The notes under the pieces were generated by a model that was not told where the DNA came from, did not search any database, and saw only the letters and a list, made by a program, of their open reading frames with translations. DNA of 64,000 nucleotides, taken from contig NZ_FXYF01000014.1 of assembly GCF_900184945.1 (NCBI RefSeq), positions 62,001-126,000 on the forward strand, given 5' to 3'. Below are positions 1-64,000 of this stretch, in pieces; the stretch's first letter is position 1; each line of letters begins with the position of its first letter. This stretch comes from Antarctobacter aquimaris. GTDB taxonomy: Bacteria > Pseudomonadota > Alphaproteobacteria > Rhodobacterales > Rhodobacteraceae. Made by a program: the position numbers and the translations under genes.

Positions 1-1
1 A

Positions 2-300
2 TCAACCGGCCGCCCCTGCCTTGCCATGCTGCCGGGTCAGAGATTGCGCCCGCACGAAGCCGATCCGCAGGGGTTCAACCATCCCGCCCGCCGCGTCCGC
101 CGTCAGCCGCAGCTCCCGGTTGCCAATGCGAAGGTTCAGCCGCGTGCCGCCGGCATCTTCGCCTACGCCGGTTTCGCGGCCCGTGGTGAAGGTGCCTGCG
201 CGCACCAGATCGCGCAAGCGCGGCTCATCAAGATCGAAACCCTGCGCGACCATGCGGCGTCGACCCGCACCCGGTCGTCGCCGATGGTCAAGACACTCAT
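2..300 (-). pseudogene. DUF6522 protein gene, frameshifted (copy 1)
   Basis: The ATG at 300-298 overlaps the stop of the upstream HTHP gene (ATGA). The first codons read MSVLTIGDDRVRVDAA and then leave frame; the family sequence resumes in another frame as MVAQGFDLDEPRLRDLVRAGTF from 253 down to the TGA at 4-2. Aligned to the intact homologue at 60846-61163, the two pieces join exactly if one base is restored near 254-255, so I infer a 1-nt deletion or a sequencing error. The ending (LNLRIGNRELRLTADAAG) matches the family. DUF6522 is a small cytosolic domain of unknown function. The downstream fragment could only be made from an internal start. Confidence 0.75.
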
Positions 301-530
301 TTCACGGCGCGCCAGTGGTCATTGGCCGCCGCAATGGTGGCAAAATGGATGGCCACCACATGCGACACCGCGATCAGCGCGTCGGCGTCAGCCTCGTAAT
401 CCTTGCGCAGCTTGTCGCGGATGGCGGCATCGGGCTGGGTCTTTTTCACCGCAATCCGGGCCAGCTTGACCGCAAGGTCATAGCCTTCGCTGGGGGTCGG
501 CGTGATCAGGCTGGGCAGCCAGTTATCCAT
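297..530 (-). CDS. Hexameric tyrosine-coordinated heme protein (HTHP), copy 1
   Basis: The 77-residue protein matches HTHP in length and sequence (WLPSL..TP.EGYDLAVKLARIAVKKTQPDA). Tyr45, the residue at the position of the heme ligand in the structurally known Silicibacter pomeroyi protein, and Arg25 are both present. Characterised HTHP is a hexamer with weak peroxidase and catalase activity; its physiological role is not settled. The gene follows ccoS with its start inside the ccoS coding region (overlap 523-530) and overlaps the DUF6522 start by ATGA, so it is the penultimate gene of the cco operon. A second copy lies at 61160-61393. Confidence 0.9.
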   Translation of the reverse strand: MDNWLPSLITPTPSEGYDLAVKLARIAVKKTQPDAAIRDKLRKDYEADADALIAVSHVVAIHFATIAAANDHWRAVK

Positions 531-702
531 GTGATGTCTCCTTTTGTGTCGGATTGGCAGGTGTGTCGGGGGCGGTCAGGATGCGCCGGGCATCGCCGTC
601 GGGGTCGTCGTACTGGTCGTGGCGCAGGCTCCAGAAGAACGCGGCAAGACCGATCAGGCCCATACCGATGGCAACGGGGATGAGGAACAGCGCGCCGGTC
701 AT
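523..702 (-). CDS. ccoS: cbb3-type cytochrome oxidase assembly protein CcoS
   Basis: The 59-residue protein has one N-terminal membrane helix (LFLIPVAIGMGLIGLAAFFW) followed by the CcoS-type stretch SLRHDQYDDPDGDARRIL. CcoS is needed for heme and copper insertion into cbb3 oxidase. The ATG at 702-700 overlaps the TGA of the DUF2189 gene (ATGA). Its place downstream of ccoNOQP supports the call. The other usual maturation genes ccoG, ccoH and ccoI are not in this window. Confidence 0.85.
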   Translation of the reverse strand: MTGALFLIPVAIGMGLIGLAAFFWSLRHDQYDDPDGDARRILTAPDTPANPTQKETSHG

Positions 703-1523
703 GGCGTTGCGGAGTCCTGCCGGGCGGGATCGGCGTCGGGGCGCAGCGCCTGCCAGGCGTGCCAGGTGCCATGACCCAGGAGCGGAAAGACCACGATCAG
801 GCCCAGAAGGCCGGTGGCCACGGAAAACGCAAAGCCCGCAACGACGATCCCGCCCCAGGGCAGCACCGCCCGCAGGTTCTGCGTGGTCAGGGCGAAACTG
901 GTGCCAAGTGCGGTCAGCGCATCGGTGCGTACCGACAGCAGCATCGGGATCGAGAACAGGCTGATCGCCATGGCGAAGGCCGCGAACAGCCCGCCGATCG
1001 CCGAGCCGGTCGCCACCAGCGCCCAACCGCGCGGTGTGGTCAGCAGTTGCGCCAGGATCTGATCGAAGCCCGGAAACGGCAGCAGCCCGAAAAACAGCGC
1101 ATAGAGAAGATCGGCGGCCCTCAGCCACAAGACGACCAGAAGGCACAGGAGCAGTCCCGCGAACAGAACCTGCCCGCCCGAGGCCGGGCGCACCAGAACC
1201 ATGTCGGACAATCGCACCGCCTTGCCCGCGGCATGGCGGCGGCTCTTTTCATAGAGGCCGATGGCAAGGATGGGGCCGACCACCAGAAACCCCGAAAGAG
1301 CCGGGAAGATCAGCCATGGCAGGCCCACCGCGACCATCGCCCAGATCACCAGCACCGAGGCCAGGAAAATGACCAGCCCATAGCCAAGGCTGGGCCATGG
1401 GGCGCGGCGCAGGTCACGCCAGCCGGCGGCAAGCCAGCTGAACGCTGCCCCGGTCGGCAGCTGGCGCGCATAGGGGCTGGCACGATGCTGAAGCGGCTCG
1501 ACGGCGGGAAGGGGTTCAAGCAT
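699..1523 (-). CDS. DUF2189 multi-pass membrane protein
   Basis: The 274-residue protein has about six hydrophobic segments (for example LGYGLVIFLASVLVIWAMVAV and LFAGLLLCLLVVLWL) and the family pattern SWLAAGWRDLRRAP..SLGYG near residue 30, and it ends with GHGTWHAWQAL. DUF2189 proteins are integral membrane proteins of unknown function. The gene sits inside the cbb3 operon between a 54-residue TM protein and ccoS. A strong ribosome binding site, AAGGAGG, lies just before the start. A role in oxidase assembly or membrane protection is inferred from position only. Confidence 0.8.
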   Translation of the reverse strand: MLEPLPAVEPLQHRASPYARQLPTGAAFSWLAAGWRDLRRAPWPSLGYGLVIFLASVLVIWAMVAVGLPWLIFPALSGFLVVGPILAIGLYEKSRRHAAGKAVRLSDMVLVRPASGGQVLFAGLLLCLLVVLWLRAADLLYALFFGLLPFPGFDQILAQLLTTPRGWALVATGSAIGGLFAAFAMAISLFSIPMLLSVRTDALTALGTSFALTTQNLRAVLPWGGIVVAGFAFSVATGLLGLIVVFPLLGHGTWHAWQALRPDADPARQDSATP

Positions 1524-1534
1524 TCATGCCTCCT

Positions 1535-1699
1535 TCAGCAGCCTGGTTTCGCGGCGGCGTGTTCGGGATCGACCTGGACACAGCCGGGATGGGACGCCAG
1601 CGCGAGGGTCACGAACTGCCAGTTGGCAGCGATGACCAGCGCCAGGAAAGCGGCAACGCCCAGGCCTATCGGCAGTTTCGCGCCCCGCACCACGCTCAT
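1535..1699 (-). CDS. Small single-TM protein in the cbb3 operon
   Basis: The 54-residue protein starts with an ATG overlapping the ccoP stop (ATGA). One membrane helix runs from about residue 10 to 33 (IGLGVAAFLALVIAANWQFV), followed by a short tail with two cysteines (HPGCVQVDPEHAAAKPGC). The first Cys-Pro region suggests metal or heme handling, but that is only a guess. It lies where ccoG/ccoH/ccoI genes often occur, yet is too short for FixH/CcoH. I do not recognise a named family. Confidence 0.6.
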   Translation of the reverse strand: MSVVRGAKLPIGLGVAAFLALVIAANWQFVTLALASHPGCVQVDPEHAAAKPGC

Positions 1700-2562
1700 G
1701 GCGCAGCTCCCGACAGGTCCTGGACGTAGAGTGCCAGCATCCTGATCTCGGCCTCGCTCAGCCGGTCGGTCCAGGCGGGCATCACGCCTTGCCGGCCGTT
1801 CATCAGCGTTGTGTGGATTGCATCGGCGTCGCCGCCATACAGCCAATCGGCATCGGTCAGGTTCGGGGCGCCCTGATCCGTCATCCCGCGCGCATCCTCG
1901 CCGTGGCAACTGGCGCAATTGTCCTGGAACAGCACCGCGCCTTCCGACGTATCGCCCGCGCGCACTCCGCCTGACAGCGTCAGCACGTAGTCGGTCAGAG
2001 CCGCAATTTCGGGCCGGGTCAGCAGCCCGTCGCGGCCAAAGGTGGGCATCTGGGAAAAGCGGGTGTCGGGATGCGGGCTGTTGATGCCGAAGCGCAGCGT
2101 TTCCGCGATCTCTTCTGCCGTACCTCCCCAAAGCCAGATATCATCCGACAGTCGCGGAAAGCCCGGCCCGCCGATACCCTTGGTGCCGTGGCAGGCCTGG
2201 CAGTTCTGGCCAAAGAGCGGCGCTGCGGTTGCCATCGCCCGCGCCATCAGGTCGGGGTCGGCGCGGATCGCCTCGAAACTTTGCGTCTCCAGCGCCGTGG
2301 TCCAATCGGCACGCGCGGCTTCAGCCTGGGCAATATCGGCGGCAACGGCGGTTTTCTGGTCAACGCCCCAAAGCCCCTTGGTATAGGTCTGGCCCAGCGG
2401 CCATGTCGGCAGCAGCACCCAGGCGACCAGCGCATAAAGATGCGTCACCACGATAAAGGCGATCACCGCCTTCGGCACCGGATTGTTCAACTCCTTGATG
2501 CCGTTCCAGTCATGGCCGGTGGTGGCCTGGCCGGTGACAGGGTCACGTTCACCTACCGACAT
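1696..2562 (-). CDS. ccoP: cbb3 cytochrome c oxidase subunit III (diheme CcoP)
   Basis: The 288-residue protein has one N-terminal membrane helix (about residues 31-52) after the typical DWNGIKELNNPVP motif, then two c-type heme sites, CQACH at about 121-125 and CASCH at about 216-220, each followed by a Met-containing loop for the axial ligand. CcoP accepts electrons from the bc1 complex and passes them to CcoO/CcoN in the inner membrane, periplasmic side. Length and motif order are normal. The start overlaps the end of ccoQ. Confidence 0.96.
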   Translation of the reverse strand: MSVGERDPVTGQATTGHDWNGIKELNNPVPKAVIAFIVVTHLYALVAWVLLPTWPLGQTYTKGLWGVDQKTAVAADIAQAEAARADWTTALETQSFEAIRADPDLMARAMATAAPLFGQNCQACHGTKGIGGPGFPRLSDDIWLWGGTAEEIAETLRFGINSPHPDTRFSQMPTFGRDGLLTRPEIAALTDYVLTLSGGVRAGDTSEGAVLFQDNCASCHGEDARGMTDQGAPNLTDADWLYGGDADAIHTTLMNGRQGVMPAWTDRLSEAEIRMLALYVQDLSGAAP

Positions 2563-2717
2563 GGCCTGTCCTCCGCGGTCAGGATCGAACGGGCGGCCCG
2601 GTCTGCGGCCGCCTTGCGCGACGGGCGATAGGTCTGGAAGACGACGATCAGGAAGAACACCATCAGGTAGATCAGGCCGACCGACTTGGCGATGAGGACA
2701 AGGGTGTCATGGCTCAT
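2553..2717 (-). CDS. ccoQ: cbb3 oxidase subunit CcoQ
   Basis: The 54-residue protein (MSHDTLVLIAKSVGLIYLMV...) has one membrane helix and a short basic tail (YRPSRKAAADRAA), typical of CcoQ/FixQ, which stabilises the cbb3 complex. Its ATG overlaps the ccoO stop (ATGA), and its stop TAG at 2555-2553 lies 10 nt inside ccoP. It is read directly from the sequence because of its small size. Confidence 0.9.
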   Translation of the reverse strand: MSHDTLVLIAKSVGLIYLMVFFLIVVFQTYRPSRKAAADRAARSILTAEDRPCR

Positions 2718-3448
2718 GGCTTGGCCTCCACTCCGGCCTGGTAGGGGGCCTGGGTCAACTGGCCCAGCACTTGCAGATAGGACACCAGCGCATCCATCTC
2801 GGTCAGCCGTGGATCGCCGTCGAAATTGCGGATGGTTGTGGCATCGCCATACCGCGCGACAACGCCGTCGGCCCGGTCGCCGTCGGGCGCTGCCTGGCCC
2901 AGGGCATCGCTATAGGCTTCGGCGATCATCTCGTCGGTATAGGGCACCCCCAGCCGCCGCAGCGTTGCCAGATGGGCGGCCATGTCGTCCACCTCCAGCG
3001 GGTTCTCGGCGAGCCAGGAATAGCCCGGCATGATCGACGAGGGCACCACGGCGCGCGGGTCGATCAGGTGGGCGACATGCCAGTCGTCGGAATACTTGCC
3101 GCCCAGGCGCGCCAGGTCCGGCCCGGTGCGTTTCGACCCCCAGAGCATCGGGTGATCGTATTGCGATTCCGCCGCCAGCGAATAGGGGCCATAGCGCTCC
3201 ACCTCGTCGCGCAGGGTGCGCACCATCTGGCTGTGGCAGGCATAGCACCCCTCGCGGATGTAGATGTTGCGCCCGGCCAGCTCCAGCGGCGTATAGACCC
3301 GCATGTCGTCGGTGGTCTCGACGGTTTCGTCGATGGTGAACAGCGGCGCTATCTCGATGATGCCGCCGACGCTGGCGGCAAGGATGATGGCCACCACAAG
3401 GCCGATCGAGTGCTTTTCGAGATTGTAGTGCAGTTTCAAGAGGGGCAT
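2714..3448 (-). CDS. ccoO: cbb3 oxidase subunit II (monoheme CcoO)
   Basis: The 244-residue protein begins MPLLKLHYNLEKHSIGL and has an N-terminal membrane anchor, one c-type heme motif CYACH at about 68-72, and YSWLAENPL with a nearby SSIMPGY Met, the CcoO hallmarks. I chose the ATG at 3448 over the upstream GTG because family members begin here and it falls 5 nt after ccoN. CcoO is the membrane-anchored monoheme subunit passing electrons from CcoP to CcoN. Confidence 0.96.
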   Translation of the reverse strand: MPLLKLHYNLEKHSIGLVVAIILAASVGGIIEIAPLFTIDETVETTDDMRVYTPLELAGRNIYIREGCYACHSQMVRTLRDEVERYGPYSLAAESQYDHPMLWGSKRTGPDLARLGGKYSDDWHVAHLIDPRAVVPSSIMPGYSWLAENPLEVDDMAAHLATLRRLGVPYTDEMIAEAYSDALGQAAPDGDRADGVVARYGDATTIRNFDGDPRLTEMDALVSYLQVLGQLTQAPYQAGVEAKP

Positions 3449-3452
3449 CGCG

Positions 3453-5078
3453 CTACTCCGCCGGTTGCGGGGCAAGCGGGCGATCCGCAGCCGCACCGCG
3501 TGGGCCGCGCACCGTCAGCCAGATGTTGACCGCACCGATCACCAGGCCCGCCAGGAACAACACACCGCCGATGAAGCGGGCGATGTAGTAGGGGCGCATC
3601 GCCTCCATGCTGTCGATGAAGGAGTAATGCAGCGTGCCCGCCGCGTTGTAGGTGCGCCACATCAGGCCCTGCGTCAGGCCAGCGTTCCACAGCGAAAAGA
3701 CGTAAGTCAGCAGCCCCGCCAGGGCCAACCAGAAATGCCATTCCACCAGCCGGGATGAATACATGCCCGGTCGTCCCCAAAGTGACGGCACCACCGAATA
3801 GAACGCGCCGAAGGTGATCATCGCCAGCCAGCCAAGCGCGCCGGAATGCACGTGCCCGACGGTCCAGTCGGTATAATGCGACAGGGCGTTGACCGGGCGG
3901 ATCGCCATGAACGACCCCTCGAACGTCGACAGCCCGTAAAACACCGCCGCCACGAACATGAACCGCAGCGTCGCGTCGTCGCGCACCCGGTGCCAGGCGC
4001 CGTTCAGCGTCATCAGCGCATTGCCCGCCGAGGCCCAGCTTGGCACCAGCAGCATGACCGAGAATGTCATGCCCAGCGTCTGCACCCAGTGGGGCAAGGC
4101 CGTGTAGTGCAGGTGGTGCGACCCCACCCACATGTAGAAGAACGTGATGCCCCAGAAACTGAGGATCGACAGCCGGTAGGAATAGATCGGCCGCTGTGCG
4201 CGCATCGGCAGGTAGTAATAGAGCATCCCCAGAAAGCCCGAGGTCATGAAGAAGGCCACGGCATTGTGGCCATACCACCATTGCACCATCGCATCCTGCA
4301 CACCCGAGAATGCCGAATAGCTTTTGGCACCGGCAAGGCTGACCGGCAGGGCCAGGCTGTTGACGATGTGCAGCATGGCCACCACCAGGATGAAGGCGAG
4401 GTAGTACCAGTTGGCGACATAGATATGCGGCTCGGCCCGGCGCGCGAGGGTGCGCAGGTACAAGACGAAGTAGACGACCCAGACGACCACCAGCAGGATA
4501 TCGGCATACCACTCGGCCTCGGCATACTCCTTGGACTGGGTAATGCCCATGAAATAGCCGGTGATCGCCCAGAGGCAGAACAGGTTGTAACCGATCAGCA
4601 CGAACCAGGGGCTGATCTGGTCCGGCAGCCGGGCGCGCGAGGTGCGTTGCATGACGTGGAAGGAGGTGGCGATCAGCGCGTTGCCGCCGAAGGCAAAGAT
4701 CACGCCGGTGGTATGGACCGGGCGAATGCGGCCATAGCTGGACCAGGCCTGGCCGAATGTCGCCTCTGGCCAGACCACCAGGGCGGCCACCCAAAGCCCC
4801 ACCGCCATGGCAAACACGCCCCAAAGCAGGGCGATCAGGATGCCGGCCTTGATCGGGTCGTCGTAGTAGTGCGACAGACGCTGGGGGTCGGGGCCGGGAT
4901 GTTCCAGCACGCCGCCCACCACAAAGACCAGCGCCACGCCCAGTGCCACCGCCATGAAGCCGTGCACCGCCATCGGGTCCTGCCGGGCGGTCGCCGCCAT
5001 GAGCAGACCAACCAGCGCCAGCAACAGGGACAATCCCATCGCCAGGCGGCGTTCCGTATGGGTCAGCGCGGCGATCAT
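3453..5078 (-). CDS. ccoN: cbb3 cytochrome c oxidase subunit I (CcoN)
   Basis: The 541-residue heme-copper oxidase subunit has about 14 membrane helices. It carries the low-spin heme and CuB histidine motifs (VHTTGVIFAFGGNALIATSFHVMQR, WWYGHNAVAFFMT, VGSHHLHYTALP) and TDWTVGHVHSGALGW near the C-terminus. It is the catalytic O2-reducing, proton-pumping subunit with high oxygen affinity. The start codon overlaps the rrf2 stop (ATGA), so the regulator and oxidase are translationally coupled. It could also reduce NO, as cbb3 enzymes sometimes do. Confidence 0.97.
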   Translation of the reverse strand: MIAALTHTERRLAMGLSLLLALVGLLMAATARQDPMAVHGFMAVALGVALVFVVGGVLEHPGPDPQRLSHYYDDPIKAGILIALLWGVFAMAVGLWVAALVVWPEATFGQAWSSYGRIRPVHTTGVIFAFGGNALIATSFHVMQRTSRARLPDQISPWFVLIGYNLFCLWAITGYFMGITQSKEYAEAEWYADILLVVVWVVYFVLYLRTLARRAEPHIYVANWYYLAFILVVAMLHIVNSLALPVSLAGAKSYSAFSGVQDAMVQWWYGHNAVAFFMTSGFLGMLYYYLPMRAQRPIYSYRLSILSFWGITFFYMWVGSHHLHYTALPHWVQTLGMTFSVMLLVPSWASAGNALMTLNGAWHRVRDDATLRFMFVAAVFYGLSTFEGSFMAIRPVNALSHYTDWTVGHVHSGALGWLAMITFGAFYSVVPSLWGRPGMYSSRLVEWHFWLALAGLLTYVFSLWNAGLTQGLMWRTYNAAGTLHYSFIDSMEAMRPYYIARFIGGVLFLAGLVIGAVNIWLTVRGPRGAAADRPLAPQPAE

Positions 5079-5497
5079 GCCGCCACCGCCCCGTCGCCGC
5101 GCAGCGCCACATCGGCCAAGGTCGAGCGGTCAAGCTCGGCCAGAAACGCCGCCTCGGCCGCGCCCAGCCGCGCCCGGAGCCGACAGCAATCGGTGATCGT
5201 GCAATCGCCCCCCGAGGCCGCGAAACATGCGACCAGTGGCTGGCCCTCTTCAAGGATGCGCACCACCTGCCCCAGCCGTATTTCTGCCGGTGGCCTTGCC
5301 AGCATCGCCCCGCCGCCGCCGCCCCGCCGCGTGGACACGATGCCGGCCTGTGCCAGTGCCGCCATGATCTTTGTCAGGTGATGGCGCGACAACGCGAATT
5401 CCTCTGCCAGTTCCGCAGTGGAAAACGCCCGGTCCGGGGCCGAGGCCAGGCGCATCAGTGCCCGCAGGCCGAAATCGGTGAAGGAGGTAAGGCGCAT
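5075..5497 (-). CDS. Rrf2-family iron-sulfur regulator, NsrR-like (copy 1)
   Basis: The 140-residue winged-helix regulator has the Rrf2 N-terminus (MRLTSFTDFGLRALMRLA), a wing with a glycine run (RRGGGGGAMLARP), and a C-terminal cysteine cluster C91, C99, C104, C105. Asp8 matches the fourth ligand known from Streptomyces NsrR. The tail LDRSTLADV is NsrR-like. I infer a [4Fe-4S] NO sensor. It is the first gene of the cco operon and faces a truncated globin, with candidate operators between them. IscR or RirA-type function is less likely. Confidence 0.85.
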   Translation of the reverse strand: MRLTSFTDFGLRALMRLASAPDRAFSTAELAEEFALSRHHLTKIMAALAQAGIVSTRRGGGGGAMLARPPAEIRLGQVVRILEEGQPLVACFAASGGDCTITDCCRLRARLGAAEAAFLAELDRSTLADVALRGDGAVAA

Positions 5498-5512
5498 CAG
5501 ACCCAGCTTTCA

Positions 5513-5565
5513 TTGGGCATTTACAAGTGCGATTATGCAGCTTTAATAGGCATTGTAAATACCAA
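5513..5565. promoter_or_regulatory. Candidate NsrR-type operators between rrf2 and globin
   Basis: Two imperfect inverted repeats lie in the 87-nt divergent gap. The stronger, 5547-5565, reads TAGGCATTGTAAATACCAA, with 6 of 9 arm positions paired. A weaker one near 5515-5532 has GCATTT and AAGTGC arms. They resemble the clean palindrome at 61633-61651 in front of the second globin and the GCATT/AATGC sites near nsrR at 58.3 kb, and fit the general NsrR pattern of ATGCAT-like half sites. An Rrf2/NsrR protein is the likely ligand. Confidence 0.5.
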
Positions 5566-5584
5566 TTCACGGAGAGCCCCGGAA

Positions 5585-6028
5585 ATGGCAGCAGCGCCGC
5601 AGACACCACCAATCAAATCCGCGCGGCCGCAGATCACCGCCGACCTGATGGCACGCACCGGTCTGGACGACGCGATCCTGGTGCGCCTCGTGCATGGATT
5701 CTACGACAAGGTGCGCGCCGACCCGCTGCTTGGCCCGATCTTTGCCGCGCGCATCACGGATTGGGGTCCGCACCTCGACAAGCTGGTCGACTTCTGGTCA
5801 TCGGTCGCGCTGATGACGGGGCGTTACCACGGCGCGCCGATGCCCAAACACCTGCCGCTGCCCGTCGAGCAGGCCCATTTCGACCGCTGGCTGGCGCTGT
5901 TCCGGCAAACCGCGACCGAGGTCTGTCCTCCCGAAGGTGCGGCCTGGGTGATCGAGCGGGCCGAACGCATCGCCGCATCAATCCACATGAACATCCAGGT
6001 TGCGCGACGCCGCAGCCTTGAAACGTAA
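5585..6028 (+). CDS. Group III truncated hemoglobin (copy 1)
   Basis: The 147-residue globin has the group III signature: GFYDKVRADPLLGPIF with the B10 Tyr and CD1 region, then HLDKLVDFWSSVALMTGRYHGAPMPKH, and AHFDRWLALF carrying the proximal His. I chose the ATG at 5585 with GGAG upstream (5571); the longer open frame runs through the intergenic operators. Such globins are usually linked to NO detoxification or oxygen/peroxide chemistry. It diverges from an NsrR-like gene, which supports an NO role. Confidence 0.9.
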   Translation: MAAAPQTPPIKSARPQITADLMARTGLDDAILVRLVHGFYDKVRADPLLGPIFAARITDWGPHLDKLVDFWSSVALMTGRYHGAPMPKHLPLPVEQAHFDRWLALFRQTATEVCPPEGAAWVIERAERIAASIHMNIQVARRRSLET

Positions 6029-6033
6029 AGACC

Positions 6034-6049
6034 GGCCTGCACGCAGGCC
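6034..6049 (+). terminator. GC hairpin after globin copy 1
   Basis: GGCCTG-CACG-CAGGCC forms a perfect 6-bp stem with a 4-nt loop five bases after the globin stop. There is no following T tract, so it is a possible 3' end stabiliser or weak terminator. The gap on to 6212 holds nothing else I can identify. Confidence 0.4.
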
Positions 6050-6211
6050 TGACTGCCCTCCGGGCAATCGGCTGCTTGACGGTCCGCAGCGAGAACCACC
6101 CCCATGGGGCCCGATGCGAACCAACTCGAACAACGGGAGTTTGGCCAGCAGGTCAGCCCAACCACGCCTTCCTGCAAGGGAAATCCATGGCCGGGCTGGG
6201 ATTTGTCGCAC

Positions 6212-6571
6212 TTATGGCAGGGCTTCCGGCGATCGGCAGTCCTGAAGGCTGCCTTCCGACAACTCGTTCTCCAGCGTCGCGGTATCCCCCTTGGTCCACC
6301 AGACATAGGCGCCGGAAACGTATCGGGCGCCCGACGCCGAAACCACGTTCACGAAAATGCGGTCTTCTCCGTCGATCGGAAGGATCGCGAGCGCATTGGC
6401 ACCGGCGTTCACATATTGAACGGAAAAGGCGCCCCCATCCCCGCAGGCATAGATCTGCGACAGGACGCTGTCGGATGTGCCGCGTTCAAGCGGGATGGAC
6501 AACGTTGCCTGGGCTGACGCGGCGCCGGCAGTTGCCAAAACGGTGAAAGCGACTGGACCGACGCGCATCAT
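6212..6571 (-). CDS. MliC-family C-type lysozyme inhibitor, exported
   Basis: The 119-residue precursor has a signal peptide (MMRVGPVAFTVLATAGAASAQA, cleavage after ASA). The mature part has the MliC pattern: YACGDGGAFSVQYV, then VSASGARYVSG and the YVWWTKGDTATL tail, with two Cys likely disulfide-bonded. MliC proteins bind and block C-type lysozyme. The start at 6571 has AAGGAG eight bases upstream. The N-terminal Cys expected of lipoprotein versions is absent, so it is probably soluble and periplasmic. Confidence 0.82.
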   Translation of the reverse strand: MMRVGPVAFTVLATAGAASAQATLSIPLERGTSDSVLSQIYACGDGGAFSVQYVNAGANALAILPIDGEDRIFVNVVSASGARYVSGAYVWWTKGDTATLENELSEGSLQDCRSPEALP

Positions 6572-6879
6572 GAATTCTCCTTGGGTCAGAGGGCGATATA
6601 GCCCGTGAACCAGTCGCTTCACAAGCGCGGCAAGAGGTCACTTTCACGCGACCACGGGCTGACCCGGACCGTCGCCGGGCCGATCTGTCGCAGGGCGTGG
6701 CCAGGCCGGAGAAGAGCCGTGCGGCGCCGCTGTCCGCCAGCAAACCGGGATGGTGGCAGCGGTGGATCGTTTTCAGAGACGCCGGCATTTCCGCCTGCGA
6801 CACGTGGTCAAACGCCCCCCCCCGATCGTCGCATCAGACAGCCGGAGATGCGCCGAAATTCCCGATTGCGAGCAGCCTC
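6572..6879. other. No gene seen
   Basis: This 308-nt stretch separates the mliC and redoxin genes, both leftward. Open frames across it look like shadows without family features. It contains a run of nine C residues at 6815-6823. The promoter of mliC should lie at its left end. Confidence 0.5.
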
Positions 6880-7371
6880 TCAGCCGATTTCCATTGCCGC
6901 ACCCGGTGCCGGATCCGCGTCCTCGCAAAGCAGCGTTGCGATCTCGGCGCCCAGCAACAGTTCGGGGACAGCCCCGAAATGATGCGCGCGCAGGGCGCCG
7001 GACTTGTCGAAAATCAACATGCTGGGCGTGCCGCGCATCTGGAACGCTTCCATGGTCTTTGGCAACGGTCCCACCCCCGGCGTGTCGACGCCAACCGGAA
7101 AGGTGATCCGATACTCGTGCAGGAACGCCTTCAGCGATACCGGGGTCATCGCGGCATGGTGTTCAAACACCGTGTGCAACCCAAGAACCGCCACAACCTC
7201 TCTCGGGAAGGACTGATGCACTTTCTGCGCCAGGGGCAGGCCCTGCGAAACGCAGCCCGGACACAGCATCTGAAACGCCTCGACAACAACGACCTTGCCA
7301 CGAAGGGAGGCGAGGGTGATGTCCCGGTCCGTGTTGAACCATTGGGATACGTGAAGCTCTGGCGCGGCCAT
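6880..7371 (-). CDS. Thioredoxin-fold redoxin (peroxiredoxin/TlpA-like)
   Basis: The protein has 163 residues from the ATG at 7371. The N-terminal part has QWFNTDRDITLASLRGKVVVVEAFQMLCPGC, where a CPGC pair sits at the redox-active CxxC position of the thioredoxin fold. Further family blocks are GLHTVFEHH and MRGTPSMLIFDKSG, the latter with the cis-Pro. No signal peptide is seen, so it is probably cytosolic. The substrate is unknown. It lies just downstream of the exported protein gene at 7432-8196 in the same direction and could be co-transcribed. Confidence 0.8.
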   Translation of the reverse strand: MAAPELHVSQWFNTDRDITLASLRGKVVVVEAFQMLCPGCVSQGLPLAQKVHQSFPREVVAVLGLHTVFEHHAAMTPVSLKAFLHEYRITFPVGVDTPGVGPLPKTMEAFQMRGTPSMLIFDKSGALRAHHFGAVPELLLGAEIATLLCEDADPAPGAAMEIG

Positions 7372-7431
7372 GGGTCTGGATCCTGTTTGCCGGATGAGGG
7401 AGGCTGCGCATCGCACCGCCTCCTTTCCTGA

Positions 7432-8196
7432 TCAGTCTATTCTACCCGGCAGGCTGAGGTCACCAGACGCCACATCAAAGACGTCGATCACGCAAAACAG
7501 CGGCGCGTGGATGTTCGCGTTCACGCGCAGGGCGGACGTGACGCCATCATAGGCCACGCCTGCAATCTCCACACCGCTGCGGAACGCAACATTCACAGTG
7601 ATCTCGGGCCCATCGAAGAGCGGCGTGAACCCGGGACTGTCCAGGAAGATCGGCAAGCCTGGCCATGTGGCGGGAAGCTTCGGCGTCTCGCCCGCCGGGA
7701 TGTCGCGCACCGCCAGCGCGCCTGGCCCGCAAGCGTCGGTCGGTGTGAGAACCACCCAATGGCTGTGCCAGACATTGCCGTCATTGGTCGGATCACCGTC
7801 GCTGTTTTCATCGTATAGCGGCGTGTCGTCGAAATCCGGGTGGCTGGTGGCAGCCAGGGCCAGAATGCCGGTTCCGCCCTCGAACTCTACAGCCGACGGA
7901 TCAAGCGAGGTTGGCCAGACGTAGGACAGCACGTCCGACCCACCCACTTTGCCCGTCGGCACCGGCACTTCCGACCCGGCGATCCCGTTTGTCGTCATGT
8001 GGAACGTCACGAGATTTCCATCGCGGTGTGCATGTGCGCCCAGGATGTCGAAGGCCGCGACCCTGGTTTGATCCGCCGCCGACAGGATGGCGCCGTCGTG
8101 GTGCACCGCATGGCCATGGTCGCCGTCACCGTCCGCCCATGCGGCGCCGCCGATCAGCGCCAGGCTTGTCGTGACCAGGAAAAGTGGGTGTCTCAT
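7432..8196 (-). CDS. Exported protein of unknown function, His/Asp-rich N-terminus
   Basis: The 254-residue precursor starts at the second ATG, which has AAAGGA five to ten bases before it. A signal peptide (MRHPLFLVTTSLALIGGAAWA) is followed by a metal-binding-like segment DGDGDHGHAVHHDG. Later segments include ENSDGDPTNDGNVWHSHWVVL, with acidic repeats like a Ca2+ loop and HSH. I do not recognise a characterised family. It is divergent from a MarR regulator with a nested palindrome between, so it is probably a target of that regulator; periplasmic metal binding or stress response is inferred. Confidence 0.65.
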   Translation of the reverse strand: MRHPLFLVTTSLALIGGAAWADGDGDHGHAVHHDGAILSAADQTRVAAFDILGAHAHRDGNLVTFHMTTNGIAGSEVPVPTGKVGGSDVLSYVWPTSLDPSAVEFEGGTGILALAATSHPDFDDTPLYDENSDGDPTNDGNVWHSHWVVLTPTDACGPGALAVRDIPAGETPKLPATWPGLPIFLDSPGFTPLFDGPEITVNVAFRSGVEIAGVAYDGVTSALRVNANIHAPLFCVIDVFDVASGDLSLPGRID

Positions 8197-8229
8197 GGTT
8201 CGTCCTTTCATGTAACTGCCACCCCTGTT

Positions 8230-8274
8230 AGTAGCGACTCGAAACTATTGCAATAATTATTTCGAGTCGCTACT
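8230..8274. promoter_or_regulatory. Nested palindromic operator, MarR/exported protein divergent promoter
   Basis: Two 15-nt arms, AGTAGCGACTCGAAA at 8230-8244 and TTTCGAGTCGCTACT at 8260-8274, pair perfectly. Inside the spacer TATTGCAATA at 8246-8255 is itself a perfect palindrome of the MarR-box type. The site fills most of the 80-nt gap between the two divergent genes and ends 2 nt before the marR start, so autorepression is likely. The outer arms could also form a hairpin in the 5' end of either transcript. Confidence 0.75.
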
Positions 8275-8276
8275 GG

Positions 8277-8825
8277 ATGGGCATGAAAGGCCATCTGCAC
8301 ATTCGCGAGCTGATCAACCGGCTGGCACGCCTCGATGCGGCGTCCGCGTGGGAAGGCGATTTCAACCCCACGCAGCGGGCGGTCCTGGTCTACCTTGACC
8401 GGGCCAATCGGTTTTCGAGAAGTCCGTCGCATGTTGCCGAGTACCTGGGAACGACGCGGGGAACGATTTCGCAGACCTTCAAATCGCTGCTGCAGAAGGG
8501 ATATGTGACCGAGCACCGCTCGACGCGTGACAAGCGGGCAATCCATTTCGAACTGACAGCCAAGGGCAAAGAGATCGCTCGGGGCTATGGCGGCCTCGAG
8601 CAAAGCCTGTCAAATCTGGATGCGCGGGAACAACAGGCCCTTCACGCCGCTCTCACGGCAATTCTCAAGGGCGTGCTGGACCAGAACGGCGGTCGCGCCT
8701 TTGGCGTGTGCAACACCTGCATGCACTACGAACCCTCGGGTTCCGGGGGTTTTTGCACGTTGCTGTCGGAACCGCTTTCTGCAGCGGAAACCACCCTGAT
8801 CTGCCATGAACAGGTCAGTGCCTGA
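8277..8825 (+). CDS. MarR-family regulator with C-terminal cysteine cluster
   Basis: The 182-residue protein has a winged helix in the N-terminal two thirds (LNRLARLDA, PSHVAEYLGTTRGTISQTFKSLLQKGYV, then DKRAIHFELTAKG), typical of MarR. The last 40 residues hold CNTCMHYE, GFCTLL and LICHEQ, four cysteines plus histidines spaced like a metal or redox site. No clear ribosome binding site precedes the ATG at 8277; an alternative ATG lies at 8283. I infer a redox- or metal-responsive repressor of the divergent exported protein and possibly itself. Confidence 0.85.
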   Translation: MGMKGHLHIRELINRLARLDAASAWEGDFNPTQRAVLVYLDRANRFSRSPSHVAEYLGTTRGTISQTFKSLLQKGYVTEHRSTRDKRAIHFELTAKGKEIARGYGGLEQSLSNLDAREQQALHAALTAILKGVLDQNGGRAFGVCNTCMHYEPSGSGGFCTLLSEPLSAAETTLICHEQVSA

Positions 8826-8918
8826 CGCACCGCCCCCGCAGGCCCACGATCGACGGGATTTCCTTCTGCCAGGATCGGCACATAGGCACTCTGCGCGGCG
8901 GCGGTCTCGTCGTGAAAA

Positions 8919-10184
8919 TCACCGGTCCATGCCTCGGCTGCCGGCCTCGGTGCGTGGGTCGAGCGACATTGCGATCGGCGTCACGTCGGGGAGCGGCACG
9001 TATTTCTCCCGCTGGTCCGCAGGCAGCGATGGCCGCAGCGCGACCTGGACGAGCACGAACAAGGCGTAAAGCACCGCGACCGTGGATTCGAACACGAAAA
9101 AGCTGGATGGGCCGTGGATCGACATCAGCGCTGCGGCGATCAGCGGGCCGAGTGTCGCACCGATGGAATAGACCATCAGCAAACGCCCGGCTGCGGCAAT
9201 ATAGTATCTGCGTTCCAGCCGGTCGAAGGTTTGGGCGACGCAGAGCGGATAGACGCTGCTCATCGCCCCTCCGAACGCCGGCGCCACGATCAGCAAGGCC
9301 GTGAACGGCAGGCCAGAGGCAACGAAGCCCGCCAGCGTGCCCCAGGCGGTGCCGACCGCCAGCAATGCGCCCGACATGACGATGCGCCGGTCAAACCGAT
9401 CTGCCAGCATGCCCATGGGGATCTGGGCTGCCAGTCCGCCCAGCACCACGACGCTCATGAACAGGGCGGCCTCGGAAACTCCCAGCCCGATCCTGCGGGC
9501 AAAGACGACCCCCAGCGCGTAGAAGGACCCGACCATCAGACCCGCGACCGCGGCGCCGACCACGCCCACCTTCGAGGCTGCGTAGAGGTCCCTGACGTTC
9601 AGCACCCGGCTTTCGCTCAGATTGGGCTCGCCCAGGGTGGTCATTGCGACCGGGATCAGCGACAGCCCGATCAGCGATGCCGCCAGCATGAAAAGATCGG
9701 GCGTCGCAACATCGGCGAGATTGACCATCGTCTGACCCGATGCAATCGCGAGGTAGAAGGTCAGCATGTAGAAACCAAGGACCCGCCCCCGCGTTTCGTT
9801 GCTGCTTCGGGTGTTCAGCCAGCTTTCGATCGTGGCCGTCAGGCCGGCGATGCAGAACCCGTTGACGACCCTAAGGACCAGCCATGCAGCCGGATGAAAG
9901 AACGCCGCATAGGCCAGCGTGGTCGCGGCCGTCAGCGCCGCGAACACAGCGAAGGCGCGGATATGCCCGATCCGGAAGATCACGCGCTTGCCGCGCAGCC
10001 CGCCAAGCGCCAGGCCGAGGTAATAGGCCGCCATGATTGCGCCGGTCAGCGCCACCGGATAGCCCGCCGCCTCCATGCGAAGCGGCAGGACAACGCCGAG
10101 CAGCGAGTTGCCGATCATGAAGGCGGCGGTGCCGCCCAGAAGGGCTTTCACCGAGACGAGGATGTCGCGCACGCTTTGTGTCAT
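8919..10184 (-). CDS. MFS transporter (YcaD-like drug or sugar exporter)
   Basis: The protein has 421 residues from the ATG at 10184 (GTG at 10196 is an alternative). Twelve hydrophobic segments and family motifs are visible: GNSLLGVVLPLRMEAAGYPVALTGAIMAAYYLGLALGG, RVVNGFCIAGL, ESWLNTRSSNETRGRVLGFYM, and MGMLADRFDRRIV in the second half. This matches the YcaD/UMF2 branch of the major facilitator superfamily, whose substrates are mostly unknown. It stands alone between MarR (convergent) and a Crp/Fnr-like remnant. Confidence 0.88.
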   Translation of the reverse strand: MTQSVRDILVSVKALLGGTAAFMIGNSLLGVVLPLRMEAAGYPVALTGAIMAAYYLGLALGGLRGKRVIFRIGHIRAFAVFAALTAATTLAYAAFFHPAAWLVLRVVNGFCIAGLTATIESWLNTRSSNETRGRVLGFYMLTFYLAIASGQTMVNLADVATPDLFMLAASLIGLSLIPVAMTTLGEPNLSESRVLNVRDLYAASKVGVVGAAVAGLMVGSFYALGVVFARRIGLGVSEAALFMSVVVLGGLAAQIPMGMLADRFDRRIVMSGALLAVGTAWGTLAGFVASGLPFTALLIVAPAFGGAMSSVYPLCVAQTFDRLERRYYIAAAGRLLMVYSIGATLGPLIAAALMSIHGPSSFFVFESTVAVLYALFVLVQVALRPSLPADQREKYVPLPDVTPIAMSLDPRTEAGSRGMDR

Positions 10185-10199
10185 CGGCAGGATCACAAC

Positions 10200-10382
10200 T
10201 CATTGGCACGGAATATGCAACGAGCAATGGCCTGCCGGGATCTGCCGAAGGTGAAACGGGAGGCGGATTGCAATCGCCTGTTCGGTTTCTCTCAGGCTGC
10301 TTGCTGCGCAGGATAGTGCACGCCCGATCACCGGACAGTCATCGCACCGGCGGACTGAATCGTCTTGGCCAAAGCCCATGCC
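10200..10382 (-). pseudogene. Remnant of an FNR-type regulator N-terminus
   Basis: A 60-codon frame contains CDDCPVIGRALSC near its start, resembling the cysteine box (CxxCPVxxRALC) at the N-terminus of alphaproteobacterial FnrL/FixK-like sensors, then IRLPFHLRQIPAGH like the start of the cyclic-nucleotide-binding fold. It stops after 60 codons, and no HTH part is present. It may be a chance resemblance. The rest of 10383-10709 shows no gene. Confidence 0.35.
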
Positions 10383-10709
10383 GGGTCGAAATCGTGCAGG
10401 CATCAAGCCGCTGCTGGCAAATGGCGCCGCCGCATAGGAAGGCCTGACAAGACATTGAAAAACCACACGACAGCAATTGCTTGAGGTACAGGTAAAGTGG
10501 CACGCGCCGTCGCGCGGATGGCAGGCATTTCCCGCTGAACACGCGATGTCGTTCGACGCCTCAACGCTTCGCTGGCCGGACGTCGCCCATTTCTGAACTC
10601 GAGCAGGCAACCCGATCGGCCTGTCCCGCGGAAACGGTCCACGAAACAGGGCTGGTCGCGGCTGAAACCCGTCTTTTCGATGTAACCGGGGCTTGTGGAG
10701 TGAACACCG

Positions 10710-10967
10710 ATGATCAGGATCATGCTTTCAAATGACCGGACAGACGTCGACCTGGATCGGCTTGCAGAGGCATTCGCCACAAGCCGCAACGAATTCGAGG
10801 ACTGCATGCGTGTGGGCACAGTCACATATTGGTTCGAGTTGGGCGCCGGCAACCGCGCCACGCCGCGCCTGATCGTTCACTCGGCCAAGTCCGGAGTTCG
10901 TGTCACACTCGACAGTGTCGGGAACATCATCTCACGACGTAACGAGGATACGGAAAGCCGACCTTAG
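10710..10967 (+). CDS. DUF6522-like protein, orphan copy
   Basis: The 85-residue protein begins at an ATG with GGAG upstream. It aligns over its length with the DUF6522 protein at 60846-61163: VDLDRLAEAFATSRNEFEDCMRVGTVT against VDAQVLSRAFNLPPEDIRARMQAGQIT, and RLIVHSAKSGVRVTLDSVGNIISRR against RLTFRHQGRALRLIVDANAQILSRA. No HTHP gene is adjacent, unlike the other two copies. Function unknown. Confidence 0.65.
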   Translation: MIRIMLSNDRTDVDLDRLAEAFATSRNEFEDCMRVGTVTYWFELGAGNRATPRLIVHSAKSGVRVTLDSVGNIISRRNEDTESRP

Positions 10968-11085
10968 CCCGATCTTGCCTGATCGCTTCATGTTCCTGCC
11001 CTCCAGGCATTCGCCATGCGAAACAATGAGCTTGGAAATGCGGCCGGTAGGGTCCTTCACTCCCCGCAAAGGCGAACCTGATCCT

Positions 11086-12366
11086 TCACTCTGCGTCGGA
11101 AATGCGGCTCACCAGCACCTTGTCGATCCGTAGGCCATCCATGTCCACGACCTCCATTCGCCAATCGTTCATGGTGACGCTCTGGCCTGTTCTCGGCAGT
11201 TCCCCCATCTGGTGAAACACGAAACCTGCGACGGTGTCGAACCCCTCATCATCCGGCATTGCAAGACCAAGGTGTTCGGCGAGCTCGACCGTCGGCATCC
11301 CGCCCTCCACCAGGAAAGACCCGTCGTTGCGCCTCACGAGTTTTGGTTGGTCGTCTTCGGTCTCATCGAATCCGCCGGCAATCGCGCTCAGGACATCCAT
11401 CGGTGTGATGATGCCTTCGAAATGTCCATACTCGTCGTGGACAATCAGGAACTTGCCGGGCGAAGCGCGGAGCCGGTCGACCACGGCAAGGGCAGGCAGA
11501 GTGTCGGGCACCAGCGGCGCAGGACGCACGAGCGCCAGCGGGTCAAAGGTCGCGGTCGTTGCCACCAGCAGATCCCGGCCACGCAGAACGCCGACAATAT
11601 CATCCTCTCCCCCGTCCCGCAGCGGCAGTATGGAGTGGCCCGAGGAGGCAAAGCGGGCGAGAATCTGCATCCGCGTCTCGTCCGCCCTGACAACCTCGAC
11701 CTTGTGGCGCGGGGTCATCAGGCTGCGCGCGCGGCGATCGGAAAAGCGCATCACACCGCCGATGAGATCCTTTTCCGCCCTGTGGATGACCCCCGCCCCT
11801 GCCGCCTCCGACAACAACATGTGGATGTCCTCGTCGCTGACCGACGCATCGCGCCGGCCCGACTGACCGATGAGCCGCAGCACCAACTTGCCCGAACGGT
11901 CCAACAGCCACACGACCGGCGCCGCGAGGCGTGACAACGCCTGCATCGCAGGTGCCACGCGCACGGCAACGCGTTCCGGCGCCGAAAGCGCGATCTGCTT
12001 GGGGACAAGTTCGCCGATGACCAGCGTCAGATAGGTGATCCCCATCACGACGATGCCCACGCCGGCTTCATAGGCAATCACACCGGGCACGCCGAGACCC
12101 GGCAGGACGGCCGCCAGCCGCCCACCGATCGTAGCGCCTGAAAAGGCACCGGCACCGACTCCGACCAGGGTGATCCCGATCTGGATCGTCGCCAGGAATT
12201 TGCCGGGATCCTCTGCCAGAGAAATCGCGGCGCGCGCGCCCCGGCTGCCGTTCCTGGCCAGCGCTTCAAGGCGGCCGGGTCGTGCCGAAACGATTGCCAG
12301 CTCCGAAAGCGCCAGCACTCCGTTCAGGCAGATCAGAAACAGCACCAGCGCGATTTCAAAAAACAT
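11086..12366 (-). CDS. CNNM/HlyC-CorC family membrane protein (hemolysin-like)
   Basis: The 426-residue protein has an N-terminal DUF21/CNNM transmembrane domain (about residues 1-190: LNGVLALSELAIVSARPGRLEALA, TIQIGITLVGVGAGAFSG, GELVPKQIAL), two CBS domains in the middle (SLMTPRHKVEVV to EYGHFEGIITPMDVLSAI), and a C-terminal CorC_HlyC domain (DGSFLVEGGMPTVELAEHLG). Family members are linked to Mg2+ or Co2+ efflux and magnesium homeostasis; hemolysin is a historical name. It is a single-gene unit. Confidence 0.92.
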   Translation of the reverse strand: MFFEIALVLFLICLNGVLALSELAIVSARPGRLEALARNGSRGARAAISLAEDPGKFLATIQIGITLVGVGAGAFSGATIGGRLAAVLPGLGVPGVIAYEAGVGIVVMGITYLTLVIGELVPKQIALSAPERVAVRVAPAMQALSRLAAPVVWLLDRSGKLVLRLIGQSGRRDASVSDEDIHMLLSEAAGAGVIHRAEKDLIGGVMRFSDRRARSLMTPRHKVEVVRADETRMQILARFASSGHSILPLRDGGEDDIVGVLRGRDLLVATTATFDPLALVRPAPLVPDTLPALAVVDRLRASPGKFLIVHDEYGHFEGIITPMDVLSAIAGGFDETEDDQPKLVRRNDGSFLVEGGMPTVELAEHLGLAMPDDEGFDTVAGFVFHQMGELPRTGQSVTMNDWRMEVVDMDGLRIDKVLVSRISDAE

Positions 12367-12604
12367 GGGACATGATCCCTATGACACCGGTTCTCTCTTC
12401 CCTCACGATCGGCTGGATCACAATGCGCTCCTTCCTGGGCCCGCCGCAAAGCGTGTGTACGGCGGGGTTGGCGACATACTGGAACGGCTCCAGAACCCGA
12501 TCAACACCGGAGGCAAACCGCCCTTCAGCGTCGCGCCGGATGTGCGAAGCAACTGCGCCCCCGTTCATGAAACCCGGAGGCAACCTGGGCGCTGCGGATC
12601 CTGG

Positions 12605-13070
12605 TCAAAAGCCAAGCGCCGCGCCATCGCCACCCGGATCGGCCCCACCTATCATGAAACCGGTTTCTCGGATGATCCGGATTGCCTGTGCGTGGCCGAC
12701 GATACCGCTCCAACCCGCCAGCATCTGCACCGGCTGGCCTCTCAGGGTGAGTTCACGCGCGACCTGATCCGGAATTCCCGATTCAAGCCACAGATCGCGC
12801 GAGTCCATTTCCCAAGTGCGACCGATGAGCCAACGCGGTGCTTCGATCGCCTGCAGAACGTCATAGCCGAAATCGGCCATGCCGGTGACCATCGCCGCCT
12901 GTGTTTGCGGCTGGCCTGCACCGCCCATTGGTCCACAGGCCATGACCGGTTTCCCGTCCTTCGCCATCATGACGGGAATGATCGTGCGGAATGTCCGCTT
13001 TCCGGGGTCAAGCCGGTTGGGATGATTGTCATCGAGCGGTAGAACGATCCACGGTTGTGCAGGCGCACCT
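12605..13070 (-). pseudogene. Gamma-glutamyltransferase remnant (C-terminal part)
   Basis: Reading leftward, the frame holds the C-terminal GGT landmarks: LDDNHPNRLDPGKRTFRTIIPVM, CGPMGGAGQPQTQ, and an intact end (GHAQAIRIIRETGFMIGGADPGGDGAALGF). About 20 codons upstream the family text VRLHNRGSFY is in another frame, so there is a frameshift near 13040. The N-terminal two thirds and the catalytic Thr region are absent. It is a decayed gene; 12367-12604 beyond its stop shows nothing. Confidence 0.75.
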
Positions 13071-13429
13071 TGGCACGGCGATACCGTCGGGGGGCGGTTT
13101 CATCTTCAGAGCCTCCGAAACGGCAAAAGGGCAACCGCTGCGACGGTGAACATGCCCACCATGCCGGCCTGCGGCGCAGTCCAACGACGTGGAACCATCA
13201 GCACGAGGATCGGCAGCAGCGCGAAAGGCGATTGCAGGAAACCAACGGAAACCTGGACAGTTTCCGGCCGTTCAAATCTCCGGCTCTGTCATCCGCAGAT
13301 GTCGCCGTTTGCCTGTGGCACTCCGGGCCTGCCTCTGCGGTTCAATTGTCCCAGAGGGTATCCGCGGCAGGGCACCCTCAGCGGGGCAAGCATGAACCCG
13401 AACCGGCCCCCGGGGCAGCAACGTGTCCG
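13071..13429. other. No intact gene; possible permease remnant
   Basis: On the minus strand, about 13106-13260 reads as a hydrophobic fragment (FALLPILVLMVPRRWTAPQAG) that ends at a TGA; it vaguely resembles the first helices of L-lactate permease, but too little is left to name it. The remainder has only shadow frames. Together with the GGT remnant next door this suggests a decayed segment. Confidence 0.25.
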
Positions 13430-13792
13430 CTACAGAGGCACATCATCATAGCTGCGCTTGGTCACCGGCAGGAGGGCGTCCAGCACGGTCTTCGGCGCGG
13501 CCATCATCTCGGCGATCAGGGCAGCCTCGGCGCGATAATCCGCAAGCGCCTTTTCGTAGAACTCGGTCTGTACTTTCAGAACCTCCCCGGGCCCGGTACA
13601 CGCCATCATCGCCATTTGGGCTTCGACAGCCTGCTGCCAGCGAGACAGCGAGAACCGCAGCACCTCGGCGCCCGTTTCGGTCCACGCCTTCAGCGCCGTG
13701 CCGCTCATCGCGTCGAGCGTCATCATGCCATGAGGGGCCGAAGCTGCGGCCTCGGTTGCAGAGCTCGCGGTTCTCATTGACGGCTTGGTCAT
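13430..13792 (-). CDS. Phasin-family PHA granule protein
   Basis: The 120-residue amphipathic, mostly helical protein is low in Cys and rich in Ala and Met. Features match phasins: SGTALKAWTETGAEVLRFSLSRWQQAVEAQMAMM, then FYEKALADYRAEAALIAEMM. Phasins coat polyhydroxyalkanoate granules and limit their size. AAAGGA lies before the start. It follows the cupin gene with an 88-nt gap, so the two may share the FNR-type promoter at 14346. A second phasin is at 19414-19845 and PHA synthase at 43161. Confidence 0.75.
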   Translation of the reverse strand: MTKPSMRTASSATEAAASAPHGMMTLDAMSGTALKAWTETGAEVLRFSLSRWQQAVEAQMAMMACTGPGEVLKVQTEFYEKALADYRAEAALIAEMMAAPKTVLDALLPVTKRSYDDVPL

Positions 13793-13880
13793 CTCGGTTC
13801 CTTTCGGTCATTTTGGGGCGGATGGGTCTGTCGTGAGGGTGCCAGGCGCAGCGCAGGACAGAGCGCTGCTGGCCGCAGGC

Positions 13881-14276
13881 TCACTCGGTCGTGCCGCCGT
13901 CGAAATGGTCATGCGACGCACCTGCATCGGCCTTTGTCCTGTGGACGATGCCGTCCAGATGCTCAGGGGGCCCGTAGATCGTGTAAAGCCGCAGCGGTTC
14001 TTGCCCGGTGTTGATCACATTGTGCCTGGCCCCGGCGGGAACGATGATCGCATCATCCGCTTTGACCTTCGTGGAAACGCCGTCGATCTGAACTTCACCT
14101 GCACCGGCTTCGATGCGGAAGAACTGGTCGTGCGTGTCATGCACTTCGGCGCCGATATCCTCGCCCGGCTGCAATGCCATGAGCACGAGTTGCAGTTTCT
14201 GCCCGGTATAGAGAACCCGCCGGAAATCGTTGTTGTCTTCGGTCAGCTTCTCGATGTCATCGACAAAACCCTTCAT
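13881..14276 (-). CDS. Cupin domain protein
   Basis: The 131-residue single cupin has metal-site motifs EDIGAEVHDTHDQFFRIEAGAGEV (cupin 1) and PAGARHNVINTG (cupin 2), so a small beta barrel with a bound metal is expected. Related standalone cupins with this N-terminus (DNNDFRRVLYTG..LQLVLM) occur in stress and anaerobic gene sets; the substrate is unknown. AAAGGAG precedes the ATG. An FNR-type box lies 69 nt upstream. Confidence 0.85.
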   Translation of the reverse strand: MKGFVDDIEKLTEDNNDFRRVLYTGQKLQLVLMALQPGEDIGAEVHDTHDQFFRIEAGAGEVQIDGVSTKVKADDAIIVPAGARHNVINTGQEPLRLYTIYGPPEHLDGIVHRTKADAGASHDHFDGGTTE

Positions 14277-14345
14277 GATGGATGCTCCTTTGTGTTTTCT
14301 TGCGCACGCGTTGACGCAGGCTAGACCGGCGCCCCGATCCGCACC

Positions 14346-14359
14346 TTAACCTGTGTCAA
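14346..14359. promoter_or_regulatory. FNR-type box 1 (upstream of cupin)
   Basis: TTAAC-CTGT-GTCAA. This is one of seven related 14-nt sites in the island and is 69 nt from the cupin start, the spacing expected for activation from about -41. In minus orientation it reads TTGAC-ACAG-GTTAA, close to the Crp/Fnr consensus TTGAY-N4-RTCAA. Confidence 0.6.
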
Positions 14360-14400
14360 CGCCGGGCCGGATGGACCGCGAAACCTGCGGTGAATTCTGC

Positions 14401-14832
14401 CTAGGGATCGTCTTCTGCCTGCAGGGCGCCGACGATCATCGCGCCCAACACAAGGCCCGAAACCACGACCACTGCGCCGGATCGCTGGCGCAGCAAGGCC
14501 GGCAGTGCGGCAAGCAGCGCCGCCTGGCCCTTGCTGCGGGTCTCGGCCTGGCGGCGTGCGGCGCGTGCCTGTTGCAGCCGGGACCGCCGCTGCAACACGA
14601 CCAGCAGGACAAGCGCCACGACAAGGTTCAGCAGGGCTACAGAGAAGATCGCCGCCGCCATGCCCCACGGCGGGGCAAGCACGGCAACCAGCCCTGCGAT
14701 GCAGGCCACCCAGGCGGTCAGGCCGAGCAGCACGACACCCCCGAGGATTGCCGCATTGCCGGCCACGTCGCGCAGCCGCTCGCGAATGCCCGCAGTCAGC
14801 GGGGCCGGGATACCGTCGGTCCGCTTTGGCAT
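14401..14832 (-). CDS. Holin-X-like / YqjE-type two-helix membrane protein
   Basis: The 143-residue protein has two long hydrophobic segments (AAILGGVVLLGLTAWVACIAGLVAVLAPPW and AAIFSVALLNLVVALVLLVVL), followed by a basic Arg-rich stretch and a third short hydrophobic segment. Such phage-holin-like proteins often follow DUF883 (YqjD/ElaB) genes, as here with an 8-nt gap. I used the ATG at 14832; a longer frame would overlap the upstream gene. Function in envelope stress is inferred from the yqjCDE parallel. Confidence 0.65.
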   Translation of the reverse strand: MPKRTDGIPAPLTAGIRERLRDVAGNAAILGGVVLLGLTAWVACIAGLVAVLAPPWGMAAAIFSVALLNLVVALVLLVVLQRRSRLQQARAARRQAETRSKGQAALLAALPALLRQRSGAVVVVSGLVLGAMIVGALQAEDDP

Positions 14833-14840
14833 GGCCGGGC

Positions 14841-15191
14841 TCAGTCTCGGTTCCGCTGGATCAGCATGGTCAACACCATGCCGATCCCCATCGCCCCGAG
14901 AAACCACTGCAGCGGGTGCTCGCGGACACTGGACTCCATGCCCTTCTCAAGGCGCGAAACCTGCTTGCGGAGTTTCTTGACGGCGCGGCGCGACTCGGCC
15001 AGCACCTCGTCGGACCATTCGGCGGCGAGATCTTGCGCGTCGTCTGCGCGGGCCTTGCCAAATCCGGCAAGGGATTTGGTCAGCGCCGCCAGATCGGACC
15101 GGATCTCGGCCAATTCGGAGCGGATTTGCCTTTCGTAGTCGCCAGGTTCGGGATCACCAGTCGATCTGGTCTGTGCTTCAGCCGTGGCCAT
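14841..15191 (-). CDS. DUF883 family protein (YqjD/ElaB-like)
   Basis: The 116-residue protein has a long charged coiled-coil-like N-terminal part (residues 20-75) and a C-terminal membrane helix with the family pattern VREHPLQWFLGAMGIGMVLTMLIQRNRD. E. coli relatives YqjD and ElaB are ribosome-binding inner-membrane proteins made in stationary phase. AAGGAG precedes the start. It is the first gene of a pair with the holin-like gene, driven from the divergent region holding FNR-type box 2. Confidence 0.85.
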   Translation of the reverse strand: MATAEAQTRSTGDPEPGDYERQIRSELAEIRSDLAALTKSLAGFGKARADDAQDLAAEWSDEVLAESRRAVKKLRKQVSRLEKGMESSVREHPLQWFLGAMGIGMVLTMLIQRNRD

Positions 15192-15287
15192 GCTCGCTCT
15201 CCTTCTGTCGGTTTTCCGGGCCGCAGCGAGCCGGGTGCTGCCGTCTCGCCCGCCATCGCAATCCAGCAGGTGTCGGGGCAGTCAGCA

Positions 15288-15301
15288 TTAACCGCCGTCA
15301 A
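15288..15301. promoter_or_regulatory. FNR-type box 2 (divergent DUF883 / APH-ATPase)
   Basis: TTAAC-CGCC-GTCAA. It lies almost exactly midway between two divergent starts (96 nt to the DUF883 gene, 97 nt to the kinase-ATPase gene), so it could serve both. It is the same motif as at 14346 and 19912. Confidence 0.6.
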
Positions 15302-15398
15302 TGCCGCCGCGGTCGATCCGCCCTAGGCTGAACGCCGATCAGCGTGGCGCACCCGGCACCAGTCCCGGAGGGTTTGCGCGATATTGCAAGGTGTTTGG

Positions 15399-16982
15399 AT
15401 GGGCGAGCAATCCCAGGCGGAAGTCATCGCGTTCCTGTCGGAAAGGTCGAACCTCCCCGGTCATGCGCCTGTCGAGGTCATTCGCACCCACGCAGCGGTC
15501 GTGTTCCTGAGCGGCAAGGACGCCTACAAGATCAAGCGCGACGTGCGCTATGACTATCTCGATTTCTCGACCCTGCAAAAGCGCCACGACATGCTGTTGC
15601 GCGAGCTGGAACTGAATGTCCCCATGGCGCCGGCGATCTACCGCGATGTCATTGCCGTGACGCGGGACAGCGCGGGCGACCTGCATCTGGGGGGCTCGGG
15701 CGAGGTTGTGGAATGGGTGCTGCGGATGCACCGTTTCGATGCCGAGGATGAACTGGAACAGATCGCCGCACGGGGCGCGCTGGATGATCCGATGGCAATG
15801 CTGCTGGGTCGGGGCGTCGCCGAATATCATGCGACAAACACACCCCGGTCGGACATCGCCGGTTCGGATCTGATCAATGCGATTCTGGACGAGCTGAATA
15901 CCGTCTTTGCGACCATCGCTGCCGATCTGGGCGCGCATCGGGTTGCGCGGTTTCGGGCGGCCTCTGACCGCGTCTTTCGCACTGTCCAAACGACACTGGA
16001 CACACGCGGCCAGTCCGGCCACGTGCGTCGTTGCCACGGCGATCTGCACCTGCGCAACATCGTGCTGGTGGATGGCGTGCCCACGCCATTCGACGCGCTG
16101 GAGTTCGACGAAACTCTCGGCACTTGCGACGTGCTGTACGATCTGGCGTTCCTGTTGATGGATCTGTGCCACATGGGGCTGAAGCGGGCGGCAAACATCG
16201 TCCTCAACAGCTATCTGCATCATGCCCGCAGCATGGATCACCACGCCGCCCTGTCGCTGCTGCCGCTGTTTCTGAGCATTCGCGCCGCGATCCGGGCAAT
16301 GGTTGTGGCGCAGACGGCAAGCTTCAACCCGGATGATGACACGTTGACAGATGAGGCGCGCAGCTATCTGTCGAGCGCCCTGGCCTATCTTGGCCCCGAG
16401 CCCGCGCAGCTGATCGCCATCGGCGGTTTGTCTGGCACCGGCAAGACGGTGCTGGCGACCTCGCTTGCGCATCACATCGGGGCCGCACCGGGGGCGGTGC
16501 ACCTGCGCAGTGATCTCGAGCGCAAGGCGCTTTTTGACGTCTCCCCCCAAACCCGCCTGCCCGCATCGGCCTATCAACCGCAGGTCAGCGCGCGGGTCCA
16601 TGCGATCCTGCTCGAAAAGGCGCGGCTTGTCCTGTCGGGCGGACATTCCGTCATCCTCGATGCCACCTGGATGGATGAGGATGCCCGCGCCATGCTTCCC
16701 GCCCTCGCCGGGAAGTTTGGCGCGCGTTTCACCGGTGTCTGGCTGACCGCTGAACTGGGGGGGCTTGAGTCACGGGTCAGCACGCGGCGCGGAGATGCGT
16801 CCGACGCCGATGTCGCCGTCGTACGGGGTCAAGCCGCAAGGATCACCGCGCCGATATCCTGGCCGCGGATCGATGCCTCGGGCAGTCCGGAGGATACATT
16901 CCTGAAGGTGCAGACATTGCTGTTCGGGCCGGAGCGACAGGACCCTCCTGGCCAGGAAAGCCGAGGTCCCCGCCATGCATAG
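15399..16982 (+). CDS. Aminoglycoside-phosphotransferase-like / P-loop ATPase fusion
   Basis: The 527-residue protein has an N-terminal kinase-like half with the APH catalytic block RRCHGDLHLRNIVLV and FDALEFDETLGTCDVLYDLAFL (the Mg2+-binding Asp). Its C-terminal half is a P-loop kinase with Walker A GGLSGTGKT (about 342-350) and ILDATWMDEDARAML. Proteins of this two-domain layout are common in proteobacteria, but their substrate is unknown; antibiotic resistance is not implied. The ATG at 15399 is used. The gene heads a rightward unit that may include the ftsH-like gene 216 nt downstream. Confidence 0.85.
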   Translation: MGEQSQAEVIAFLSERSNLPGHAPVEVIRTHAAVVFLSGKDAYKIKRDVRYDYLDFSTLQKRHDMLLRELELNVPMAPAIYRDVIAVTRDSAGDLHLGGSGEVVEWVLRMHRFDAEDELEQIAARGALDDPMAMLLGRGVAEYHATNTPRSDIAGSDLINAILDELNTVFATIAADLGAHRVARFRAASDRVFRTVQTTLDTRGQSGHVRRCHGDLHLRNIVLVDGVPTPFDALEFDETLGTCDVLYDLAFLLMDLCHMGLKRAANIVLNSYLHHARSMDHHAALSLLPLFLSIRAAIRAMVVAQTASFNPDDDTLTDEARSYLSSALAYLGPEPAQLIAIGGLSGTGKTVLATSLAHHIGAAPGAVHLRSDLERKALFDVSPQTRLPASAYQPQVSARVHAILLEKARLVLSGGHSVILDATWMDEDARAMLPALAGKFGARFTGVWLTAELGGLESRVSTRRGDASDADVAVVRGQAARITAPISWPRIDASGSPEDTFLKVQTLLFGPERQDPPGQESRGPRHA

Positions 16983-17198
16983 CGCCGCCCACGACAAGCC
17001 GGTGGTTTCGGCGGCCATCTCGCGGTTTTGGAAATCCTCGTCCCGAAATCCCGGCGGCAGCGCACACGATGCACGATCCGGCGGTCGGGCCCACCGTTGC
17101 CGGATGGCAACGCATTGTCATGGCTGCCGTCAATCGAAACGGACCTTGCCGAGCCAAGGACAAGGCAAAGCATCTGCCGAACAGACAGGAGATCACCC

Positions 17199-19049
17199 AT
17201 GAACCGCAAGAACCAGATCAACCTGTGGTATATCTTGCTGGCCGTGATGGGCGTCGTTTTCATCCGCGATCTCTGGATCCAGAGCCAGACGATCGAGGCG
17301 ATCCCCTACAGCCAGTTCGAGGCATATCTGGATCAGGGGGCGATCAAGGAAGTCGTCATCGGCAGCACGAAGATCAGCGGCACCTTCGCCATCGCGCAGG
17401 ATGGCAAGACCGGGTTTGTCACGACGCCGGTGACGCCGGAACTGGCCAGCCGGCTGAGCGAGACCGGCGTGACCTACTCCGGTGCGGTCGAGAACACATG
17501 GTTTTCCACGCTTCTGTCCTGGGTCCTGCCAGCGCTTTTCTTCGTAGGCATCTGGATGTTCGCGCTGCGCCGGATGGGCGGCGGCCAGGGTGCGGGCGGG
17601 CTCATGTCGATCGGCAAGAGCAAGGCCAGGGTCTATGTCGAAAGCGACACCAAGGTCACCTTTGCCGATGTCGCCGGCGTGGACGAGGCCAAGGCCGAGT
17701 TGCAGGAGGTGATAGATTTCCTGAAGAACCCCAGGGAATATGGCAGCCTGGGCGCGCGGATGCCGAAGGGGATCCTGCTGGTCGGCCCGCCGGGCACCGG
17801 CAAGACCCTGCTGGCGCGCGCCGTGGCCGGCGAGGCGGGCGTGCCGTTCTACTCGATCTCGGGGTCCGAGTTTGTCGAGATGTTCGTCGGCGTCGGCGCG
17901 GCGCGCGTGCGCGACCTGTTCGAGCAGGCACGGCAGGCGGCCCCGGCGATCATATTCATCGACTAACTGGATGCGCTAGGCCGGGCGCGCGGGGCAGGCA
18001 CGATCCAGGGCGGCAACGACGAGCGCGAACAAACGCTGAACCAGCTTCTGTCCGAGCTGGACGGATTCGACCCCAGCGTCGGCGTGGTTCTGCTGTCGGC
18101 GACCAACCGTCCGGAAATCCTCGATCCGGCGCTGCTGCGCGCCGGTCGGTTCGACCGCCAGGTGCTGGTGGATCGCCCCGACCGTGCCGGGCGGGTGCAA
18201 ATCCTGAAGGTGCACATGAAGAAGATCGTTCTGGCACCCGATATCGGGCTGGACGACATCGCCGCGCTGACCACCGGGTTCAGCGGCGCCGATCTGGCCA
18301 ATCTGGTGAACGAGGCCGCCCTGCTGGCGACACGGCGGCGCGGCAAGGTCGTGACCATGGATGATTTCACCCATGCGGTCGAACGCATCGTCGCCGGGCT
18401 GGAAAAGCGCAACCGCCTGATCAACCCGCGCGAACGCGAGATCGTGGCCTATCACGAGATGGGACATGCGCTGGTCTCGATGGCATTGCCCGGGGTGGAT
18501 ACGGTGCACAAGGTGTCGATCATTCCGCGCGGCATCGGCGCGCTTGGCTATACGATCCAGCGCCCGACCGAGGACCGGTTCCTGATGACCGAGGCCGAGT
18601 TGCGCGACAAGATCGCGGTGCTGATGGGCGGGCGTGCGGCGGAAGAGCTGGTGTTCGGCCATCTGTCCACCGGGGCGGCCGACGATCTGGCCCGCGCCAC
18701 CGATATCGCCCGCTCGATGGTGGCGCGCTACGGCATGGATGCCGACCTGGGCAATGTCAGCTACGAGACCGACAGGGGCACCTTCCTGGGCGGCAGCACG
18801 CCTGGATACTTCGAGCGCAGCTACAGCGAGGCGACAGCCGAGGCACTGGACCGGGCCGTGCGCGAGGTGCTGCGCGGCGTTTCAGCGCGGGCAATGGAGA
18901 TCCTGACCGATAACCGCGCCATTCTGGAACGCGCCGCCAACCGTCTGCTGGAAGTGGAAACGCTGGACGAAGCCGCGTTGCAGGACCTCACCAGGGACCT
19001 GCGTCCCCATGCGCCGAAACGAGAAAAGGTCGCCAGCCCCGAGCGATGA
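17199..19049 (+). pseudogene. ftsH: FtsH-like membrane AAA protease with in-frame stop
   Basis: The frame is 616 codons from an ATG with AGGAG upstream, interrupted only by TAA at 17964-17966 (codon 256). Before it: two membrane helices, then [16 protein letters not shown] and Walker A GPPGTGKT. The TAA replaces the Walker B glutamate (AIIFID[15 protein letters not shown]), one substitution from GAA. After it the frame is intact: [20 protein letters not shown] (SRH), zinc site HEMGH at about 419-423, and a normal C-terminus. Without readthrough only a membrane-anchored half-ATPase is made. It is probably an accessory FtsH paralogue. A sequencing error is possible. Confidence 0.85.
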
Positions 19050-19101
19050 TCCCTGCAAGATCCGTGTCGCTCATGGATCCCCCAAGAACGGGGGCGCGCA
19101 A

Positions 19102-19389
19102 TCAGGAGAAGCGTTTCCAGGCGCGCTTCATGGCGTCGCCCATCTCTTCCCACGCCGTTTCAACGCCTGACCTCATGTCCTTCCAGGCCTCGCCCCGGGC
19201 ATGCTGGAATTCCTTCAGCCGGGTCTCGGCTGTCTTCTGGTGCGCGCGCAGTTCGTCGATCTCGTCCATGTATGTCAGCCGGGCATCGGCCTGAGCCTTT
19301 TCGGCCTTCGCGCGCAGCTTGGCTATCTCGGCTTTCCATGCGTCGAGTTGGGCTTGCAGCTTGTCCTGATAGGCTTGCTTGCGGTCCAT
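19102..19389 (-). CDS. Coiled-coil stress protein (sll1863 type)
   Basis: The 95-residue, highly charged, all-helical protein (MDRKQAYQDKLQAQLDAWKAEI..., ending MGDAMKRAWKRFS) matches the sll1863-type stress-response family, whose function is unknown. I chose the ATG at 19389 with CGGAG about nine bases upstream; the ATG at 19407 is an alternative. It follows the second phasin gene by 7-24 nt in the same direction, so the two are likely one transcript from FNR-type box 3. Confidence 0.75.
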   Translation of the reverse strand: MDRKQAYQDKLQAQLDAWKAEIAKLRAKAEKAQADARLTYMDEIDELRAHQKTAETRLKEFQHARGEAWKDMRSGVETAWEEMGDAMKRAWKRFS

Positions 19390-19413
19390 TCCGTTTACTC
19401 CGGTCATTGGATG

Positions 19414-19845
19414 TCAGGCCGGTTCCGACGCGCCGGATTTCGCCACCTGTTTCATGGTGTCGGGATTTTCCTGCTTGGCCCGCGTCTCGGTGGCGACAAG
19501 GGCATTTGCACAGCGGTTCAGCATCTCGGAGCAGTCTTTTGCATCGGCCGCGAGGCGTTCCATCGAATGGGTCTGCCAATCGACCATCTCTTTCAACGCA
19601 TTTGCGGGATCGACACTGCCCTGCATGGCGATACGCCTGCCGGCGTCGATCATGGTCTGTGCCGCTTCCTGCCTGCGCTGGAGCCAGGCGGTCGAGAATT
19701 TTCCGACCTCATCAAGGATGCGTACCTGCGCGTGAAGGACATGCTTCATCTGCGGCGCAAGAAAAACCGGGTTCGCGGTAAAGAGAACCTGTGCGGCATT
19801 CAGGGCGGTGTCTTCGGCGGCGGTCATGCTTTCGTGGCGTGTCAT
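19414..19845 (-). CDS. Phasin-family protein, copy 2
   Basis: The 143-residue helical protein has the phasin-like run LFTANPVFLAPQMKHVLHAQVRILDEVGKFSTAWLQRRQEAAQTMIDAGRR and MVDWQTHSMERLAADAKDCSEMLNRC. Probably it binds PHA granules or acts as a stress-related amphipathic protein. AAAGGA precedes the start. FNR-type box 3 lies 66 nt upstream. Confidence 0.7.
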   Translation of the reverse strand: MTRHESMTAAEDTALNAAQVLFTANPVFLAPQMKHVLHAQVRILDEVGKFSTAWLQRRQEAAQTMIDAGRRIAMQGSVDPANALKEMVDWQTHSMERLAADAKDCSEMLNRCANALVATETRAKQENPDTMKQVAKSGASEPA

Positions 19846-19911
19846 CTTGCTGTCCTTTCGACTGAAATCCGCAACGCGTTCTCAAGATGATCCGTCATGG
19901 CGGACGCCGCA

Positions 19912-19925
19912 TTAACAGGCGTCAA
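19912..19925. promoter_or_regulatory. FNR-type box 3 (upstream of phasin 2)
   Basis: TTAAC-AGGC-GTCAA, 66 nt before the phasin start on the minus strand. It shares the 229-nt divergent gap with box 4, which serves the rightward arc operon. Confidence 0.6.
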
Positions 19926-19997
19926 TACCGGGTGCCGCCGTGACGCGGACAGCGGTGATCCTCTTGACGGGCGCGCGACGGGCCGCTTTCGGCGCAG

Positions 19998-20011
19998 TTA
20001 ACGACGGTTAA
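19998..20011. promoter_or_regulatory. FNR-type box 4 (upstream of arc operon)
   Basis: TTAAC-GACG-GTTAA, a perfect 5+5 palindrome and the cleanest copy of the motif, 63 nt before the YfcC start. Arginine deiminase operons in other bacteria are commonly activated by FNR/ANR-family proteins, which fits an anaerobic activator here. Confidence 0.65.
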
Positions 20012-20074
20012 TGCGCCGCCGGCATGCGCGGTTAGACACATGGCCAGTCATCCTCATTGCCAAAGAGGCCAGCC

Positions 20075-21523
20075 ATGAACGACGAAGCACGCGCCGCGTC
20101 CGATCCCGCGCTAGACCTGTCGTCGCGGTTTCCCACGGCCTATACGATCTTGTTCCTGCTCATCGTGCTGGTCGCGGCGCTGACCTGGATCATCCCGGCC
20201 GGGCAATACGACCGGGTGATGAACGAAGAGGTCGGGCGCGAGATTGCCGTTGCCGGGACCTACACGAAAGTGGATCCGAATCCGCAGGGCTTTCTCGATG
20301 TCATGCTGGCCCCGACCGCCGGGTTCTATGACCCCGACAGCTATGCCGCCAATGCCATCGACGTGGCGCTGTTCGTGCTGTTCCTGGGCGGGTTTCTGGG
20401 CGTCGTGAACGCCACCGGGTCCATCGATACCGGCATCCGGTCGGCCATGACCCGGATGAAGGGCCGCGAGATCTGGATGATCCCGATCATGATGACCCTC
20501 TTTGCGCTTGGCGGCACCACCTATGGCATGGCCGAGGAAACCCTGGCCTTCTATGCGATCCTGATCCCGGTGATGATTGCGGCCGGCTATGACGCGGTGA
20601 CCGGCGTTGCGATCATCCTGATCGGCGCGGGCATCGGTGTGCTGGGCTCGACGATCAACCCCTTTGCCACCGTCATCGCCGCCAATGCTTCGGGGATTCC
20701 GTTCACCGATGGCATCTGGCTGCGGCTGGTGATCCTGCTGGGCGGGCTGGTGATCTGCGCGGCCTATGTCATGCGCTATGCGCAGCGGGTAAAGGACGAT
20801 CCGGCGCGGTCCGTCGTTGCCCGGCAGGCGCAGGCGCACAAAAAGCTGTTCCTGCAGGCCGCAGGCACCGCCGCGCAGTCGTCAACGCTGACCAAGACGC
20901 AAGGCGTGATCCTGCTGATCTTTGCCGCCTCCTTCGCGGTGATGATCTGGGGTGTCGCCAGTCAGGGCTGGTGGATGGCGCAGATGGGCGCGCTGTTTCT
21001 GGGGGCGGCCATTGTCATCGGTCTGGTCGGACGGCTGGGCGAGAAAAAGCTGACCGGCAGTTTTGTCGATGGCGCCCGCGATCTCTTGGGCGTCGCGCTG
21101 GTGGTCGGCCTTGCCCGGGGCATCGTTGTCATCATGGAGCAGGGCCTGATCGCCGACACCATCCTGCACAGCGCCGAGCAATCGCTGGGCGGGCTGGGCG
21201 ACCTGGCCTTCATCAACCTGATGTTCTGGATCGAGATCGGGATGAGCTTCTTCGTGCCGTCGTCGTCGGGTCTTGCCGTGCTGTCGATGCCGATTCTTGC
21301 CCCGCTGGCCGATTTCGCGGGTGTGGGCCGCGACCTGGTGGTGACGGCCTATCAATCGGCCAATGGCCTCGTGAACCTGATCAACCCGACCTTTGCGGTG
21401 GTGATCGGCGGGCTGGCGATCGGGCGGGTGTCCTATGACCGCTGGATCGTCTTCATCTGGCCGCTGATGTTGATCCTCTTGGTGTTCATCTCGGCCGCGC
21501 TCAGCATCGCCGCGCTTGTGTGA
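20075..21523 (+). CDS. YfcC-family (DcuC-like) permease, probable arginine/ornithine carrier
   Basis: The 482-residue inner-membrane protein has about 12 helices and the motifs LTWIIPAGQYDRV, NAIDVALFVLFLGGFLGVV, GTTYGMAEETLAFY, and FFVPSSSGLAVLSMPILAPLADFAG. YfcC permeases occur in arginine deiminase operons in place of ArcD. Its position as the first gene before arcA, with a 12-nt gap, suggests arginine uptake coupled to ornithine release. The ATG at 20075 with AAAGAGG is used rather than the upstream TTG. The start is preceded by FNR-type box 4. Confidence 0.88.
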   Translation: MNDEARAASDPALDLSSRFPTAYTILFLLIVLVAALTWIIPAGQYDRVMNEEVGREIAVAGTYTKVDPNPQGFLDVMLAPTAGFYDPDSYAANAIDVALFVLFLGGFLGVVNATGSIDTGIRSAMTRMKGREIWMIPIMMTLFALGGTTYGMAEETLAFYAILIPVMIAAGYDAVTGVAIILIGAGIGVLGSTINPFATVIAANASGIPFTDGIWLRLVILLGGLVICAAYVMRYAQRVKDDPARSVVARQAQAHKKLFLQAAGTAAQSSTLTKTQGVILLIFAASFAVMIWGVASQGWWMAQMGALFLGAAIVIGLVGRLGEKKLTGSFVDGARDLLGVALVVGLARGIVVIMEQGLIADTILHSAEQSLGGLGDLAFINLMFWIEIGMSFFVPSSSGLAVLSMPILAPLADFAGVGRDLVVTAYQSANGLVNLINPTFAVVIGGLAIGRVSYDRWIVFIWPLMLILLVFISAALSIAALV

Positions 21524-21535
21524 AGGGGAAGACCC

Positions 21536-22765
21536 ATGTCCGACCATGAACTCGGCGTCCATTCCGAAACCGGCAAGCTGCGGCAGGTCATCATCTGCCG
21601 TCCCGGATTGGCGCATCGCCGCCTGACGCCGGACAATCGCCACGAGTTGCTGTTTGACGATGTGTTCTGGGTCAAGCAGGCGCAGAAGGATCACGATGCC
21701 TTTGCCGGCGCGATGCGCGGCGAAGGGGTCGAGGTGCTGGAAACCGGCGCGATGCTGGCCGAGGTTCTGGACATCGCGGCGGCGCGCAAATGGGTGCTGG
21801 ATGCGCGGATTGCGGCCATTCATGTCGGCGTCGGCATGCGGCGCGAGCTGCGCGACTGGATGGATGAGCTCCCGGGCGCGGAATTGTCGGAATACCTGAT
21901 CGGCGGGCTGACGGTCAGCGACCTGCCGTTCGACGCGGGCAGCATGTTCGGCGCCTATCTGGGCCATCACGGGTTCATCCTGCCGCCCTTGCCGAACTTT
22001 CTGTTCACCCGCGACAACTCGGCCTGGATCCATGGCGGGGTCACGCTGAACCCGATGTACTGGCAGGCGCGGCGGCCCGAGACGCTGCTGACCGCGGCGA
22101 TCTACAAGTTCCATCCGAAGTTCGCGGGCAAGGTCGAGGTGATCTGGGGCGACCCCTTTGCCAACTACGGGCTGGCGACGCTGGAGGGCGGCGACGTGAT
22201 GCCGGTCGGCAATGGTCTGGTGCTGATCGGCATGGGCGAGCGGACATCGCCGCAGGGCGTCGGCCTGTTGGCCGAGGCGCTGTTCAACGAGGGCCGCGCC
22301 AACCGGGTCATCGCCTGCGAGATGCCCAAATCCCGCGCCGCCATGCATCTGGACACCGTGTTCACCTTTTGCGGCGGCGACGTGGTGACCAGCTTCAAAG
22401 AGGTCGCCGACGAGATGACCTGCTATGACCTGCACCCCGCCGAAGGGGCCAAGCCATTGGACATGCGCCACGACAGGCGGCCGATGTTCGATGTCGTGGC
22501 GGACGCGATGGGCTTCAAGCGCCTGAACGTGGTGCCCACCGGCGGCTCGGACCCGTTCGAACAGGCGCGCGAACAGTGGAACGATGGCAACAACGTGCTG
22601 GCGCTGCGCCCCGGTCTGGTCATGGGATACGACCGCAACGACGACACCAACGCCGCCCTGCGGGCGATGGGGATCGAGGTGATCGAGATGCCGGGCGCCG
22701 AACTGGGCCGGGGTCGCGGCGGCAGCCGCTGCATGTCCTGCCCCACCATCCGCGACGCATTGTGA
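21536..22765 (+). CDS. arcA: Arginine deiminase
   Basis: The 409-residue enzyme hydrolyses arginine to citrulline and ammonia, the first step of the ATP-yielding deiminase pathway. Visible: the N-terminal [29 protein letters not shown] (guanidinium-binding Asp), EGGDVMPVG, the catalytic His in MHLDTVFTF, and the nucleophilic Cys in [17 protein letters not shown] at the C-terminus. Length is standard. It is the second gene of the operon. Confidence 0.97.
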
Positions 22766-22777
22766 GGAGAGAGCCAG

Positions 22778-23779
22778 ATGGCCTTTAACCTGAAGAACCG
22801 CCACTTCCTGACCCTGCGCGATTTCACCCCGACGGAAATCGGCTTTTTGCTGAAGCTTTCGGCGGATCTCAAGGCCGCGAAATATGCCGGGACCGAGGTG
22901 CCGCTGCTGCGCGGCAAGGAGATCGCGCTGATCTTTGAAAAGGACAGCACCCGCACCCGCGTGGGATTCGAGGTGGCGGCGCATGACCAGGGCGCGACCG
23001 TCACCTATCTGGGGCCATCAGGCACCCATATCGGCCACAAGGAAACCGTCAAGGACACCGCCCGCGTGCTGGGCCGCGTCTATGACGCCATCGAGTATCG
23101 CGGCTTTGGCCAAAAGATCGTGCAGGAGCTGGCCGACTGGGCCGGCGTGCCGGTCTATAACGGGCTGACGGATGAATTTCACCCGACCCAGATCCTCGCC
23201 GATTTCCTGACCATGCAGGAACACTCCGAGAAACCGCTGCGCGAGGTTGCCTATTGTTTCATGGGCGATGCGGCCAACAACATGGGCTTCAGCCTGCTGC
23301 TGGGTGGCGCCAAGATGGGCATGGACGTGCGGCTGTGCGCGCCCCGGTCCCTTTGGCCGAACCAGGCCATTCAGGACGAAGCTGCCGTGACCGCCAGGGA
23401 AACCGGCGCGCGGATCATGCTGACCGAAGATGTGGCCAAGGCCGTCAGCGGTGTCGATTTCATCTATACCGACGTCTGGGTGTCGATGGGCGAGCCAAAG
23501 GAGAAATGGGCCGAGCGGATCAAGCTCTTGCTGCCCTATCAGGTCAATGCCGACGTGATGGCCAGAACCGGCAATCCGCGCGTGAAGTTCATGCATTGCC
23601 TGCCGGCCTTCCGCAACACCGATACAACCGTCGGCAAGGACATCCACGACCAGTTCGGCATCGACGCGATGGAAGTGACCGACGAGGTGTTCGAAAGCCC
23701 CGCCTCGATCGTCTTCGATCAGGCGGAAAACCGGATGCACACGATCAAGGCGGTTCTTGTCGCCACATTGGGAGGTTGA
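22778..23779 (+). CDS. arcB: Ornithine carbamoyltransferase, catabolic type
   Basis: The 333-residue enzyme converts citrulline and phosphate to ornithine and carbamoyl phosphate in this context. Motifs: [12 protein letters not shown] (carbamoyl phosphate site), [31 protein letters not shown], and KFMHCLPAF with the catalytic Cys. AGGAG lies before the ATG. The length and the operon between arcA and arcC favour the catabolic role over biosynthetic argF. Confidence 0.95.
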
Positions 23780-23782
23780 GCC

Positions 23783-24709
23783 ATGCTTGTCGTCGCTGCA
23801 ATCGGGGGCAATGCCCTGCTCCAACGCGGTCAGGCTCTGACCGCTGAAAACCAGCGCGTCAACGTGACCGTTGCCGCACATGCGCTGGCCAGGATCGTGC
23901 AGGCCGGGCACCAGTTGGTGATCACCCATGGCAACGGGCCGCAGATCGGCCTGCTGGCGCTGGAAGGGGCGGCCTACGATCCGACGCAGATCTATCCTCT
24001 GGACGTTCTGGGGGCCAAGACCGACGGCATGATCGGCTACATCATCGAGCAGGAGCTGGAAAACGCCCTGGATCACGAAAGGGCGGTCGCCACCTTGCTG
24101 ACCCAGATCGTGGTCGATGCCGAGGATCCGGCGTTCCAGAACCCGACCAAGTTCATCGGCCCGGTCTATGACCGTGAAGAGGCCGAGACGCTTGCGCGCG
24201 CGGCGGGCTGGTCCATCGCGCAGGACGGCGACAAGTGGCGCCGCGTGGTGCCTTCGCCCGCGCCGCAGGAAATCCCCGATATCCGGGTCATCAAGCTGTT
24301 GCTGGATCAGGACGTGATCGTGATCTGCGGCGGCGGTGGCGGCATTCCGGTGCTGCGGCGGCCTGACGGCAGCCTGATCGGCATCGAAGCGGTGATCGAC
24401 AAGGACGCGGCCAGCGGCCTGTTGGCCAGAGAACTGGGCGCGGACGCGCTTCTCCTGCTTACGGATGTGGATGCGGTCTATCGCGACTTCGGCACCGAAA
24501 ATCAGACACGCATCGCCAGCCTGACACCGGACGAGGCGTTTGCGCTTGATCTGCCTGCGGGCTCCATGGGGCCAAAGATGCTCGCCGCGGCAATGTTCGC
24601 CGCATACGGCGGCCTCGCGGGCATCGGCCGGCTGGATCAGGCCACCGACATTCTGGACGGGCACGCGGGAACCCTCGTGAACCCGATCGCGCAAGACGCG
24701 GAAGGATAG
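23783..24709 (+). CDS. arcC: Carbamate kinase
   Basis: The 308-residue amino-acid-kinase-fold enzyme makes ATP from carbamoyl phosphate and ADP. Motifs: [76 protein letters not shown], and [10 protein letters not shown]. It begins 3 nt after arcB. It is the ATP-producing step of the pathway; the N-ATPase genes follow downstream in the same direction. Confidence 0.96.
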
Positions 24710-24713
24710 GGAA

Positions 24714-25277
24714 ATGAACGAAATGCTGGAGTATCTGCAACGCAGCTGGTGGATCTTCCTGTTGCGCGGCGTGGCTGCCATCGTGTTCGGCATCATGGCC
24801 ATTGCCTGGCCTGCGCTGACGCTTGCGGTTCTGGTCATGCTGTTTGGCGCCTATGTGCTGGTTGACGGTGTCTTTGGATTGATCGACGCCATCCGCCTTC
24901 GGGGCCGACTGATCCGGGTCTGGCCCCTGGTGCTGGATGCCGTTCTGGGAATTGCCGTCGGCCTGCTGACGTTGCTCTGGCCCGGCGCCACCGCGCTGGT
25001 GTTGCTGATGTTCATCGCCGCATGGGTCGTGGTCGGCGGCCTGCTGCGGATCGTGCTCGCGTATCAGATCCGCCACGAAATCAAGGGCGAATGGATCCTG
25101 ATCATGGGCGGTGTCCTGTCGATCCTGTTCGGCGGCCTTCTGGTCGCGCTGCCGCAGGCGGGGCTGGTCACGCTGGTGTGGTTGATCGGGTTCTATGCGG
25201 TGGCGTTCGGGGTCTTGTTCGTGCTGCTGGCCTTGCGGCTGCGCAAGCTGCGCAAGCTGGGCGAAAACCTCGCGTGA
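24714..25277 (+). CDS. HdeD-family acid-resistance membrane protein
   Basis: The 187-residue protein has six predicted helices in three repeated pairs, with the DUF308 pattern LRGVAAIVFGIMAIAWPALTLAVLVMLFGAYVLVDGVFGLI repeated in variant form. HdeD-type proteins are linked to acid and envelope stress with no known biochemical activity. It starts 4 nt after arcC, so it is likely part of the arc operon. Linkage to arginine catabolism, which raises pH, suggests an acid-stress role. Confidence 0.85.
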   Translation: MNEMLEYLQRSWWIFLLRGVAAIVFGIMAIAWPALTLAVLVMLFGAYVLVDGVFGLIDAIRLRGRLIRVWPLVLDAVLGIAVGLLTLLWPGATALVLLMFIAAWVVVGGLLRIVLAYQIRHEIKGEWILIMGGVLSILFGGLLVALPQAGLVTLVWLIGFYAVAFGVLFVLLALRLRKLRKLGENLA

Positions 25278-25325
25278 TGCTTCCGTCCGCCGCCCCCGAT
25301 TACTCCATTCAGAAAGGTGAAACCG

Positions 25326-27919
<2,594 letters not shown>

Positions 27920-27923
<4 letters not shown>

Positions 27924-28207
27924 CGGAAGAAGACGACAGGTCCGCCGATGACATCGGCCGACGCGCCCGGCGCATGAAGGAGGCGCGCGACAATCCCGGG
28001 CCAAGCCCGCTGCGCGGCATCGGCACGTTCGGAATGATCGGCTGGTCGGTCACGGTGCCGACGGTGGGCGGCGCATTTTTGGGGATGTGGCTGGATCGCG
28101 TGGCGCCGCAGGATTTTTCATGGACCATCGCGCTGCTTCTGGGCGGGGTCGTGCTGGGCGCATTCATCGCCTGGGGCTGGATCGGCAAGGAAGGAGGCGG
28201 GAAATGA
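27920..28207 (+). CDS. N-ATPase small membrane subunit (AtpQ/AtpI type)
   Basis: The 95-residue protein has a charged N-terminus then two helices (GTFGMIGWSVTVPTVGGAFLGMWLDR and WTIALLLGGVVLGAFIAWGWIG), matching the AtpI/Q-type accessory protein that assists assembly of the c ring. Its start overlaps the atpC stop (ATGA). Confidence 0.85.
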
Positions 28208-28506
28208 TTGCCGTTGACTGGATGGGCCTCGGGTTCGGCGCTCTGGCGGGCGCGGTTGCGAGCGGGCTGTTCTTTGCGGGCCTGGCCTGGGGCATGCGGC
28301 TGGCCTTGCGTTCGGCCCGCCCGACGCAAGTATTGCTGATCAGCGGCGCGCTGCGGATCGCGGCACTTCTGGGTGCCGGCTGGCTGGTGGCGGAGTTGGG
28401 GGCGTGGGAACTGGCGGGCTTTGCGCTGGCCTTCCTGCCGATCCGCTTTGCGGCCCTGAGCATCGCGCGCCGCCCCGCACCCCGGAAGGCCGAACCATGC
28501 AGCTGA
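28204..28506 (+). CDS. atpR: N-ATPase subunit AtpR
   Basis: The 100-residue membrane protein with three hydrophobic segments is found only in N-ATPase operons, always between atpQ/I and atpB. Here it overlaps both neighbours (starts in the previous stop, ends inside atpB). It contains an Arg in its second helix region (ALRIAALL), proposed in the family to interact with the c ring. Function is otherwise unknown. Confidence 0.8.
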   Translation: MIAVDWMGLGFGALAGAVASGLFFAGLAWGMRLALRSARPTQVLLISGALRIAALLGAGWLVAELGAWELAGFALAFLPIRFAALSIARRPAPRKAEPCS

Positions 28507-29198
28507 CCCCGGACGACAGCGTCCTTTTCGTGATCCTTGGCATCCCGATCAATGCCACGATCTTCAACACATGGGTCATCATGGCCCTTTTGGCAGGCCT
28601 GTCGGCCCTGATCACCCGCAATCTGCGCGCCGACGTGCCGCCCAACCGATGGCGCACCGCGCTTGAGGTGATCGTCAACGGGATTGCCGGGCAGATATCC
28701 GAGATCACCGGGCGGCACGATCCGCGCATTCTCTATTTCACCGGCACCCTGTTCCTGTTCATCGTCACCGCCAACCTTCTGACGGTCGTGCCCGGCTTTG
28801 ATACGCCCACGGCCTCGCTTTCCACGACGGCGGCGCTGGCGTTGTCGGTTCTGATCGCGGTGCCGCTGTTCGGGATCGGCAGCCGGGGGCTGGGCGGCTA
28901 TCTGAAAACCTATGTTCAGCCCTCGTTCATCATGCTGCCCTTCAACATCATCAGCGAGTTTTCGCGCGGCATATCGCTGGCCATCCGCCTTTACGGCAAC
29001 ATCATGAGCGGCGCGGTGATCGCGGCGATCCTGCTGGGCGTGGCGCCGTTCTTCTTTCCCGTGGTGATGGACATGCTGGGTCTGCTGACCGGCATCATCC
29101 AGGCCTACATCTTCGCCATCCTCGCCACCGTCTACATCTCGACCGCGACGGCCCCGCCGCCCGCGGACGGGGCTGAAACCGCAAAGGACACTCCATGA
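28497..29198 (+). CDS. atpB: N-ATPase Fo subunit a
   Basis: The 233-residue membrane subunit has the ion-path motifs RWRTALEVIVNGIAGQI, FLFIVTANLL, and the conserved Arg in ISLAIRLYGNIMSGAVI. Subunit a provides the stator half-channels for ion movement past the c ring. The start ATG at 28497 lies 10 nt inside atpR. Confidence 0.95.
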   Translation: MQLTPDDSVLFVILGIPINATIFNTWVIMALLAGLSALITRNLRADVPPNRWRTALEVIVNGIAGQISEITGRHDPRILYFTGTLFLFIVTANLLTVVPGFDTPTASLSTTAALALSVLIAVPLFGIGSRGLGGYLKTYVQPSFIMLPFNIISEFSRGISLAIRLYGNIMSGAVIAAILLGVAPFFFPVVMDMLGLLTGIIQAYIFAILATVYISTATAPPPADGAETAKDTP

Positions 29199-29485
29199 CA
29201 GATCTCGCGATAATTGCCGCCATCTCGATCTTCACGGCCGGGCTCACCGTGGCTTTCGGTTCGCTCGGGCCGGCTCTGGGCGAAGGGCGGGCCGCGTCAA
29301 CCGCGCTGAACGCCATCGCCCAGCAGCCCGACGCGGCGCCAACCCTGTCGCGCACCTTGTTCGTCAGCCTTGCGATGATCGAATCCACCGCGATCTACTG
29401 TTTCGTCGTCGCGATGATCCTGATCTTTGCCAACCCGTTCTGGGACGCAGCCCTGGAGGCTGCGGCGCAAGGGGCCGGGGGCTGA
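29195..29485 (+). CDS. atpE: N-ATPase Fo subunit c, Na+-type ligands
   Basis: The 96-residue hairpin has helix 1 with Glu30 in GSLGPALGEGRA and helix 2 with Glu63-Ser64-Thr65 and Tyr68 in MIESTAIYCF. Compared with Ilyobacter tartaricus subunit c (Gln32, Glu65, Ser66, Thr67, Tyr70) the Na+ ligand set is present, with Glu in place of the Gln, as in described N-ATPases. This predicts Na+ rather than H+ transport. The start overlaps the atpB stop (ATGA). Confidence 0.93.
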   Translation: MTDLAIIAAISIFTAGLTVAFGSLGPALGEGRAASTALNAIAQQPDAAPTLSRTLFVSLAMIESTAIYCFVVAMILIFANPFWDAALEAAAQGAGG

Positions 29486-29489
29486 CGCG

Positions 29490-30257
29490 ATGTCGATAGA
29501 CTGGATCACGGTCGGGGCGCAGATCGCCAACTTCCTGGTGCTGATCTGGCTGCTCAAGCGGTTTCTCTATCGCCCCATCCTTGACGGGATCGACACGCGC
29601 GAGGCCGAGATTGCCGCGCGCATGGGCGAGTCCGCAGCCGTTCGCCAGCGCGCAGAGGCCAGGGAGGCCGAATACAAGGCTCAGATCGCGAACCTGTCCG
29701 CCAGCAGGGCCGAGTTGCTGGAAAAGGCCCGGCACGATGCGCAAGCCGAGCGGGATGCAATTCTGGCGCAGGCGCGGCACCGCTTGGCAAGCGAGCAGTC
29801 CGAACGCGAGGACCTGCGCGCCGAAGAAGCCCGCCAATATACCGCCGATCTGCATCGCAGCGGCGCAAGGGCGTTGCTGGCACTGACGCGCAAGGCCTTG
29901 TCGGACCTGGCGGATGAGACACTGGAACAACGGATTGCCCTGCACGCAGCGGTGCGCCTGAAGGGCATGGTGGACGATCTGCGCGATGCCGCCGGTGACA
30001 GCCGCGAGGCGGTCGCGCTGACCCGCGATCCACTGCCCGAGGAGGTGAAGGCGCGCCTGCGCGAGGAACTTGCCACGATCCTTCCGGGCTTCAGCTTGCG
30101 GTTCGACACCGATCCGGCCCTGTCGCCCGGTCTCAATCTGCGGCTGGGCGGTGCGCAGGTCGGCTGGACAACGGACAGTTATCTGGATGGCCTGGATGCC
30201 GTGCTGGAAGATCGGTCCGGGGAGCTCTTGCGCAAGGGTCTGACCGATGCGGCCTGA
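29490..30257 (+). CDS. atpF: N-ATPase Fo subunit b (b-delta type)
   Basis: The 255-residue protein has one N-terminal membrane helix ([22 protein letters not shown]), a long charged helix (residues 35-130) and a C-terminal domain ([29 protein letters not shown]) that resembles the end of the delta subunit. N-ATPase operons lack a separate atpH, so this protein probably fills both stator roles. The start follows atpE by 4 nt. Confidence 0.88.
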
Positions 30258-31776
30258 TCTGGAACCGATGCAAACGACGCGTGATCTGCTGCAGGCGCTG
30301 CTGGACAGCCCGCCGCCCGCGCCCGAGATCGGCGAGGTCGGTCGTGTCGCCGAAGTGGGCGATGGGATCGCCATCGTGACCGGTCTGGCCCGCGCGCTGG
30401 CGGACGAGATGCTGGACTTTGCCTCGGGGGTGCGGGGGATCGTCTTTGACCTCGAACCCGGGCGTCTGGGCGTCGTTCTGCTTGGTCCCTCCGAGAATGT
30501 CACGATGGGCGAGGACGTGCGCCGGACCAAGCGGGTGGTCAGTGTGCCGGTCGGGCCGGCATTGCTGGGCCGGGTTGTCGATGCCCTGGGTCGCCCCCGC
30601 GATGGTGGCGGGCCGGTGGATGCGGCCATCCACGCGCCGGTTGAGGCCGAGGCCCCCGATATCCTGCACCGACGCGCCGTGGCGCGGCCGCTTGCGACCG
30701 GGCTGAAGGCGGTGGATGCGGCCGTGCCCGTGGGGCTGGGCCAGCGCGAACTGATCATCGGCGACCGGCAGACCGGCAAGACCTCGATCGCGGTCGATAC
30801 CATCCTGAACCAGAAGAGGACCGGTGTGATCTGCATCTATTGCGCCATCGGCCAGCGCGGCGATGCGGTGGCCAAGGTGATCGGCGCGATCCGCGACGGC
30901 GGCATGATGGCACAATCGGTCATCATCGCGGCGGGCGACGAGGATGCGCCGGGGCTGGCCTATATCGCGCCCTATGCGTCAATGTCGATGGCCGAGAGCT
31001 TTGCCGCCACGGGCAGGGATGTGCTGGTGGTCATGGACGATCTGACCCATCACGCCCATGCCTACCGCGAATTGTCGCTGCTGTTGCGCCGCCCGCCGGG
31101 ACGCGAGGCATTTCCGGGCGATATCTTCTATGTCCATGCCCGCCTCCTGGAACGTGCCGGGCAATTCGCCGAAGGGGCAGGCTCGATCACCGCCCTGCCC
31201 GTTGTCGAAACCCAGGCCGAGAACCTGTCGGCCTATATCCCGACGAACCTGATTTCGATCACCGACGGGCAGATCTACCTGTCGCCCCGTCTGGTGCGCA
31301 CCAACCAGTTTCCCGCCGTCGATCTGGGCGTGTCGGTCAGCCGTGTCGGCGGCAAGGCGCAGGCCCGCGCATTCCGCGAGGTCGCCGGAAACCTGCGTGT
31401 GACCCTGTCACAATTCGAGGAACTGGAGGAGTTCGCCCGTTTCGGCACCCGGCTGGATGACGCCACGCGCGCGCGGCTGGCGCGCGGGGCCGCCGTGCGT
31501 GCGGCCCTGCGCCAGGCCGAGCGGGATCCGATGTCGGCCAATGAGCAACTGGCGGTGCTGGTGGCCGCGATGGAAGGCATGCTGGACGGTATGGACGAAG
31601 GCCGGACCCGGGCCGCAATCCATGCCATCCGGACCGCAATTCGGGCGGATGACGGGGGTTTGGCAAGGACGATCGCGGAAAACGACAGGCTGACCGACGC
31701 GGCGCGCGGTCGGATCCTGGACACGGCACGGGCGGCCATATCGGCGCAGGCAGGGGATGATGGCCCAGACGCTTGA
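30247..31776 (+). CDS. atpA: N-ATPase F1 alpha subunit
   Basis: The 509-residue subunit has the P-loop GDRQTGKT (about residues 173-180), [59 protein letters not shown], and [15 protein letters not shown]. Length and motifs are standard. The start lies 10 nt inside atpF. Confidence 0.96.
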
Positions 31777-32662
31777 ACGCCTCACCCACAGGACAAAGAC
31801 GATGCAGAGCATTCGCGGCATCGTCAGCACGATGAAAACCATGTCGGCGATCAATGCGCTGCCCTATGAACAGGCGGCGCAGGCGATCGAGGCCTATCAG
31901 GACACCGTGATGGCGGGGTTTCATGCCTTCGTGCGCTGCCACGGACCACTGCCGGAAGATGCCGATCCCGCAGCCGCGGCGATTGCCATTGTCTTCGGCT
32001 CCGACCACGGGCTTTGCGGCAACTACAACGAGATCGTTGCAACGGAAGCCATGCGGATCAAGCACCTTGCCCCCTCCACGGGGGTGATCTGCGTTGGCGC
32101 CCAGATGGAGGATGCCCTGGTCGGGCTGGGCATCGTGCCGAAGACCACATTGCTGACGCCTGCCACGGCGGATGGGCTGGGGCGGCTGTCCGGCCGCCTG
32201 ATAACCCTGCTCGACAAGTTGCGCCTGTCCGGCGCGTCGGGCGCGATCGGCGTTTCGCTGGTTCACATGCAGCGCGGCGCGCACGGTGAACAGCACCCGG
32301 TGTCTCTGCGTCTGTTGCCGCTGGACCCCGGGATGACCAGACAGCTGGCGCAAAGACCCTGGGACTCGCGCAGCCTGCCGCAATTCCGGATGCCTCCGGA
32401 CCGGCTTCTGGCTTCGCTGATCCGCAGCTATCTCTTTGCCAGATTGTTCCGTTCGGCAGCAGAGGCCATGGTGACCGAAAACGCGGCCCGACTGGCGCGG
32501 ATGCAGCAGGCCGAACAGTCCATTGACGGCCAGATCGAAACGCTGGCCGCCGAGATGCGTTTGGCCCGCCAGAGCGAGATCACCACAGAGCTTCTGGATG
32601 TCATCATCGGGTTCGAGGCATTGAAGGGGCGAGAAAAGCGGTCGCGTGACAGGCAGCCCTGA
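31757..32662 (+). CDS. atpG: N-ATPase F1 gamma subunit
   Basis: The 301-residue protein is divergent in sequence, as is normal for N-type gamma. It shows [29 protein letters not shown] at the N-terminus, [12 protein letters not shown] in the middle, and the C-terminal helix [19 protein letters not shown] that forms the rotor shaft. It overlaps atpA by 20 nt and ends the operon. Confidence 0.92.
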
Positions 32663-32681
32663 ACGCGGATTCTCGAGGCGT

Positions 32682-32695
32682 TTAACCCCGATCAA
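32682..32695. promoter_or_regulatory. FNR-type box 5 (upstream of baeRF gene)
   Basis: TTAAC-CCCG-ATCAA, 19 nt after the atpG stop and 89 nt before the next start, in an otherwise non-coding 122-nt gap. Its location separates the ATPase operon from a new unit. Confidence 0.6.
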
Positions 32696-32784
32696 TCCAC
32701 CCCCGCCGACGATAGCCTATCTTTGGATTCGTTCCGCCCGGTTGAGCATAGCCCGCTCAAGCCCCATAATCTGAAAGAAAAAAC

Positions 32785-33909
32785 ATGCTCTATGTTGACC
32801 TGCCGACAGCGCGCGAAATCGGTGAACTTGATCTGGTGCGTTCGGATGCCTGCGTCTCGATCTACCTCGCGACGACGCCGCTGACCCAGGAAACCGGCAA
32901 AAGCCGCACAACCCTGCGGCAACTGATCAAGACCGCCATCGACAGGCTGGAGGCCGCTGGCGTCGAAAAGCGCCGTATCTGGCCGTTGCAGGAACACTTC
33001 GACACCGTGCTGGAGGATGACGGATTCTGGGAGCATCAGGCCCACAGCCTGGCCATCCTTGCGACGCCGGAAAAGCTGCTGACCTATCGGCTGGCCAACA
33101 ACCTGTCGGATATGGTCGCGGTATCGGACCGCTTCCATCTCAAGCCTCTGCTCAGGGCCATCACCTTTCCCAATGCGGCCCATGTTCTGGCGGTTTCGGA
33201 AAACGCGGTGCGGCTGATCGAGGTTTCCAGCGACTTGCCCGCAACCGAGATCAAGGTGCCGAACATGCCAAGGAGCGCCGCCAGCGCCGTCGGCAAGGCC
33301 TCGATCAATGACAGCGGCGCCGGTCGGCGCATTCAGGGAAAGGAAGGGCAGAAGGTTCGCCTGGGGCAGTATATCCGCAAGATCGATACGGCGCTGCGCC
33401 CTGTGCTGGCACATTCCGAGATCCCCTTGATCCTGGCCTCGACACTGCCGGTTGCCGGGCTGTTCCGCTCACTCAGCCGATTTGACCTGCTGGAGGACAT
33501 GATCGAAACCGCGCCTGACAACATGACGGAAGCCGAACTGGCCAAGGCCGCCCGGCCTGTCCTGGATGCCCATTACGCCAGGCGGATGGCGGAGTTCCGT
33601 ACCCATTATGACACGCGCGCAGGTCAGAGCAGAACCACCACCGATATCTCGGATGCCGCGCGGGCGGCAACGTTCGGGGGCATCGAGACGCTGCTCGTCG
33701 ATATCGACGCGGTCATTCCGGGCTCGGTTGATGAAGCCAGCGGAGCAGTCAGTTTTGTTCCCAAGGAAGCCCCCGGCGCTGGCAGCTACGGGGTGGTCGA
33801 CGAGATCGCGGGCCGGGCGCTGCGCACGGGCGCACGTGTTCTGGCCGTCCGCAAGCCGGATATTCCCGGCGAAACGCCGCTTGCGGCGATCCTGCGTCAC
33901 CCGCTTTGA
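32785..33909 (+). CDS. baeRF-type (eRF1-like) protein, family 11
   Basis: The 374-residue protein matches bacterial archaeo-eukaryotic release-factor-like proteins (baeRF family 11): N-terminal SDACVSIYLATTPLTQETGKSRTTLRQLIKTAIDRLE, central VRLIEVSSDLP, and a C-terminal domain with TFGGIETLLVDID and GYxx-like YGVVDEIAGRALRTGARVLAVRK. Such proteins are thought to act on stalled or hibernating ribosomes, but experimental data are few. It is preceded by FNR-type box 5. Confidence 0.78.
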   Translation: MLYVDLPTAREIGELDLVRSDACVSIYLATTPLTQETGKSRTTLRQLIKTAIDRLEAAGVEKRRIWPLQEHFDTVLEDDGFWEHQAHSLAILATPEKLLTYRLANNLSDMVAVSDRFHLKPLLRAITFPNAAHVLAVSENAVRLIEVSSDLPATEIKVPNMPRSAASAVGKASINDSGAGRRIQGKEGQKVRLGQYIRKIDTALRPVLAHSEIPLILASTLPVAGLFRSLSRFDLLEDMIETAPDNMTEAELAKAARPVLDAHYARRMAEFRTHYDTRAGQSRTTTDISDAARAATFGGIETLLVDIDAVIPGSVDEASGAVSFVPKEAPGAGSYGVVDEIAGRALRTGARVLAVRKPDIPGETPLAAILRHPL

Positions 33910-33969
33910 ACAATCGCGGGCCCGGAGGGGCACGCCCGGCCCCTTCGACCCCTGGCGCGGCTGTCGGGT

Positions 33970-33983
33970 TTAACCCGCGATAA
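33970..33983. promoter_or_regulatory. FNR-type box 6, degenerate (upstream of CBS gene)
   Basis: TTAAC-CCGC-GATAA has a perfect left half but a changed right half. It is 67 nt before the CBS start, the same spacing as boxes 1, 3 and 4. Immediately downstream, GGATAAC at 33987-33993 and GTTATCC at 34004-34010 form a 7-bp inverted repeat followed by TTTT; given the promoter location this may be a second operator rather than a terminator. Confidence 0.45.
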
Positions 33984-34050
33984 TTCGGATAACGTTCTTG
34001 CGGGTTATCCTTTTCGAACAAGATGTTGTCTTCGTCTCGGAGATACAGGG

Positions 34051-34461
34051 ATGCTGGTAAGCCGCATCATGCGCACCCCGGTCACGACCATCACGCCAGA
34101 CACCTCGGTTCGGGCCGCGGCGGCGCTGATGGCCGAGCTTGACCTGGGTGTATTGCCGGTTTGCGTCCACGGTCGCCCGATCGGCATCCTGACTGACAGG
34201 GACATCGTGATCCGATGGGTCCCCAATGCGGTTGCCGACAGCAGTATCGGGCCGATCATGACACCCGGCATCGTGACCTGCTGTGCCGACCAGACAGTCG
34301 AGCAGGCGGCCTACCTCATGTCCGACAGGCGGCTCCGCCGGCTTGTCGTTGTGGACATCGCCGGCAAGATCGTGGGGATCGTCACATTGGGCGATATCGC
34401 CAATGATGCGAGCGAGGAGTTGGCAGGTCAGACCCTGGGTGAGATTGTCGAAGAACCGTAA
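34051..34461 (+). CDS. Two-CBS-domain protein
   Basis: The 136-residue protein consists of two CBS motifs: VSRIMRTPVTTITPDTSVRAAAALM..LPVCVHGRPIGILTDRDIVIR and IMTPGIVTCCADQTVEQAAYLM..RRLVVVDIAGKIVGIVTLGDIA. Such proteins sense adenosyl nucleotides. It is in the island and convergent with the Crp/Fnr gene, with 2 nt between stops. The partner is unknown. Confidence 0.9.
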   Translation: MLVSRIMRTPVTTITPDTSVRAAAALMAELDLGVLPVCVHGRPIGILTDRDIVIRWVPNAVADSSIGPIMTPGIVTCCADQTVEQAAYLMSDRRLRRLVVVDIAGKIVGIVTLGDIANDASEELAGQTLGEIVEEP

Positions 34462-34463
34462 CG

Positions 34464-35201
34464 CTACTGGGCCTGCCGGAGAAGGATCTCGCGCTTGAAA
34501 ACCTCCAGGTCAATTCCGGCGATCTCACACAACCTGTCGAGATCGTTGAGAACGATTTCGCCGTGGGCCGGATAGGATATGACACCGTCCCGCTCGAACC
34601 GCCGCATCGTCCGGCAGACATGGACGTTGCTCAGCCCGGTGAATTCACCGATCTTTTGCTGTGTCATCGGAAACAGGAATCGGGCATCCTTGACCAGTCC
34701 GACAACATCAAGCCGGACGTAGAATTCCAGCAGGGCATAGGCGACGCGATTTGCTGCGGCCCCCTTGCCCATTCGCAGCAGGATTTCGGAGGTGCGGGCC
34801 TGCGTCCTGACAATCTCTGCGGCCATCATTTCGCGCAGCCTTGCCATGTCCGGGGATGGGCCATTCGCATGCGAGGGTCGAATGATAATGTATCGCGCAT
34901 CGCTCAGAGCTTCGACCGAGCAGGCGGATACAGGTGCGCCAGCCGCCCCGATCAAGGCGAAATCCCCCGGCAGCATAACATCTATGATCTGGGTTTCGCC
35001 ACCAGGCAGCATCTTTGAAAAACCGATCCAGCCTTCGAGCAGAAGCATGGAATGGTCTGCGAAATCTTCCTCGCGGACGATGGTTTTTCCCTTGTTGGCG
35101 GTTTCGACGGTTGCCTGCGGCTGAATACGCAAGAACAGATCGACAAGTGCCGGCTGGCTTCGGCCAACGGGAAGCGCAATGACATTGCTCAGAAGTTGCA
35201 T
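34464..35201 (-). CDS. Crp/Fnr-family transcriptional regulator
   Basis: The 245-residue protein has an N-terminal cyclic-nucleotide-binding-like domain (GKTIVREEDFADHSMLLLEGWIGFSKML, DVMLPGDFALIGAAG), a dimerisation helix, and a C-terminal HTH (MTQQKIGEFTGLSNVHVCRTMRRFERDGVI). The FNR cysteine cluster is absent, so it is not an Fe-S FNR. The recognition helix differs from FNR at the residues contacting TTGAT (Glu and Ser positions), compatible with a changed half-site. It is the only intact member of the family in the island and a candidate reader of the boxes. Confidence 0.9.
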   Translation of the reverse strand: MQLLSNVIALPVGRSQPALVDLFLRIQPQATVETANKGKTIVREEDFADHSMLLLEGWIGFSKMLPGGETQIIDVMLPGDFALIGAAGAPVSACSVEALSDARYIIIRPSHANGPSPDMARLREMMAAEIVRTQARTSEILLRMGKGAAANRVAYALLEFYVRLDVVGLVKDARFLFPMTQQKIGEFTGLSNVHVCRTMRRFERDGVISYPAHGEIVLNDLDRLCEIAGIDLEVFKREILLRQAQ

Positions 35202-35475
35202 CGAAGTCGCTCTTCCCGATCAGGCCCTGAGGCACAAAAAAACTGCGCGACATCGAAGCGCCTGGTGCGGAGGTGGGGTTGATCACGAGTCCGTGCAAGG
35301 CGGCCGCGGCGTTTTGCCTCTGGGGGCATCGTCCAAGGGTGCCACACCATCGAAAGCGGCGTGGCGGCGGCCGAGCCCCAGGCTCTTCGACGCAGATGCG
35401 GGCGTTGTTGCCGACCCCGGACACCTGCCGCAACTATCGTGGCGCAATGCCGCAAGGTGGCGGTTTGGCCTCGGA
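35202..35475. other. No gene seen upstream of Crp/Fnr gene
   Basis: The 274-nt stretch between the Crp/Fnr start and FNR-type box 7 has only shadow frames. The Crp/Fnr promoter should lie at its left end; no TTAAC-type box is seen close to that start. Confidence 0.5.
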
Positions 35476-35489
35476 TTAACCGGGATCAA
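35476..35489. promoter_or_regulatory. FNR-type box 7 (upstream of usp remnant)
   Basis: TTAAC-CGGG-ATCAA, about 37 nt before an AAAAAGGAGG ribosome binding site at 35521-35530. The site seems to be the preserved promoter of a mostly deleted universal stress protein gene. Confidence 0.6.
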
Positions 35490-35523
35490 TGAATTCCATT
35501 TCCTGAGCGTGTAAACGAAAAAA

Positions 35524-35652
35524 AAGGAGGGTGCTGATCCCATCTGCATCGAAGCGCATGCAGGGTCGCGGCTGTCCGGATCGCTGCTGGGCAGCACGGC
35601 CGAGAAGCTGCCCGTTGATCCGCCCTGCGATGTGCCTGTCACGCCACCATGA
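35524..35652 (+). pseudogene. Universal stress protein remnant (C-terminus only)
   Basis: In the frame ending TGA at 35650-35652 the translation reads ADPICIEAHAGSRLSGSLLGS followed by TAEKLPVDPPCDVPVTPP, which matches the C-terminal Usp block: DLIVIGAH, the G-x9-G-S ATP-binding loop, TAEKV..PCDVLV. About 100 N-terminal codons are missing, although an FNR-type box and a strong ribosome binding site are still in front, so an internal deletion is inferred. No start codon is correctly placed. Confidence 0.65.
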
Positions 35653-35696
35653 GTTTTTTTCCCGACCAGCGACGTTCAATGAAAAGGAGCGACACC

Positions 35697-37001
35697 ATGT
35701 TCCACCGCAGACAATTCCTCTCGCTCGCTGTCCTTGGCGGCGCGGGTGCCTTGGCGGTCTCGCCAACTTCCGCAGCTGGGCCGGCGCCGGTCTCGACCAA
35801 TGCCAGGATCGTCATCGTCGGGGCCGGTGCGGCCGGTGCGGCGCTGTCCAACCGGCTGGTGCGCAGGTTCGACGGGGCGACGATCACGATTGTCGACCCG
35901 AGCCAGGCCCATATCTATCAGCCCGGACTGTCCCTGGTCGCGTCCGGCCTGAAACCGGCCAACTATGTCGTGTCCCGGACAGCCGAATGGCTTCCCGACG
36001 GGGTGACGCTGGTTCCCGAGGCCGTCGCCGCCGTCGACCCGGAAAACAGGACCGTCTCGACCTCGGGCGGGCAAACCCTGGCCTACGACTTCCTTGTTCT
36101 GGCGCCGGGCCTGGTTCTCGACCACGGCGCAATCGAGGGCTTTTCGCTCGACATGGTGGGCCAGAACGGAATCGGCGCGCTCTATGCCGGGCCGGAATAT
36201 GCCGCAAAGACCTGGGCCGCGGCGGATGAATTCACCCAGACCGGCGGGCGCGGCATCTTTACCCGCCCCGCGACCGAAATGAAGTGCGCCGGCGCGCCGC
36301 TGAAACATGCCTTCCTGATCGACGATATCGCGCGGCGGGCGGGCAATGCGGGCAAGGTCGACATGGTCTATGCGGCCCATAACGACACCCTGTTCGGCGT
36401 TCCCATCGTTTCCGAAAAGGTGCGGATGCTGTTTCAGGATCGCGGCATCGCACCCGTCTATCATCATGTGCTGAAGGCGGTCGACGCGGGGCGCAAGGTT
36501 GCAACCTTCACCACGCCCGACGGCGATCAGGAAATGGACTTCGATTATCTGCATGTCATTCCGCCGCAGCGCGCGCCCGATTTCATCCGCCAGTCCGGGC
36601 TGAGCTGGGGCGACAAATGGACCGATCAGGGCTGGGTCGAGGTGGACAGGCACAGCCTGCGCCACCTGCGCTATCCTGAAATCTTCGCGCTGGGCGACGT
36701 GGCGGGTGTGCCCAAGGGCAAGACCGCGGCCAGCGTCAAGTTCCAGGTTCCGGTTGTCGAAGACCACCTTGTCGCGGCGGTTGAGGGTCGCGACGGCGAT
36801 GCCGCCTACAACGGCTATACCTCCTGCCCGCTGATCACCCGGATCGGGAGGGCGATGCTGGTCGAGTTTGACTACAACAACAACCTGACCCCGTCCTTTC
36901 CGGGGATCATTGCGCCGCTCGAAGAGCTGTGGATCACCTGGCTGATGAAGGAAATCGCGCTGAAGGCGACCTACAACGCCATGCTGCGCGGCCGTGCCTG
37001 A
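35697..37001 (+). CDS. Sulfide:quinone oxidoreductase-like FAD flavoprotein
   Basis: The 434-residue protein starts at an ATG with AAAAGGAG ten bases upstream. A twin-arginine-like N-terminus (HRRQFLSLAVLGGAGALA) suggests Tat export. FAD motifs are RIVIVGAGAAGAALSNRLVRR and FALGDVAGVPKGKTAASV; YDFLVLAPG is typical of SQR/FCSD. Redox-active Cys candidates occur in TEMKCAGAP and YTSCPLI. This fits a periplasmic SQR-type enzyme oxidising sulfide into the quinone pool, but the exact type is not certain. It is linked to a DUF5368 gene 13 nt downstream. Confidence 0.85.
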   Translation: MFHRRQFLSLAVLGGAGALAVSPTSAAGPAPVSTNARIVIVGAGAAGAALSNRLVRRFDGATITIVDPSQAHIYQPGLSLVASGLKPANYVVSRTAEWLPDGVTLVPEAVAAVDPENRTVSTSGGQTLAYDFLVLAPGLVLDHGAIEGFSLDMVGQNGIGALYAGPEYAAKTWAAADEFTQTGGRGIFTRPATEMKCAGAPLKHAFLIDDIARRAGNAGKVDMVYAAHNDTLFGVPIVSEKVRMLFQDRGIAPVYHHVLKAVDAGRKVATFTTPDGDQEMDFDYLHVIPPQRAPDFIRQSGLSWGDKWTDQGWVEVDRHSLRHLRYPEIFALGDVAGVPKGKTAASVKFQVPVVEDHLVAAVEGRDGDAAYNGYTSCPLITRIGRAMLVEFDYNNNLTPSFPGIIAPLEELWITWLMKEIALKATYNAMLRGRA

Positions 37002-37014
37002 GGAGGCTGAAACA

Positions 37015-37368
37015 ATGAACGACATGACATTCGGAACCATTGTCGCGGTGCTGGAAGAGATTTTCGGCCGCGGGCTTTTCTGGACGATGGTGGTGGCGGC
37101 CGCGCTGGTCACCCTCGCCTATCTCTATGTCCTGATCCGCGACCGGTCGGTGAACTGGCGCAAGTTCCTGCTGGCCCAGCTGTCGATGCCTTTGGGCGCG
37201 ATCGGCGCGGTGATCTTTGTGCTGGCCGTGACCGATTCAGGGCTTGGCGATATCGGCGGGCCCATCGACGTGATCATGTTGCTGGCCATCGCCGCCGCAG
37301 GCGCCATCGGGATCGCGATCCTGGTCTATACCGCGCAATCGCTGATCCGGGGCAAGCAATCCCGTTGA
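37015..37368 (+). CDS. DUF5368 membrane protein
   Basis: The 117-residue protein has three hydrophobic segments (FWTMVVAAALVTLAYLYVLI, MPLGAIGAVIFVLAV, VIMLLAIAAAGAIGIAILVY) and the family pattern TFGTIVAVLEEIFGRGLFW and GDIGGPIDVI. The function is unknown. It lies right after the SQR-like gene, which in related genomes also tends to carry it, so a partner role at the membrane is plausible. Confidence 0.8.
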   Translation: MNDMTFGTIVAVLEEIFGRGLFWTMVVAAALVTLAYLYVLIRDRSVNWRKFLLAQLSMPLGAIGAVIFVLAVTDSGLGDIGGPIDVIMLLAIAAAGAIGIAILVYTAQSLIRGKQSR

Positions 37369-37411
37369 CGCGCACGCAAATGGCGCCGATCGGTTCAGGT
37401 CATCGTGGCTG

Positions 37412-38536
37412 TCAGCCGGACAGGCTCATAGACCGGCGGAACAGGGCCAAGCTGGCCAGGAAAAAGGCCAGGCCCAATCCCGCCATCAGCGACAGTTCGA
37501 ACCAGACCGCACTGACGCCTGCGCCGCGAAACACCACCGCCTTGGCGAAGGCCAGGAAATGCCGCGACGGCAGCACGGTGGTCAGGCGCTGCACGATGTC
37601 GGGTTGGCTTTCGATGGCCCCCATGCCGCCCGACAGCATGATGATGGGGATGATCACCATGATGACCAGCAGCGCAAACTGCGCCATGCTGCGCGCCATC
37701 GTGCCGAGGAACATGCCGATGGCCGCCGCCGCTGCCAGGTAGACCGCCGTTCCGGCCAGAAGCAGCGGCACCGATCCCGCCACCGGCACCTGCAACACCC
37801 CTTGCACGATGAAGATCAGCGACAGGGTAAAGGCGGCCAGAACGACGACGACATTGGCCAGGACCTTGGACAGCGCGATTTCAAACGGCGTGAGCGGCAT
37901 CACCATCAGATGCTCGATGGTGCCCTGTTCACGCTCGCGCAGCATCGCCGCACCGGTCAGGGCGATGGTCAGCAGGGAGAGCTGGTTGAGCAGCGACGAC
38001 ATCGCCTTGAACCAGACCGGGTTGCCGTTCGGGTTGAAGGCGCGGCGCAATTCCAGCCGCAGCGCGGGCTCGGACGCGTCAGGGCTGCCCGAGAGAAACG
38101 CGCGGGTCTCTGAGGTGAGGATATTGGCGATGTAGTCGGTGCCAAGCTGCGCCTGGCTGACCGCGGTGGCGTCCACGTCAAGCTGGGCGGCGGGCATGAG
38201 ACCGGCGATCACGTCGGCCTCGAACCCGGGCGGAAAGCTGAGGATGAACATGATTCGGCCGGCATCCATTTCCGCGGTCATCCGCTCGGGCGATATCATC
38301 ACCGGCGGCTGAAACCAGGGCGGGCCAAGCGCGTCGGTCAGTTGCCGGGTCAGCGCCGAGGCGTCCTCGTCAAGAATGGCTATCGCGGCGTTATGGACGG
38401 TGTCGCCGGCGCCGTTGGCCTCCAGCATGACGGCGACGACAAAGGACCACAGGATCAGGATCACCATCACCGGATCGCCCAGCACGCTTTTCAGCTCTTT
38501 GCCCGCCAGCCAGTAGATGTTGGTCAGCCGCCGCAT
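37412..38536 (-). CDS. yhhJ: ABC-2 type permease (YhhJ-like)
   Basis: The 374-residue protein has one N-terminal helix, a periplasmic domain (residues 45-175) and five C-terminal helices with the ABC-2 signature LREREQGTIEHLMVMPLTPFEIALSKVLANVVVVL. It follows rbbA by 3 nt and completes the HlyD-RbbA-YhhJ exporter. The substrate is unknown. Confidence 0.9.
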   Translation of the reverse strand: MRRLTNIYWLAGKELKSVLGDPVMVILILWSFVVAVMLEANGAGDTVHNAAIAILDEDASALTRQLTDALGPPWFQPPVMISPERMTAEMDAGRIMFILSFPPGFEADVIAGLMPAAQLDVDATAVSQAQLGTDYIANILTSETRAFLSGSPDASEPALRLELRRAFNPNGNPVWFKAMSSLLNQLSLLTIALTGAAMLREREQGTIEHLMVMPLTPFEIALSKVLANVVVVLAAFTLSLIFIVQGVLQVPVAGSVPLLLAGTAVYLAAAAAIGMFLGTMARSMAQFALLVIMVIIPIIMLSGGMGAIESQPDIVQRLTTVLPSRHFLAFAKAVVFRGAGVSAVWFELSLMAGLGLAFFLASLALFRRSMSLSG

Positions 38537-38539
38537 TGC

Positions 38540-41314
38540 CTAACGCTCCTGCTTGCGCAGGGCCAGCACCGCCAGCAGGGTCAGGACCGGCCCGAAGGCC
38601 GCCAGTCGCAGCAGGTGGCCCGACAGTTCGGACAGGCCCAGCCCCTTGGTGAAGGTGCCGACACTCAGCCCCATGTACCAGGTGGTGGGCCAGAAGGTGC
38701 CCATGATCCGCGCGCCGCCTTCCAGCGACGAGACCGGCGTGATCATGCCCGAGAATTGCAGCGTCGGCATCACCGACAGGATCGCCGCGGCAAAGACCGC
38801 CGTCACCTGGGTTTTCGTCAGCATCGAGACGACAAGCCCGTAGCCCGTCGCCGCCACCGCATAGAGCAGCGCGCCCAGCACCAGCACCAAAGGATCGCCC
38901 TTCAGCGGCACATCCAGCACCGTCACCACCAGCGCCGTCAGGATCGCAAAGTTCAACAGCGTGATGACGATATAGACCAGCTGCTTGCCGATCAGGAATT
39001 CGGCGCGGCTGGTGGGGGTGACATAGAAATTTGTGATCGTGCCGATCTCCTTCTCGCGGGCCACGCTGACCGCCATCAGGATCGCCGGGAACAGCAAGAG
39101 CAGCAAGGGCGGGATCGACGGGCCGATCGCCGGCAGGCTTTCCATCGCCGGGTTGTAGTGAAAGCGCGGGATTAGCTGCGCGGGCGGGGCCGCATCGGGC
39201 GCGCGCGGTGTCGCCAGATCGGCCAGCGCCAGCGCCGATTGCGCGCCCGTCGACAGGACATGCGCATGGGCGCCCTCGACATAGCTTTCCACCGTGCCCG
39301 CGCGGTTCGTGTCAGAGCCGTCAATCAGCCCGGCGATCTCGGCGGTTTCACCACGACGCACGGATTTGCCGAACCCCGGCGGTATTTGCAGCGCCAGGGC
39401 CAGTTCGCCGCTCGCCATCCGGTGTTCCAGTTCCTCGGCGCCGGAAATCGGCGGCGCCTGCCGGAACCAGGCCGAATCCTCGAACCCCGACAGATAGGCG
39501 CGGCTTTCGGGGCTGCGGTCGAGATCAAAGGCCGCGAAGGGGATGTTGCGGACCTCTTGCGAGATGCCGAACGACATGATCAGCAGCAAAAGCGCAGAGC
39601 CGACAAAGGAAAACACCAACCGCACCGGATCGCGGCGCACCTGCATCGCCTCGCGCGAGGTGAAGGCCAGAAGCCGTTGCAGGCTGAAGCGCGGCGCGGC
39701 GGTATCCGCCTCTGGCGCGTCAGCGCCGGTCAGCAGGCCCTCTTGCATCGGTGCCTCTGGCGGCGAGGCATCGGTCATATAGGCAACAAAGGCGTCTTCG
39801 AGCGTCTCGACCCCGCGCGCCGCGATCAGCGCCTCGGGCGCATCCGACACAAGAACCTTGCCCGCATGCATCAGCGAAATCCGGTCGCAGCGCATGCCCT
39901 CGTCCATGAAATGGGTCGAGATGAAGATCGTCACCCCGTCGCGCCGCGCCAGTTCCAGCAGCATGACCCAGAACGCATCGCGCGCCTGCGGATCGACGCC
40001 CGAGGTCGGCTCGTCGAGGATCAGGATGTCCGGCCCGTGGATCACCGCGACCGCCAGCGACAGGCGCTGGCGCACCCCCAGCGGCAGCGAGGCCGCGCCC
40101 TGTTCCAGATAGGGGTCAAGGCCAAAGCGCGGCACAAGTTCGGCCATGCGTTGGGCCGTCAGCTGTCGGCCCAGGTGAAACAGCCGCGCATGCAGCAGCA
40201 GGTTTTCCCGCACCGTCAACTCGCCGTACAGCGAGAAGGATTGCGACATGAACCCGACCCGCCGCCGCGTGTCCAGGTTCTGCGCATCGACCGGCTTGCC
40301 CAGGATCCAGGCCTCGCCCTCGGTCGCGGGCAGAAGCCCGGTCAGCATCTTCATGGTCGTGGTCTTGCCGCAGCCGTTCGAGCCCAGAAAGCCGAAAATC
40401 TCGCCGCGCGCGATCTCGAAGCTGACGGCATCGACGGCGGTGAAATCGCCGAACCGCTTGGTCAAGTTCTCAGCGCGAATGGCCGGCGGTCCCGGTTCCA
40501 TATCGGCCCCGGCCGCTGGTACGGCGGGCGCCGGTGTATCGGCGCTGTCGCCGCCCAGCAGCGCCACATAGGCGGCCTCGACCGTGACCATGCCGGTCCG
40601 CGCCATCAGATCGGCGGGGCTGCCGGTCGCCAGCACGCGCCCACCCTCTATCGCCACCAGGTGACCGAACCGCGCCGCCTCCTGCATGTAGGCGGTGGAG
40701 ACCAGCACGCTCATCCCCGGCCGATCGGCGCGGATCGCATCTATCAGGTCCCAGAACTGGCGCCGCGACAGCGGATCGACCCCGGTTGTCGGCTCGTCCA
40801 GCAACAGGAAATCCGGGTCATGGATCAGCGCCGCGCAGAGCCCCAGCTTCTGTTTCATCCCGCCCGAGAGCTTGCCTGCCGGGCGGTCCATGAACGGCGC
40901 AAGCCCGGTGGCGCGGGTCAGCCGGGCGATGCGTGCGTCGCGCTCCGCCCGGTCGAGCCCGAACAGCTTGCCGAAGAAATCCAGGTTCTCCTGCAGGCTG
41001 AGATCGTGGTAGAGATTGCGCCCCAGCCCCTGCGGCATGAAGGCGATCCGCCGCCCCGCGTTGGCCCGGTGGCGCGCAGAGGCCATGTCGCCGCCAAGCG
41101 TTTCGACCTGCCCCGACTGCAGCTTCTTGGCCCCGGCGATCAGCGCCATCAGCGTCGACTTGCCCACGCCGTCCGGACCGATCAGCCCGACCATCCGCCC
41201 GGCGGGCAGGTCCAGCGTGACATCGTTCAGCGCCAGAACCTTGCCATAGCGGTGGCTGACCCGGTCCAGCCGCGCCACCGGCGGCAATTCGGCATTGCCC
41301 GGGCTGCGGTTCAT
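38540..41314 (-). CDS. rbbA: RbbA-type fused ABC transporter (two ATPases plus permease)
   Basis: The 924-residue protein has ABC domain 1 (Walker A GPDGVGKS, LSGGMKQKLGLCAAL, LLLDEPTTGVDPLSRR), ABC domain 2 from about residue 280 (GSNGCGKTTTMKML, LPLGVRQRLSLAVAV, LILDEPTSGVDPQARD) and a C-terminal ABC-2 permease part from about 560. E. coli RbbA is described as ribosome-associated, but the fusion and the HlyD/YhhJ neighbours suggest an exporter. It overlaps hlyD by 4 nt. Confidence 0.93.
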   Translation of the reverse strand: MNRSPGNAELPPVARLDRVSHRYGKVLALNDVTLDLPAGRMVGLIGPDGVGKSTLMALIAGAKKLQSGQVETLGGDMASARHRANAGRRIAFMPQGLGRNLYHDLSLQENLDFFGKLFGLDRAERDARIARLTRATGLAPFMDRPAGKLSGGMKQKLGLCAALIHDPDFLLLDEPTTGVDPLSRRQFWDLIDAIRADRPGMSVLVSTAYMQEAARFGHLVAIEGGRVLATGSPADLMARTGMVTVEAAYVALLGGDSADTPAPAVPAAGADMEPGPPAIRAENLTKRFGDFTAVDAVSFEIARGEIFGFLGSNGCGKTTTMKMLTGLLPATEGEAWILGKPVDAQNLDTRRRVGFMSQSFSLYGELTVRENLLLHARLFHLGRQLTAQRMAELVPRFGLDPYLEQGAASLPLGVRQRLSLAVAVIHGPDILILDEPTSGVDPQARDAFWVMLLELARRDGVTIFISTHFMDEGMRCDRISLMHAGKVLVSDAPEALIAARGVETLEDAFVAYMTDASPPEAPMQEGLLTGADAPEADTAAPRFSLQRLLAFTSREAMQVRRDPVRLVFSFVGSALLLLIMSFGISQEVRNIPFAAFDLDRSPESRAYLSGFEDSAWFRQAPPISGAEELEHRMASGELALALQIPPGFGKSVRRGETAEIAGLIDGSDTNRAGTVESYVEGAHAHVLSTGAQSALALADLATPRAPDAAPPAQLIPRFHYNPAMESLPAIGPSIPPLLLLLFPAILMAVSVAREKEIGTITNFYVTPTSRAEFLIGKQLVYIVITLLNFAILTALVVTVLDVPLKGDPLVLVLGALLYAVAATGYGLVVSMLTKTQVTAVFAAAILSVMPTLQFSGMITPVSSLEGGARIMGTFWPTTWYMGLSVGTFTKGLGLSELSGHLLRLAAFGPVLTLLAVLALRKQER

Positions 41315-42345
41315 TGCGAGGCGGTGCCGTCAGGCGGCGCGGGCAGGACCTTGGCGAGCGGCGGCGTCAGGCCCTCGGGCCAGTCGGGCACGCTGCCGTC
41401 CGGTCCCGCCAGTCGCACCCAGGCCACGCCGCGCACGCCGGTCTTGACCTGTGCGAGCCGCGCCGCGATCAATTCGGACGGGATACGCACCCGGATGCGG
41501 AACATCAGGCTTTCGCGCTCTTCTAGGGTCTCGACCTGTTTGGGCGTGAACTGCGCCTGCGGCGCGACAAAGCTGACCACGGCAGGCACCGCCACATCGG
41601 GCATGATGTCGACCACGATCCGCGCCTCATCCCCCAACCTGACCCTCGGCGCGGCGCTGGCGGGCAGAAAGAACTCCATATAGACCTCGTCGAGGCTGAC
41701 CAGGGTCAGCACCTTGCCGCCGCTTCCCAGAACCTCTCCGGGCTGCGCCAGCCGGTAGAGGACACGCCCCGCGGCAAGCGCATGAAGCGCGCTGTCGGCA
41801 ATCCGCGCCTCGATCTCGCGGAGGGCGGCATTCTCGGCGTCCACCGCGCGCTGCTGCGCAACGACACCTGCGCGCGCGGCGGAAAGGCCGGCCTCGGCCA
41901 GTTGCGCCTCGGTGCGTTTAATGTCCAGCTCTTCACCCGAGACGATACCGCGCGCGCTCAGCGTTTCGGCGCGGGCCAGTTCGCTCTGCGACAGAGCCAG
42001 TTTCGCCTCGGCCTGGGTCACGCTCGCCTCGGCGACCGTCACCGCCGCTTCCGCGCTCGCCACGGCGGCCTGCGCCCGCATCCGCTGTGCCTGCAATTCG
42101 CTCGTGTCCATCACCGCCAGAAGGTCGCCGGGCTGCACCAGGTCGCCCTCGCGCACCGCAATTTCGGCAACACGTCCGGTCAGGCGGGTTGAGACGTCGA
42201 TGAGGTCCGCCTCGATCCGTCCATTGCCACGGGCGAACCCTTCGGGCGGCAGGTCGCCGGGTGCCAGAAGCACCTTCCAGGCGGCATAGCCCAGAAACGC
42301 GGCAAGCACCGCCAGCACAAGGAAGATGGACAGTTTACGTGACAT
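41311..42345 (-). CDS. HlyD-family membrane fusion protein (YhiI-like)
   Basis: The 344-residue protein has an N-terminal membrane anchor (LSIFLVLAVLAAFLGYAAWKVL), biotinyl-lipoyl-like halves (GNGRIEADLIDVSTRLTGRVAEIAVREGDLVQPGDLLAVMD and LPPGxx ALAAGRVLYRLAQPGEVL), a long alpha hairpin between them, and a beta domain. It bridges the inner-membrane ABC exporter to the outer membrane. It is the first exporter gene after the tetR gene. Confidence 0.92.
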   Translation of the reverse strand: MSRKLSIFLVLAVLAAFLGYAAWKVLLAPGDLPPEGFARGNGRIEADLIDVSTRLTGRVAEIAVREGDLVQPGDLLAVMDTSELQAQRMRAQAAVASAEAAVTVAEASVTQAEAKLALSQSELARAETLSARGIVSGEELDIKRTEAQLAEAGLSAARAGVVAQQRAVDAENAALREIEARIADSALHALAAGRVLYRLAQPGEVLGSGGKVLTLVSLDEVYMEFFLPASAAPRVRLGDEARIVVDIMPDVAVPAVVSFVAPQAQFTPKQVETLEERESLMFRIRVRIPSELIAARLAQVKTGVRGVAWVRLAGPDGSVPDWPEGLTPPLAKVLPAPPDGTASQ

Positions 42346-42369
42346 GGCGAGCGAACTCCTTCTGCGGCG

Positions 42370-42993
42370 CTAGCCGTCAACCCCGGCCGATGCGATGCCG
42401 CGCCGGTAGATGGCGAACACGCTCGGGGCGGCGGCAACCATTGGCCTCATGTCGCCGATGATCAGCGACTGCCCGACCAGCCCCTGAATTGTCCCGATGA
42501 ACAGGGTGGCGGCGGCCTCGCTGTCCAATTCCGGATGCACTTCGCCCTGCGCCTTTCCGGTCTCGATGAGGTGACGCACCCGTGCCGCGTACTGTTGCAT
42601 CATCTGGCCAGCAAGCCGCTTGGCCGGAGATGCCCTTCCCCCCTGCAGTTCGCTGTACAGCATCCGGGGCGCGCCGGGATGCTCGGACACAAAGGCAACA
42701 TGGGCAAGAAACATGGCCTGCAGCGCCGCCAGCGGCGAAGCGATCCCTTCGGCGGCCTTGTCGACCCGCGCCATGAGGTGTTCGGCCACCCATTGCATCA
42801 CTGCCAGCCAGATGGCCTCCTTGTTGGGGAAATGACGGAACACCGCGCCTTGCGTCAGGTTCATGTGCCGGGCAATGGCAGCGGTCGTGATCTCGGCGGG
42901 GTTCATGGTGGCGGCAAGCTCTACCACCGCCGCGACCGTGACGTCACGCCGTTCCCGGGCAGGAAGGTTTCGGGATCGGACACTCTCGGTCAT
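42370..42993 (-). CDS. TetR-family repressor of the exporter operon
   Basis: The 207-residue regulator has an N-terminal HTH (VAAVVELAATMNPAEITTAAIARHMNLTQGAVFRHFPNKEAIW) and a larger ligand-binding C-terminal domain. I used the ATG at 42993; a longer open frame to 43605 runs into the divergent phaC gene and is not supported. A perfect 10-bp inverted repeat at 43086-43109 is upstream. It leads the tetR-hlyD-rbbA-yhhJ operon. Confidence 0.9.
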   Translation of the reverse strand: MTESVRSRNLPARERRDVTVAAVVELAATMNPAEITTAAIARHMNLTQGAVFRHFPNKEAIWLAVMQWVAEHLMARVDKAAEGIASPLAALQAMFLAHVAFVSEHPGAPRMLYSELQGGRASPAKRLAGQMMQQYAARVRHLIETGKAQGEVHPELDSEAAATLFIGTIQGLVGQSLIIGDMRPMVAAAPSVFAIYRRGIASAGVDG

Positions 42994-43085
42994 GCAGGGC
43001 GACCGGCATTTCCATCGAACATGGTTGTCCTCCGTTTCTGGCCGATAGGTGGGCCTTTGCGTCGGGACATACACTGCCTTGTAAA

Positions 43086-43109
43086 AAGATAGTAAGCAAT
43101 TACTATCTT
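43086..43109. promoter_or_regulatory. Perfect inverted repeat, probable TetR operator
   Basis: AAGATAGTAA and TTACTATCTT flank GCAA: 10-bp arms with no mismatch in an AT-rich island within the 167-nt tetR/phaC divergent region. The size and symmetry are typical of a TetR-family operator and would permit control in both directions, including phaC. Confidence 0.75.
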
Positions 43110-43160
43110 GGTGTCGAGACAGGTCAGTTCGATGCGCGGCGAATTCAGGAGGCCCGAGTG

Positions 43161-45089
43161 ATGGACAGGACAAGCAAGGATCCGGTGGTAGCGCTGCACA
43201 TGGGGCGTGGCGGAAATGCGTCTGGAAAGGCGGCGACCCGTCGCGGGGCAGGCCAGACGCCGCCCCCGGCGAACGACACTTCCGGTCAAGGGATGAAAGC
43301 GCCAGCATCGCCCAGGGCCGAGCCGATCGCACCGGCGTCACAAGCCGAGCCCTGCCCCGATGCCGCATCGACCGTCTATGATACGCTTGATCACGCCATG
43401 CATGCGTCCATTGCCCGCTATTCACATGGGCTTTCACCGGCAGCCCTGATGGGGGCGTGGTTCGATTGGGCCATGCATATCGCCGCCGCACCGGGCAAAC
43501 GCCTGCAACTTGCCGAGAAGGCCGCCGACAAGGCACGGCGGCATGCCCGCTTCGTGGCCCATTGCGCCGGTTCTGCCGAGAAACAATCGCCCTGCATCGA
43601 GCCATTGCCGCAGGATGACCGGTTCCGCGGGGACGCCTGGCAGGCCATGCCGTTCAACGTGATCTATCAGGGTTTCTTGCTGCAGCAGCAATGGTGGCAC
43701 AATGCGGTGACCGGCGTTCCGGGCGTCACGGCCGAACACGAGCGGCAATTGCAATTCCTGACGCGGCAGTTGCTTGACACGGTTTCGCCGTCGAACTTCC
43801 TGCCGACCAACCCCGAGGTACTGCAGAAGACCCGCGACGAGGCCGGCATGAACCTGGTTCGGGGGGCGCAGAACTTCCTCCAAGACTTGCAGGCAACGGC
43901 AAACAATGCGCCGCCTGCGGACACGGCGGATTTCCAGCCGGGCCGGAACGTCGCGGTGACTCCGGGCAAGGTCGTCTATCGCAACCGGTTGATTGAACTG
44001 ATCCAGTATGCTCCGCTCACGAAAACCGTGCGCCCGGAGCCGATCCTGATCGTCCCGGCCTGGATCATGAAATACTACATCCTCGATCTGTCGCCGCAGA
44101 ACTCGCTGGTGAAATACCTCGTGGGACAGGGATACACGGTCTTCATGATCTCGTGGAAAAACCCCGGCGCCGGGGACCGCGACCTGACGATGGAGGATTA
44201 CCGCCAACTGGGCGTGATGGCTGCGCTCGACGCGATCAAGACGATCGTCCCGGACCGCAAGATCCATGCTGCGGGCTATTGTCTGGGCGGCACCCTGCTG
44301 GCCATCGCCGCGGCCGAAATTGCCCGGGGCGTGGATGAGCCGTTCGCATCGCTGTCGCTCTTGGCCAGCCAGGTGGATTTCACCGAGCCTGGCGAGATGC
44401 AGCTTTTCATCAACGAAAGCCAGCTTTCGTTCCTGGACAGCGTCATGTGGAAGCAAGGCTTTCTCGACACCACCCAGATGGCCGGCGCCTTCCAGATGCT
44501 GCGATCGAACGACCTGATCTGGTCCCGCGCGATCCGGAACTACCTGATGGGCGAACGGCGGCCGATGAACGACCTGATGGCCTGGAACGCGGACGGAACA
44601 CGGATGCCCCATGCCATGCATTCGGAATACCTGCGCAAGCTTTACCTCGATAACGATCTGGCCGAAGGCCGTTTCGACATCGACGGTCGCCCTGTCGCCT
44701 TGTCCGACATCCGTGCCCCGATTTTCGCTGTCGGCACGATGAAGGACCACGTCGCACCCTGGCCTTCCGTCTTCAAGATACAGGCGCTGACCGACACCGA
44801 CGTGACCTTTGCGTTGACCAGCGGCGGGCACAATGCGGGCATCGTCAGCGAGCCCGGCCGCCCGCGCCGGTTCTACCGGGTCCGCACGAAGGCCGCGGCC
44901 GATCGCCATGTCGATCCGCAAACCTGGGTGGCAGAGACCGAGGCCAAGGATGGATCGTGGTGGGAGGCATGGCTGGCATGGCTGGACGCGCGGTCGGGCG
45001 CGTCAGCCGCCCCGCCCGACACCGGCAATCCGCAGGGCGGTTATCCGGTCCTCGGCGACGCTCCGGGAACCTACGTGTTTCAGAAATGA
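43161..45089 (+). CDS. phaC: Polyhydroxyalkanoate synthase
   Basis: The 642-residue alpha/beta-hydrolase polymerase has the lipase-like box GYCLGG with Cys374, the N-terminal PhaC domain with NFLPTNPEVLQKT, and downstream VGTMKDHVAP (catalytic Asp) and TSGGHNAGI (His). It links 3-hydroxyacyl-CoA into PHA granules. The ATG at 43161 has AGGAGG ten bases ahead; the first 70 residues are a Pro/Ala-rich extension. It starts divergently from tetR. Phasins lie at 13.4 and 19.4 kb. Confidence 0.95.
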   Translation: MDRTSKDPVVALHMGRGGNASGKAATRRGAGQTPPPANDTSGQGMKAPASPRAEPIAPASQAEPCPDAASTVYDTLDHAMHASIARYSHGLSPAALMGAWFDWAMHIAAAPGKRLQLAEKAADKARRHARFVAHCAGSAEKQSPCIEPLPQDDRFRGDAWQAMPFNVIYQGFLLQQQWWHNAVTGVPGVTAEHERQLQFLTRQLLDTVSPSNFLPTNPEVLQKTRDEAGMNLVRGAQNFLQDLQATANNAPPADTADFQPGRNVAVTPGKVVYRNRLIELIQYAPLTKTVRPEPILIVPAWIMKYYILDLSPQNSLVKYLVGQGYTVFMISWKNPGAGDRDLTMEDYRQLGVMAALDAIKTIVPDRKIHAAGYCLGGTLLAIAAAEIARGVDEPFASLSLLASQVDFTEPGEMQLFINESQLSFLDSVMWKQGFLDTTQMAGAFQMLRSNDLIWSRAIRNYLMGERRPMNDLMAWNADGTRMPHAMHSEYLRKLYLDNDLAEGRFDIDGRPVALSDIRAPIFAVGTMKDHVAPWPSVFKIQALTDTDVTFALTSGGHNAGIVSEPGRPRRFYRVRTKAAADRHVDPQTWVAETEAKDGSWWEAWLAWLDARSGASAAPPDTGNPQGGYPVLGDAPGTYVFQK

Positions 45090-45132
45090 GGCCCCTCACC
45101 AGCGGGGCGATGCACAGCAAGGGACCAAACGA

Positions 45133-45540
45133 ATGATCGCCAATCGAAATACCAGCCTGACGATCGCCGCGCTCGTGGCGCTTGTGTTCGGGGCGCTGAC
45201 AATTGTCTCGGGCGGACGCGCCCTGTTCGGTGGGCCCGAGGCGGCGGCCGCGGTGGGCAATGCCGTGCCGTTCGTGCTGTGGTTCAATTTTCTTGCCGGG
45301 TTTGCCTATGTCGTGGCCGGGATCGGGCTGTTCTTGGGGCATCGTCCGGCAGTCTGGCTTTCGATCGCCATCATGGCGAGCACGATTGTGGTGTCGCTCG
45401 CCTTCGGCGTCCATGTCCTGCAAGGCGGCGCCTATGAAACGCGCACGGTCGGTGCGATGATCCTGCGGGTCCTGGTGTGGGCCGGGATATCGGCGGTGGC
45501 TGTGCGGAACCTTGGCCCAGGCCGACCCTCCGCAGGCTGA
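45133..45540 (+). CDS. Small membrane protein, four predicted helices
   Basis: The 135-residue protein has four hydrophobic segments (LTIAALVALVFGALTIVSGG, VPFVLWFNFLAGFAYVVAGIGLFLG, LSIAIMASTIVVSLAFGVHVL, AMILRVLVWAGISAVAV). No named family is recognised with certainty; it resembles small DoxX-like or quinone-handling membrane proteins. It follows phaC by 43 nt and may share its transcript. Confidence 0.7.
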   Translation: MIANRNTSLTIAALVALVFGALTIVSGGRALFGGPEAAAAVGNAVPFVLWFNFLAGFAYVVAGIGLFLGHRPAVWLSIAIMASTIVVSLAFGVHVLQGGAYETRTVGAMILRVLVWAGISAVAVRNLGPGRPSAG

Positions 45541-45753
45541 GAGGCGCCGGGGAAAACCGTGCAGTGGCTGGCGGCTCTCGCAAAGCGTCCGGTCGTCTGA
45601 CGGCCGCATCGTCGAGTCCTGGCGGTTCGGCCGGGGTCCAACGGAGCGTTTCCCGACCCTGGCAAGGATACCCCGCCTGGCACCTTGGCCGAAAGAGATG
45701 CCTTGGCGCGGTCGGTTACCTTCCCGATTTCCTCGCGCGTTCTGTCATCCTGA

Positions 45754-45942
45754 CCAATTTTTTCGCAGGTTCTCGCCGTCTCGACCCGCGATCCGCTCTC
45801 GCGCGCCTTCTACGACCGCAAACGAGGGCAAGGATATCACCACACCCAGGCCCTCATCGTCCTCGCCCGCCTGCGGGTCACGGTGCTCCGGACCATGTTC
45901 CAGCGCCGTGAAACCTTTGACAAAGGCACAACGGCGGCTTGA
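45754..45942 (+). pseudogene. IS110-family transposase remnant (C-terminal end)
   Basis: The frame ending TGA at 45940-45942 reads VSTRDPLSRAFYDRKRGQGYHHTQALIVLARLRVTVLRTMF, matching the C-terminal part of IS110/IS1111 transposases (typical FYDRKRAEGKTHTQALIALARRR). A TGA lies directly upstream, so only about 60 codons remain. Confidence 0.55.
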
Positions 45943-46010
45943 TACGTGCCTGACTCTGCGGCGACCGCGCGACGCTCTGCGCCCCCGGCCGTGTCCGCGT
46001 TCTGCCTGGC

Positions 46011-46490
46011 CCGTCCCGGCAGGAAGACCTCGGTGATGCCGCGGGCACCGTTGCGCCGGCCGGCCTGGTTGATCACGTCGATGGAACCCTCGACATAATC
46101 GACCAAGTCAGCATAGGTCATGGGCACATCGGTCTTCAGGATGGCGATGGCCAGCCGGCGGAAGGCGCGTTGCGGGGGCTCGGCATGCCGCGTCGTCAGC
46201 CACCGGCGGTGGCAGGGGTTGATCGTTTCGAGGAAGGTCATGGCCTCATGCCCGCGGACTTCGCCCGGCACGATGCGGTCGGGCCGCATGCGCAGCGTGG
46301 AATCCAGTGGCACATCGGCGCTGCGGGCCTCGCTGTCGCGGTCGGCGATCAGCGTCACGGTGTTCGACTGCTCGGGGCGCAGGTCGGCCGGCTCCTCGAT
46401 CGTGATGATCCGCTCCTCGGGCGGGATCAGCGACAGGATCTTGCGCGCCGCGACCGTCCTGCCGGTAGAGGTGCCGCCCGAGATATTCAT
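46011..46490 (-). pseudogene. VirB11/TrbB-type secretion ATPase remnant
   Basis: About 160 codons match the C-terminal ATPase half of VirB11: ISGGTSTGRTVAARKILSLIPPEERIITIEE, TLRMRPDRIVPGEVRGHEAMTFLETIN, and TTRHAE. The Walker A Lys is Arg (GGTSTGRT), the Asp box IED is IEE, and the His box GHxG is CHRR. An in-frame TAG cuts off the upstream part, and the frame runs on past the normal end. Clearly decayed, from a conjugative or type IV system. Confidence 0.65.
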
Positions 46491-46667
46491 GTTGAACGTG
46501 TTCTAGACGCAGAAGCCCCGCAATATGGAAAACCCGTCTTCCACAGCCGGGGCTGCATCACCTGTCCCCGGATTGAGCGGTCGCGATAGAGGGTCGAGAC
46601 CGAGACGATGGGCTTCTTGGGACTGAGCCCGGTCGACGCGGCCGAAGAGATGATTGCCGAGGCTCGT

Positions 46668-46808
46668 TGGACTGGCCCTGAAAATGGGGAGAGCACCAAC
46701 CGAGGAACCGGGAGGTGCCCCATGGGAACCGGAAACAGGCCGACGCCGGAGGTTCGCCGTGACGCAGTTCGGCTGGCGCGGACGAACGGCGGGACGCGGT
46801 GGGAGATT
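46668..46808 (+). mobile_element. IS3-type element left end and OrfA start (remnant)
   Basis: TGGACTGGCCCTGAAAATGGGG at 46668 resembles an IS3-family end. After a ribosome binding site GGGAGG there is an ATG at 46722 and MGTGNRPTPEVRRDAVRLAR, matching the first residues of OrfA (RPTPEVRREAVRLA). The reading is lost after about 29 codons. No right end or OrfB is found. Confidence 0.45.
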
Positions 46809-47074
46809 GTCCATCAAGGGTTTGGCCATCGGAGGACTTCCTCGGTTCATGCTGGCTCAACAACCCGCCCCTACCGAGAAACCCGATGGCCACCGAAAGC
46901 CACACCACGTCACGGGACACCATCAACAGACAGCGCGCGGCCGTTCGGCCGCGCAGGAGAACCGTTTCATGGAAATCCATCCCGAGAGAATTGGCAGGGG
47001 CGCGACATCCCGCCGTGAACGTCGCAGATCGTCGGGGCCTGTACGATCTGCGGGATGGACAGAGCCGTTCAGAA

Positions 47075-47098
47075 AGAGTCCGGACCTGACCGGACTCT
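47075..47098. repeat. 9-bp inverted repeat in debris region
   Basis: AGAGTCCGG at 47075-47083 and CCGGACTCT at 47090-47098 pair perfectly around ACCTGA. No T tract follows. It might be a terminator, an attachment-site arm or an IS end; nothing more can be said. Confidence 0.4.
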
Positions 47099-47315
47099 CT
47101 GCCAGAGATTTCTGCCGTGCCCTGCCTCAGGGGCGGGCACGGATATCAGCCCGCCGATGACATCGCTGGTCTGGCCCGGCGTCAGCCGACGTCCGGCGTG
47201 GCAGGGGCCACATTGAAGCGCCGCGCCCCCCGCTTGCGACATGGATCGACGGTCTCGAAACGGTCGGCCTCCTGAACGGAGCCTACCCCGGAACGCTCGG
47301 CAAGGAAGCTGCCGT

Positions 47316-48455
47316 TCAGTCCTGGCGGCTCAGGGTGGTGCCATCCCAACCCAGCAGAAAGACCTCGGACCGCGCGGTGCCGGTCGCGTCTTCGCCGCCG
47401 ATCAGCAGCACGCCCTCGTCCAGTGTGACCGACCCGCCATAGGCCAGGCCCTCGGACAGGGTGCCGACCTGCTGCCAACCGTCGGGCGACAGGACATGGA
47501 CCTCGGACGCCCAATGCTTGGTCAGACCCTCGTGGGCGAACCAGTGTCCGGCCTCGGCACGGGCGCGGGCGCCCTGGAAATTGGCGCCTCCGGCGACCAG
47601 CACCTGGCCGTTGGCCAGACCGGCATAGGCGCCCGCGACACCCTCGGCCCCGGGCAGCGGCGCAAGCGGTTGCCAATCGGCGCCATCCGCGTCGAAGGTA
47701 AGCGACTTGACCTCGGTCGTCCGCAAGCCCGGTTTCACCTCGCCGTTGATGACGTCAAAGCTGCCGGGCGCGGTTTCCACCACCGCCGAACCCGTGTTGG
47801 GCAGATAGGGGTTGGCACCCAGATCGCCCCAGATGTTGGCGACCGGGTCATAGACCAGCACCATCTTGTTCCACTGGTACGCTTCGGGCTTGCGACCCAT
47901 GAAGTCCTGCACCACCTTTGCCCACTGGTCAGGGCTCTTTTCCTTGTCGATCGCGGTTATCTCGGCCAGGTAGCTGTCGAACTGGTCCTTGTTGTAACCG
48001 CCGATGACGGCAATGCGGCCATCCGGCATGGTCATCGCGCTGGCGCCCAGCAATCCGGCGGGCGTCGCGGTGTCCAGTTCCTGCCAGCTGTCCGCCGCCG
48101 CGTCGTAACGCCAGACGGTGTCGAACACGATTGGCGCGGCGGCATCGGCGCTGGCCTTGCCCGAACCGCCGAACACGTAGATGGCACCATTGGAAACCGC
48201 CACGGCCGGCTGTGAGGGCACCGCACCGGTGAACGGGCTGAGCTTTTTCCAGCCGGCGCCGCGATCGTCGAGATCCAGCGCGAAGATGTCGGCGCCGGCG
48301 GTGCCGAGCCCGACGATCACGCGGTTGTCGACCCGGGTGGCGATGCCGTTCTTGATCCCGACGGGCAGATCGGGCCAGCCTTCGGCCAACGCCATTCCGG
48401 ACGTCATCATCGTCACCATTGCCGCAGCTCCGATCAATTGTGTCTTGAGGGTCAT
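47316..48455 (-). CDS. nanM: N-acetylneuraminate epimerase-like Kelch protein, periplasmic
   Basis: The 379-residue precursor has a signal peptide (MTLKTQLIGAAAMVTMMTSGMALA). Kelch-type repeats follow (for example AVAVSNGAIYVFGGSG, AMTMPDGRIAVIGGYN, LANGQVLVAGGANF), each with a GG pair, as in the six-bladed NanM propeller that converts alpha- to beta-sialic acid for uptake. I chose the ATG at 48455; the longer form lacks a signal. It follows nanA by 55 nt. Confidence 0.85.
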   Translation of the reverse strand: MTLKTQLIGAAAMVTMMTSGMALAEGWPDLPVGIKNGIATRVDNRVIVGLGTAGADIFALDLDDRGAGWKKLSPFTGAVPSQPAVAVSNGAIYVFGGSGKASADAAAPIVFDTVWRYDAAADSWQELDTATPAGLLGASAMTMPDGRIAVIGGYNKDQFDSYLAEITAIDKEKSPDQWAKVVQDFMGRKPEAYQWNKMVLVYDPVANIWGDLGANPYLPNTGSAVVETAPGSFDVINGEVKPGLRTTEVKSLTFDADGADWQPLAPLPGAEGVAGAYAGLANGQVLVAGGANFQGARARAEAGHWFAHEGLTKHWASEVHVLSPDGWQQVGTLSEGLAYGGSVTLDEGVLLIGGEDATGTARSEVFLLGWDGTTLSRQD

Positions 48456-48510
48456 GGTTGGTTTTCCCGAGGTAGTGAAAGGGGTGTGTGTTCGCCGTGT
48501 CATGCCGAGG

Positions 48511-49407
48511 TCAGGCCAGCCAGGCCTTGACCTCGGGCCGGGCCAGGACCGCGCGCATCCGCGCCTCGCCGTCGGCCACCCGCAGCACCATCGGCGCCCG
48601 CGTCGGGCCGCAGTCGATGCCGATGGCCTTGAACGCCGCCTTCATGCCCGGCAACACGCCGGTATCGAGGATCGATTCGACGAATACCTGGCTGACGTCC
48701 TGCAATTCCTGCGCCCGCGCCAGATCGCCCGCCCGGAACGCCTGGTCCAGCGCCGCATACAGCCGGCCAAGCAGGTTGTAGGTTGTGCCGATGCCGCCAT
48801 CGGCGCCCAGCACGGCGCCGGTCAGATAGATCTCGTCGAAACCGAAGAAATAGACCGAGTCCGGGCAGCGGCGGCGCAGCATCGAGAACTTGAACATGTC
48901 GGTCGACGTGAACTTGATGCCGGCCACGCCCTTGAGTCCGAGAATGCGGACCAGGGTATCGAGCCCGATCGGGCGCCCGGTGCGGACCGGAACCTCATAG
49001 ACGATGAGCGGCAGCGCGGTCGCGGATGAAAGCGCCTGGTAATAGGCGAAGATCTCGTCGTCGGAAAACGGATAGCTGTGCGGCGGCAGGGCGGACAGGG
49101 CGTGATAGCCCAGCGATTCAGCCTGTTTCGCCAGCCGGATCGAATCGCGCAGGTTGGGCATGCCGACATGGGCGATCAGCCGGGTTCCGGCAGCCCGGGC
49201 GCTGTCGGCGACGACCTTTTGCTGGTCGAGCAGCTCGGCGGTGTCGAGCAGCCCGGATTCGCCGCTGCTGCCGCCGACATACAGCCCGTCCAGTCCCTGG
49301 CGCAGCACGTAGTCGTTCAGCTTGCGCTGGCGGTCAGGGTCGAACTCGCCCCTGTCGTCCAGCGCCGTCATCAGGGCGGCATACATGCCGGCCAGTTGTT
49401 TCGTCAT
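48511..49407 (-). CDS. nanA: N-acetylneuraminate lyase
   Basis: The 298-residue (beta/alpha)8 aldolase of the DapA/NanA family has the substrate-binding GGSSGES loop, the Tyr in LIVYEVPVRTG, and the Schiff-base Lys in GIKFTSTD. It cleaves sialic acid to ManNAc and pyruvate in the cytosol. AGGAGG precedes the ATG. It is divergent from nanR and upstream of nanM. Confidence 0.93.
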   Translation of the reverse strand: MTKQLAGMYAALMTALDDRGEFDPDRQRKLNDYVLRQGLDGLYVGGSSGESGLLDTAELLDQQKVVADSARAAGTRLIAHVGMPNLRDSIRLAKQAESLGYHALSALPPHSYPFSDDEIFAYYQALSSATALPLIVYEVPVRTGRPIGLDTLVRILGLKGVAGIKFTSTDMFKFSMLRRRCPDSVYFFGFDEIYLTGAVLGADGGIGTTYNLLGRLYAALDQAFRAGDLARAQELQDVSQVFVESILDTGVLPGMKAAFKAIGIDCGPTRAPMVLRVADGEARMRAVLARPEVKAWLA

Positions 49408-49541
49408 GGTCGTGACCTCCTGGATTGAGCGGAAATGCGTCGGCGATGCTTGTCAGGACCGGGGCGCACCGCCTAGCGTGACAGTGTGTTGGTAAGCTGA
49501 GCCCGTCTTAAAGCAATTTTTGTGTTTGACAATAGAGATTC

Positions 49542-49554
49542 TTGGTAATACCAA
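49542..49554. promoter_or_regulatory. Probable NanR operator
   Basis: TTGGTA-A-TACCAA is a perfect 6-bp inverted repeat with 1-nt spacer. It fits the TGGTNNNACCA-like operator of FadR-type GntR proteins. TTGACA at 49526-49531 just upstream may be a -35 element. The site lies between nanA (leftward) and nanR (rightward), so it can control both. Confidence 0.7.
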
Positions 49555-49606
49555 ACGGAACATCAATCGCGAGTTCCGTCACCTGAACGATGGAGGAGCT
49601 TCCGAG

Positions 49607-50362
49607 GTGGAGACAAAACGCAACATGCTGGACATGCAGGAGACCCGCCGCGCGTCGGACGTCATCGCCGAGACGCTGATCGAGCAGATCCGGCGCGGCG
49701 AGATCGCCCTGGGCGCGCCATTGCAGACCGAACGCGACCTCTGCGAGCGGTTCTCGGCCTCGCGGCCGACGGTGCGCGAGGCGCTGGCCCAGATGCAGAT
49801 CCGCGGCTATCTGGACGCCGGTTCGGGTCGGCGGCCACGCGCGGCCAAGCCATCGCTCGACTCGGTGCTGCGCAACACCGGCGGACTGATCCGCGAGATC
49901 CTCGGCGACGCCGAAAGCGGCGCCCACATCGAACAGATGCGGCAGTTCATCGAAACCGGCGCGACCCGCGAGGCCGCGATACGGGCCGACAACTTTCAGT
50001 TGACCAAGCTGCGCGAGGCGCTGGAGCGCAACTTCGAAGCGATTGGCACCCCCGATTTCGCGCCGACCGACATCGCGTTTCACCGCGTGCTGGTCTCGGT
50101 CGTGGGCAACCCGGTGATCCTGACCCTGCACGACATGTTCGTGAAGACATTGCTGGCCACCCGCGCCCCCACCGACCATCCGGCGCGTTACGACCGCATC
50201 GCCTATGACGAGCACCGCGCCATCTACCAGGCGATCCTCGACAGTGACGTGATTGCGGCGACCGATGTCATGGACCGCCATCTGGCCCGTTCCTACCGCG
50301 CGAGGCTGAAACGCCCGCATGTGGCCCCGGCCGACCCCCATTCAGGACCGACGACGACCTGA
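49607..50362 (+). CDS. nanR: GntR/FadR-family regulator (NanR-like)
   Basis: The 251-residue protein has a winged-helix domain (ASDVIAETLIEQIRRGEIALGAPLQTERDLCERFSASRPTVREALAQMQIRGYL) and an FCD ligand domain with metal-type His residues (DIAFHRVLV, DEHRAIYQAI, DRHLARSY). I chose the GTG at 49607, as GGAGGAG lies 8 nt ahead; the ATG at 49625 is possible. It is first in a rightward operon with siaPQM-nanEK-nagBA and probably represses it until sialic acid or ManNAc-6-P is present. Confidence 0.9.
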   Translation: METKRNMLDMQETRRASDVIAETLIEQIRRGEIALGAPLQTERDLCERFSASRPTVREALAQMQIRGYLDAGSGRRPRAAKPSLDSVLRNTGGLIREILGDAESGAHIEQMRQFIETGATREAAIRADNFQLTKLREALERNFEAIGTPDFAPTDIAFHRVLVSVVGNPVILTLHDMFVKTLLATRAPTDHPARYDRIAYDEHRAIYQAILDSDVIAATDVMDRHLARSYRARLKRPHVAPADPHSGPTTT

Positions 50363-50413
50363 CGCACGACAGGGCCCCGCCCTGAACTATCAACGACTTC
50401 TGGAGGAAAACCC

Positions 50414-51376
50414 ATGAAACTGACCACGACCCTGCTGGCCGGCGCCGCTGCGCTTGCCTTTGCGACCACCGGCCTTTCGGCCAAGGAACTGACTTTCGGG
50501 ATGCAGGACAACGAGGTGTCCAACGTCTTTCTCGGCGCGCAGGAATTCGCGAAAAAGCTTGAGGAGCTTTCGGGCGGCGAGATGACCGTCAAGCTGTTCC
50601 CGTCCTCGGCCCTGGGCGATTTCAAGGCGATGGTGGCACAGCTTCAGGCCGGCGAACTGGACATCGTCATCACCGGCTATCCCGACATGAGCTATACCAT
50701 TCCCGAGCTGAAGCTGATCGGCGCGCCCTATGTGGTCGATGACTTTGCCCACCTGGAAAAGATCATCGCCGGACCCTGGGGTCAGAAGATGAACGCCAAG
50801 TTCGAAGAGCAGGGGCTGCATCTGGCCGATGTCTGGTACTATGGCACCCGCCAGGTCACCGCCAACAAGCCGATCAATTCGATGGACGACCTCAAGGGCC
50901 TGCGGATGCGGACCCCGAACGTGCCTTTCCTGATCGCCTTTGCCGAAGGCGTCGGCGCCACACCCGCCCCGGTCGCCTTTGCCGAGGTCTATCTGGCCCT
51001 GCAGACCAACCAGGTCGATGCCGAGGAAAACCCGCTGCCGACGATCGACGCGATGAAGTTCTACGAGGTGCAGTGCTGCATCGCGATGACCAACCACTTC
51101 GTCGCCTCCGCGGCGATCCAGGTTTCCAAGGACACCTATGAGAGCCTCAGCGACGAGGAAAAGGCCTGGTTCGACGAGGCGGTGAAGGCCGGCGGCGAGC
51201 TGTCGGACAGCCTGACCTTCAAGGCCGAGAACGACCTGGTCGAGACCTTCAAGGGCAAGGGCCTGACCATCACCACGCCCGACCTGGCACCGTTCCGCGC
51301 CGCGATGAAGCCCTACTACGACACGCTGGAAGCCGAGTTCGGCGCCGGTTCCATCGCCGAAGTCCGCGGCGAGTGA
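50414..51376 (+). CDS. siaP: TRAP sialic acid-binding protein
   Basis: The 320-residue precursor has a signal peptide (MKLTTTLLAGAAALAFATTGLSA). It is a DctP-fold periplasmic receptor with ALGDFKAMVAQLQAGELDIV and the carboxylate-binding Arg in LKGLRMRTPN. It delivers sialic acid to the SiaQM membrane pair. GGAGG lies before the start. The gene is 51 nt after nanR. Confidence 0.92.
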   Translation: MKLTTTLLAGAAALAFATTGLSAKELTFGMQDNEVSNVFLGAQEFAKKLEELSGGEMTVKLFPSSALGDFKAMVAQLQAGELDIVITGYPDMSYTIPELKLIGAPYVVDDFAHLEKIIAGPWGQKMNAKFEEQGLHLADVWYYGTRQVTANKPINSMDDLKGLRMRTPNVPFLIAFAEGVGATPAPVAFAEVYLALQTNQVDAEENPLPTIDAMKFYEVQCCIAMTNHFVASAAIQVSKDTYESLSDEEKAWFDEAVKAGGELSDSLTFKAENDLVETFKGKGLTITTPDLAPFRAAMKPYYDTLEAEFGAGSIAEVRGE

Positions 51377-51435
51377 TCCATTGCGCGGCGGGGGCCATGG
51401 TCTCCGCCGCGTCTTGTCCAAGATCGGGGGGGCCC

Positions 51436-51927
51436 ATGTCCGCGCCAAGGAAATACAGTGTCGAGGGCAGTGTCGCCTCGGTCATCTTCATCGTGTTGTT
51501 CATCGTGGTTCTGGTGCAGATCTTCGGGCGCTCGCCGCTCTATCGCGGTCCGGTCTGGACCGAGGAACTGGCGCGCTGGCTCTGGGTCTGGATGGCCTTC
51601 ATCGGCATCGCCGAGGTCGAGCGTATCGACGGCCAGCTGCGCATGGGCTTCCTGGCCGATGCCCTGAAGGCAAAGGCCCGGCGGGTTCTCTTCACCCTGA
51701 TCGACATCGTCTATCTCGGCATCATGGGGCACCTGTGCTGGATCGGCTGGACGACCGTGCGCCGCACCTGGAACAATGAATCGGTCACCCTGCCCACCAC
51801 CGACGCGCTGCTCTATGCCTCGGCCTTTGTGGCCTCGTTCCTGATCCTGCACCGCATCATCCGCCGCATCCTGTCGCGCTTTGGCGCCAACGGCGATGAC
51901 GGCGCGCACCTGGAGACACCGCTGTGA
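51436..51927 (+). CDS. siaQ: TRAP small membrane subunit
   Basis: The 163-residue protein has four helices and the DctQ pattern VWTEELARWLWVWMAFIGIAEVERIDGQLRM. It pairs with SiaM. I chose the ATG at 51436 rather than the upstream frame that overlaps the siaP stop. The stop overlaps the siaM start (GTGA). Confidence 0.88.
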   Translation: MSAPRKYSVEGSVASVIFIVLFIVVLVQIFGRSPLYRGPVWTEELARWLWVWMAFIGIAEVERIDGQLRMGFLADALKAKARRVLFTLIDIVYLGIMGHLCWIGWTTVRRTWNNESVTLPTTDALLYASAFVASFLILHRIIRRILSRFGANGDDGAHLETPL

Positions 51928-53198
51928 TCCTCACCGTCATCGGAATCGGCTGGCTGCTGATGGTCCTTATGGGGGTGCCGATCGGCGTCGCCATGATCTT
52001 TGTCTCGATGGGCTATTTCTATTGGTCCGGCATCGGCCTGTCGGGCTCGGTGTCCAAGATGGTGGACGGGCTGAACAGCTTTCCGCTGCTCGCCGTACCC
52101 TTGTTCATCCTTGCCGCGGCGATCCTGAACTCGGCCGGGATCACCAAGCACCTGTTCGGTTTCGCCCGCGCCCTGGTCGGGCACATCACCGGCGGGCTTG
52201 GCCACGTGAACGTGCTGGCCTCGCTGTTCTTCTCGGGGATGTCCGGTTCGGCGCTGGCCGACGCCGGCGGTCTCGGCAAGATGGAGATCGAGGCAATGCG
52301 CGACGCCGGGTATGACGACGATTTCTCGGGCGCCGTCACCGCCGCCTCGTCGATGATCGGGCCGCTGGTGCCGCCGTCGATCACCATGGTGCTGTATGGC
52401 GTCATCGCCAATACGTCGATCGGCAAACTGTTTCTGGGCGGCATCGTGCCCGGCGTGATGTGTGCCGGGGCGCTGATGATGATGGTCTATTTCATCGCCC
52501 GCAAGCGCGACTACCCGCGCGACCCAATGCAAAGCCCGCGCCAGATCGCCACCCTGTTCGTCAAGTCGTTCCCGGCGCTGTTCACCCCCGTCGTCATCGT
52601 CGGCGGCATCTTCAGTGGCATGTTCTCGCCCACCGAGGCCGCCGCGGTGACGGTGCTCTACGCGATCCTGATCGACCTGGTCTTTTACCGCGAAATGACG
52701 TGGCGCCGGCTCTGGGACTCGATCTACGAGACCACCGCCACCACCGCGTCGATCGCCACGATCGTCGCCGGGGTGTCGCTGCTGGGTTTCGTGCTGGCCC
52801 GCGAACAGGCGCCGCAGCAGATCGCGCAACTGTTCCTGTCGATCGCGGATGGCCCGGTGTCGTTCCTGATCGCGGTGAACCTGATGATCTTCGTGCTTGG
52901 CGCCTTCATCGAGTCGCTGGTGATCCTGCTGATCGTGGTGCCGATCCTGGTGCCCGTCGCGATGGGCTTTTCTATCGACCCGGTGCATTTCGGCATCATC
53001 GTGGTGCTGAACCTGATGATCTCGATCCTGACCCCGCCGATGGGCATGGCGCTGTTCGTGGTGGCCCAGGTCGGCGGCATCCCCTATCACCGGCTGGCCC
53101 GGGCGATCCTGCCCTGGCTGATCCCGCCGATCGTGGTGCTGATCCTGGTCTGTACCTTCCCGATCCTGGCCACCGGCCTGCCCAGCCTGATGGACTGA
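51924..53198 (+). CDS. siaM: TRAP large permease subunit
   Basis: The 424-residue DctM protein with about 12 helices and the family sequence GVPIGVAMIFVSMGYFYW, LFFSGMSGSALADAGGLGKMEIEAMRDAGYD, PLVPPSITMVLYGVIANTSIGKLFLGGIVPGV and GAFIESLVILLIVVPILVPVA. It starts with GTG inside the siaQ stop. It carries Na+-driven sialic acid uptake. Confidence 0.95.
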   Translation: MILTVIGIGWLLMVLMGVPIGVAMIFVSMGYFYWSGIGLSGSVSKMVDGLNSFPLLAVPLFILAAAILNSAGITKHLFGFARALVGHITGGLGHVNVLASLFFSGMSGSALADAGGLGKMEIEAMRDAGYDDDFSGAVTAASSMIGPLVPPSITMVLYGVIANTSIGKLFLGGIVPGVMCAGALMMMVYFIARKRDYPRDPMQSPRQIATLFVKSFPALFTPVVIVGGIFSGMFSPTEAAAVTVLYAILIDLVFYREMTWRRLWDSIYETTATTASIATIVAGVSLLGFVLAREQAPQQIAQLFLSIADGPVSFLIAVNLMIFVLGAFIESLVILLIVVPILVPVAMGFSIDPVHFGIIVVLNLMISILTPPMGMALFVVAQVGGIPYHRLARAILPWLIPPIVVLILVCTFPILATGLPSLMD

Positions 53199-53201
53199 TC
53201 C

Positions 53202-53882
53202 ATGGACATCCTGCAACACTTGCGTGGCGGTCTGGTCGTGTCCTGCCAGCCGGTCGACGACGGCCCGATGGACCGGCCCGATATCGTCGCCGCGATGGCC
53301 GCGGCGGCGGTGGCGGGCGGCGCGGCCGGGCTGCGGATCGAGGGCGTGGAAAACCTTCGCGCCGTGCGGGCGGTCGTGACCGTGCCGATCATCGGCATCG
53401 TCAAGCGCGACCTGCCCGACAGTCCGGTGCGGATCACGCCTTTTGCCACCGATGTCGCGGCGCTGATCGACGCCGGGGCCGATATCGTCGCCTATGACGC
53501 GACACCGCGCCCAAGGCCCGAACCGCGGCAGGACCTGGTTGCTGCGATCCGTTCGCGCGGGGCCCTGGCGATGGCGGACTGCGCCACGCTGGACGACGGT
53601 CGGGTGGCGCTGTCCCAGGGGGCTGCGATCATCGGCACCACCCTGTCGGGCTATACCGCCGACACGGCGGGGCTGGGCGACGGCCCCGACCTGGACCTGC
53701 TCGGGGCGTTTCGCGGCCTCGGCGGATTCGTGATGGCTGAGGGCCGGTTCAACACCCCGGCCCTGGCGGCGGCGGCGCGGCAAGCCGGGGCGGACTGCGT
53801 CACGGTCGGCAGCGCGATCACCCGTCTTGAGCACGTCACGGGCTGGTTCAGGGCCGCCATCGACAGCGCGGCGCCAAGATGA
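53202..53882 (+). CDS. nanE: N-acetylmannosamine-6-phosphate 2-epimerase
   Basis: The 226-residue TIM barrel has [70 protein letters not shown] and [10 protein letters not shown], all NanE hallmarks (catalytic Lys in VKRD). It converts ManNAc-6-P to GlcNAc-6-P. It starts 3 nt after siaM and its stop overlaps the nanK start. Confidence 0.94.
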
Positions 53883-54778
53883 ACCGCGCGGCACTTGGGG
53901 GCTTTGCAGTCGATCTGGGCGGCACGAAAACCGCCGCGGCCCGTATCGAGAACGGCCAGATCGCCGCCCGACGGCAAGCGGCGACCGATGGCGCGGCCGG
54001 GCTCGACGCCATGCTGGACCATGTTGCGGACCTGCTTGCCGGGTTGGGGTATAGTCCCGGCGCGCCGCTGGGCGTCGCGGTGACCGGCCGGATCGGGAGT
54101 GACGGTCGCTGGCAGGCGGTGAACCAGGGCACCCTGTCGGCCATCGACGGGGTACCTCTGAAAGTGGCCCTGGACACGCGTTTCGGCAATGCGGCCGTCG
54201 GCAACGATGCCGCCCTCGCCGCCGTTGCCGAGGCGCATTTCGGCGCCGGACGCGCCAGCCGATGCTTTGCCTATCTCACGGTCTCGACCGGTGTCGGTGG
54301 CGGACTGGTGCTGGACGGCCGCCCGGTGCTCAGCCCAAACGGTCTGGCCGGGCACGTCGGGTTCGTCACCAGCCCCCTTGGCAGCGCGCGCTGCGGCAGC
54401 GGGCGCCTTGGCACGGTCGAAAGCGTGGCCGGCGGACGCGCCATCGCGAAGGCCGCGGCCGACGCCGGCCATCCCGACACCGACGCGCGGACGGTCTTTT
54501 CCGAGGCTCTGGCCGGTGCCGAATGGGCGGAACGGATCGTCGACCGTTCAGCCGCCGCCATCGCAACGCTCTGCGCCGATCTGACCGCAATCCTCGGGCT
54601 GGACCGGGTCGCCCTTGGCGGCAGCATCGGGCTCGCCCCCGGATACCTGGACCGGGTGGAACGCCACCTGGCGCAGGAGCCGGCGCTGTTCCGCGTTCCG
54701 CTTGGGCCCGCCGAACTTGGCCAGGACAGCGCCCTGCTGGGCGCCCTGGCTCTGCACCACATGAAAGGCACGACATGA
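53879..54778 (+). CDS. nanK: N-acetylmannosamine kinase (ROK family)
   Basis: The 299-residue ROK kinase has [14 protein letters not shown], the catalytic Asp region [18 protein letters not shown], and [21 protein letters not shown]. Only part of the ROK zinc motif is present ([11 protein letters not shown], with one Cys), as in some NanK. It phosphorylates ManNAc. Start and stop overlap neighbours (ATGA both sides). Confidence 0.9.
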
Positions 54779-55557
54779 AGATCCTGATCCTAGACGAGCC
54801 GGTGCAGGCCATCGCGCGCGTGGGCGACATCGTTGCCGACCAGGTCCGGCGCAAGCCGGATGCCGTGCTGGGCCTGGCGACCGGCGGGACCATGGTGCCG
54901 CTTTATGACGATCTCGCGGCCCGGCATCGCGACAGCGGGCTGTCCTTTGCCGGCGTGACCAGCTTCAACCTCGACGAATATGTCGGTCTGGCTCCGGAAC
55001 ACCCCCGGTCCTATCACGCCTACATGCGCGAGGTCCTGTTCGACCGGATCGACATCGACGCCGCCCAGACCCACCTGCCGCGGGGAGACAGCGCCGACCC
55101 CCTGGCCGAGGCCGAGCGTTACGAGGCGGCCATCGCGGCGGCGGGCGGGATCGACCTGCAACTTCTGGGGATCGGCCAGAACGGCCACATCGGGTTCAAT
55201 GAACCGACATCCAGCCTGGCCTCGCGCACCCGGATCAAGACCCTGAGCGACGACACCCGCCGGGCCAATCAGCGCTTCTTCGGCAGCTTCGACGAGACGC
55301 CACGCTATGCGCTGACGATCGGCGTCGCGACCATCCTCGACAGCCGCTTCTGTCTTTTGCTGGCCACCGGCAGCGCCAAGGCGGCCGCCGTCGCGGCGAT
55401 GGTCGAAGGTCCGGTGTCGGCGGCCTGCCCTGCCTCGGCGCTGCAATTCCACCGCAACGCCACCGTGGTGCTGGACCGCGAAGCGGCGGCCGGGCTGAAA
55501 CTGACGGCCTACTACCAGCATGTTCATCCCGGAGGCCAGGACAGTGCCTTTGGATGA
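54775..55557 (+). CDS. nagB: Glucosamine-6-phosphate deaminase
   Basis: The 260-residue enzyme has GLATGGTMVPLYDDLAA (phosphate loop), SFNLDEYVGL with the catalytic Asp, LLGIGQNGHIGFNEP with the Asn and His, and a C-terminal part like the family. It converts GlcN-6-P to fructose-6-P and ammonia, ending the pathway. The start overlaps the nanK stop. Confidence 0.94.
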   Translation: MKILILDEPVQAIARVGDIVADQVRRKPDAVLGLATGGTMVPLYDDLAARHRDSGLSFAGVTSFNLDEYVGLAPEHPRSYHAYMREVLFDRIDIDAAQTHLPRGDSADPLAEAERYEAAIAAAGGIDLQLLGIGQNGHIGFNEPTSSLASRTRIKTLSDDTRRANQRFFGSFDETPRYALTIGVATILDSRFCLLLATGSAKAAAVAAMVEGPVSAACPASALQFHRNATVVLDREAAAGLKLTAYYQHVHPGGQDSAFG

Positions 55558-56716
55558 GCCGCCGATCCACCCCCGGCGAATCCTGGCGCGGAAACTCTTT
55601 GACGGACTTGGCGACACCTGCCGGACCGACCAGCTGATCGAGATCGAGGCCGGTCGGATTGCGCGCGTCGGTGCGTGGCAGGCGGGCGGGGCAGGACATT
55701 CCGACATGGTGGAGGCCGACATCGTCTCGGCCGGGTTCATCGACCTCCAGATCAATGGCGCCAACGACGTCCAGTTCAATTTCGACCCGACGCCCGAGGC
55801 GCTGGAGCGCATCGCGCAAGGGGCCCGCCGGGGCGGCACCGCGCATCTGCTGCCGACCTTCATCACCGCCCCCGACCGCCAGTATCTTGCCGCCATCGAC
55901 GCCGCCCGGGCCGCGATCGACGTCGGCGTGCCCGGCATCCTCGGCCTGCACCTGGAAGGTCCGTTCCTGTCGCCCGAACGTCCCGGCATCCACGACCCCG
56001 CCGCGATCCGCGCGCTTGATCCCACCGACCTGAGCCATCTCGGCGCCGCTTTCCCGGGTGTCTTGCTGCTGACCCTGGCGCCGGAACACCTGCCGCCCGG
56101 AACCCTCACCGCGCTGAGCGACGCGGGCGTGATCGTCTTTGCCGGTCACAGCGCCGCGACGGCGGCCTGCATCGAGGTGGCTCAGACCCAAGGACTGCGC
56201 GGCGCGACCCACCTGTTCAACGCGATGTCGCAACTGACCGGGCGCGAACCCGGTCTGGTCGGGGTGGTCCTGGCCTCGGATCGGCTCTTTGCGGGCATTG
56301 TCGCCGATGGTCACCATGTGGCGTGGTCCAACATCGGGATCGCCGCCCGGCTGATGCCGGACCGGCTGTGCCTTGTGACCGACGCCATGCTGACGCTGGC
56401 CGGTCGCACGACCGAATTCGACCTGCATGGCGAGGCGATCAGGCTGGAAGGTGGCCGCCTGACCAATGCGGCGGACCGACTTGCCGGGGCGCATGTGGCG
56501 ATGGACGAAAGCGTCCGCAACCTTGTGGCGCAACTCGACATGCCGATTGCGGCCGCATTGCGGATGGCATCGGCCAACCCGGCCCGCGCGTTGGGGCTGG
56601 GTGACGAACTGGGGGTCGTTCGCGCCGGCTATCGCGCCTCGCTCACCCTTCTGGACAATGACCTGGAGGCCGTCGGCACCGTGGTCGACGGAGCGCTGTT
56701 CGACCGGACCGGATGA
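55544..56716 (+). CDS. nagA: N-acetylglucosamine-6-phosphate deacetylase
   Basis: The 390-residue amidohydrolase has GFIDLQINGANDVQFNF, LGLHLEGPFLSPERPGIHDP (metal-binding Glu), FAGHSAAT and GATHLFNAMS (metal His), DGHHVAWSN, and LVTDAM (catalytic Asp). I prefer the GTG at 55544, with CGGAGG 8 nt upstream; the ATG at 55520 overlaps nagB further. It removes acetate from GlcNAc-6-P and is the last gene of the operon. Confidence 0.92.
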   Translation: MPLDEPPIHPRRILARKLFDGLGDTCRTDQLIEIEAGRIARVGAWQAGGAGHSDMVEADIVSAGFIDLQINGANDVQFNFDPTPEALERIAQGARRGGTAHLLPTFITAPDRQYLAAIDAARAAIDVGVPGILGLHLEGPFLSPERPGIHDPAAIRALDPTDLSHLGAAFPGVLLLTLAPEHLPPGTLTALSDAGVIVFAGHSAATAACIEVAQTQGLRGATHLFNAMSQLTGREPGLVGVVLASDRLFAGIVADGHHVAWSNIGIAARLMPDRLCLVTDAMLTLAGRTTEFDLHGEAIRLEGGRLTNAADRLAGAHVAMDESVRNLVAQLDMPIAAALRMASANPARALGLGDELGVVRAGYRASLTLLDNDLEAVGTVVDGALFDRTG

Positions 56717-56751
56717 TCGCCGGCATCCTTGGCCGCGACGGCCGCGACCGC

Positions 56752-57501
56752 TCAGACCACCAGGCGCCAGAGAAACACCGCACCCGTCCCGAAGCCGGCG
56801 ACGGCGATGGCGCCGCGCACGGCGGTCCGGGGCAGTATTCTGGACAACGGCGCGCCGGCATAGCCGCCGACCGTCGCGGCGACCATCATCGCCACCGCCT
56901 GCGGCCAGGCCACCAGGCCCGCGACGGCAAAGACGGTGACCGAGATCGCCGAGACGGCAAAGGACAGGGCGTTCTTCAGGCCGTTCATCTGGTGGATGTC
57001 GGCCATCCCCCAGAGGGTGAAGAGCGCCAGCAGAACGATGCCCAAGCCGCCGTTGAAATAGCCGCCGTAGAGGGCGACGAGAAACAGCCCCGGTGCGCCA
57101 TAGGCAGCGATCCCGCGTGACGAACGGGCCAGCCACGCCCGCAGGCGATCGCCCCAGACGAACACCGCCGTGGCCCCGATCAGCAGGAAGGGAACGACAG
57201 CGGCAAAGGCTGCGTCGGACGACACCAGCAACAGCCCCGCTCCGGCCAGACCGCCCGACAGCGCAGTGACCGTCATCCGGATCAGGGCACGGCGGTCGAG
57301 GCGCGCGATCTCGTCGCGAAACCCAAGCGCCCCGCCCAGGTAGCCGGGAAACACCGCAACGGCGCTGGTGGCGTTGGCCAGGACCGGGGGCATTCCGGTA
57401 AAGACAAGCGCGGGAAAGGTCAGAAACGTGCCACCCCCGGCGATGGTGTTCACCACACCGGCCGCAAAGGCCGCAAGAAGCAGGAGAAGAATGTCGAGCA
57501 T
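56752..57501 (-). CDS. TauE/SafE-family sulfite/organosulfonate exporter
   Basis: The 249-residue membrane protein has about eight helices and the family pattern AAGVVNTIAGGGTFLTFPALVFTGMPPVLANATSAVAVFPGYLGGALGF, repeated as FNGGLGIVLLALFTLWG in the second half. TauE/SafE proteins export sulfur oxyanions or other anions. It is convergent with nagA, 35 nt apart, and is not clearly part of the sialate pathway. Confidence 0.9.
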   Translation of the reverse strand: MLDILLLLLAAFAAGVVNTIAGGGTFLTFPALVFTGMPPVLANATSAVAVFPGYLGGALGFRDEIARLDRRALIRMTVTALSGGLAGAGLLLVSSDAAFAAVVPFLLIGATAVFVWGDRLRAWLARSSRGIAAYGAPGLFLVALYGGYFNGGLGIVLLALFTLWGMADIHQMNGLKNALSFAVSAISVTVFAVAGLVAWPQAVAMMVAATVGGYAGAPLSRILPRTAVRGAIAVAGFGTGAVFLWRLVV

Positions 57502-57657
57502 TGTAGTCCACCGAACCAGGGCAGTTCAGGCCACGACTGCCAGAGCGCGTTACCTTTGGCCAGCCCCATCCACCCCGGCGTCTGGACACACCTGCGCAAT
57601 CGGCGAGCCTGCCGTTCCGCAGGGTCTGCGGCGCTTCGGCCAGGCGGAGTGCCCGCA

Positions 57658-58098
57658 CTAGCGGTTGGATCCCCCCGCCAGGGTCTTCCCGGTCCGGATC
57701 GACTCAAGGTGGGGCACGTCGCTCCCCTGTTCCGGAGGCAACCCATAGCTCAGGCCCCGTCCGATCCGGTGCGCAAGCGCGGACCATGCCTGCGCCAGGG
57801 GCTCTGGCAACTCGCGCTCGAGCACCGCATCGAACAGCGAAAGCCAGACCGGAAAATGCGCGGCCCCGATGTTGCCTGCCGCCAAGTGGACCTGCATCGG
57901 ATTGCCGTCATAGCAGCGCTGCAACAAGAGCGCGTTGCGCCAGAACCTGCCGATCTTTTCCTCGTGCGTCGGCCAGTCGGACACATGCGCCGCAAAGATC
58001 GGCCCAAGAGCGGGGTGCGCACGGGCGCGGGTGTAGAACTGCGAAACGACCCGGTCGATCTGCGCCTCGGTGACGGCGATGCGCGGCGGCATCGTCAT
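57658..58098 (-). CDS. Group III truncated hemoglobin (copy 3)
   Basis: The 146-residue globin has QFYTRARAHPALGPIFAAHV (B10 Tyr and CD1 Phe), HEEKIGRFWRNALLLQRCYDGNPMQVH, and the proximal His in AAHFPVWLSLF. I chose the ATG at 58098, overlapping the small protein stop (ATGA), over the longer frame. It is in a pair with a small membrane protein and diverges from nsrR, so NO handling is likely. Confidence 0.88.
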   Translation of the reverse strand: MTMPPRIAVTEAQIDRVVSQFYTRARAHPALGPIFAAHVSDWPTHEEKIGRFWRNALLLQRCYDGNPMQVHLAAGNIGAAHFPVWLSLFDAVLERELPEPLAQAWSALAHRIGRGLSYGLPPEQGSDVPHLESIRTGKTLAGGSNR

Positions 58099-58250
58099 GC
58101 CACGATGATCCAGACGACAACGATTCCGACCACGGTATAGATGATCGTGTTGAACATCCAGCGGATCAGACCTGCATCCGACTCGGGGTTCACACCCAGT
58201 CGTTCGCAGCACTTGGTGCCCGGATAGAGAAACACTTCCGACAGTTTCAC
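58095..58250 (-). CDS. Small single-TM protein before globin 3
   Basis: A 51-residue protein begins at a GTG (58250) with GGAGAG upstream. The N-terminal part VKLSEVFLYPGTKCCERLGVNPES holds a Cys-Cys pair and is followed by one C-terminal helix (IRWMFNTIIYTVVGIVVVWIIVA). The stop overlaps the globin ATG. I do not recognise a named family. Translational coupling to a globin and divergence from nsrR suggest a membrane partner in NO or heme chemistry. Confidence 0.7.
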   Translation of the reverse strand: MKLSEVFLYPGTKCCERLGVNPESDAGLIRWMFNTIIYTVVGIVVVWIIVA

Positions 58251-58263
58251 CTGGACTCTCCTT

Positions 58264-58318
58264 AATAGGCATTTTCCATGCGCATTATCTATCGCTTTTA
58301 ATTGCGCATTGCAAATGC
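58264..58318. promoter_or_regulatory. Candidate NsrR operators (nsrR / globin 3)
   Basis: Two inverted repeats lie in the 80-nt divergent gap: AATAGGCAT-TTTCC-ATGCGCATT near 58264-58286 (7 of 9 arm matches) and GCATT-GCA-AATGC at 58306-58318 (perfect 5-bp arms). Both have the ATGC-like half site of NsrR boxes. One faces the small protein/globin unit, the other the nsrR start. Confidence 0.55.
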
Positions 58319-58330
58319 TAAATATTACCG

Positions 58331-58759
58331 ATGCAACTGGACAAGTTCACAGACTACGCCCTGCGCACTCTCATGACACTGGCGGTGCGCGCGCCCGAAC
58401 GGGTGTCGACCTCACAGATCGCGGCAACCTTCGGGGTGTCGGAAAACCACCTTTCGAAAGTCGCGACCCAGCTTGCCCGCGAGGGGTTTGTCATCTCGGA
58501 AAGGGGCCGCAACGGCGGTCTCACGCTTGCGCGGCCAGCAGACCAGATCCGCGTCGGCGACGTTGTCCGGGCGATGAAGCGCAACGACCCGGTGGCGGAA
58601 TGCTTTGGCACGGACAAATCCTGCCTGATCCTGCCCGCCTGCGGGTTGCGCGAGCCTCTGGCGCAGGCGCAGGACGCATTCTTCGCGACTCTGGATCGTT
58701 ATACGCTGGCTGACGTCACCCGCTCCCGACGCGCGCTTGCCTCCCTGTTGGGCGCGTGA
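58331..58759 (+). CDS. nsrR: NO-sensing Rrf2 regulator NsrR
   Basis: The 142-residue protein has MQLDKFTDYALRTLMTLA with Asp8, HLSKVATQLAREGFV (HTH), GRNGGLTLARP (wing), and Cys91, Cys98 and Cys104 in ECFGTDKSC and LPACGL, the NsrR [4Fe-4S] ligand pattern, followed by LDRYTLADV. It represses NO-stress genes until NO destroys the cluster. It is the only complete NsrR in this half; copy 1 at 5075 is a close relative. Confidence 0.9.
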   Translation: MQLDKFTDYALRTLMTLAVRAPERVSTSQIAATFGVSENHLSKVATQLAREGFVISERGRNGGLTLARPADQIRVGDVVRAMKRNDPVAECFGTDKSCLILPACGLREPLAQAQDAFFATLDRYTLADVTRSRRALASLLGA

Positions 58760-59105
58760 TCGACAGAGCCCGGGACTGCCTGCGACCTGCGGTCAGATCC
58801 TCGCCACCCCGAATTCCGCGGAGCCAACAAGGTGCAAGGGCCGCGGCAAGATCAACAGGCAAGCTTGGCAACGCCGCCAACCTGTCCGGGAAACGGGGAC
58901 CACCTCAGCGCGGACTGGAAGGATTTCCCGCTCACAGAACGCCCATTCCTCGTCCATCATCAGATCTCGTGCCAAGCTGGTCTCCATCGCAGTTGCCAGC
59001 TTGAACCACGCTTGCCGCGCGGTTCGAATCCCTATTGCCGACACGACCTGGCCGATCAGTTTGGCGACAAACAGAAAGGGCCGCAACATTCCACGGCCTT
59101 GCCCC
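58760..59105. other. No intact gene; possible IS5 transposase fragment
   Basis: On the minus strand at about 58880-58966, DLMMDEEWAFCEREILPVRAE resembles the start of IS5-family transposases (MTDEEWAFFE..I.AVR). It is about 29 codons and continues into unrelated sequence. The rest of the 346-nt gap between nsrR and the sigma factor gene is empty. Confidence 0.3.
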
Positions 59106-59810
59106 CTACAGGAACCCGTCCTCGTCCAGCCCCCGCACCACGCGATCCGCCATGTTGGCGCAGCGCATCCCGTCGAAGGGAAAGATCGCGTCGAACCCGC
59201 CCTTCACACGCCGCTCCAGATCGGCCCGCAGCCACCGTCGCGCGCGAAACAGGCGTGTCTTGACGGTGATCGGGTTGAGGTCGAGGTCGCGTGCGATCTC
59301 CTTGCCCTTCATGCCTTCGGCCTCGCTCATGACGAAGACCAGCCGCAACTCCGGCGGCAACCCGGCGACCGCCTGCTCCAGAAGATCCCGCAACTGGTGC
59401 CGCCCCAGCCGCGCCTCGGCAGTCTCGGATGCCTGCCCCGGGAAGGGCAGGACGGACATGGCTTCGCTTTCGGTCACAGTATCGTACTCTTCTTCGGGGC
59501 GTTGCCGACGCTGGTGCATCAGCGCGGTGTTGATCGCGATGCGGGTAATCCAGGTGGAAAACGCGGACTGGCCCCGGAACTTGTCCAGCGTCTTGAACGC
59601 TGCCATGTAGGTGTCCTGCACCACATCCTCGGCCTCGGCGTCGCTGGAGACGATGCCGCGGGCCACCCGGAAGAGGCGCGGGTTGTTGCGGCGGATCAGC
59701 TCGCGCACCGAATCCTCGGACCGCGCCAGCGCCGCAGCGATCAGGTCGGCCTCGCGCGCCTTGCGGATCGGGGCCGGGTCATGAGGTCTGACTTTGGAGG
59801 CCGCGGTCAT
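59106..59810 (-). CDS. ECF-type RNA polymerase sigma factor
   Basis: The 234-residue protein has sigma region 2 (RLFRVARGIVSSDAEAEDVVQDTYMAAFKTLDKFRGQSAFSTWITRIAINTALMHQRR) and region 4 (LEQAVAGLPPELRLVFVMSEAEGMKGKEIARDLDLNPITVKTRLFRARRWLR). The C-terminal tail holds a single Cys (FDGMRCANMADRVV). The start overlaps the cupredoxin stop (ATGA). No anti-sigma factor gene is adjacent, unless the upstream exported proteins serve as signal. Confidence 0.88.
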   Translation of the reverse strand: MTAASKVRPHDPAPIRKAREADLIAAALARSEDSVRELIRRNNPRLFRVARGIVSSDAEAEDVVQDTYMAAFKTLDKFRGQSAFSTWITRIAINTALMHQRRQRPEEEYDTVTESEAMSVLPFPGQASETAEARLGRHQLRDLLEQAVAGLPPELRLVFVMSEAEGMKGKEIARDLDLNPITVKTRLFRARRWLRADLERRVKGGFDAIFPFDGMRCANMADRVVRGLDEDGFL

Positions 59811-60334
59811 GGCGCTTCCCCTTTCACGATCCAGCCCTTGGCGAGGATCTCCTCCATCGACGGAAAGGCGGCAAGGATTTCCGGGTCGAGGTCGTCGCTT
59901 TCCTGCGCCGGGCCTTGCCAGCCGGGATCGCCGGGCCGTCCCACAACGATCCGCCCGACCATGCCGGCCATCTCGTGCGGGATGCAGTAGTAGTCATAGA
60001 CGCCGGGCACGGTCAGCGTGACCTCAAAGCTGTCGTCGGGCAGCAGGAAGTCGCTGTCCCAGGGCGTTGCCTTTGCAGGGATGCGCGACAGGCGGTCGAA
60101 AACCTCGGGGTGGTAGGCGGTGGAGGTATGGCTGTTGCCGGGGTCGCGATTGATGAACCGCAGGGTTGTGCCCACGGCAACGGCAAGCCCCATCGGCGCG
60201 AACCAGACCCGTTCGCCGCGCGCGGTGCCCTTCATCTCGACGGTCTCGACCGGGGCGGCGGGCAGCAGGCGCGGGAACCCGAGGGCGGCAAGCACGCCAC
60301 CCCCGAGCATCAGGACTTGTCTGCGCCGGGCCAT
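59807..60334 (-). CDS. Exported plastocyanin/azurin-type cupredoxin
   Basis: The 175-residue protein has a twin-arginine-like signal (MARRRQVLMLGGGVLAALGFPRLLPAAP). Copper ligands: His in GNSHTST, and Cys, His, Met in YYCIPHEMAGMVGRI, a type 1 site. It is probably a periplasmic electron carrier. It starts at the ATG inside the upstream stop (TGATG) and overlaps the ECF gene. Confidence 0.88.
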   Translation of the reverse strand: MARRRQVLMLGGGVLAALGFPRLLPAAPVETVEMKGTARGERVWFAPMGLAVAVGTTLRFINRDPGNSHTSTAYHPEVFDRLSRIPAKATPWDSDFLLPDDSFEVTLTVPGVYDYYCIPHEMAGMVGRIVVGRPGDPGWQGPAQESDDLDPEILAAFPSMEEILAKGWIVKGEAP

Positions 60335-60753
60335 CACTCGGCGAGCCTCGATTTGGCCTCACCGTCATGGAACAGCACAACGTGGGCATGCGGCTTTTCC
60401 ACGCCGGGGTGGCCGGCATTGTAGTAGATGTCGACCGAGGTCACCGTGGAATTGCCCAGGCCCAGCCCGTCATAGGCGGTGCCGTTTTGCAGCTCTTCCA
60501 GCGGCGTCATGTAGATCGTGGCCGAAAGCTTGCCGTCGCGGTCATAAGCCAGGAATGGCCCCGCGGGCAGCGCCTCGGGATTGACGAAGAGCGTGCCGAG
60601 ACCGGGAATGAATTCCGGCAGGGGCAGCGCATCGCTGACCTGGATGTAGGGTTCGCCCGGAGGTGCCATTTGCAGGGCCTCGTCATCCTGCGCCAGGGCG
60701 CTGCTGGCGGAAAAGGCGAGGACGGTCGCGGCGATCAGGGATAAAGATTTCAT
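60334..60753 (-). CDS. Exported protein of unknown function
   Basis: The 139-residue precursor has a signal peptide (MKSLSLIAATVLAFSASSALA, then QDDEALQMAPPG). The mature part shows FLAYDRDGKLSATIYMTPLEELQNG and ends HPGVEKPHAHVVLFHDGEAKSRL; the His cluster may bind metal. I do not recognise a characterised family. It is encoded directly before the cupredoxin gene and overlaps it. Confidence 0.75.
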   Translation of the reverse strand: MKSLSLIAATVLAFSASSALAQDDEALQMAPPGEPYIQVSDALPLPEFIPGLGTLFVNPEALPAGPFLAYDRDGKLSATIYMTPLEELQNGTAYDGLGLGNSTVTSVDIYYNAGHPGVEKPHAHVVLFHDGEAKSRLAE

Positions 60754-60845
60754 GTCGGGTCCTTTCGAATTCCGGCGCCACCGCAAACGCGGGCACCTGT
60801 CTCTTGGATGCACCCGGGCCGGAAAGGTTCGCAGAAATCTTCGGA

Positions 60846-61163
60846 TCAGCCTTTCCCTGGTGTCGTCGGGCCGTTTGCAGGGTCGGAGCCCGCCCGTCCC
60901 TCGGCCGGTGGTTGGCTTACCGGAAAGGTCGCGCGGCTCAGGATCTGGGCATTGGCGTCCACGATCAGCCGCAGGGCCCGGCCCTGGTGCCGGAAGGTCA
61001 GCCGCCAGCGGCCCGCATCCTCGCCCTCGCCCGTTTCGCAGACAGAGGTGATCTGACCGGCCTGCATGCGGGCGCGGATGTCCTCGGGCGGCAGGTTGAA
61101 GGCACGGGACAGCACCTGCGCGTCCACGATGAACTGTTCCCCGTCGTGCTCGACCTCGCTCAT
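60846..61163 (-). CDS. DUF6522 protein (intact copy 2)
   Basis: The 105-residue cytosolic protein has VEHDGEQFIVDAQVLSRAFNLPPEDIRARMQAGQITSVCETGEGEDAGRWRLTFRHQGRALRLIVDANAQIL. Its ATG at 61163 overlaps the HTHP stop (ATGA), the same arrangement as at 297-300. Function unknown; the consistent linkage suggests partnership with HTHP. The last ~25 residues are a Pro/Gly-rich tail. Confidence 0.85.
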   Translation of the reverse strand: MSEVEHDGEQFIVDAQVLSRAFNLPPEDIRARMQAGQITSVCETGEGEDAGRWRLTFRHQGRALRLIVDANAQILSRATFPVSQPPAEGRAGSDPANGPTTPGKG

Positions 61164-61393
61164 GACTTGTCGCGCCAATATCCGTTCGCCGCGGCGACCG
61201 TGGCGAAATGGGTGGCAACGATCTGGCTGATGGCGATCAGGGCGTCGGAATCCTCGGCATACTCGGGGCGCAGCCGGTCGCGCACCTCGGCATCCGGTTG
61301 CGTCAGCTTCACCGCCACGCGCGCGAGTTTGACGGCAAGCTCATAGCCCTCTTGGGGCGTTGCGGTGGTGAGGGTGGGCAGCCATGCTGTCAT
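61160..61393 (-). CDS. Hexameric tyrosine-coordinated heme protein (HTHP), copy 2
   Basis: The 77-residue protein (MTAWLPTLTTATPQEGYELA...) keeps Tyr45, the heme ligand position, and Arg25. About two thirds of positions match copy 1. AAAGGA precedes the ATG at 61393. It heads a leftward chain HTHP-DUF6522-exported protein-cupredoxin-ECF sigma and lies behind an rrf2 remnant. Confidence 0.9.
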   Translation of the reverse strand: MTAWLPTLTTATPQEGYELAVKLARVAVKLTQPDAEVRDRLRPEYAEDSDALIAISQIVATHFATVAAANGYWRDKS

Positions 61394-61431
61394 CTTGAGG
61401 TCCTTTCGTCGTTTGTGGCTGTCTTGCCGGG

Positions 61432-61612
61432 TCAGGCCGCCGCCACGCCCGGAAGCGCGGTATCGGCAAGGGTCGGTCTTTTCTCGTCCGGAGTGAATCG
61501 GATCTCGGCCTGCCGCCGCCGGGGTCAGGTTGACGACAAAGGCCCGGTCCGGCGCGCTGGCCACGCGCATCGGCATCCGCAGACCGCAATCGGCAAAATT
61601 GGTGGGATCCAT
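61432..61612 (-). pseudogene. Rrf2 regulator remnant with internal deletion
   Basis: The start MDPTNFADCGLRMPMRVASAPDRAF matches the N-terminus of the intact Rrf2 at 5075-5497 (MRLTSFTDFGLRALMRLASA..). The end, in another frame, is TLADTALPGVAAA then TGA at 61434-61432, matching that protein's C-terminus (STLADVALRGDGAVAA). About 95 codons in between, including the cysteines, are missing. It sits in the same relation to globin and HTHP as copy 1 does to globin and the cco operon. Confidence 0.75.
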
Positions 61613-61632
61613 CGCGTCTTCGCCGTCATGAA

Positions 61633-61651
61633 TTGGTATTTGAAATGCCAA
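61633..61651. promoter_or_regulatory. Palindromic NsrR-type operator before globin 2
   Basis: TTGGTATTT-G-AAATGCCAA has 9-nt arms with 8 matches. It is in the 86-nt gap between the rrf2 remnant and the globin. It matches the imperfect copy at 5547-5565. With the local rrf2 deleted, control would have to come from NsrR at 58331 or Rrf2 at 5075. Confidence 0.65.
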
Positions 61652-61698
61652 ATTACCAGATGTATCATTGGATGCAAGTTCAGATCCAGGAGGAGTCC

Positions 61699-62142
61699 AT
61701 GTCATCCGCCGGCCCCGAAATCCCCTCCGCGCGTCCGGATCTGACCGCCGAAATCATGGCGCAGACGGGATTGAACGGGGCCAAGCTCATCGAACTGGTG
61801 AATGGGGTCTACGACCATATGCGCGCCGATCCGAAGCTTGGCCCGAACTTCGACGCCCGCATTTCGGATCGGGGCCCGCACCAGCAGCGGATGGTGGCCT
61901 TCTGGTCGTCGGTCGCGCTGATGACCGGCCGAGACCACGGGTCGCCCATCCCGGCGCATACCGTCCTGCCCGTGACCCGGGATCTTTTCGGCCGCTGGCT
62001 GGCGCCGTTTCGCAAGACCGCCCATGACGTCTGTGCGCCCGAGGGTGCCGCGCATGTCATCGTGCGGGCCGAACGGATCGCGCGGTCCCTGCATATGGCG
62101 GTCGCGAATGCAAAGCCCGGAAACGCGCCGTCGCTGTCGTGA
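61699..62142 (+). CDS. Truncated globin copy 2, lacking the proximal His
   Basis: The 147 residues equal copy 1 in length and align throughout: MAQTGLNGAKLIELVNGVYDHMRADPKLGPNF, FWSSVALMTGRDHGSPIPAH. At the proximal position copy 1 has AHFDRWL but this copy has DLFGRWL, so the heme-binding His is Leu. A conserved Phe is Val and a Trp is Arg (SDRGPH). Heme binding is doubtful. GGAGG precedes the ATG at 61699. Confidence 0.88.
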   Translation: MSSAGPEIPSARPDLTAEIMAQTGLNGAKLIELVNGVYDHMRADPKLGPNFDARISDRGPHQQRMVAFWSSVALMTGRDHGSPIPAHTVLPVTRDLFGRWLAPFRKTAHDVCAPEGAAHVIVRAERIARSLHMAVANAKPGNAPSLS

Positions 62143-62155
62143 TCAGAGGCCCCTG

Positions 62156-62554
62156 ATGCCAGAAAGACCCCCCATCCCAGAAACCCCTGCCGAACGCATC
62201 CGCATCAAGCGCATCTACCGCGCCGTGCGTGTGTCGGATGGCAAGCGCATCCTGGTCGACAGGCTCTGGCCCCGCGGCGTGGCGAAAGACCGGGCGCGGC
62301 TGGCCGAGTGGATCAAGGAGATCGCGCCAAGCGACGACTTGCGGCACTGGTTTCACGACAATCCCGACCAATGGGACGACTTTCGCACCCGGTACGAGGC
62401 GGAACTGGACGGTCATGACGATTTGGTGCGTGACCTTGCCGGATATGCGCAGGACGGTGTGGTCACACTGCTCTATGCCTCCAAGGACGAGGATCACAAC
62501 AATGCCGTCGTGCTGCGCGACTACCTGCGCCGATGGCTGGAACAGGAGGCGTGA
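62156..62554 (+). CDS. DUF488 family protein
   Basis: The 132-residue protein has IKRIYRAVRVSDGKRILVDRLWPRGVAKDRARLAEWIKEIAPSDDLRHWFHDNPDQWDDFRTRYEAEL and TLLYASKDEDHNNAVVLRDYL, the DUF488 pattern. Function unknown, although members are small cytosolic proteins sometimes linked to nucleic-acid or stress metabolism. It is 13 nt after the globin and 1 nt before the next gene. Confidence 0.88.
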   Translation: MPERPPIPETPAERIRIKRIYRAVRVSDGKRILVDRLWPRGVAKDRARLAEWIKEIAPSDDLRHWFHDNPDQWDDFRTRYEAELDGHDDLVRDLAGYAQDGVVTLLYASKDEDHNNAVVLRDYLRRWLEQEA

Positions 62555-62555
62555 C

Positions 62556-63566
62556 ATGACGGGCCGATCGCTGCGAACACCGCTTTGCGATCTTCTGGGA
62601 TGCGAGGTGCCCGTTCTGCTGGCCGGAATGGGTGGCGTGTCGCGATGGGAGTTGGCGGCGGCGGTGTCCACCGCGGGCGGCTACGGGATGCTGGGCATGG
62701 TGCGCGAAGCGCCGAGTCTGATCGCCGAAGAGATCACCGCCTTGCGCGCCGCGACCGACCGTCCGTTTGCCGTCAACCTGATCCCGGCGGCGACAGAGCC
62801 GGGGTTGCTCGACGCGCAGATCGCCTGCTGTCTCGATCTCGGGGTGACCGCCTTCACCTTCTTCTGGGACGTGATGCCCGAGGTGGTGGCGCGGGTGAAA
62901 CAGGCCGGTTGCCTCGTGCTGCACCAGGTCGGCACGCTGGAGGCGGCAACGATGGCCGAAGACGCCGGGGCGGACGTGATCATCGCCCAGGGCATCGAGT
63001 CAGGCGGGCACGTCCACGGGCGCCGCCCTGCCTTTGCGCTTGCCAAGGATATCCTGGCCCGCACGCGCCTGCCGGTTGTCGTCTCCGGCGGGATCGCGAC
63101 GGGCGAGGATCTGGCCGAGGCGCTGGCCATGGGCGCCAGTGGCGTGCAATGCGGAACGGCGTTCCTGGCCACCGAGGAATCCTTTGCCCACCCCTATCAC
63201 AAGGCGCGCGTGGTCGAGGCGACCGGCGAGGACACGGTCCTGACCGACATTTTCGTGTTGAACTGGCCCAAGGGCGCGGCGGTCCGGGTCATCGGCAACA
63301 GCGTCACGCAGGGGCTGGCGGGCAATTACATGGGCCATGATCCCGGCGCCCTGCCGCGCGAGACCATTGCCTGGGACGCGGACCAGCCGCGCCTGCGCTT
63401 CAGCACGGATTCGCCGCTGCGGACAACGACAGGCGACCTCGAGGCAATGGCGCTATATGCCGGCCAAAGCGCGTCGAGCATCCACGATATTCCGCCCGCG
63501 GGCAAGCGTCTGGCCGACATGGTCGCCCGGGCGCAGAACATTCAGAAGACCGGGGCCCTGACATGA
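62556..63566 (+). CDS. Nitronate monooxygenase (NPD family)
   Basis: The 336-residue FMN TIM barrel has VPVLLAGMGGVSRWELAAAVSTAGGYGMLG, AVNLIPAA, DVIIAQGIESGGHVHG, and PVVVSGGIATGEDLAEALAMGASGVQCGTAFLATEES, all typical. It oxidises toxic nitronates with O2. It is in a rightward string with DUF488 and the cyclo-ligase gene; the stop overlaps the next start (ATGA). Confidence 0.9.
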   Translation: MTGRSLRTPLCDLLGCEVPVLLAGMGGVSRWELAAAVSTAGGYGMLGMVREAPSLIAEEITALRAATDRPFAVNLIPAATEPGLLDAQIACCLDLGVTAFTFFWDVMPEVVARVKQAGCLVLHQVGTLEAATMAEDAGADVIIAQGIESGGHVHGRRPAFALAKDILARTRLPVVVSGGIATGEDLAEALAMGASGVQCGTAFLATEESFAHPYHKARVVEATGEDTVLTDIFVLNWPKGAAVRVIGNSVTQGLAGNYMGHDPGALPRETIAWDADQPRLRFSTDSPLRTTTGDLEAMALYAGQSASSIHDIPPAGKRLADMVARAQNIQKTGALT

Positions 63567-64000
63567 CCGACGAAAAGGACAGCTTCCGCTGCCAAAGCGG
63601 GTTTTCCTCCCCGCCCTGTTCTGCCGCGGACATCGCGCCGGACTACTTCGATCCGCTGGGGGTGGACCCGGACCAGGCACGCGACGTCGCGCGCTGGCGC
63701 AAGGCCGAACGCAAGCGCCTGCGCGATGCACGCCAGGCATTGTCGGTGGCCGAGCGGCAGGCGGTCGGTGCGGCGCTGGCGGGGCATCTGCGGCAGGTCC
63801 TGCACGACCGGTTCGACGGCGCGCGGGACATGGTCTTTTCTGCCTATTGGCCGATCAAGGGCGAGCCCGACCTGCGGCCCCTGATGGCTGAATTGCACGC
63901 AGCGGGCGTGACCGTCGCCCTGCCGCTGGTGGAGGTCAAGGCCGCCCCACTCACCTTCCGCCGCTGGACGCCCGAAACGCAGATGGTACGCGGCGACTGG
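63563..64000 (+). CDS. 5-formyltetrahydrofolate cyclo-ligase family (5' part)
   Basis: 146 codons are visible before the window ends. The N-terminus carries an extension found in many proteobacterial members (FRCQSGFSSPPCSAADIAPDYFDPLG), followed by ARWRKAERKRLRDARQAL (the basic ATP-site region) and FSAYWPIKGEPDLRPLMAELHAAGVTVALPLVE. It converts 5-formyl-THF to 5,10-methenyl-THF using ATP. The ATG overlaps the upstream stop. Confidence 0.85.
   Translation, partial: MTDEKDSFRCQSGFSSPPCSAADIAPDYFDPLGVDPDQARDVARWRKAERKRLRDARQALSVAERQAVGAALAGHLRQVLHDRFDGARDMVFSAYWPIKGEPDLRPLMAELHAAGVTVALPLVEVKAAPLTFRRWTPETQMVRGDW

Follow-up and report, generated by a model that had tools for sequence, protein, structure and literature searches.

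Do HTHP, a heme protein with a solved structure, and DUF6522, a domain without an assigned function, form a dedicated protein pair, or do they belong together as members of a larger gene set? This question is raised by a stretch of 64,000 nucleotides from Antarctobacter aquimaris (the whole stretch is called the window here), for which the first-pass annotation had reported two HTHP genes, each followed by an overlapping DUF6522 gene, and had proposed a two-protein heme system. The presence of HTHP at both sites was borne out, since both copies (77 aa each, minus strand) score above the curated PF11534 cut-off of 25 bits, with 129.3 bits for copy 1 (297-530) and 133.1 bits for copy 2 (61160-61393). 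Copy 2 also matches the HTHP of Silicibacter pomeroyi (PDB 2OYY) over 73 residues with an E-value of 9.5e-32. Like this protein, both copies possess Tyr45 and Arg25, as read from the translations, and each of these residues is kept in 62 of 65 distinct HTHP stretches. The distal arginine of HTHP carries the number 25. According to the available parts of two papers, Tyr45 is the proximal (axial) heme ligand of HTHP (PMC7864044) and the heme site includes a distal arginine (PMC4813847). The crystal structure has been known since 2007, going by the reference lists of both papers, and the accessible text of both treats HTHP as an electrode protein or building block without assigning a role (PMC4813847, PMC7864044). 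The HTHP literature that we found comprises reviews and papers on electrochemistry and assembly as well as one genome report, next to many papers in which the acronym stands for something else; its available portions give no role. What distinguishes the window HTHPs from the S. pomeroyi protein is their placement in operons with a regulator, a globin and DUF6522.

The statement that a DUF6522 gene follows each HTHP gene holds for copy 2 but only partly for copy 1. DUF6522 copy 2 (60846-61163, minus strand) is an intact ORF of 105 aa, which starts inside the HTHP stop (ATGA) and covers positions 1-86 of the 88 positions of the PF20132 profile (125.7 bits, E 6.2e-37). The same ATGA junction occurs at position 300 in front of copy 1 (2-300, minus strand), and the overlap reported for 300 and 61163 is thus present at both junctions. 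However, the frame starting from the ATG at 300 runs into a stop after 45 codons, whereas the conserved body of copy 1 (2-253) is found in another frame and covers only profile positions 18-82 (E 8.2e-15), so that no intact or full-length DUF6522 ORF exists there. The alignment with the intact relative at locus L122 (genome G251) has one single-base gap, in the window sequence near 254-257, and additionally one three-base gap. Since start and body lie in different frames and one base is missing in comparison to L122, the overlap signal at copy 1 comes without an intact gene; DUF6522 copy 1 is broken in this assembly, or the assembly contains an error. We also considered a programmed frameshift, but L122 is in frame without one and no slippery run was noticed, and we therefore prefer to explain the broken frame by a lesion or an assembly error. 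A third, diverged DUF6522, which is absent from the first-pass annotation, lies at about 10710-10967 on the plus strand (PF20132, 45 bits, cut-off 25). Its nearest relative in the DUF6522 tree, at L076 (G141), adjoins genes for Rrf2, a RIC-type hemerythrin and NnrU.

How often the two genes go together was analysed in a sample of 292 genomes of the order, among which 34 possess HTHP (35 loci) and 72 possess DUF6522. In fourteen of the latter, DUF6522 was matched solely within a long Nfu-type protein, and these genomes were set aside, 12 of them after retrieval and inspection, G090 and G213 on the basis of ORF length and the profile range covered. This leaves 58 genomes with an unfused DUF6522. 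HTHP and unfused DUF6522 occur together in 21 of the 292 genomes, that is in 21 of the 34 genomes with HTHP, compared to an unfused DUF6522 in 37 of the 258 genomes lacking it (Fisher p 9e-9; Fisher and Poisson values throughout ignore kinship). This co-occurrence is a point in favor of a dedicated heme system, in which DUF6522 would bind HTHP and load, reduce or protect its heme. On the other hand, DUF6522 is located directly downstream of HTHP on the same strand at only 15 of the 35 HTHP loci of the order (10 of these 15 with ATGA; both window copies counted in both numbers), and the remaining 20 loci without such a neighbor speak against an exclusive pairing. The two genes are thus not usually adjacent, as would be expected of a dedicated pair, whether counted from HTHP (15 of 35 loci) or from DUF6522 (24 of 80 loci, see below). 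The first-pass annotation had itself named this outcome, genes that are usually apart, as one that would refute its proposal, although the co-occurrence is far above chance. Moreover, in a sample of 349 genomes of the phylum, with HTHP in nine and DUF6522 in 16, only the window's own genome possesses both, and therefore no sampled genome outside the order combines the two. An ORF in which HTHP and DUF6522 are fused was not present among the gathered loci (domain matches of less than 50 residues left out). Overall, the link between HTHP and DUF6522 is significant, but it is not exclusive.

Whether DUF6522 follows HTHP depends on the setting. Adjacency was found at 11 of 16 HTHP loci with Rrf2 or globin genes nearby and at both loci with NnrS or nos genes, compared to none of five loci in a MarR-c26(-AhpC-like) setting and two of 12 in other settings; taken together, these are 13 of 18 loci in the Rrf2/globin or NnrS/nos setting versus two of 17 in the others (p 5e-4). 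The second HTHP setting, with MarR and c26, was observed at L114, L121, L126, L134, L135 and L260, in all cases except L121 with an AhpC/TSA-like gene. A cluster of this kind is also present in the window at 6880-8825, where it comprises a MarR gene with a Cys-rich tail, c26 and an AhpC/TSA-like gene but no HTHP; the c26 protein of the window has no Pfam or NCBIfam match.

HTHP and DUF6522 copy 1 stand at the end of an operon with the order Rrf2 - ccoN - ccoO - ccoQ - ccoP - small ORF - DUF2189 - ccoS - HTHP - DUF6522 on the minus strand. Its first gene encodes an NsrR-like Rrf2 regulator (5075-5497; NCBIfam NsrR 113.7 bits, cut-off 182), followed by a CcoN-like subunit I (3453-5078; PF00115, 359.6 bits), a CcoO-like subunit (2714-3451; order as in L144, with the ATG inside the listed ORF 2714-3496), a CcoQ-like small subunit (2553-2717; an ORF, likewise in the order of L144) and a CcoP-like subunit (1696-2562), which was assigned by gene order and by similarity to the annotated ccoP from a Thioclava nitratireducens plasmid. 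The DUF2189 membrane protein (699-1523; PF09955, 118.3 bits) and CcoS/FixS for cbb3 oxidase maturation (544-711; PF03597, 63.6 bits) complete the cco part. A truncated globin is encoded divergently (5585-6028, plus strand; PF01152, 29.0 bits, cut-off 21), and a putative NsrR-like operator, GGCATTGTAAATACC, was found by motif match between the Rrf2 and globin genes (5549-5563). A complete cbb3-type oxidase set is encoded at 699-5497 together with an NsrR-like regulator and an operator of its own; this cassette is conserved in 14-15 of 80 DUF6522 loci and possibly represents an oxidase used under NO.

Copy 2 also faces a gene for a truncated globin (61699-62142, plus strand). This protein yielded no match in a Pfam search at E 0.1 and was assigned by our own clusters and HMM, which group it with the globins of these loci. 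The second putative operator, GGTATTTGAAATGCC, is located between this globin gene and the HTHP operon (61635-61649; motif match). Each HTHP operon therefore faces a globin gene across a palindrome (at 5549 and 61635), and the earlier observation that NsrR-like sites and globins accompany both copies proved correct. What it had missed are two Rrf2 remnants in front of HTHP copy 2 on the minus strand, detected by searching three short frames with the Rrf2 HMM: an N-terminal part (61538-61621; E 5.3e-10), in which 16 of 22 residues are identical to the Rrf2 protein of copy 1, and a C-terminal part with a weak match (61438-61521; E 4.9e-4). These sequences are most simply explained by an Rrf2 gene that copy 2 formerly possessed and that an internal deletion mostly removed. 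The operator at 61635 is kept although most of the Rrf2 gene seems to be deleted. Thus, the damage affects different genes in the two copies: copy 1 kept the regulator and lost DUF6522, while copy 2 kept DUF6522 and lost the regulator. A second NsrR-like Rrf2 regulator is encoded at 58331-58759 (plus strand; PF02082, 120.2 bits; NCBIfam NsrR, 122.9 bits, cut-off 182), with a third globin gene in divergent orientation (57658-58113, minus strand; PF01152, 18.9 bits, just below the cut-off of 21) and an operator-like site with two mismatches, CGCATTGCAAATGCT, at 58305-58319. Downstream of copy 2, the region 59106-60753 (minus strand) contains an RpoE-like sigma factor ORF, a cupredoxin gene (PF00127) and a gene for a small protein that matches neither Pfam nor NCBIfam models; in Roseibium aggregatum (L146), genes for a plastocyanin-like protein, a small hypothetical protein and a sigma factor likewise adjoin HTHP-DUF6522.

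Both complete regulators belong to the Rrf2 fold family, with 103.0 and 110.5 bits for the superfamily model (cut-off 73.3). NsrR is the best of all NCBIfam models for both of them, yet with 113.7 and 122.9 bits they stay below the equivalog cut-off of 182, and we therefore name them NsrR-like and regard NO as their presumed signal only. Three C-terminal cysteines are readable in both proteins and may correspond to the cysteine pattern of the NO-sensitive Fe-S cluster in the NsrR family.

For a broader view, we used 80 named DUF6522 loci, obtained by scanning 84,980 species genomes with a ten-sequence DUF6522 alignment, a search pattern that favors HTHP- and Rrf2-linked members; some of these loci belong to genomes already included in the 292-genome sample. 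The operator pattern GGYATTTNAAATRCC was derived from the two window sites and afterwards searched in these loci. If up to two mismatches are allowed, the pattern is found in 30 of the 42 divergent globin regions, which span 8,790 bases (only 42 of the 80 loci offer a usable region of this kind), compared to 25 sites in the remaining 1.11 Mb, which corresponds to an approximately 150-fold higher density if kinship is ignored. GGTATTGTAAATACC is the most frequent form. A looser pattern, picked after seeing the sites from the first search, gave 56 sites with at most one mismatch, 48 of them at most 400 bases away from the start of an Rrf2 or globin gene, whereas a base-shuffled control gave seven sites. 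A conserved palindrome as expected of an NsrR operator thus appears to be present at the putative target promoters, and the link to globins, NsrR-like sites and NO genes, which had been suggested from the window, is conserved across loci.

Among the 80 loci, Rrf2 genes are present in 54, globin genes in 46, RIC-type hemerythrin genes in 36, NnrS in 26, HTHP in 24, NnrU in 19 and CcoN in 14, while 12 loci have none of the families looked for (labels that do not come from Pfam are based on our own HMMs, built on clusters of these loci). RIC is the name that we presume for the hemerythrin, which one record annotates as DnrN/NorA. RIC (repair of iron centres) and NnrS are thus neighbors of DUF6522 in 36 and 26 of the 80 loci, respectively, but no relation of DUF6522 to either of them was seen in sequence or predicted structure. 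The setting shared by these loci is, as far as it can be read from the DNA, an NsrR-like operon with a divergent globin gene, the operator GGTATTGTAAATACC, Rrf2, optionally the cbb3 set, optionally HTHP, and DUF6522. The full operon is found on a named replicon in Thioclava nitratireducens, and in Roseibium aggregatum, a member of another order, the same operon is located on a named replicon as well. HTHP is optional in this arrangement: a Fuscovulum ytuae plasmid carries globin and Rrf2 genes with DUF6522 but no HTHP, three genomes of another family have the same combination, and DUF6522 follows Rrf2 in the absence of HTHP on a Chelatococcus daeguensis plasmid. In Methylocystis heyeri, plasmid-borne DUF6522 stands beside Complex I-type and other genes, with no NO genes in view. 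On plasmid pMaD6 of Marinovum algicola (L145, 4846-5252), a shortened HTHP (profile 24-72) is followed by an unannotated DUF6522 stretch with an adjoining transposase gene; globin, DnrN and NnrS genes lie on the other side.

This gene set resembles known NsrR regulons in its Rrf2 regulator, its palindromic operator and its targets, which include a globin, a RIC/DnrN-type hemerythrin and nnrS neighbors. It differs from them in the operator GGTATTGTAAATACC, in regulators that score below the NsrR model cut-off and in having the cbb3 oxidase, HTHP and DUF6522 among its members. In the available part of a reconstruction from 2005, NsrR orthologs are described as absent from alphaproteobacteria save one strain (PMC1274295). 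We found no description of this operon when searching the literature for NsrR regulons that include cbb3, NnrS or truncated globin in this group. From operator, regulator and neighborhood, it is very probable that HTHP and DUF6522 belong to an NsrR-like (Rrf2) NO-stress regulon.

DUF6522 also occurs in settings other than this operon. At five loci (L058, L080, L086, L091, L094) it is located between nnrS and norD/norQ-type genes, with nnrU present at four of them (Pfam NnrS, NnrU, VWA and CbbQ_C were run on representatives); NorD is the name that we presume for the VWA protein. At six loci of one genus it lies behind ferrochelatase on the same strand, with 26-96 bases between the matched stretches (Pfam on one locus). 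Finally, at 13 fetched loci DUF6522 is a domain of a larger protein with the order Nfu_N - NifU - DUF6522 - C-terminal part (Pfam on four loci). A GGCQGC motif is present in all 13 of these fusions, and all 13 adjoin an Mrp/NUBPL ATPase fused to a GBBH-like domain (Pfam on one locus), while a MarR gene occurs in 10 of the 13 stretches (Pfam on one locus). This corresponds to the known association of Nfu/NifU Fe-S carriers with Mrp ATPases, with DUF6522 placed behind Nfu_N and NifU in an Mrp operon; the window DUF6522 differs from the fused forms in being free-standing and without a CxxC Fe-S motif. The fusions at L064-L075 and L077, which adjoin the Mrp-GBBH_N fusion, have an extra C-terminal domain with a weak similarity, below the cut-off, to the DNA-binding domain of O6-methylguanine methyltransferase. 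The MarR protein of the c26 setting clusters with that of the Mrp-Nfu-DUF6522 operon. Our literature search on Mrp, Nfu and DUF971 with MarR gave no description of this operon among the papers listed. In a DUF6522 tree from 156 sequences and 76 columns, in which 74 of 153 inner branches are unresolved, the Nfu-fused members form one clade and the ferrochelatase-linked members form another, so that each of these two associations represents a single evolutionary event.

The gene directly upstream of DUF6522 in the 80 loci is Rrf2 in 33 cases, HTHP in 24, a distant cupredoxin in five and none that was recognised in 18. The first-pass annotation had described the overlap as a conserved feature of the HTHP-DUF6522 pair. 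It is indeed conserved where HTHP precedes DUF6522 (four-base overlap in 22 of 24 pairs), but it is not specific for HTHP, since it also occurs in 17 of 34 Rrf2-DUF6522 pairs (p 0.001 for the difference between the two frequencies), including those on the Fuscovulum and Chelatococcus plasmids. Rrf2 being the commonest direct upstream gene, and often an overlapping one, one could assume that DUF6522 modulates the Rrf2 regulator, as an anti-repressor or a cluster-loading partner, and is kept adjacent to it by translational coupling. However, in the nnrS-norD clusters and beside ferrochelatase DUF6522 has no Rrf2 neighbor, and the Nfu fusion is likewise without Rrf2, with a MarR gene in the place of the regulator, which makes a modulator of this kind quite improbable. 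Another explanation would be plain operon packing, so that overlap and adjacency mean nothing functional beyond shared transcription. This would agree with the Thioclava operon, where four of nine junctions are four-base overlaps, and with the DUF6522 genes that are broken beside HTHP, namely copy 1, whose HTHP is intact, and the one in genome G245, which contains an internal stop. Against it speak the conservation of the arrangement across orders and the repeated re-association of HTHP and DUF6522, as HTHP linkage has to change 16 times in the best tree, with at least three of these changes forced by well-supported branches. We therefore give packing alone only a small chance of being the whole explanation. 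The tighter overlap with HTHP than with Rrf2 speaks for some HTHP-specific link, and the consistent overlap together with the repeated regain of the linkage keeps the idea of a dedicated heme pair alive as a minority view.

Across the 156 DUF6522 sequences, conservation of at least 92% is reached by Glu, Gly, Asp, Gly and Arg. Neither Cys nor His nor Tyr dominates any column, and the most Met-rich column has 70% Met. The lack of an invariant residue of a heme- or metal-ligand type argues against a conserved heme-ligand role. In one column, Cys is present in 83% of the HTHP-linked and 56% of the Rrf2-linked members, whereas the ferrochelatase-linked members have Ser and the Nfu-fused ones mostly Thr. 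This difference, like the ferrochelatase neighbor in one genus, would suit a heme partner, but the cysteine of the HTHP-linked members may reflect mere kinship. In addition, apo-HTHP takes up heme in vitro without needing a partner, according to the available text of one study (PMC7864044). In view of the wide partner range and the missing invariant ligand, a dedicated heme-loading partner of HTHP, as proposed in the first-pass annotation, has become less likely, and we now consider it unlikely.

The structure model of DUF6522 copy 2 (residues 1-86; pLDDT 90.6, pTM 0.79) predicts two short strands and two helices followed by four long strands. A winged-helix or other DNA-binding protein, which the sequence had first suggested by an apparent helix pair and wing, does not agree with this predicted order and found no supporting match with Foldseek. 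A Foldseek search of the PDB with two DUF6522 models returned no match at E 0.001 or better, and a second look by structure alignment gave Z 5.0 (5cnl_A, rmsd 3.7, 68 residues) and Z 5.3 (7ui9_a, rmsd 3.7, 62 residues), a level that is common according to the tool's own note; cystatin- or NTF2-like chains appear among the matches at an equally low level. In a profile search of solved sequences the best match comprised 33 residues (8vd6_A, E 0.005), the rest being weaker. None of these structural matches points to a function. Our literature search found no paper with DUF6522 or PF20132; a candidate lead toward DUF6522 are NnrR-dependent short hypothetical genes such as bsl3211, mentioned in the available part of one study (PMC6710368).

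The explanation that we favor, and hold to be somewhat better than an even bet, is that HTHP and DUF6522 are members of one regulon and that DUF6522 is not specific for HTHP. Their proximity would then be explained by common membership in a gene set that is apparently switched on by nitric oxide. An NsrR-like repressor would sit on GGTATTGTAAATACC, between the truncated globin gene and the regulator's own operon. When NO damages the Fe-S cluster of the regulator, globin, RIC-type hemerythrin and NnrS/NnrU would be released, followed in some strains by an entire additional cbb3 oxidase set, and after that by HTHP and, last, DUF6522. HTHP would be a soluble heme protein and react with NO or peroxide. 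DUF6522, a small protein with a predicted helix pair and beta-sheet made from the 3' end of the operon, would help other proteins to keep or regain their iron cofactors, which means Fe-S clusters and perhaps heme, with HTHP as one possible client and not the sole partner. The operon order, the operator pattern, the co-occurrence, the Nfu fusion and the ferrochelatase neighbor can be read from the genomes; NO as the signal, the binding of the regulator to the operator and the role in cofactor upkeep are what we infer beyond them.

The range of partners, from the regulator and HTHP to ferrochelatase, NnrS and Nfu, fits poorly with a heme chaperone for HTHP only, whereas it fits an iron-cofactor helper under NO stress. 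The argument for such a helper is guilt by association, partly with associations that arose in single evolutionary events, and we propose iron-cofactor upkeep as the role of DUF6522 only tentatively, at well below even chances. Somewhat more doubtful is a wider reading, in which DUF6522 would be a general iron-cofactor upkeep domain that alphaproteobacteria under NO stress have joined to different clients, namely as a free-standing protein behind HTHP and NsrR-like regulators, behind ferrochelatase in one genus, and fused to Nfu in the MarR-Mrp-Nfu operon; HTHP would then serve this NO-repair system as a heme client or as a heme store.

If true, this wider reading would give HTHP, a protein with a solved structure but without a role, a physiological place. 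The idea of a private two-protein heme system is corrected by the present results. From the Nfu-DUF6522 fusion, iron-cofactor repair emerges as a concrete hypothesis for a domain that has no assigned function, and a single operator-defined NO-stress regulon that would hold both HTHP and DUF6522 makes the roles of these two orphans testable.
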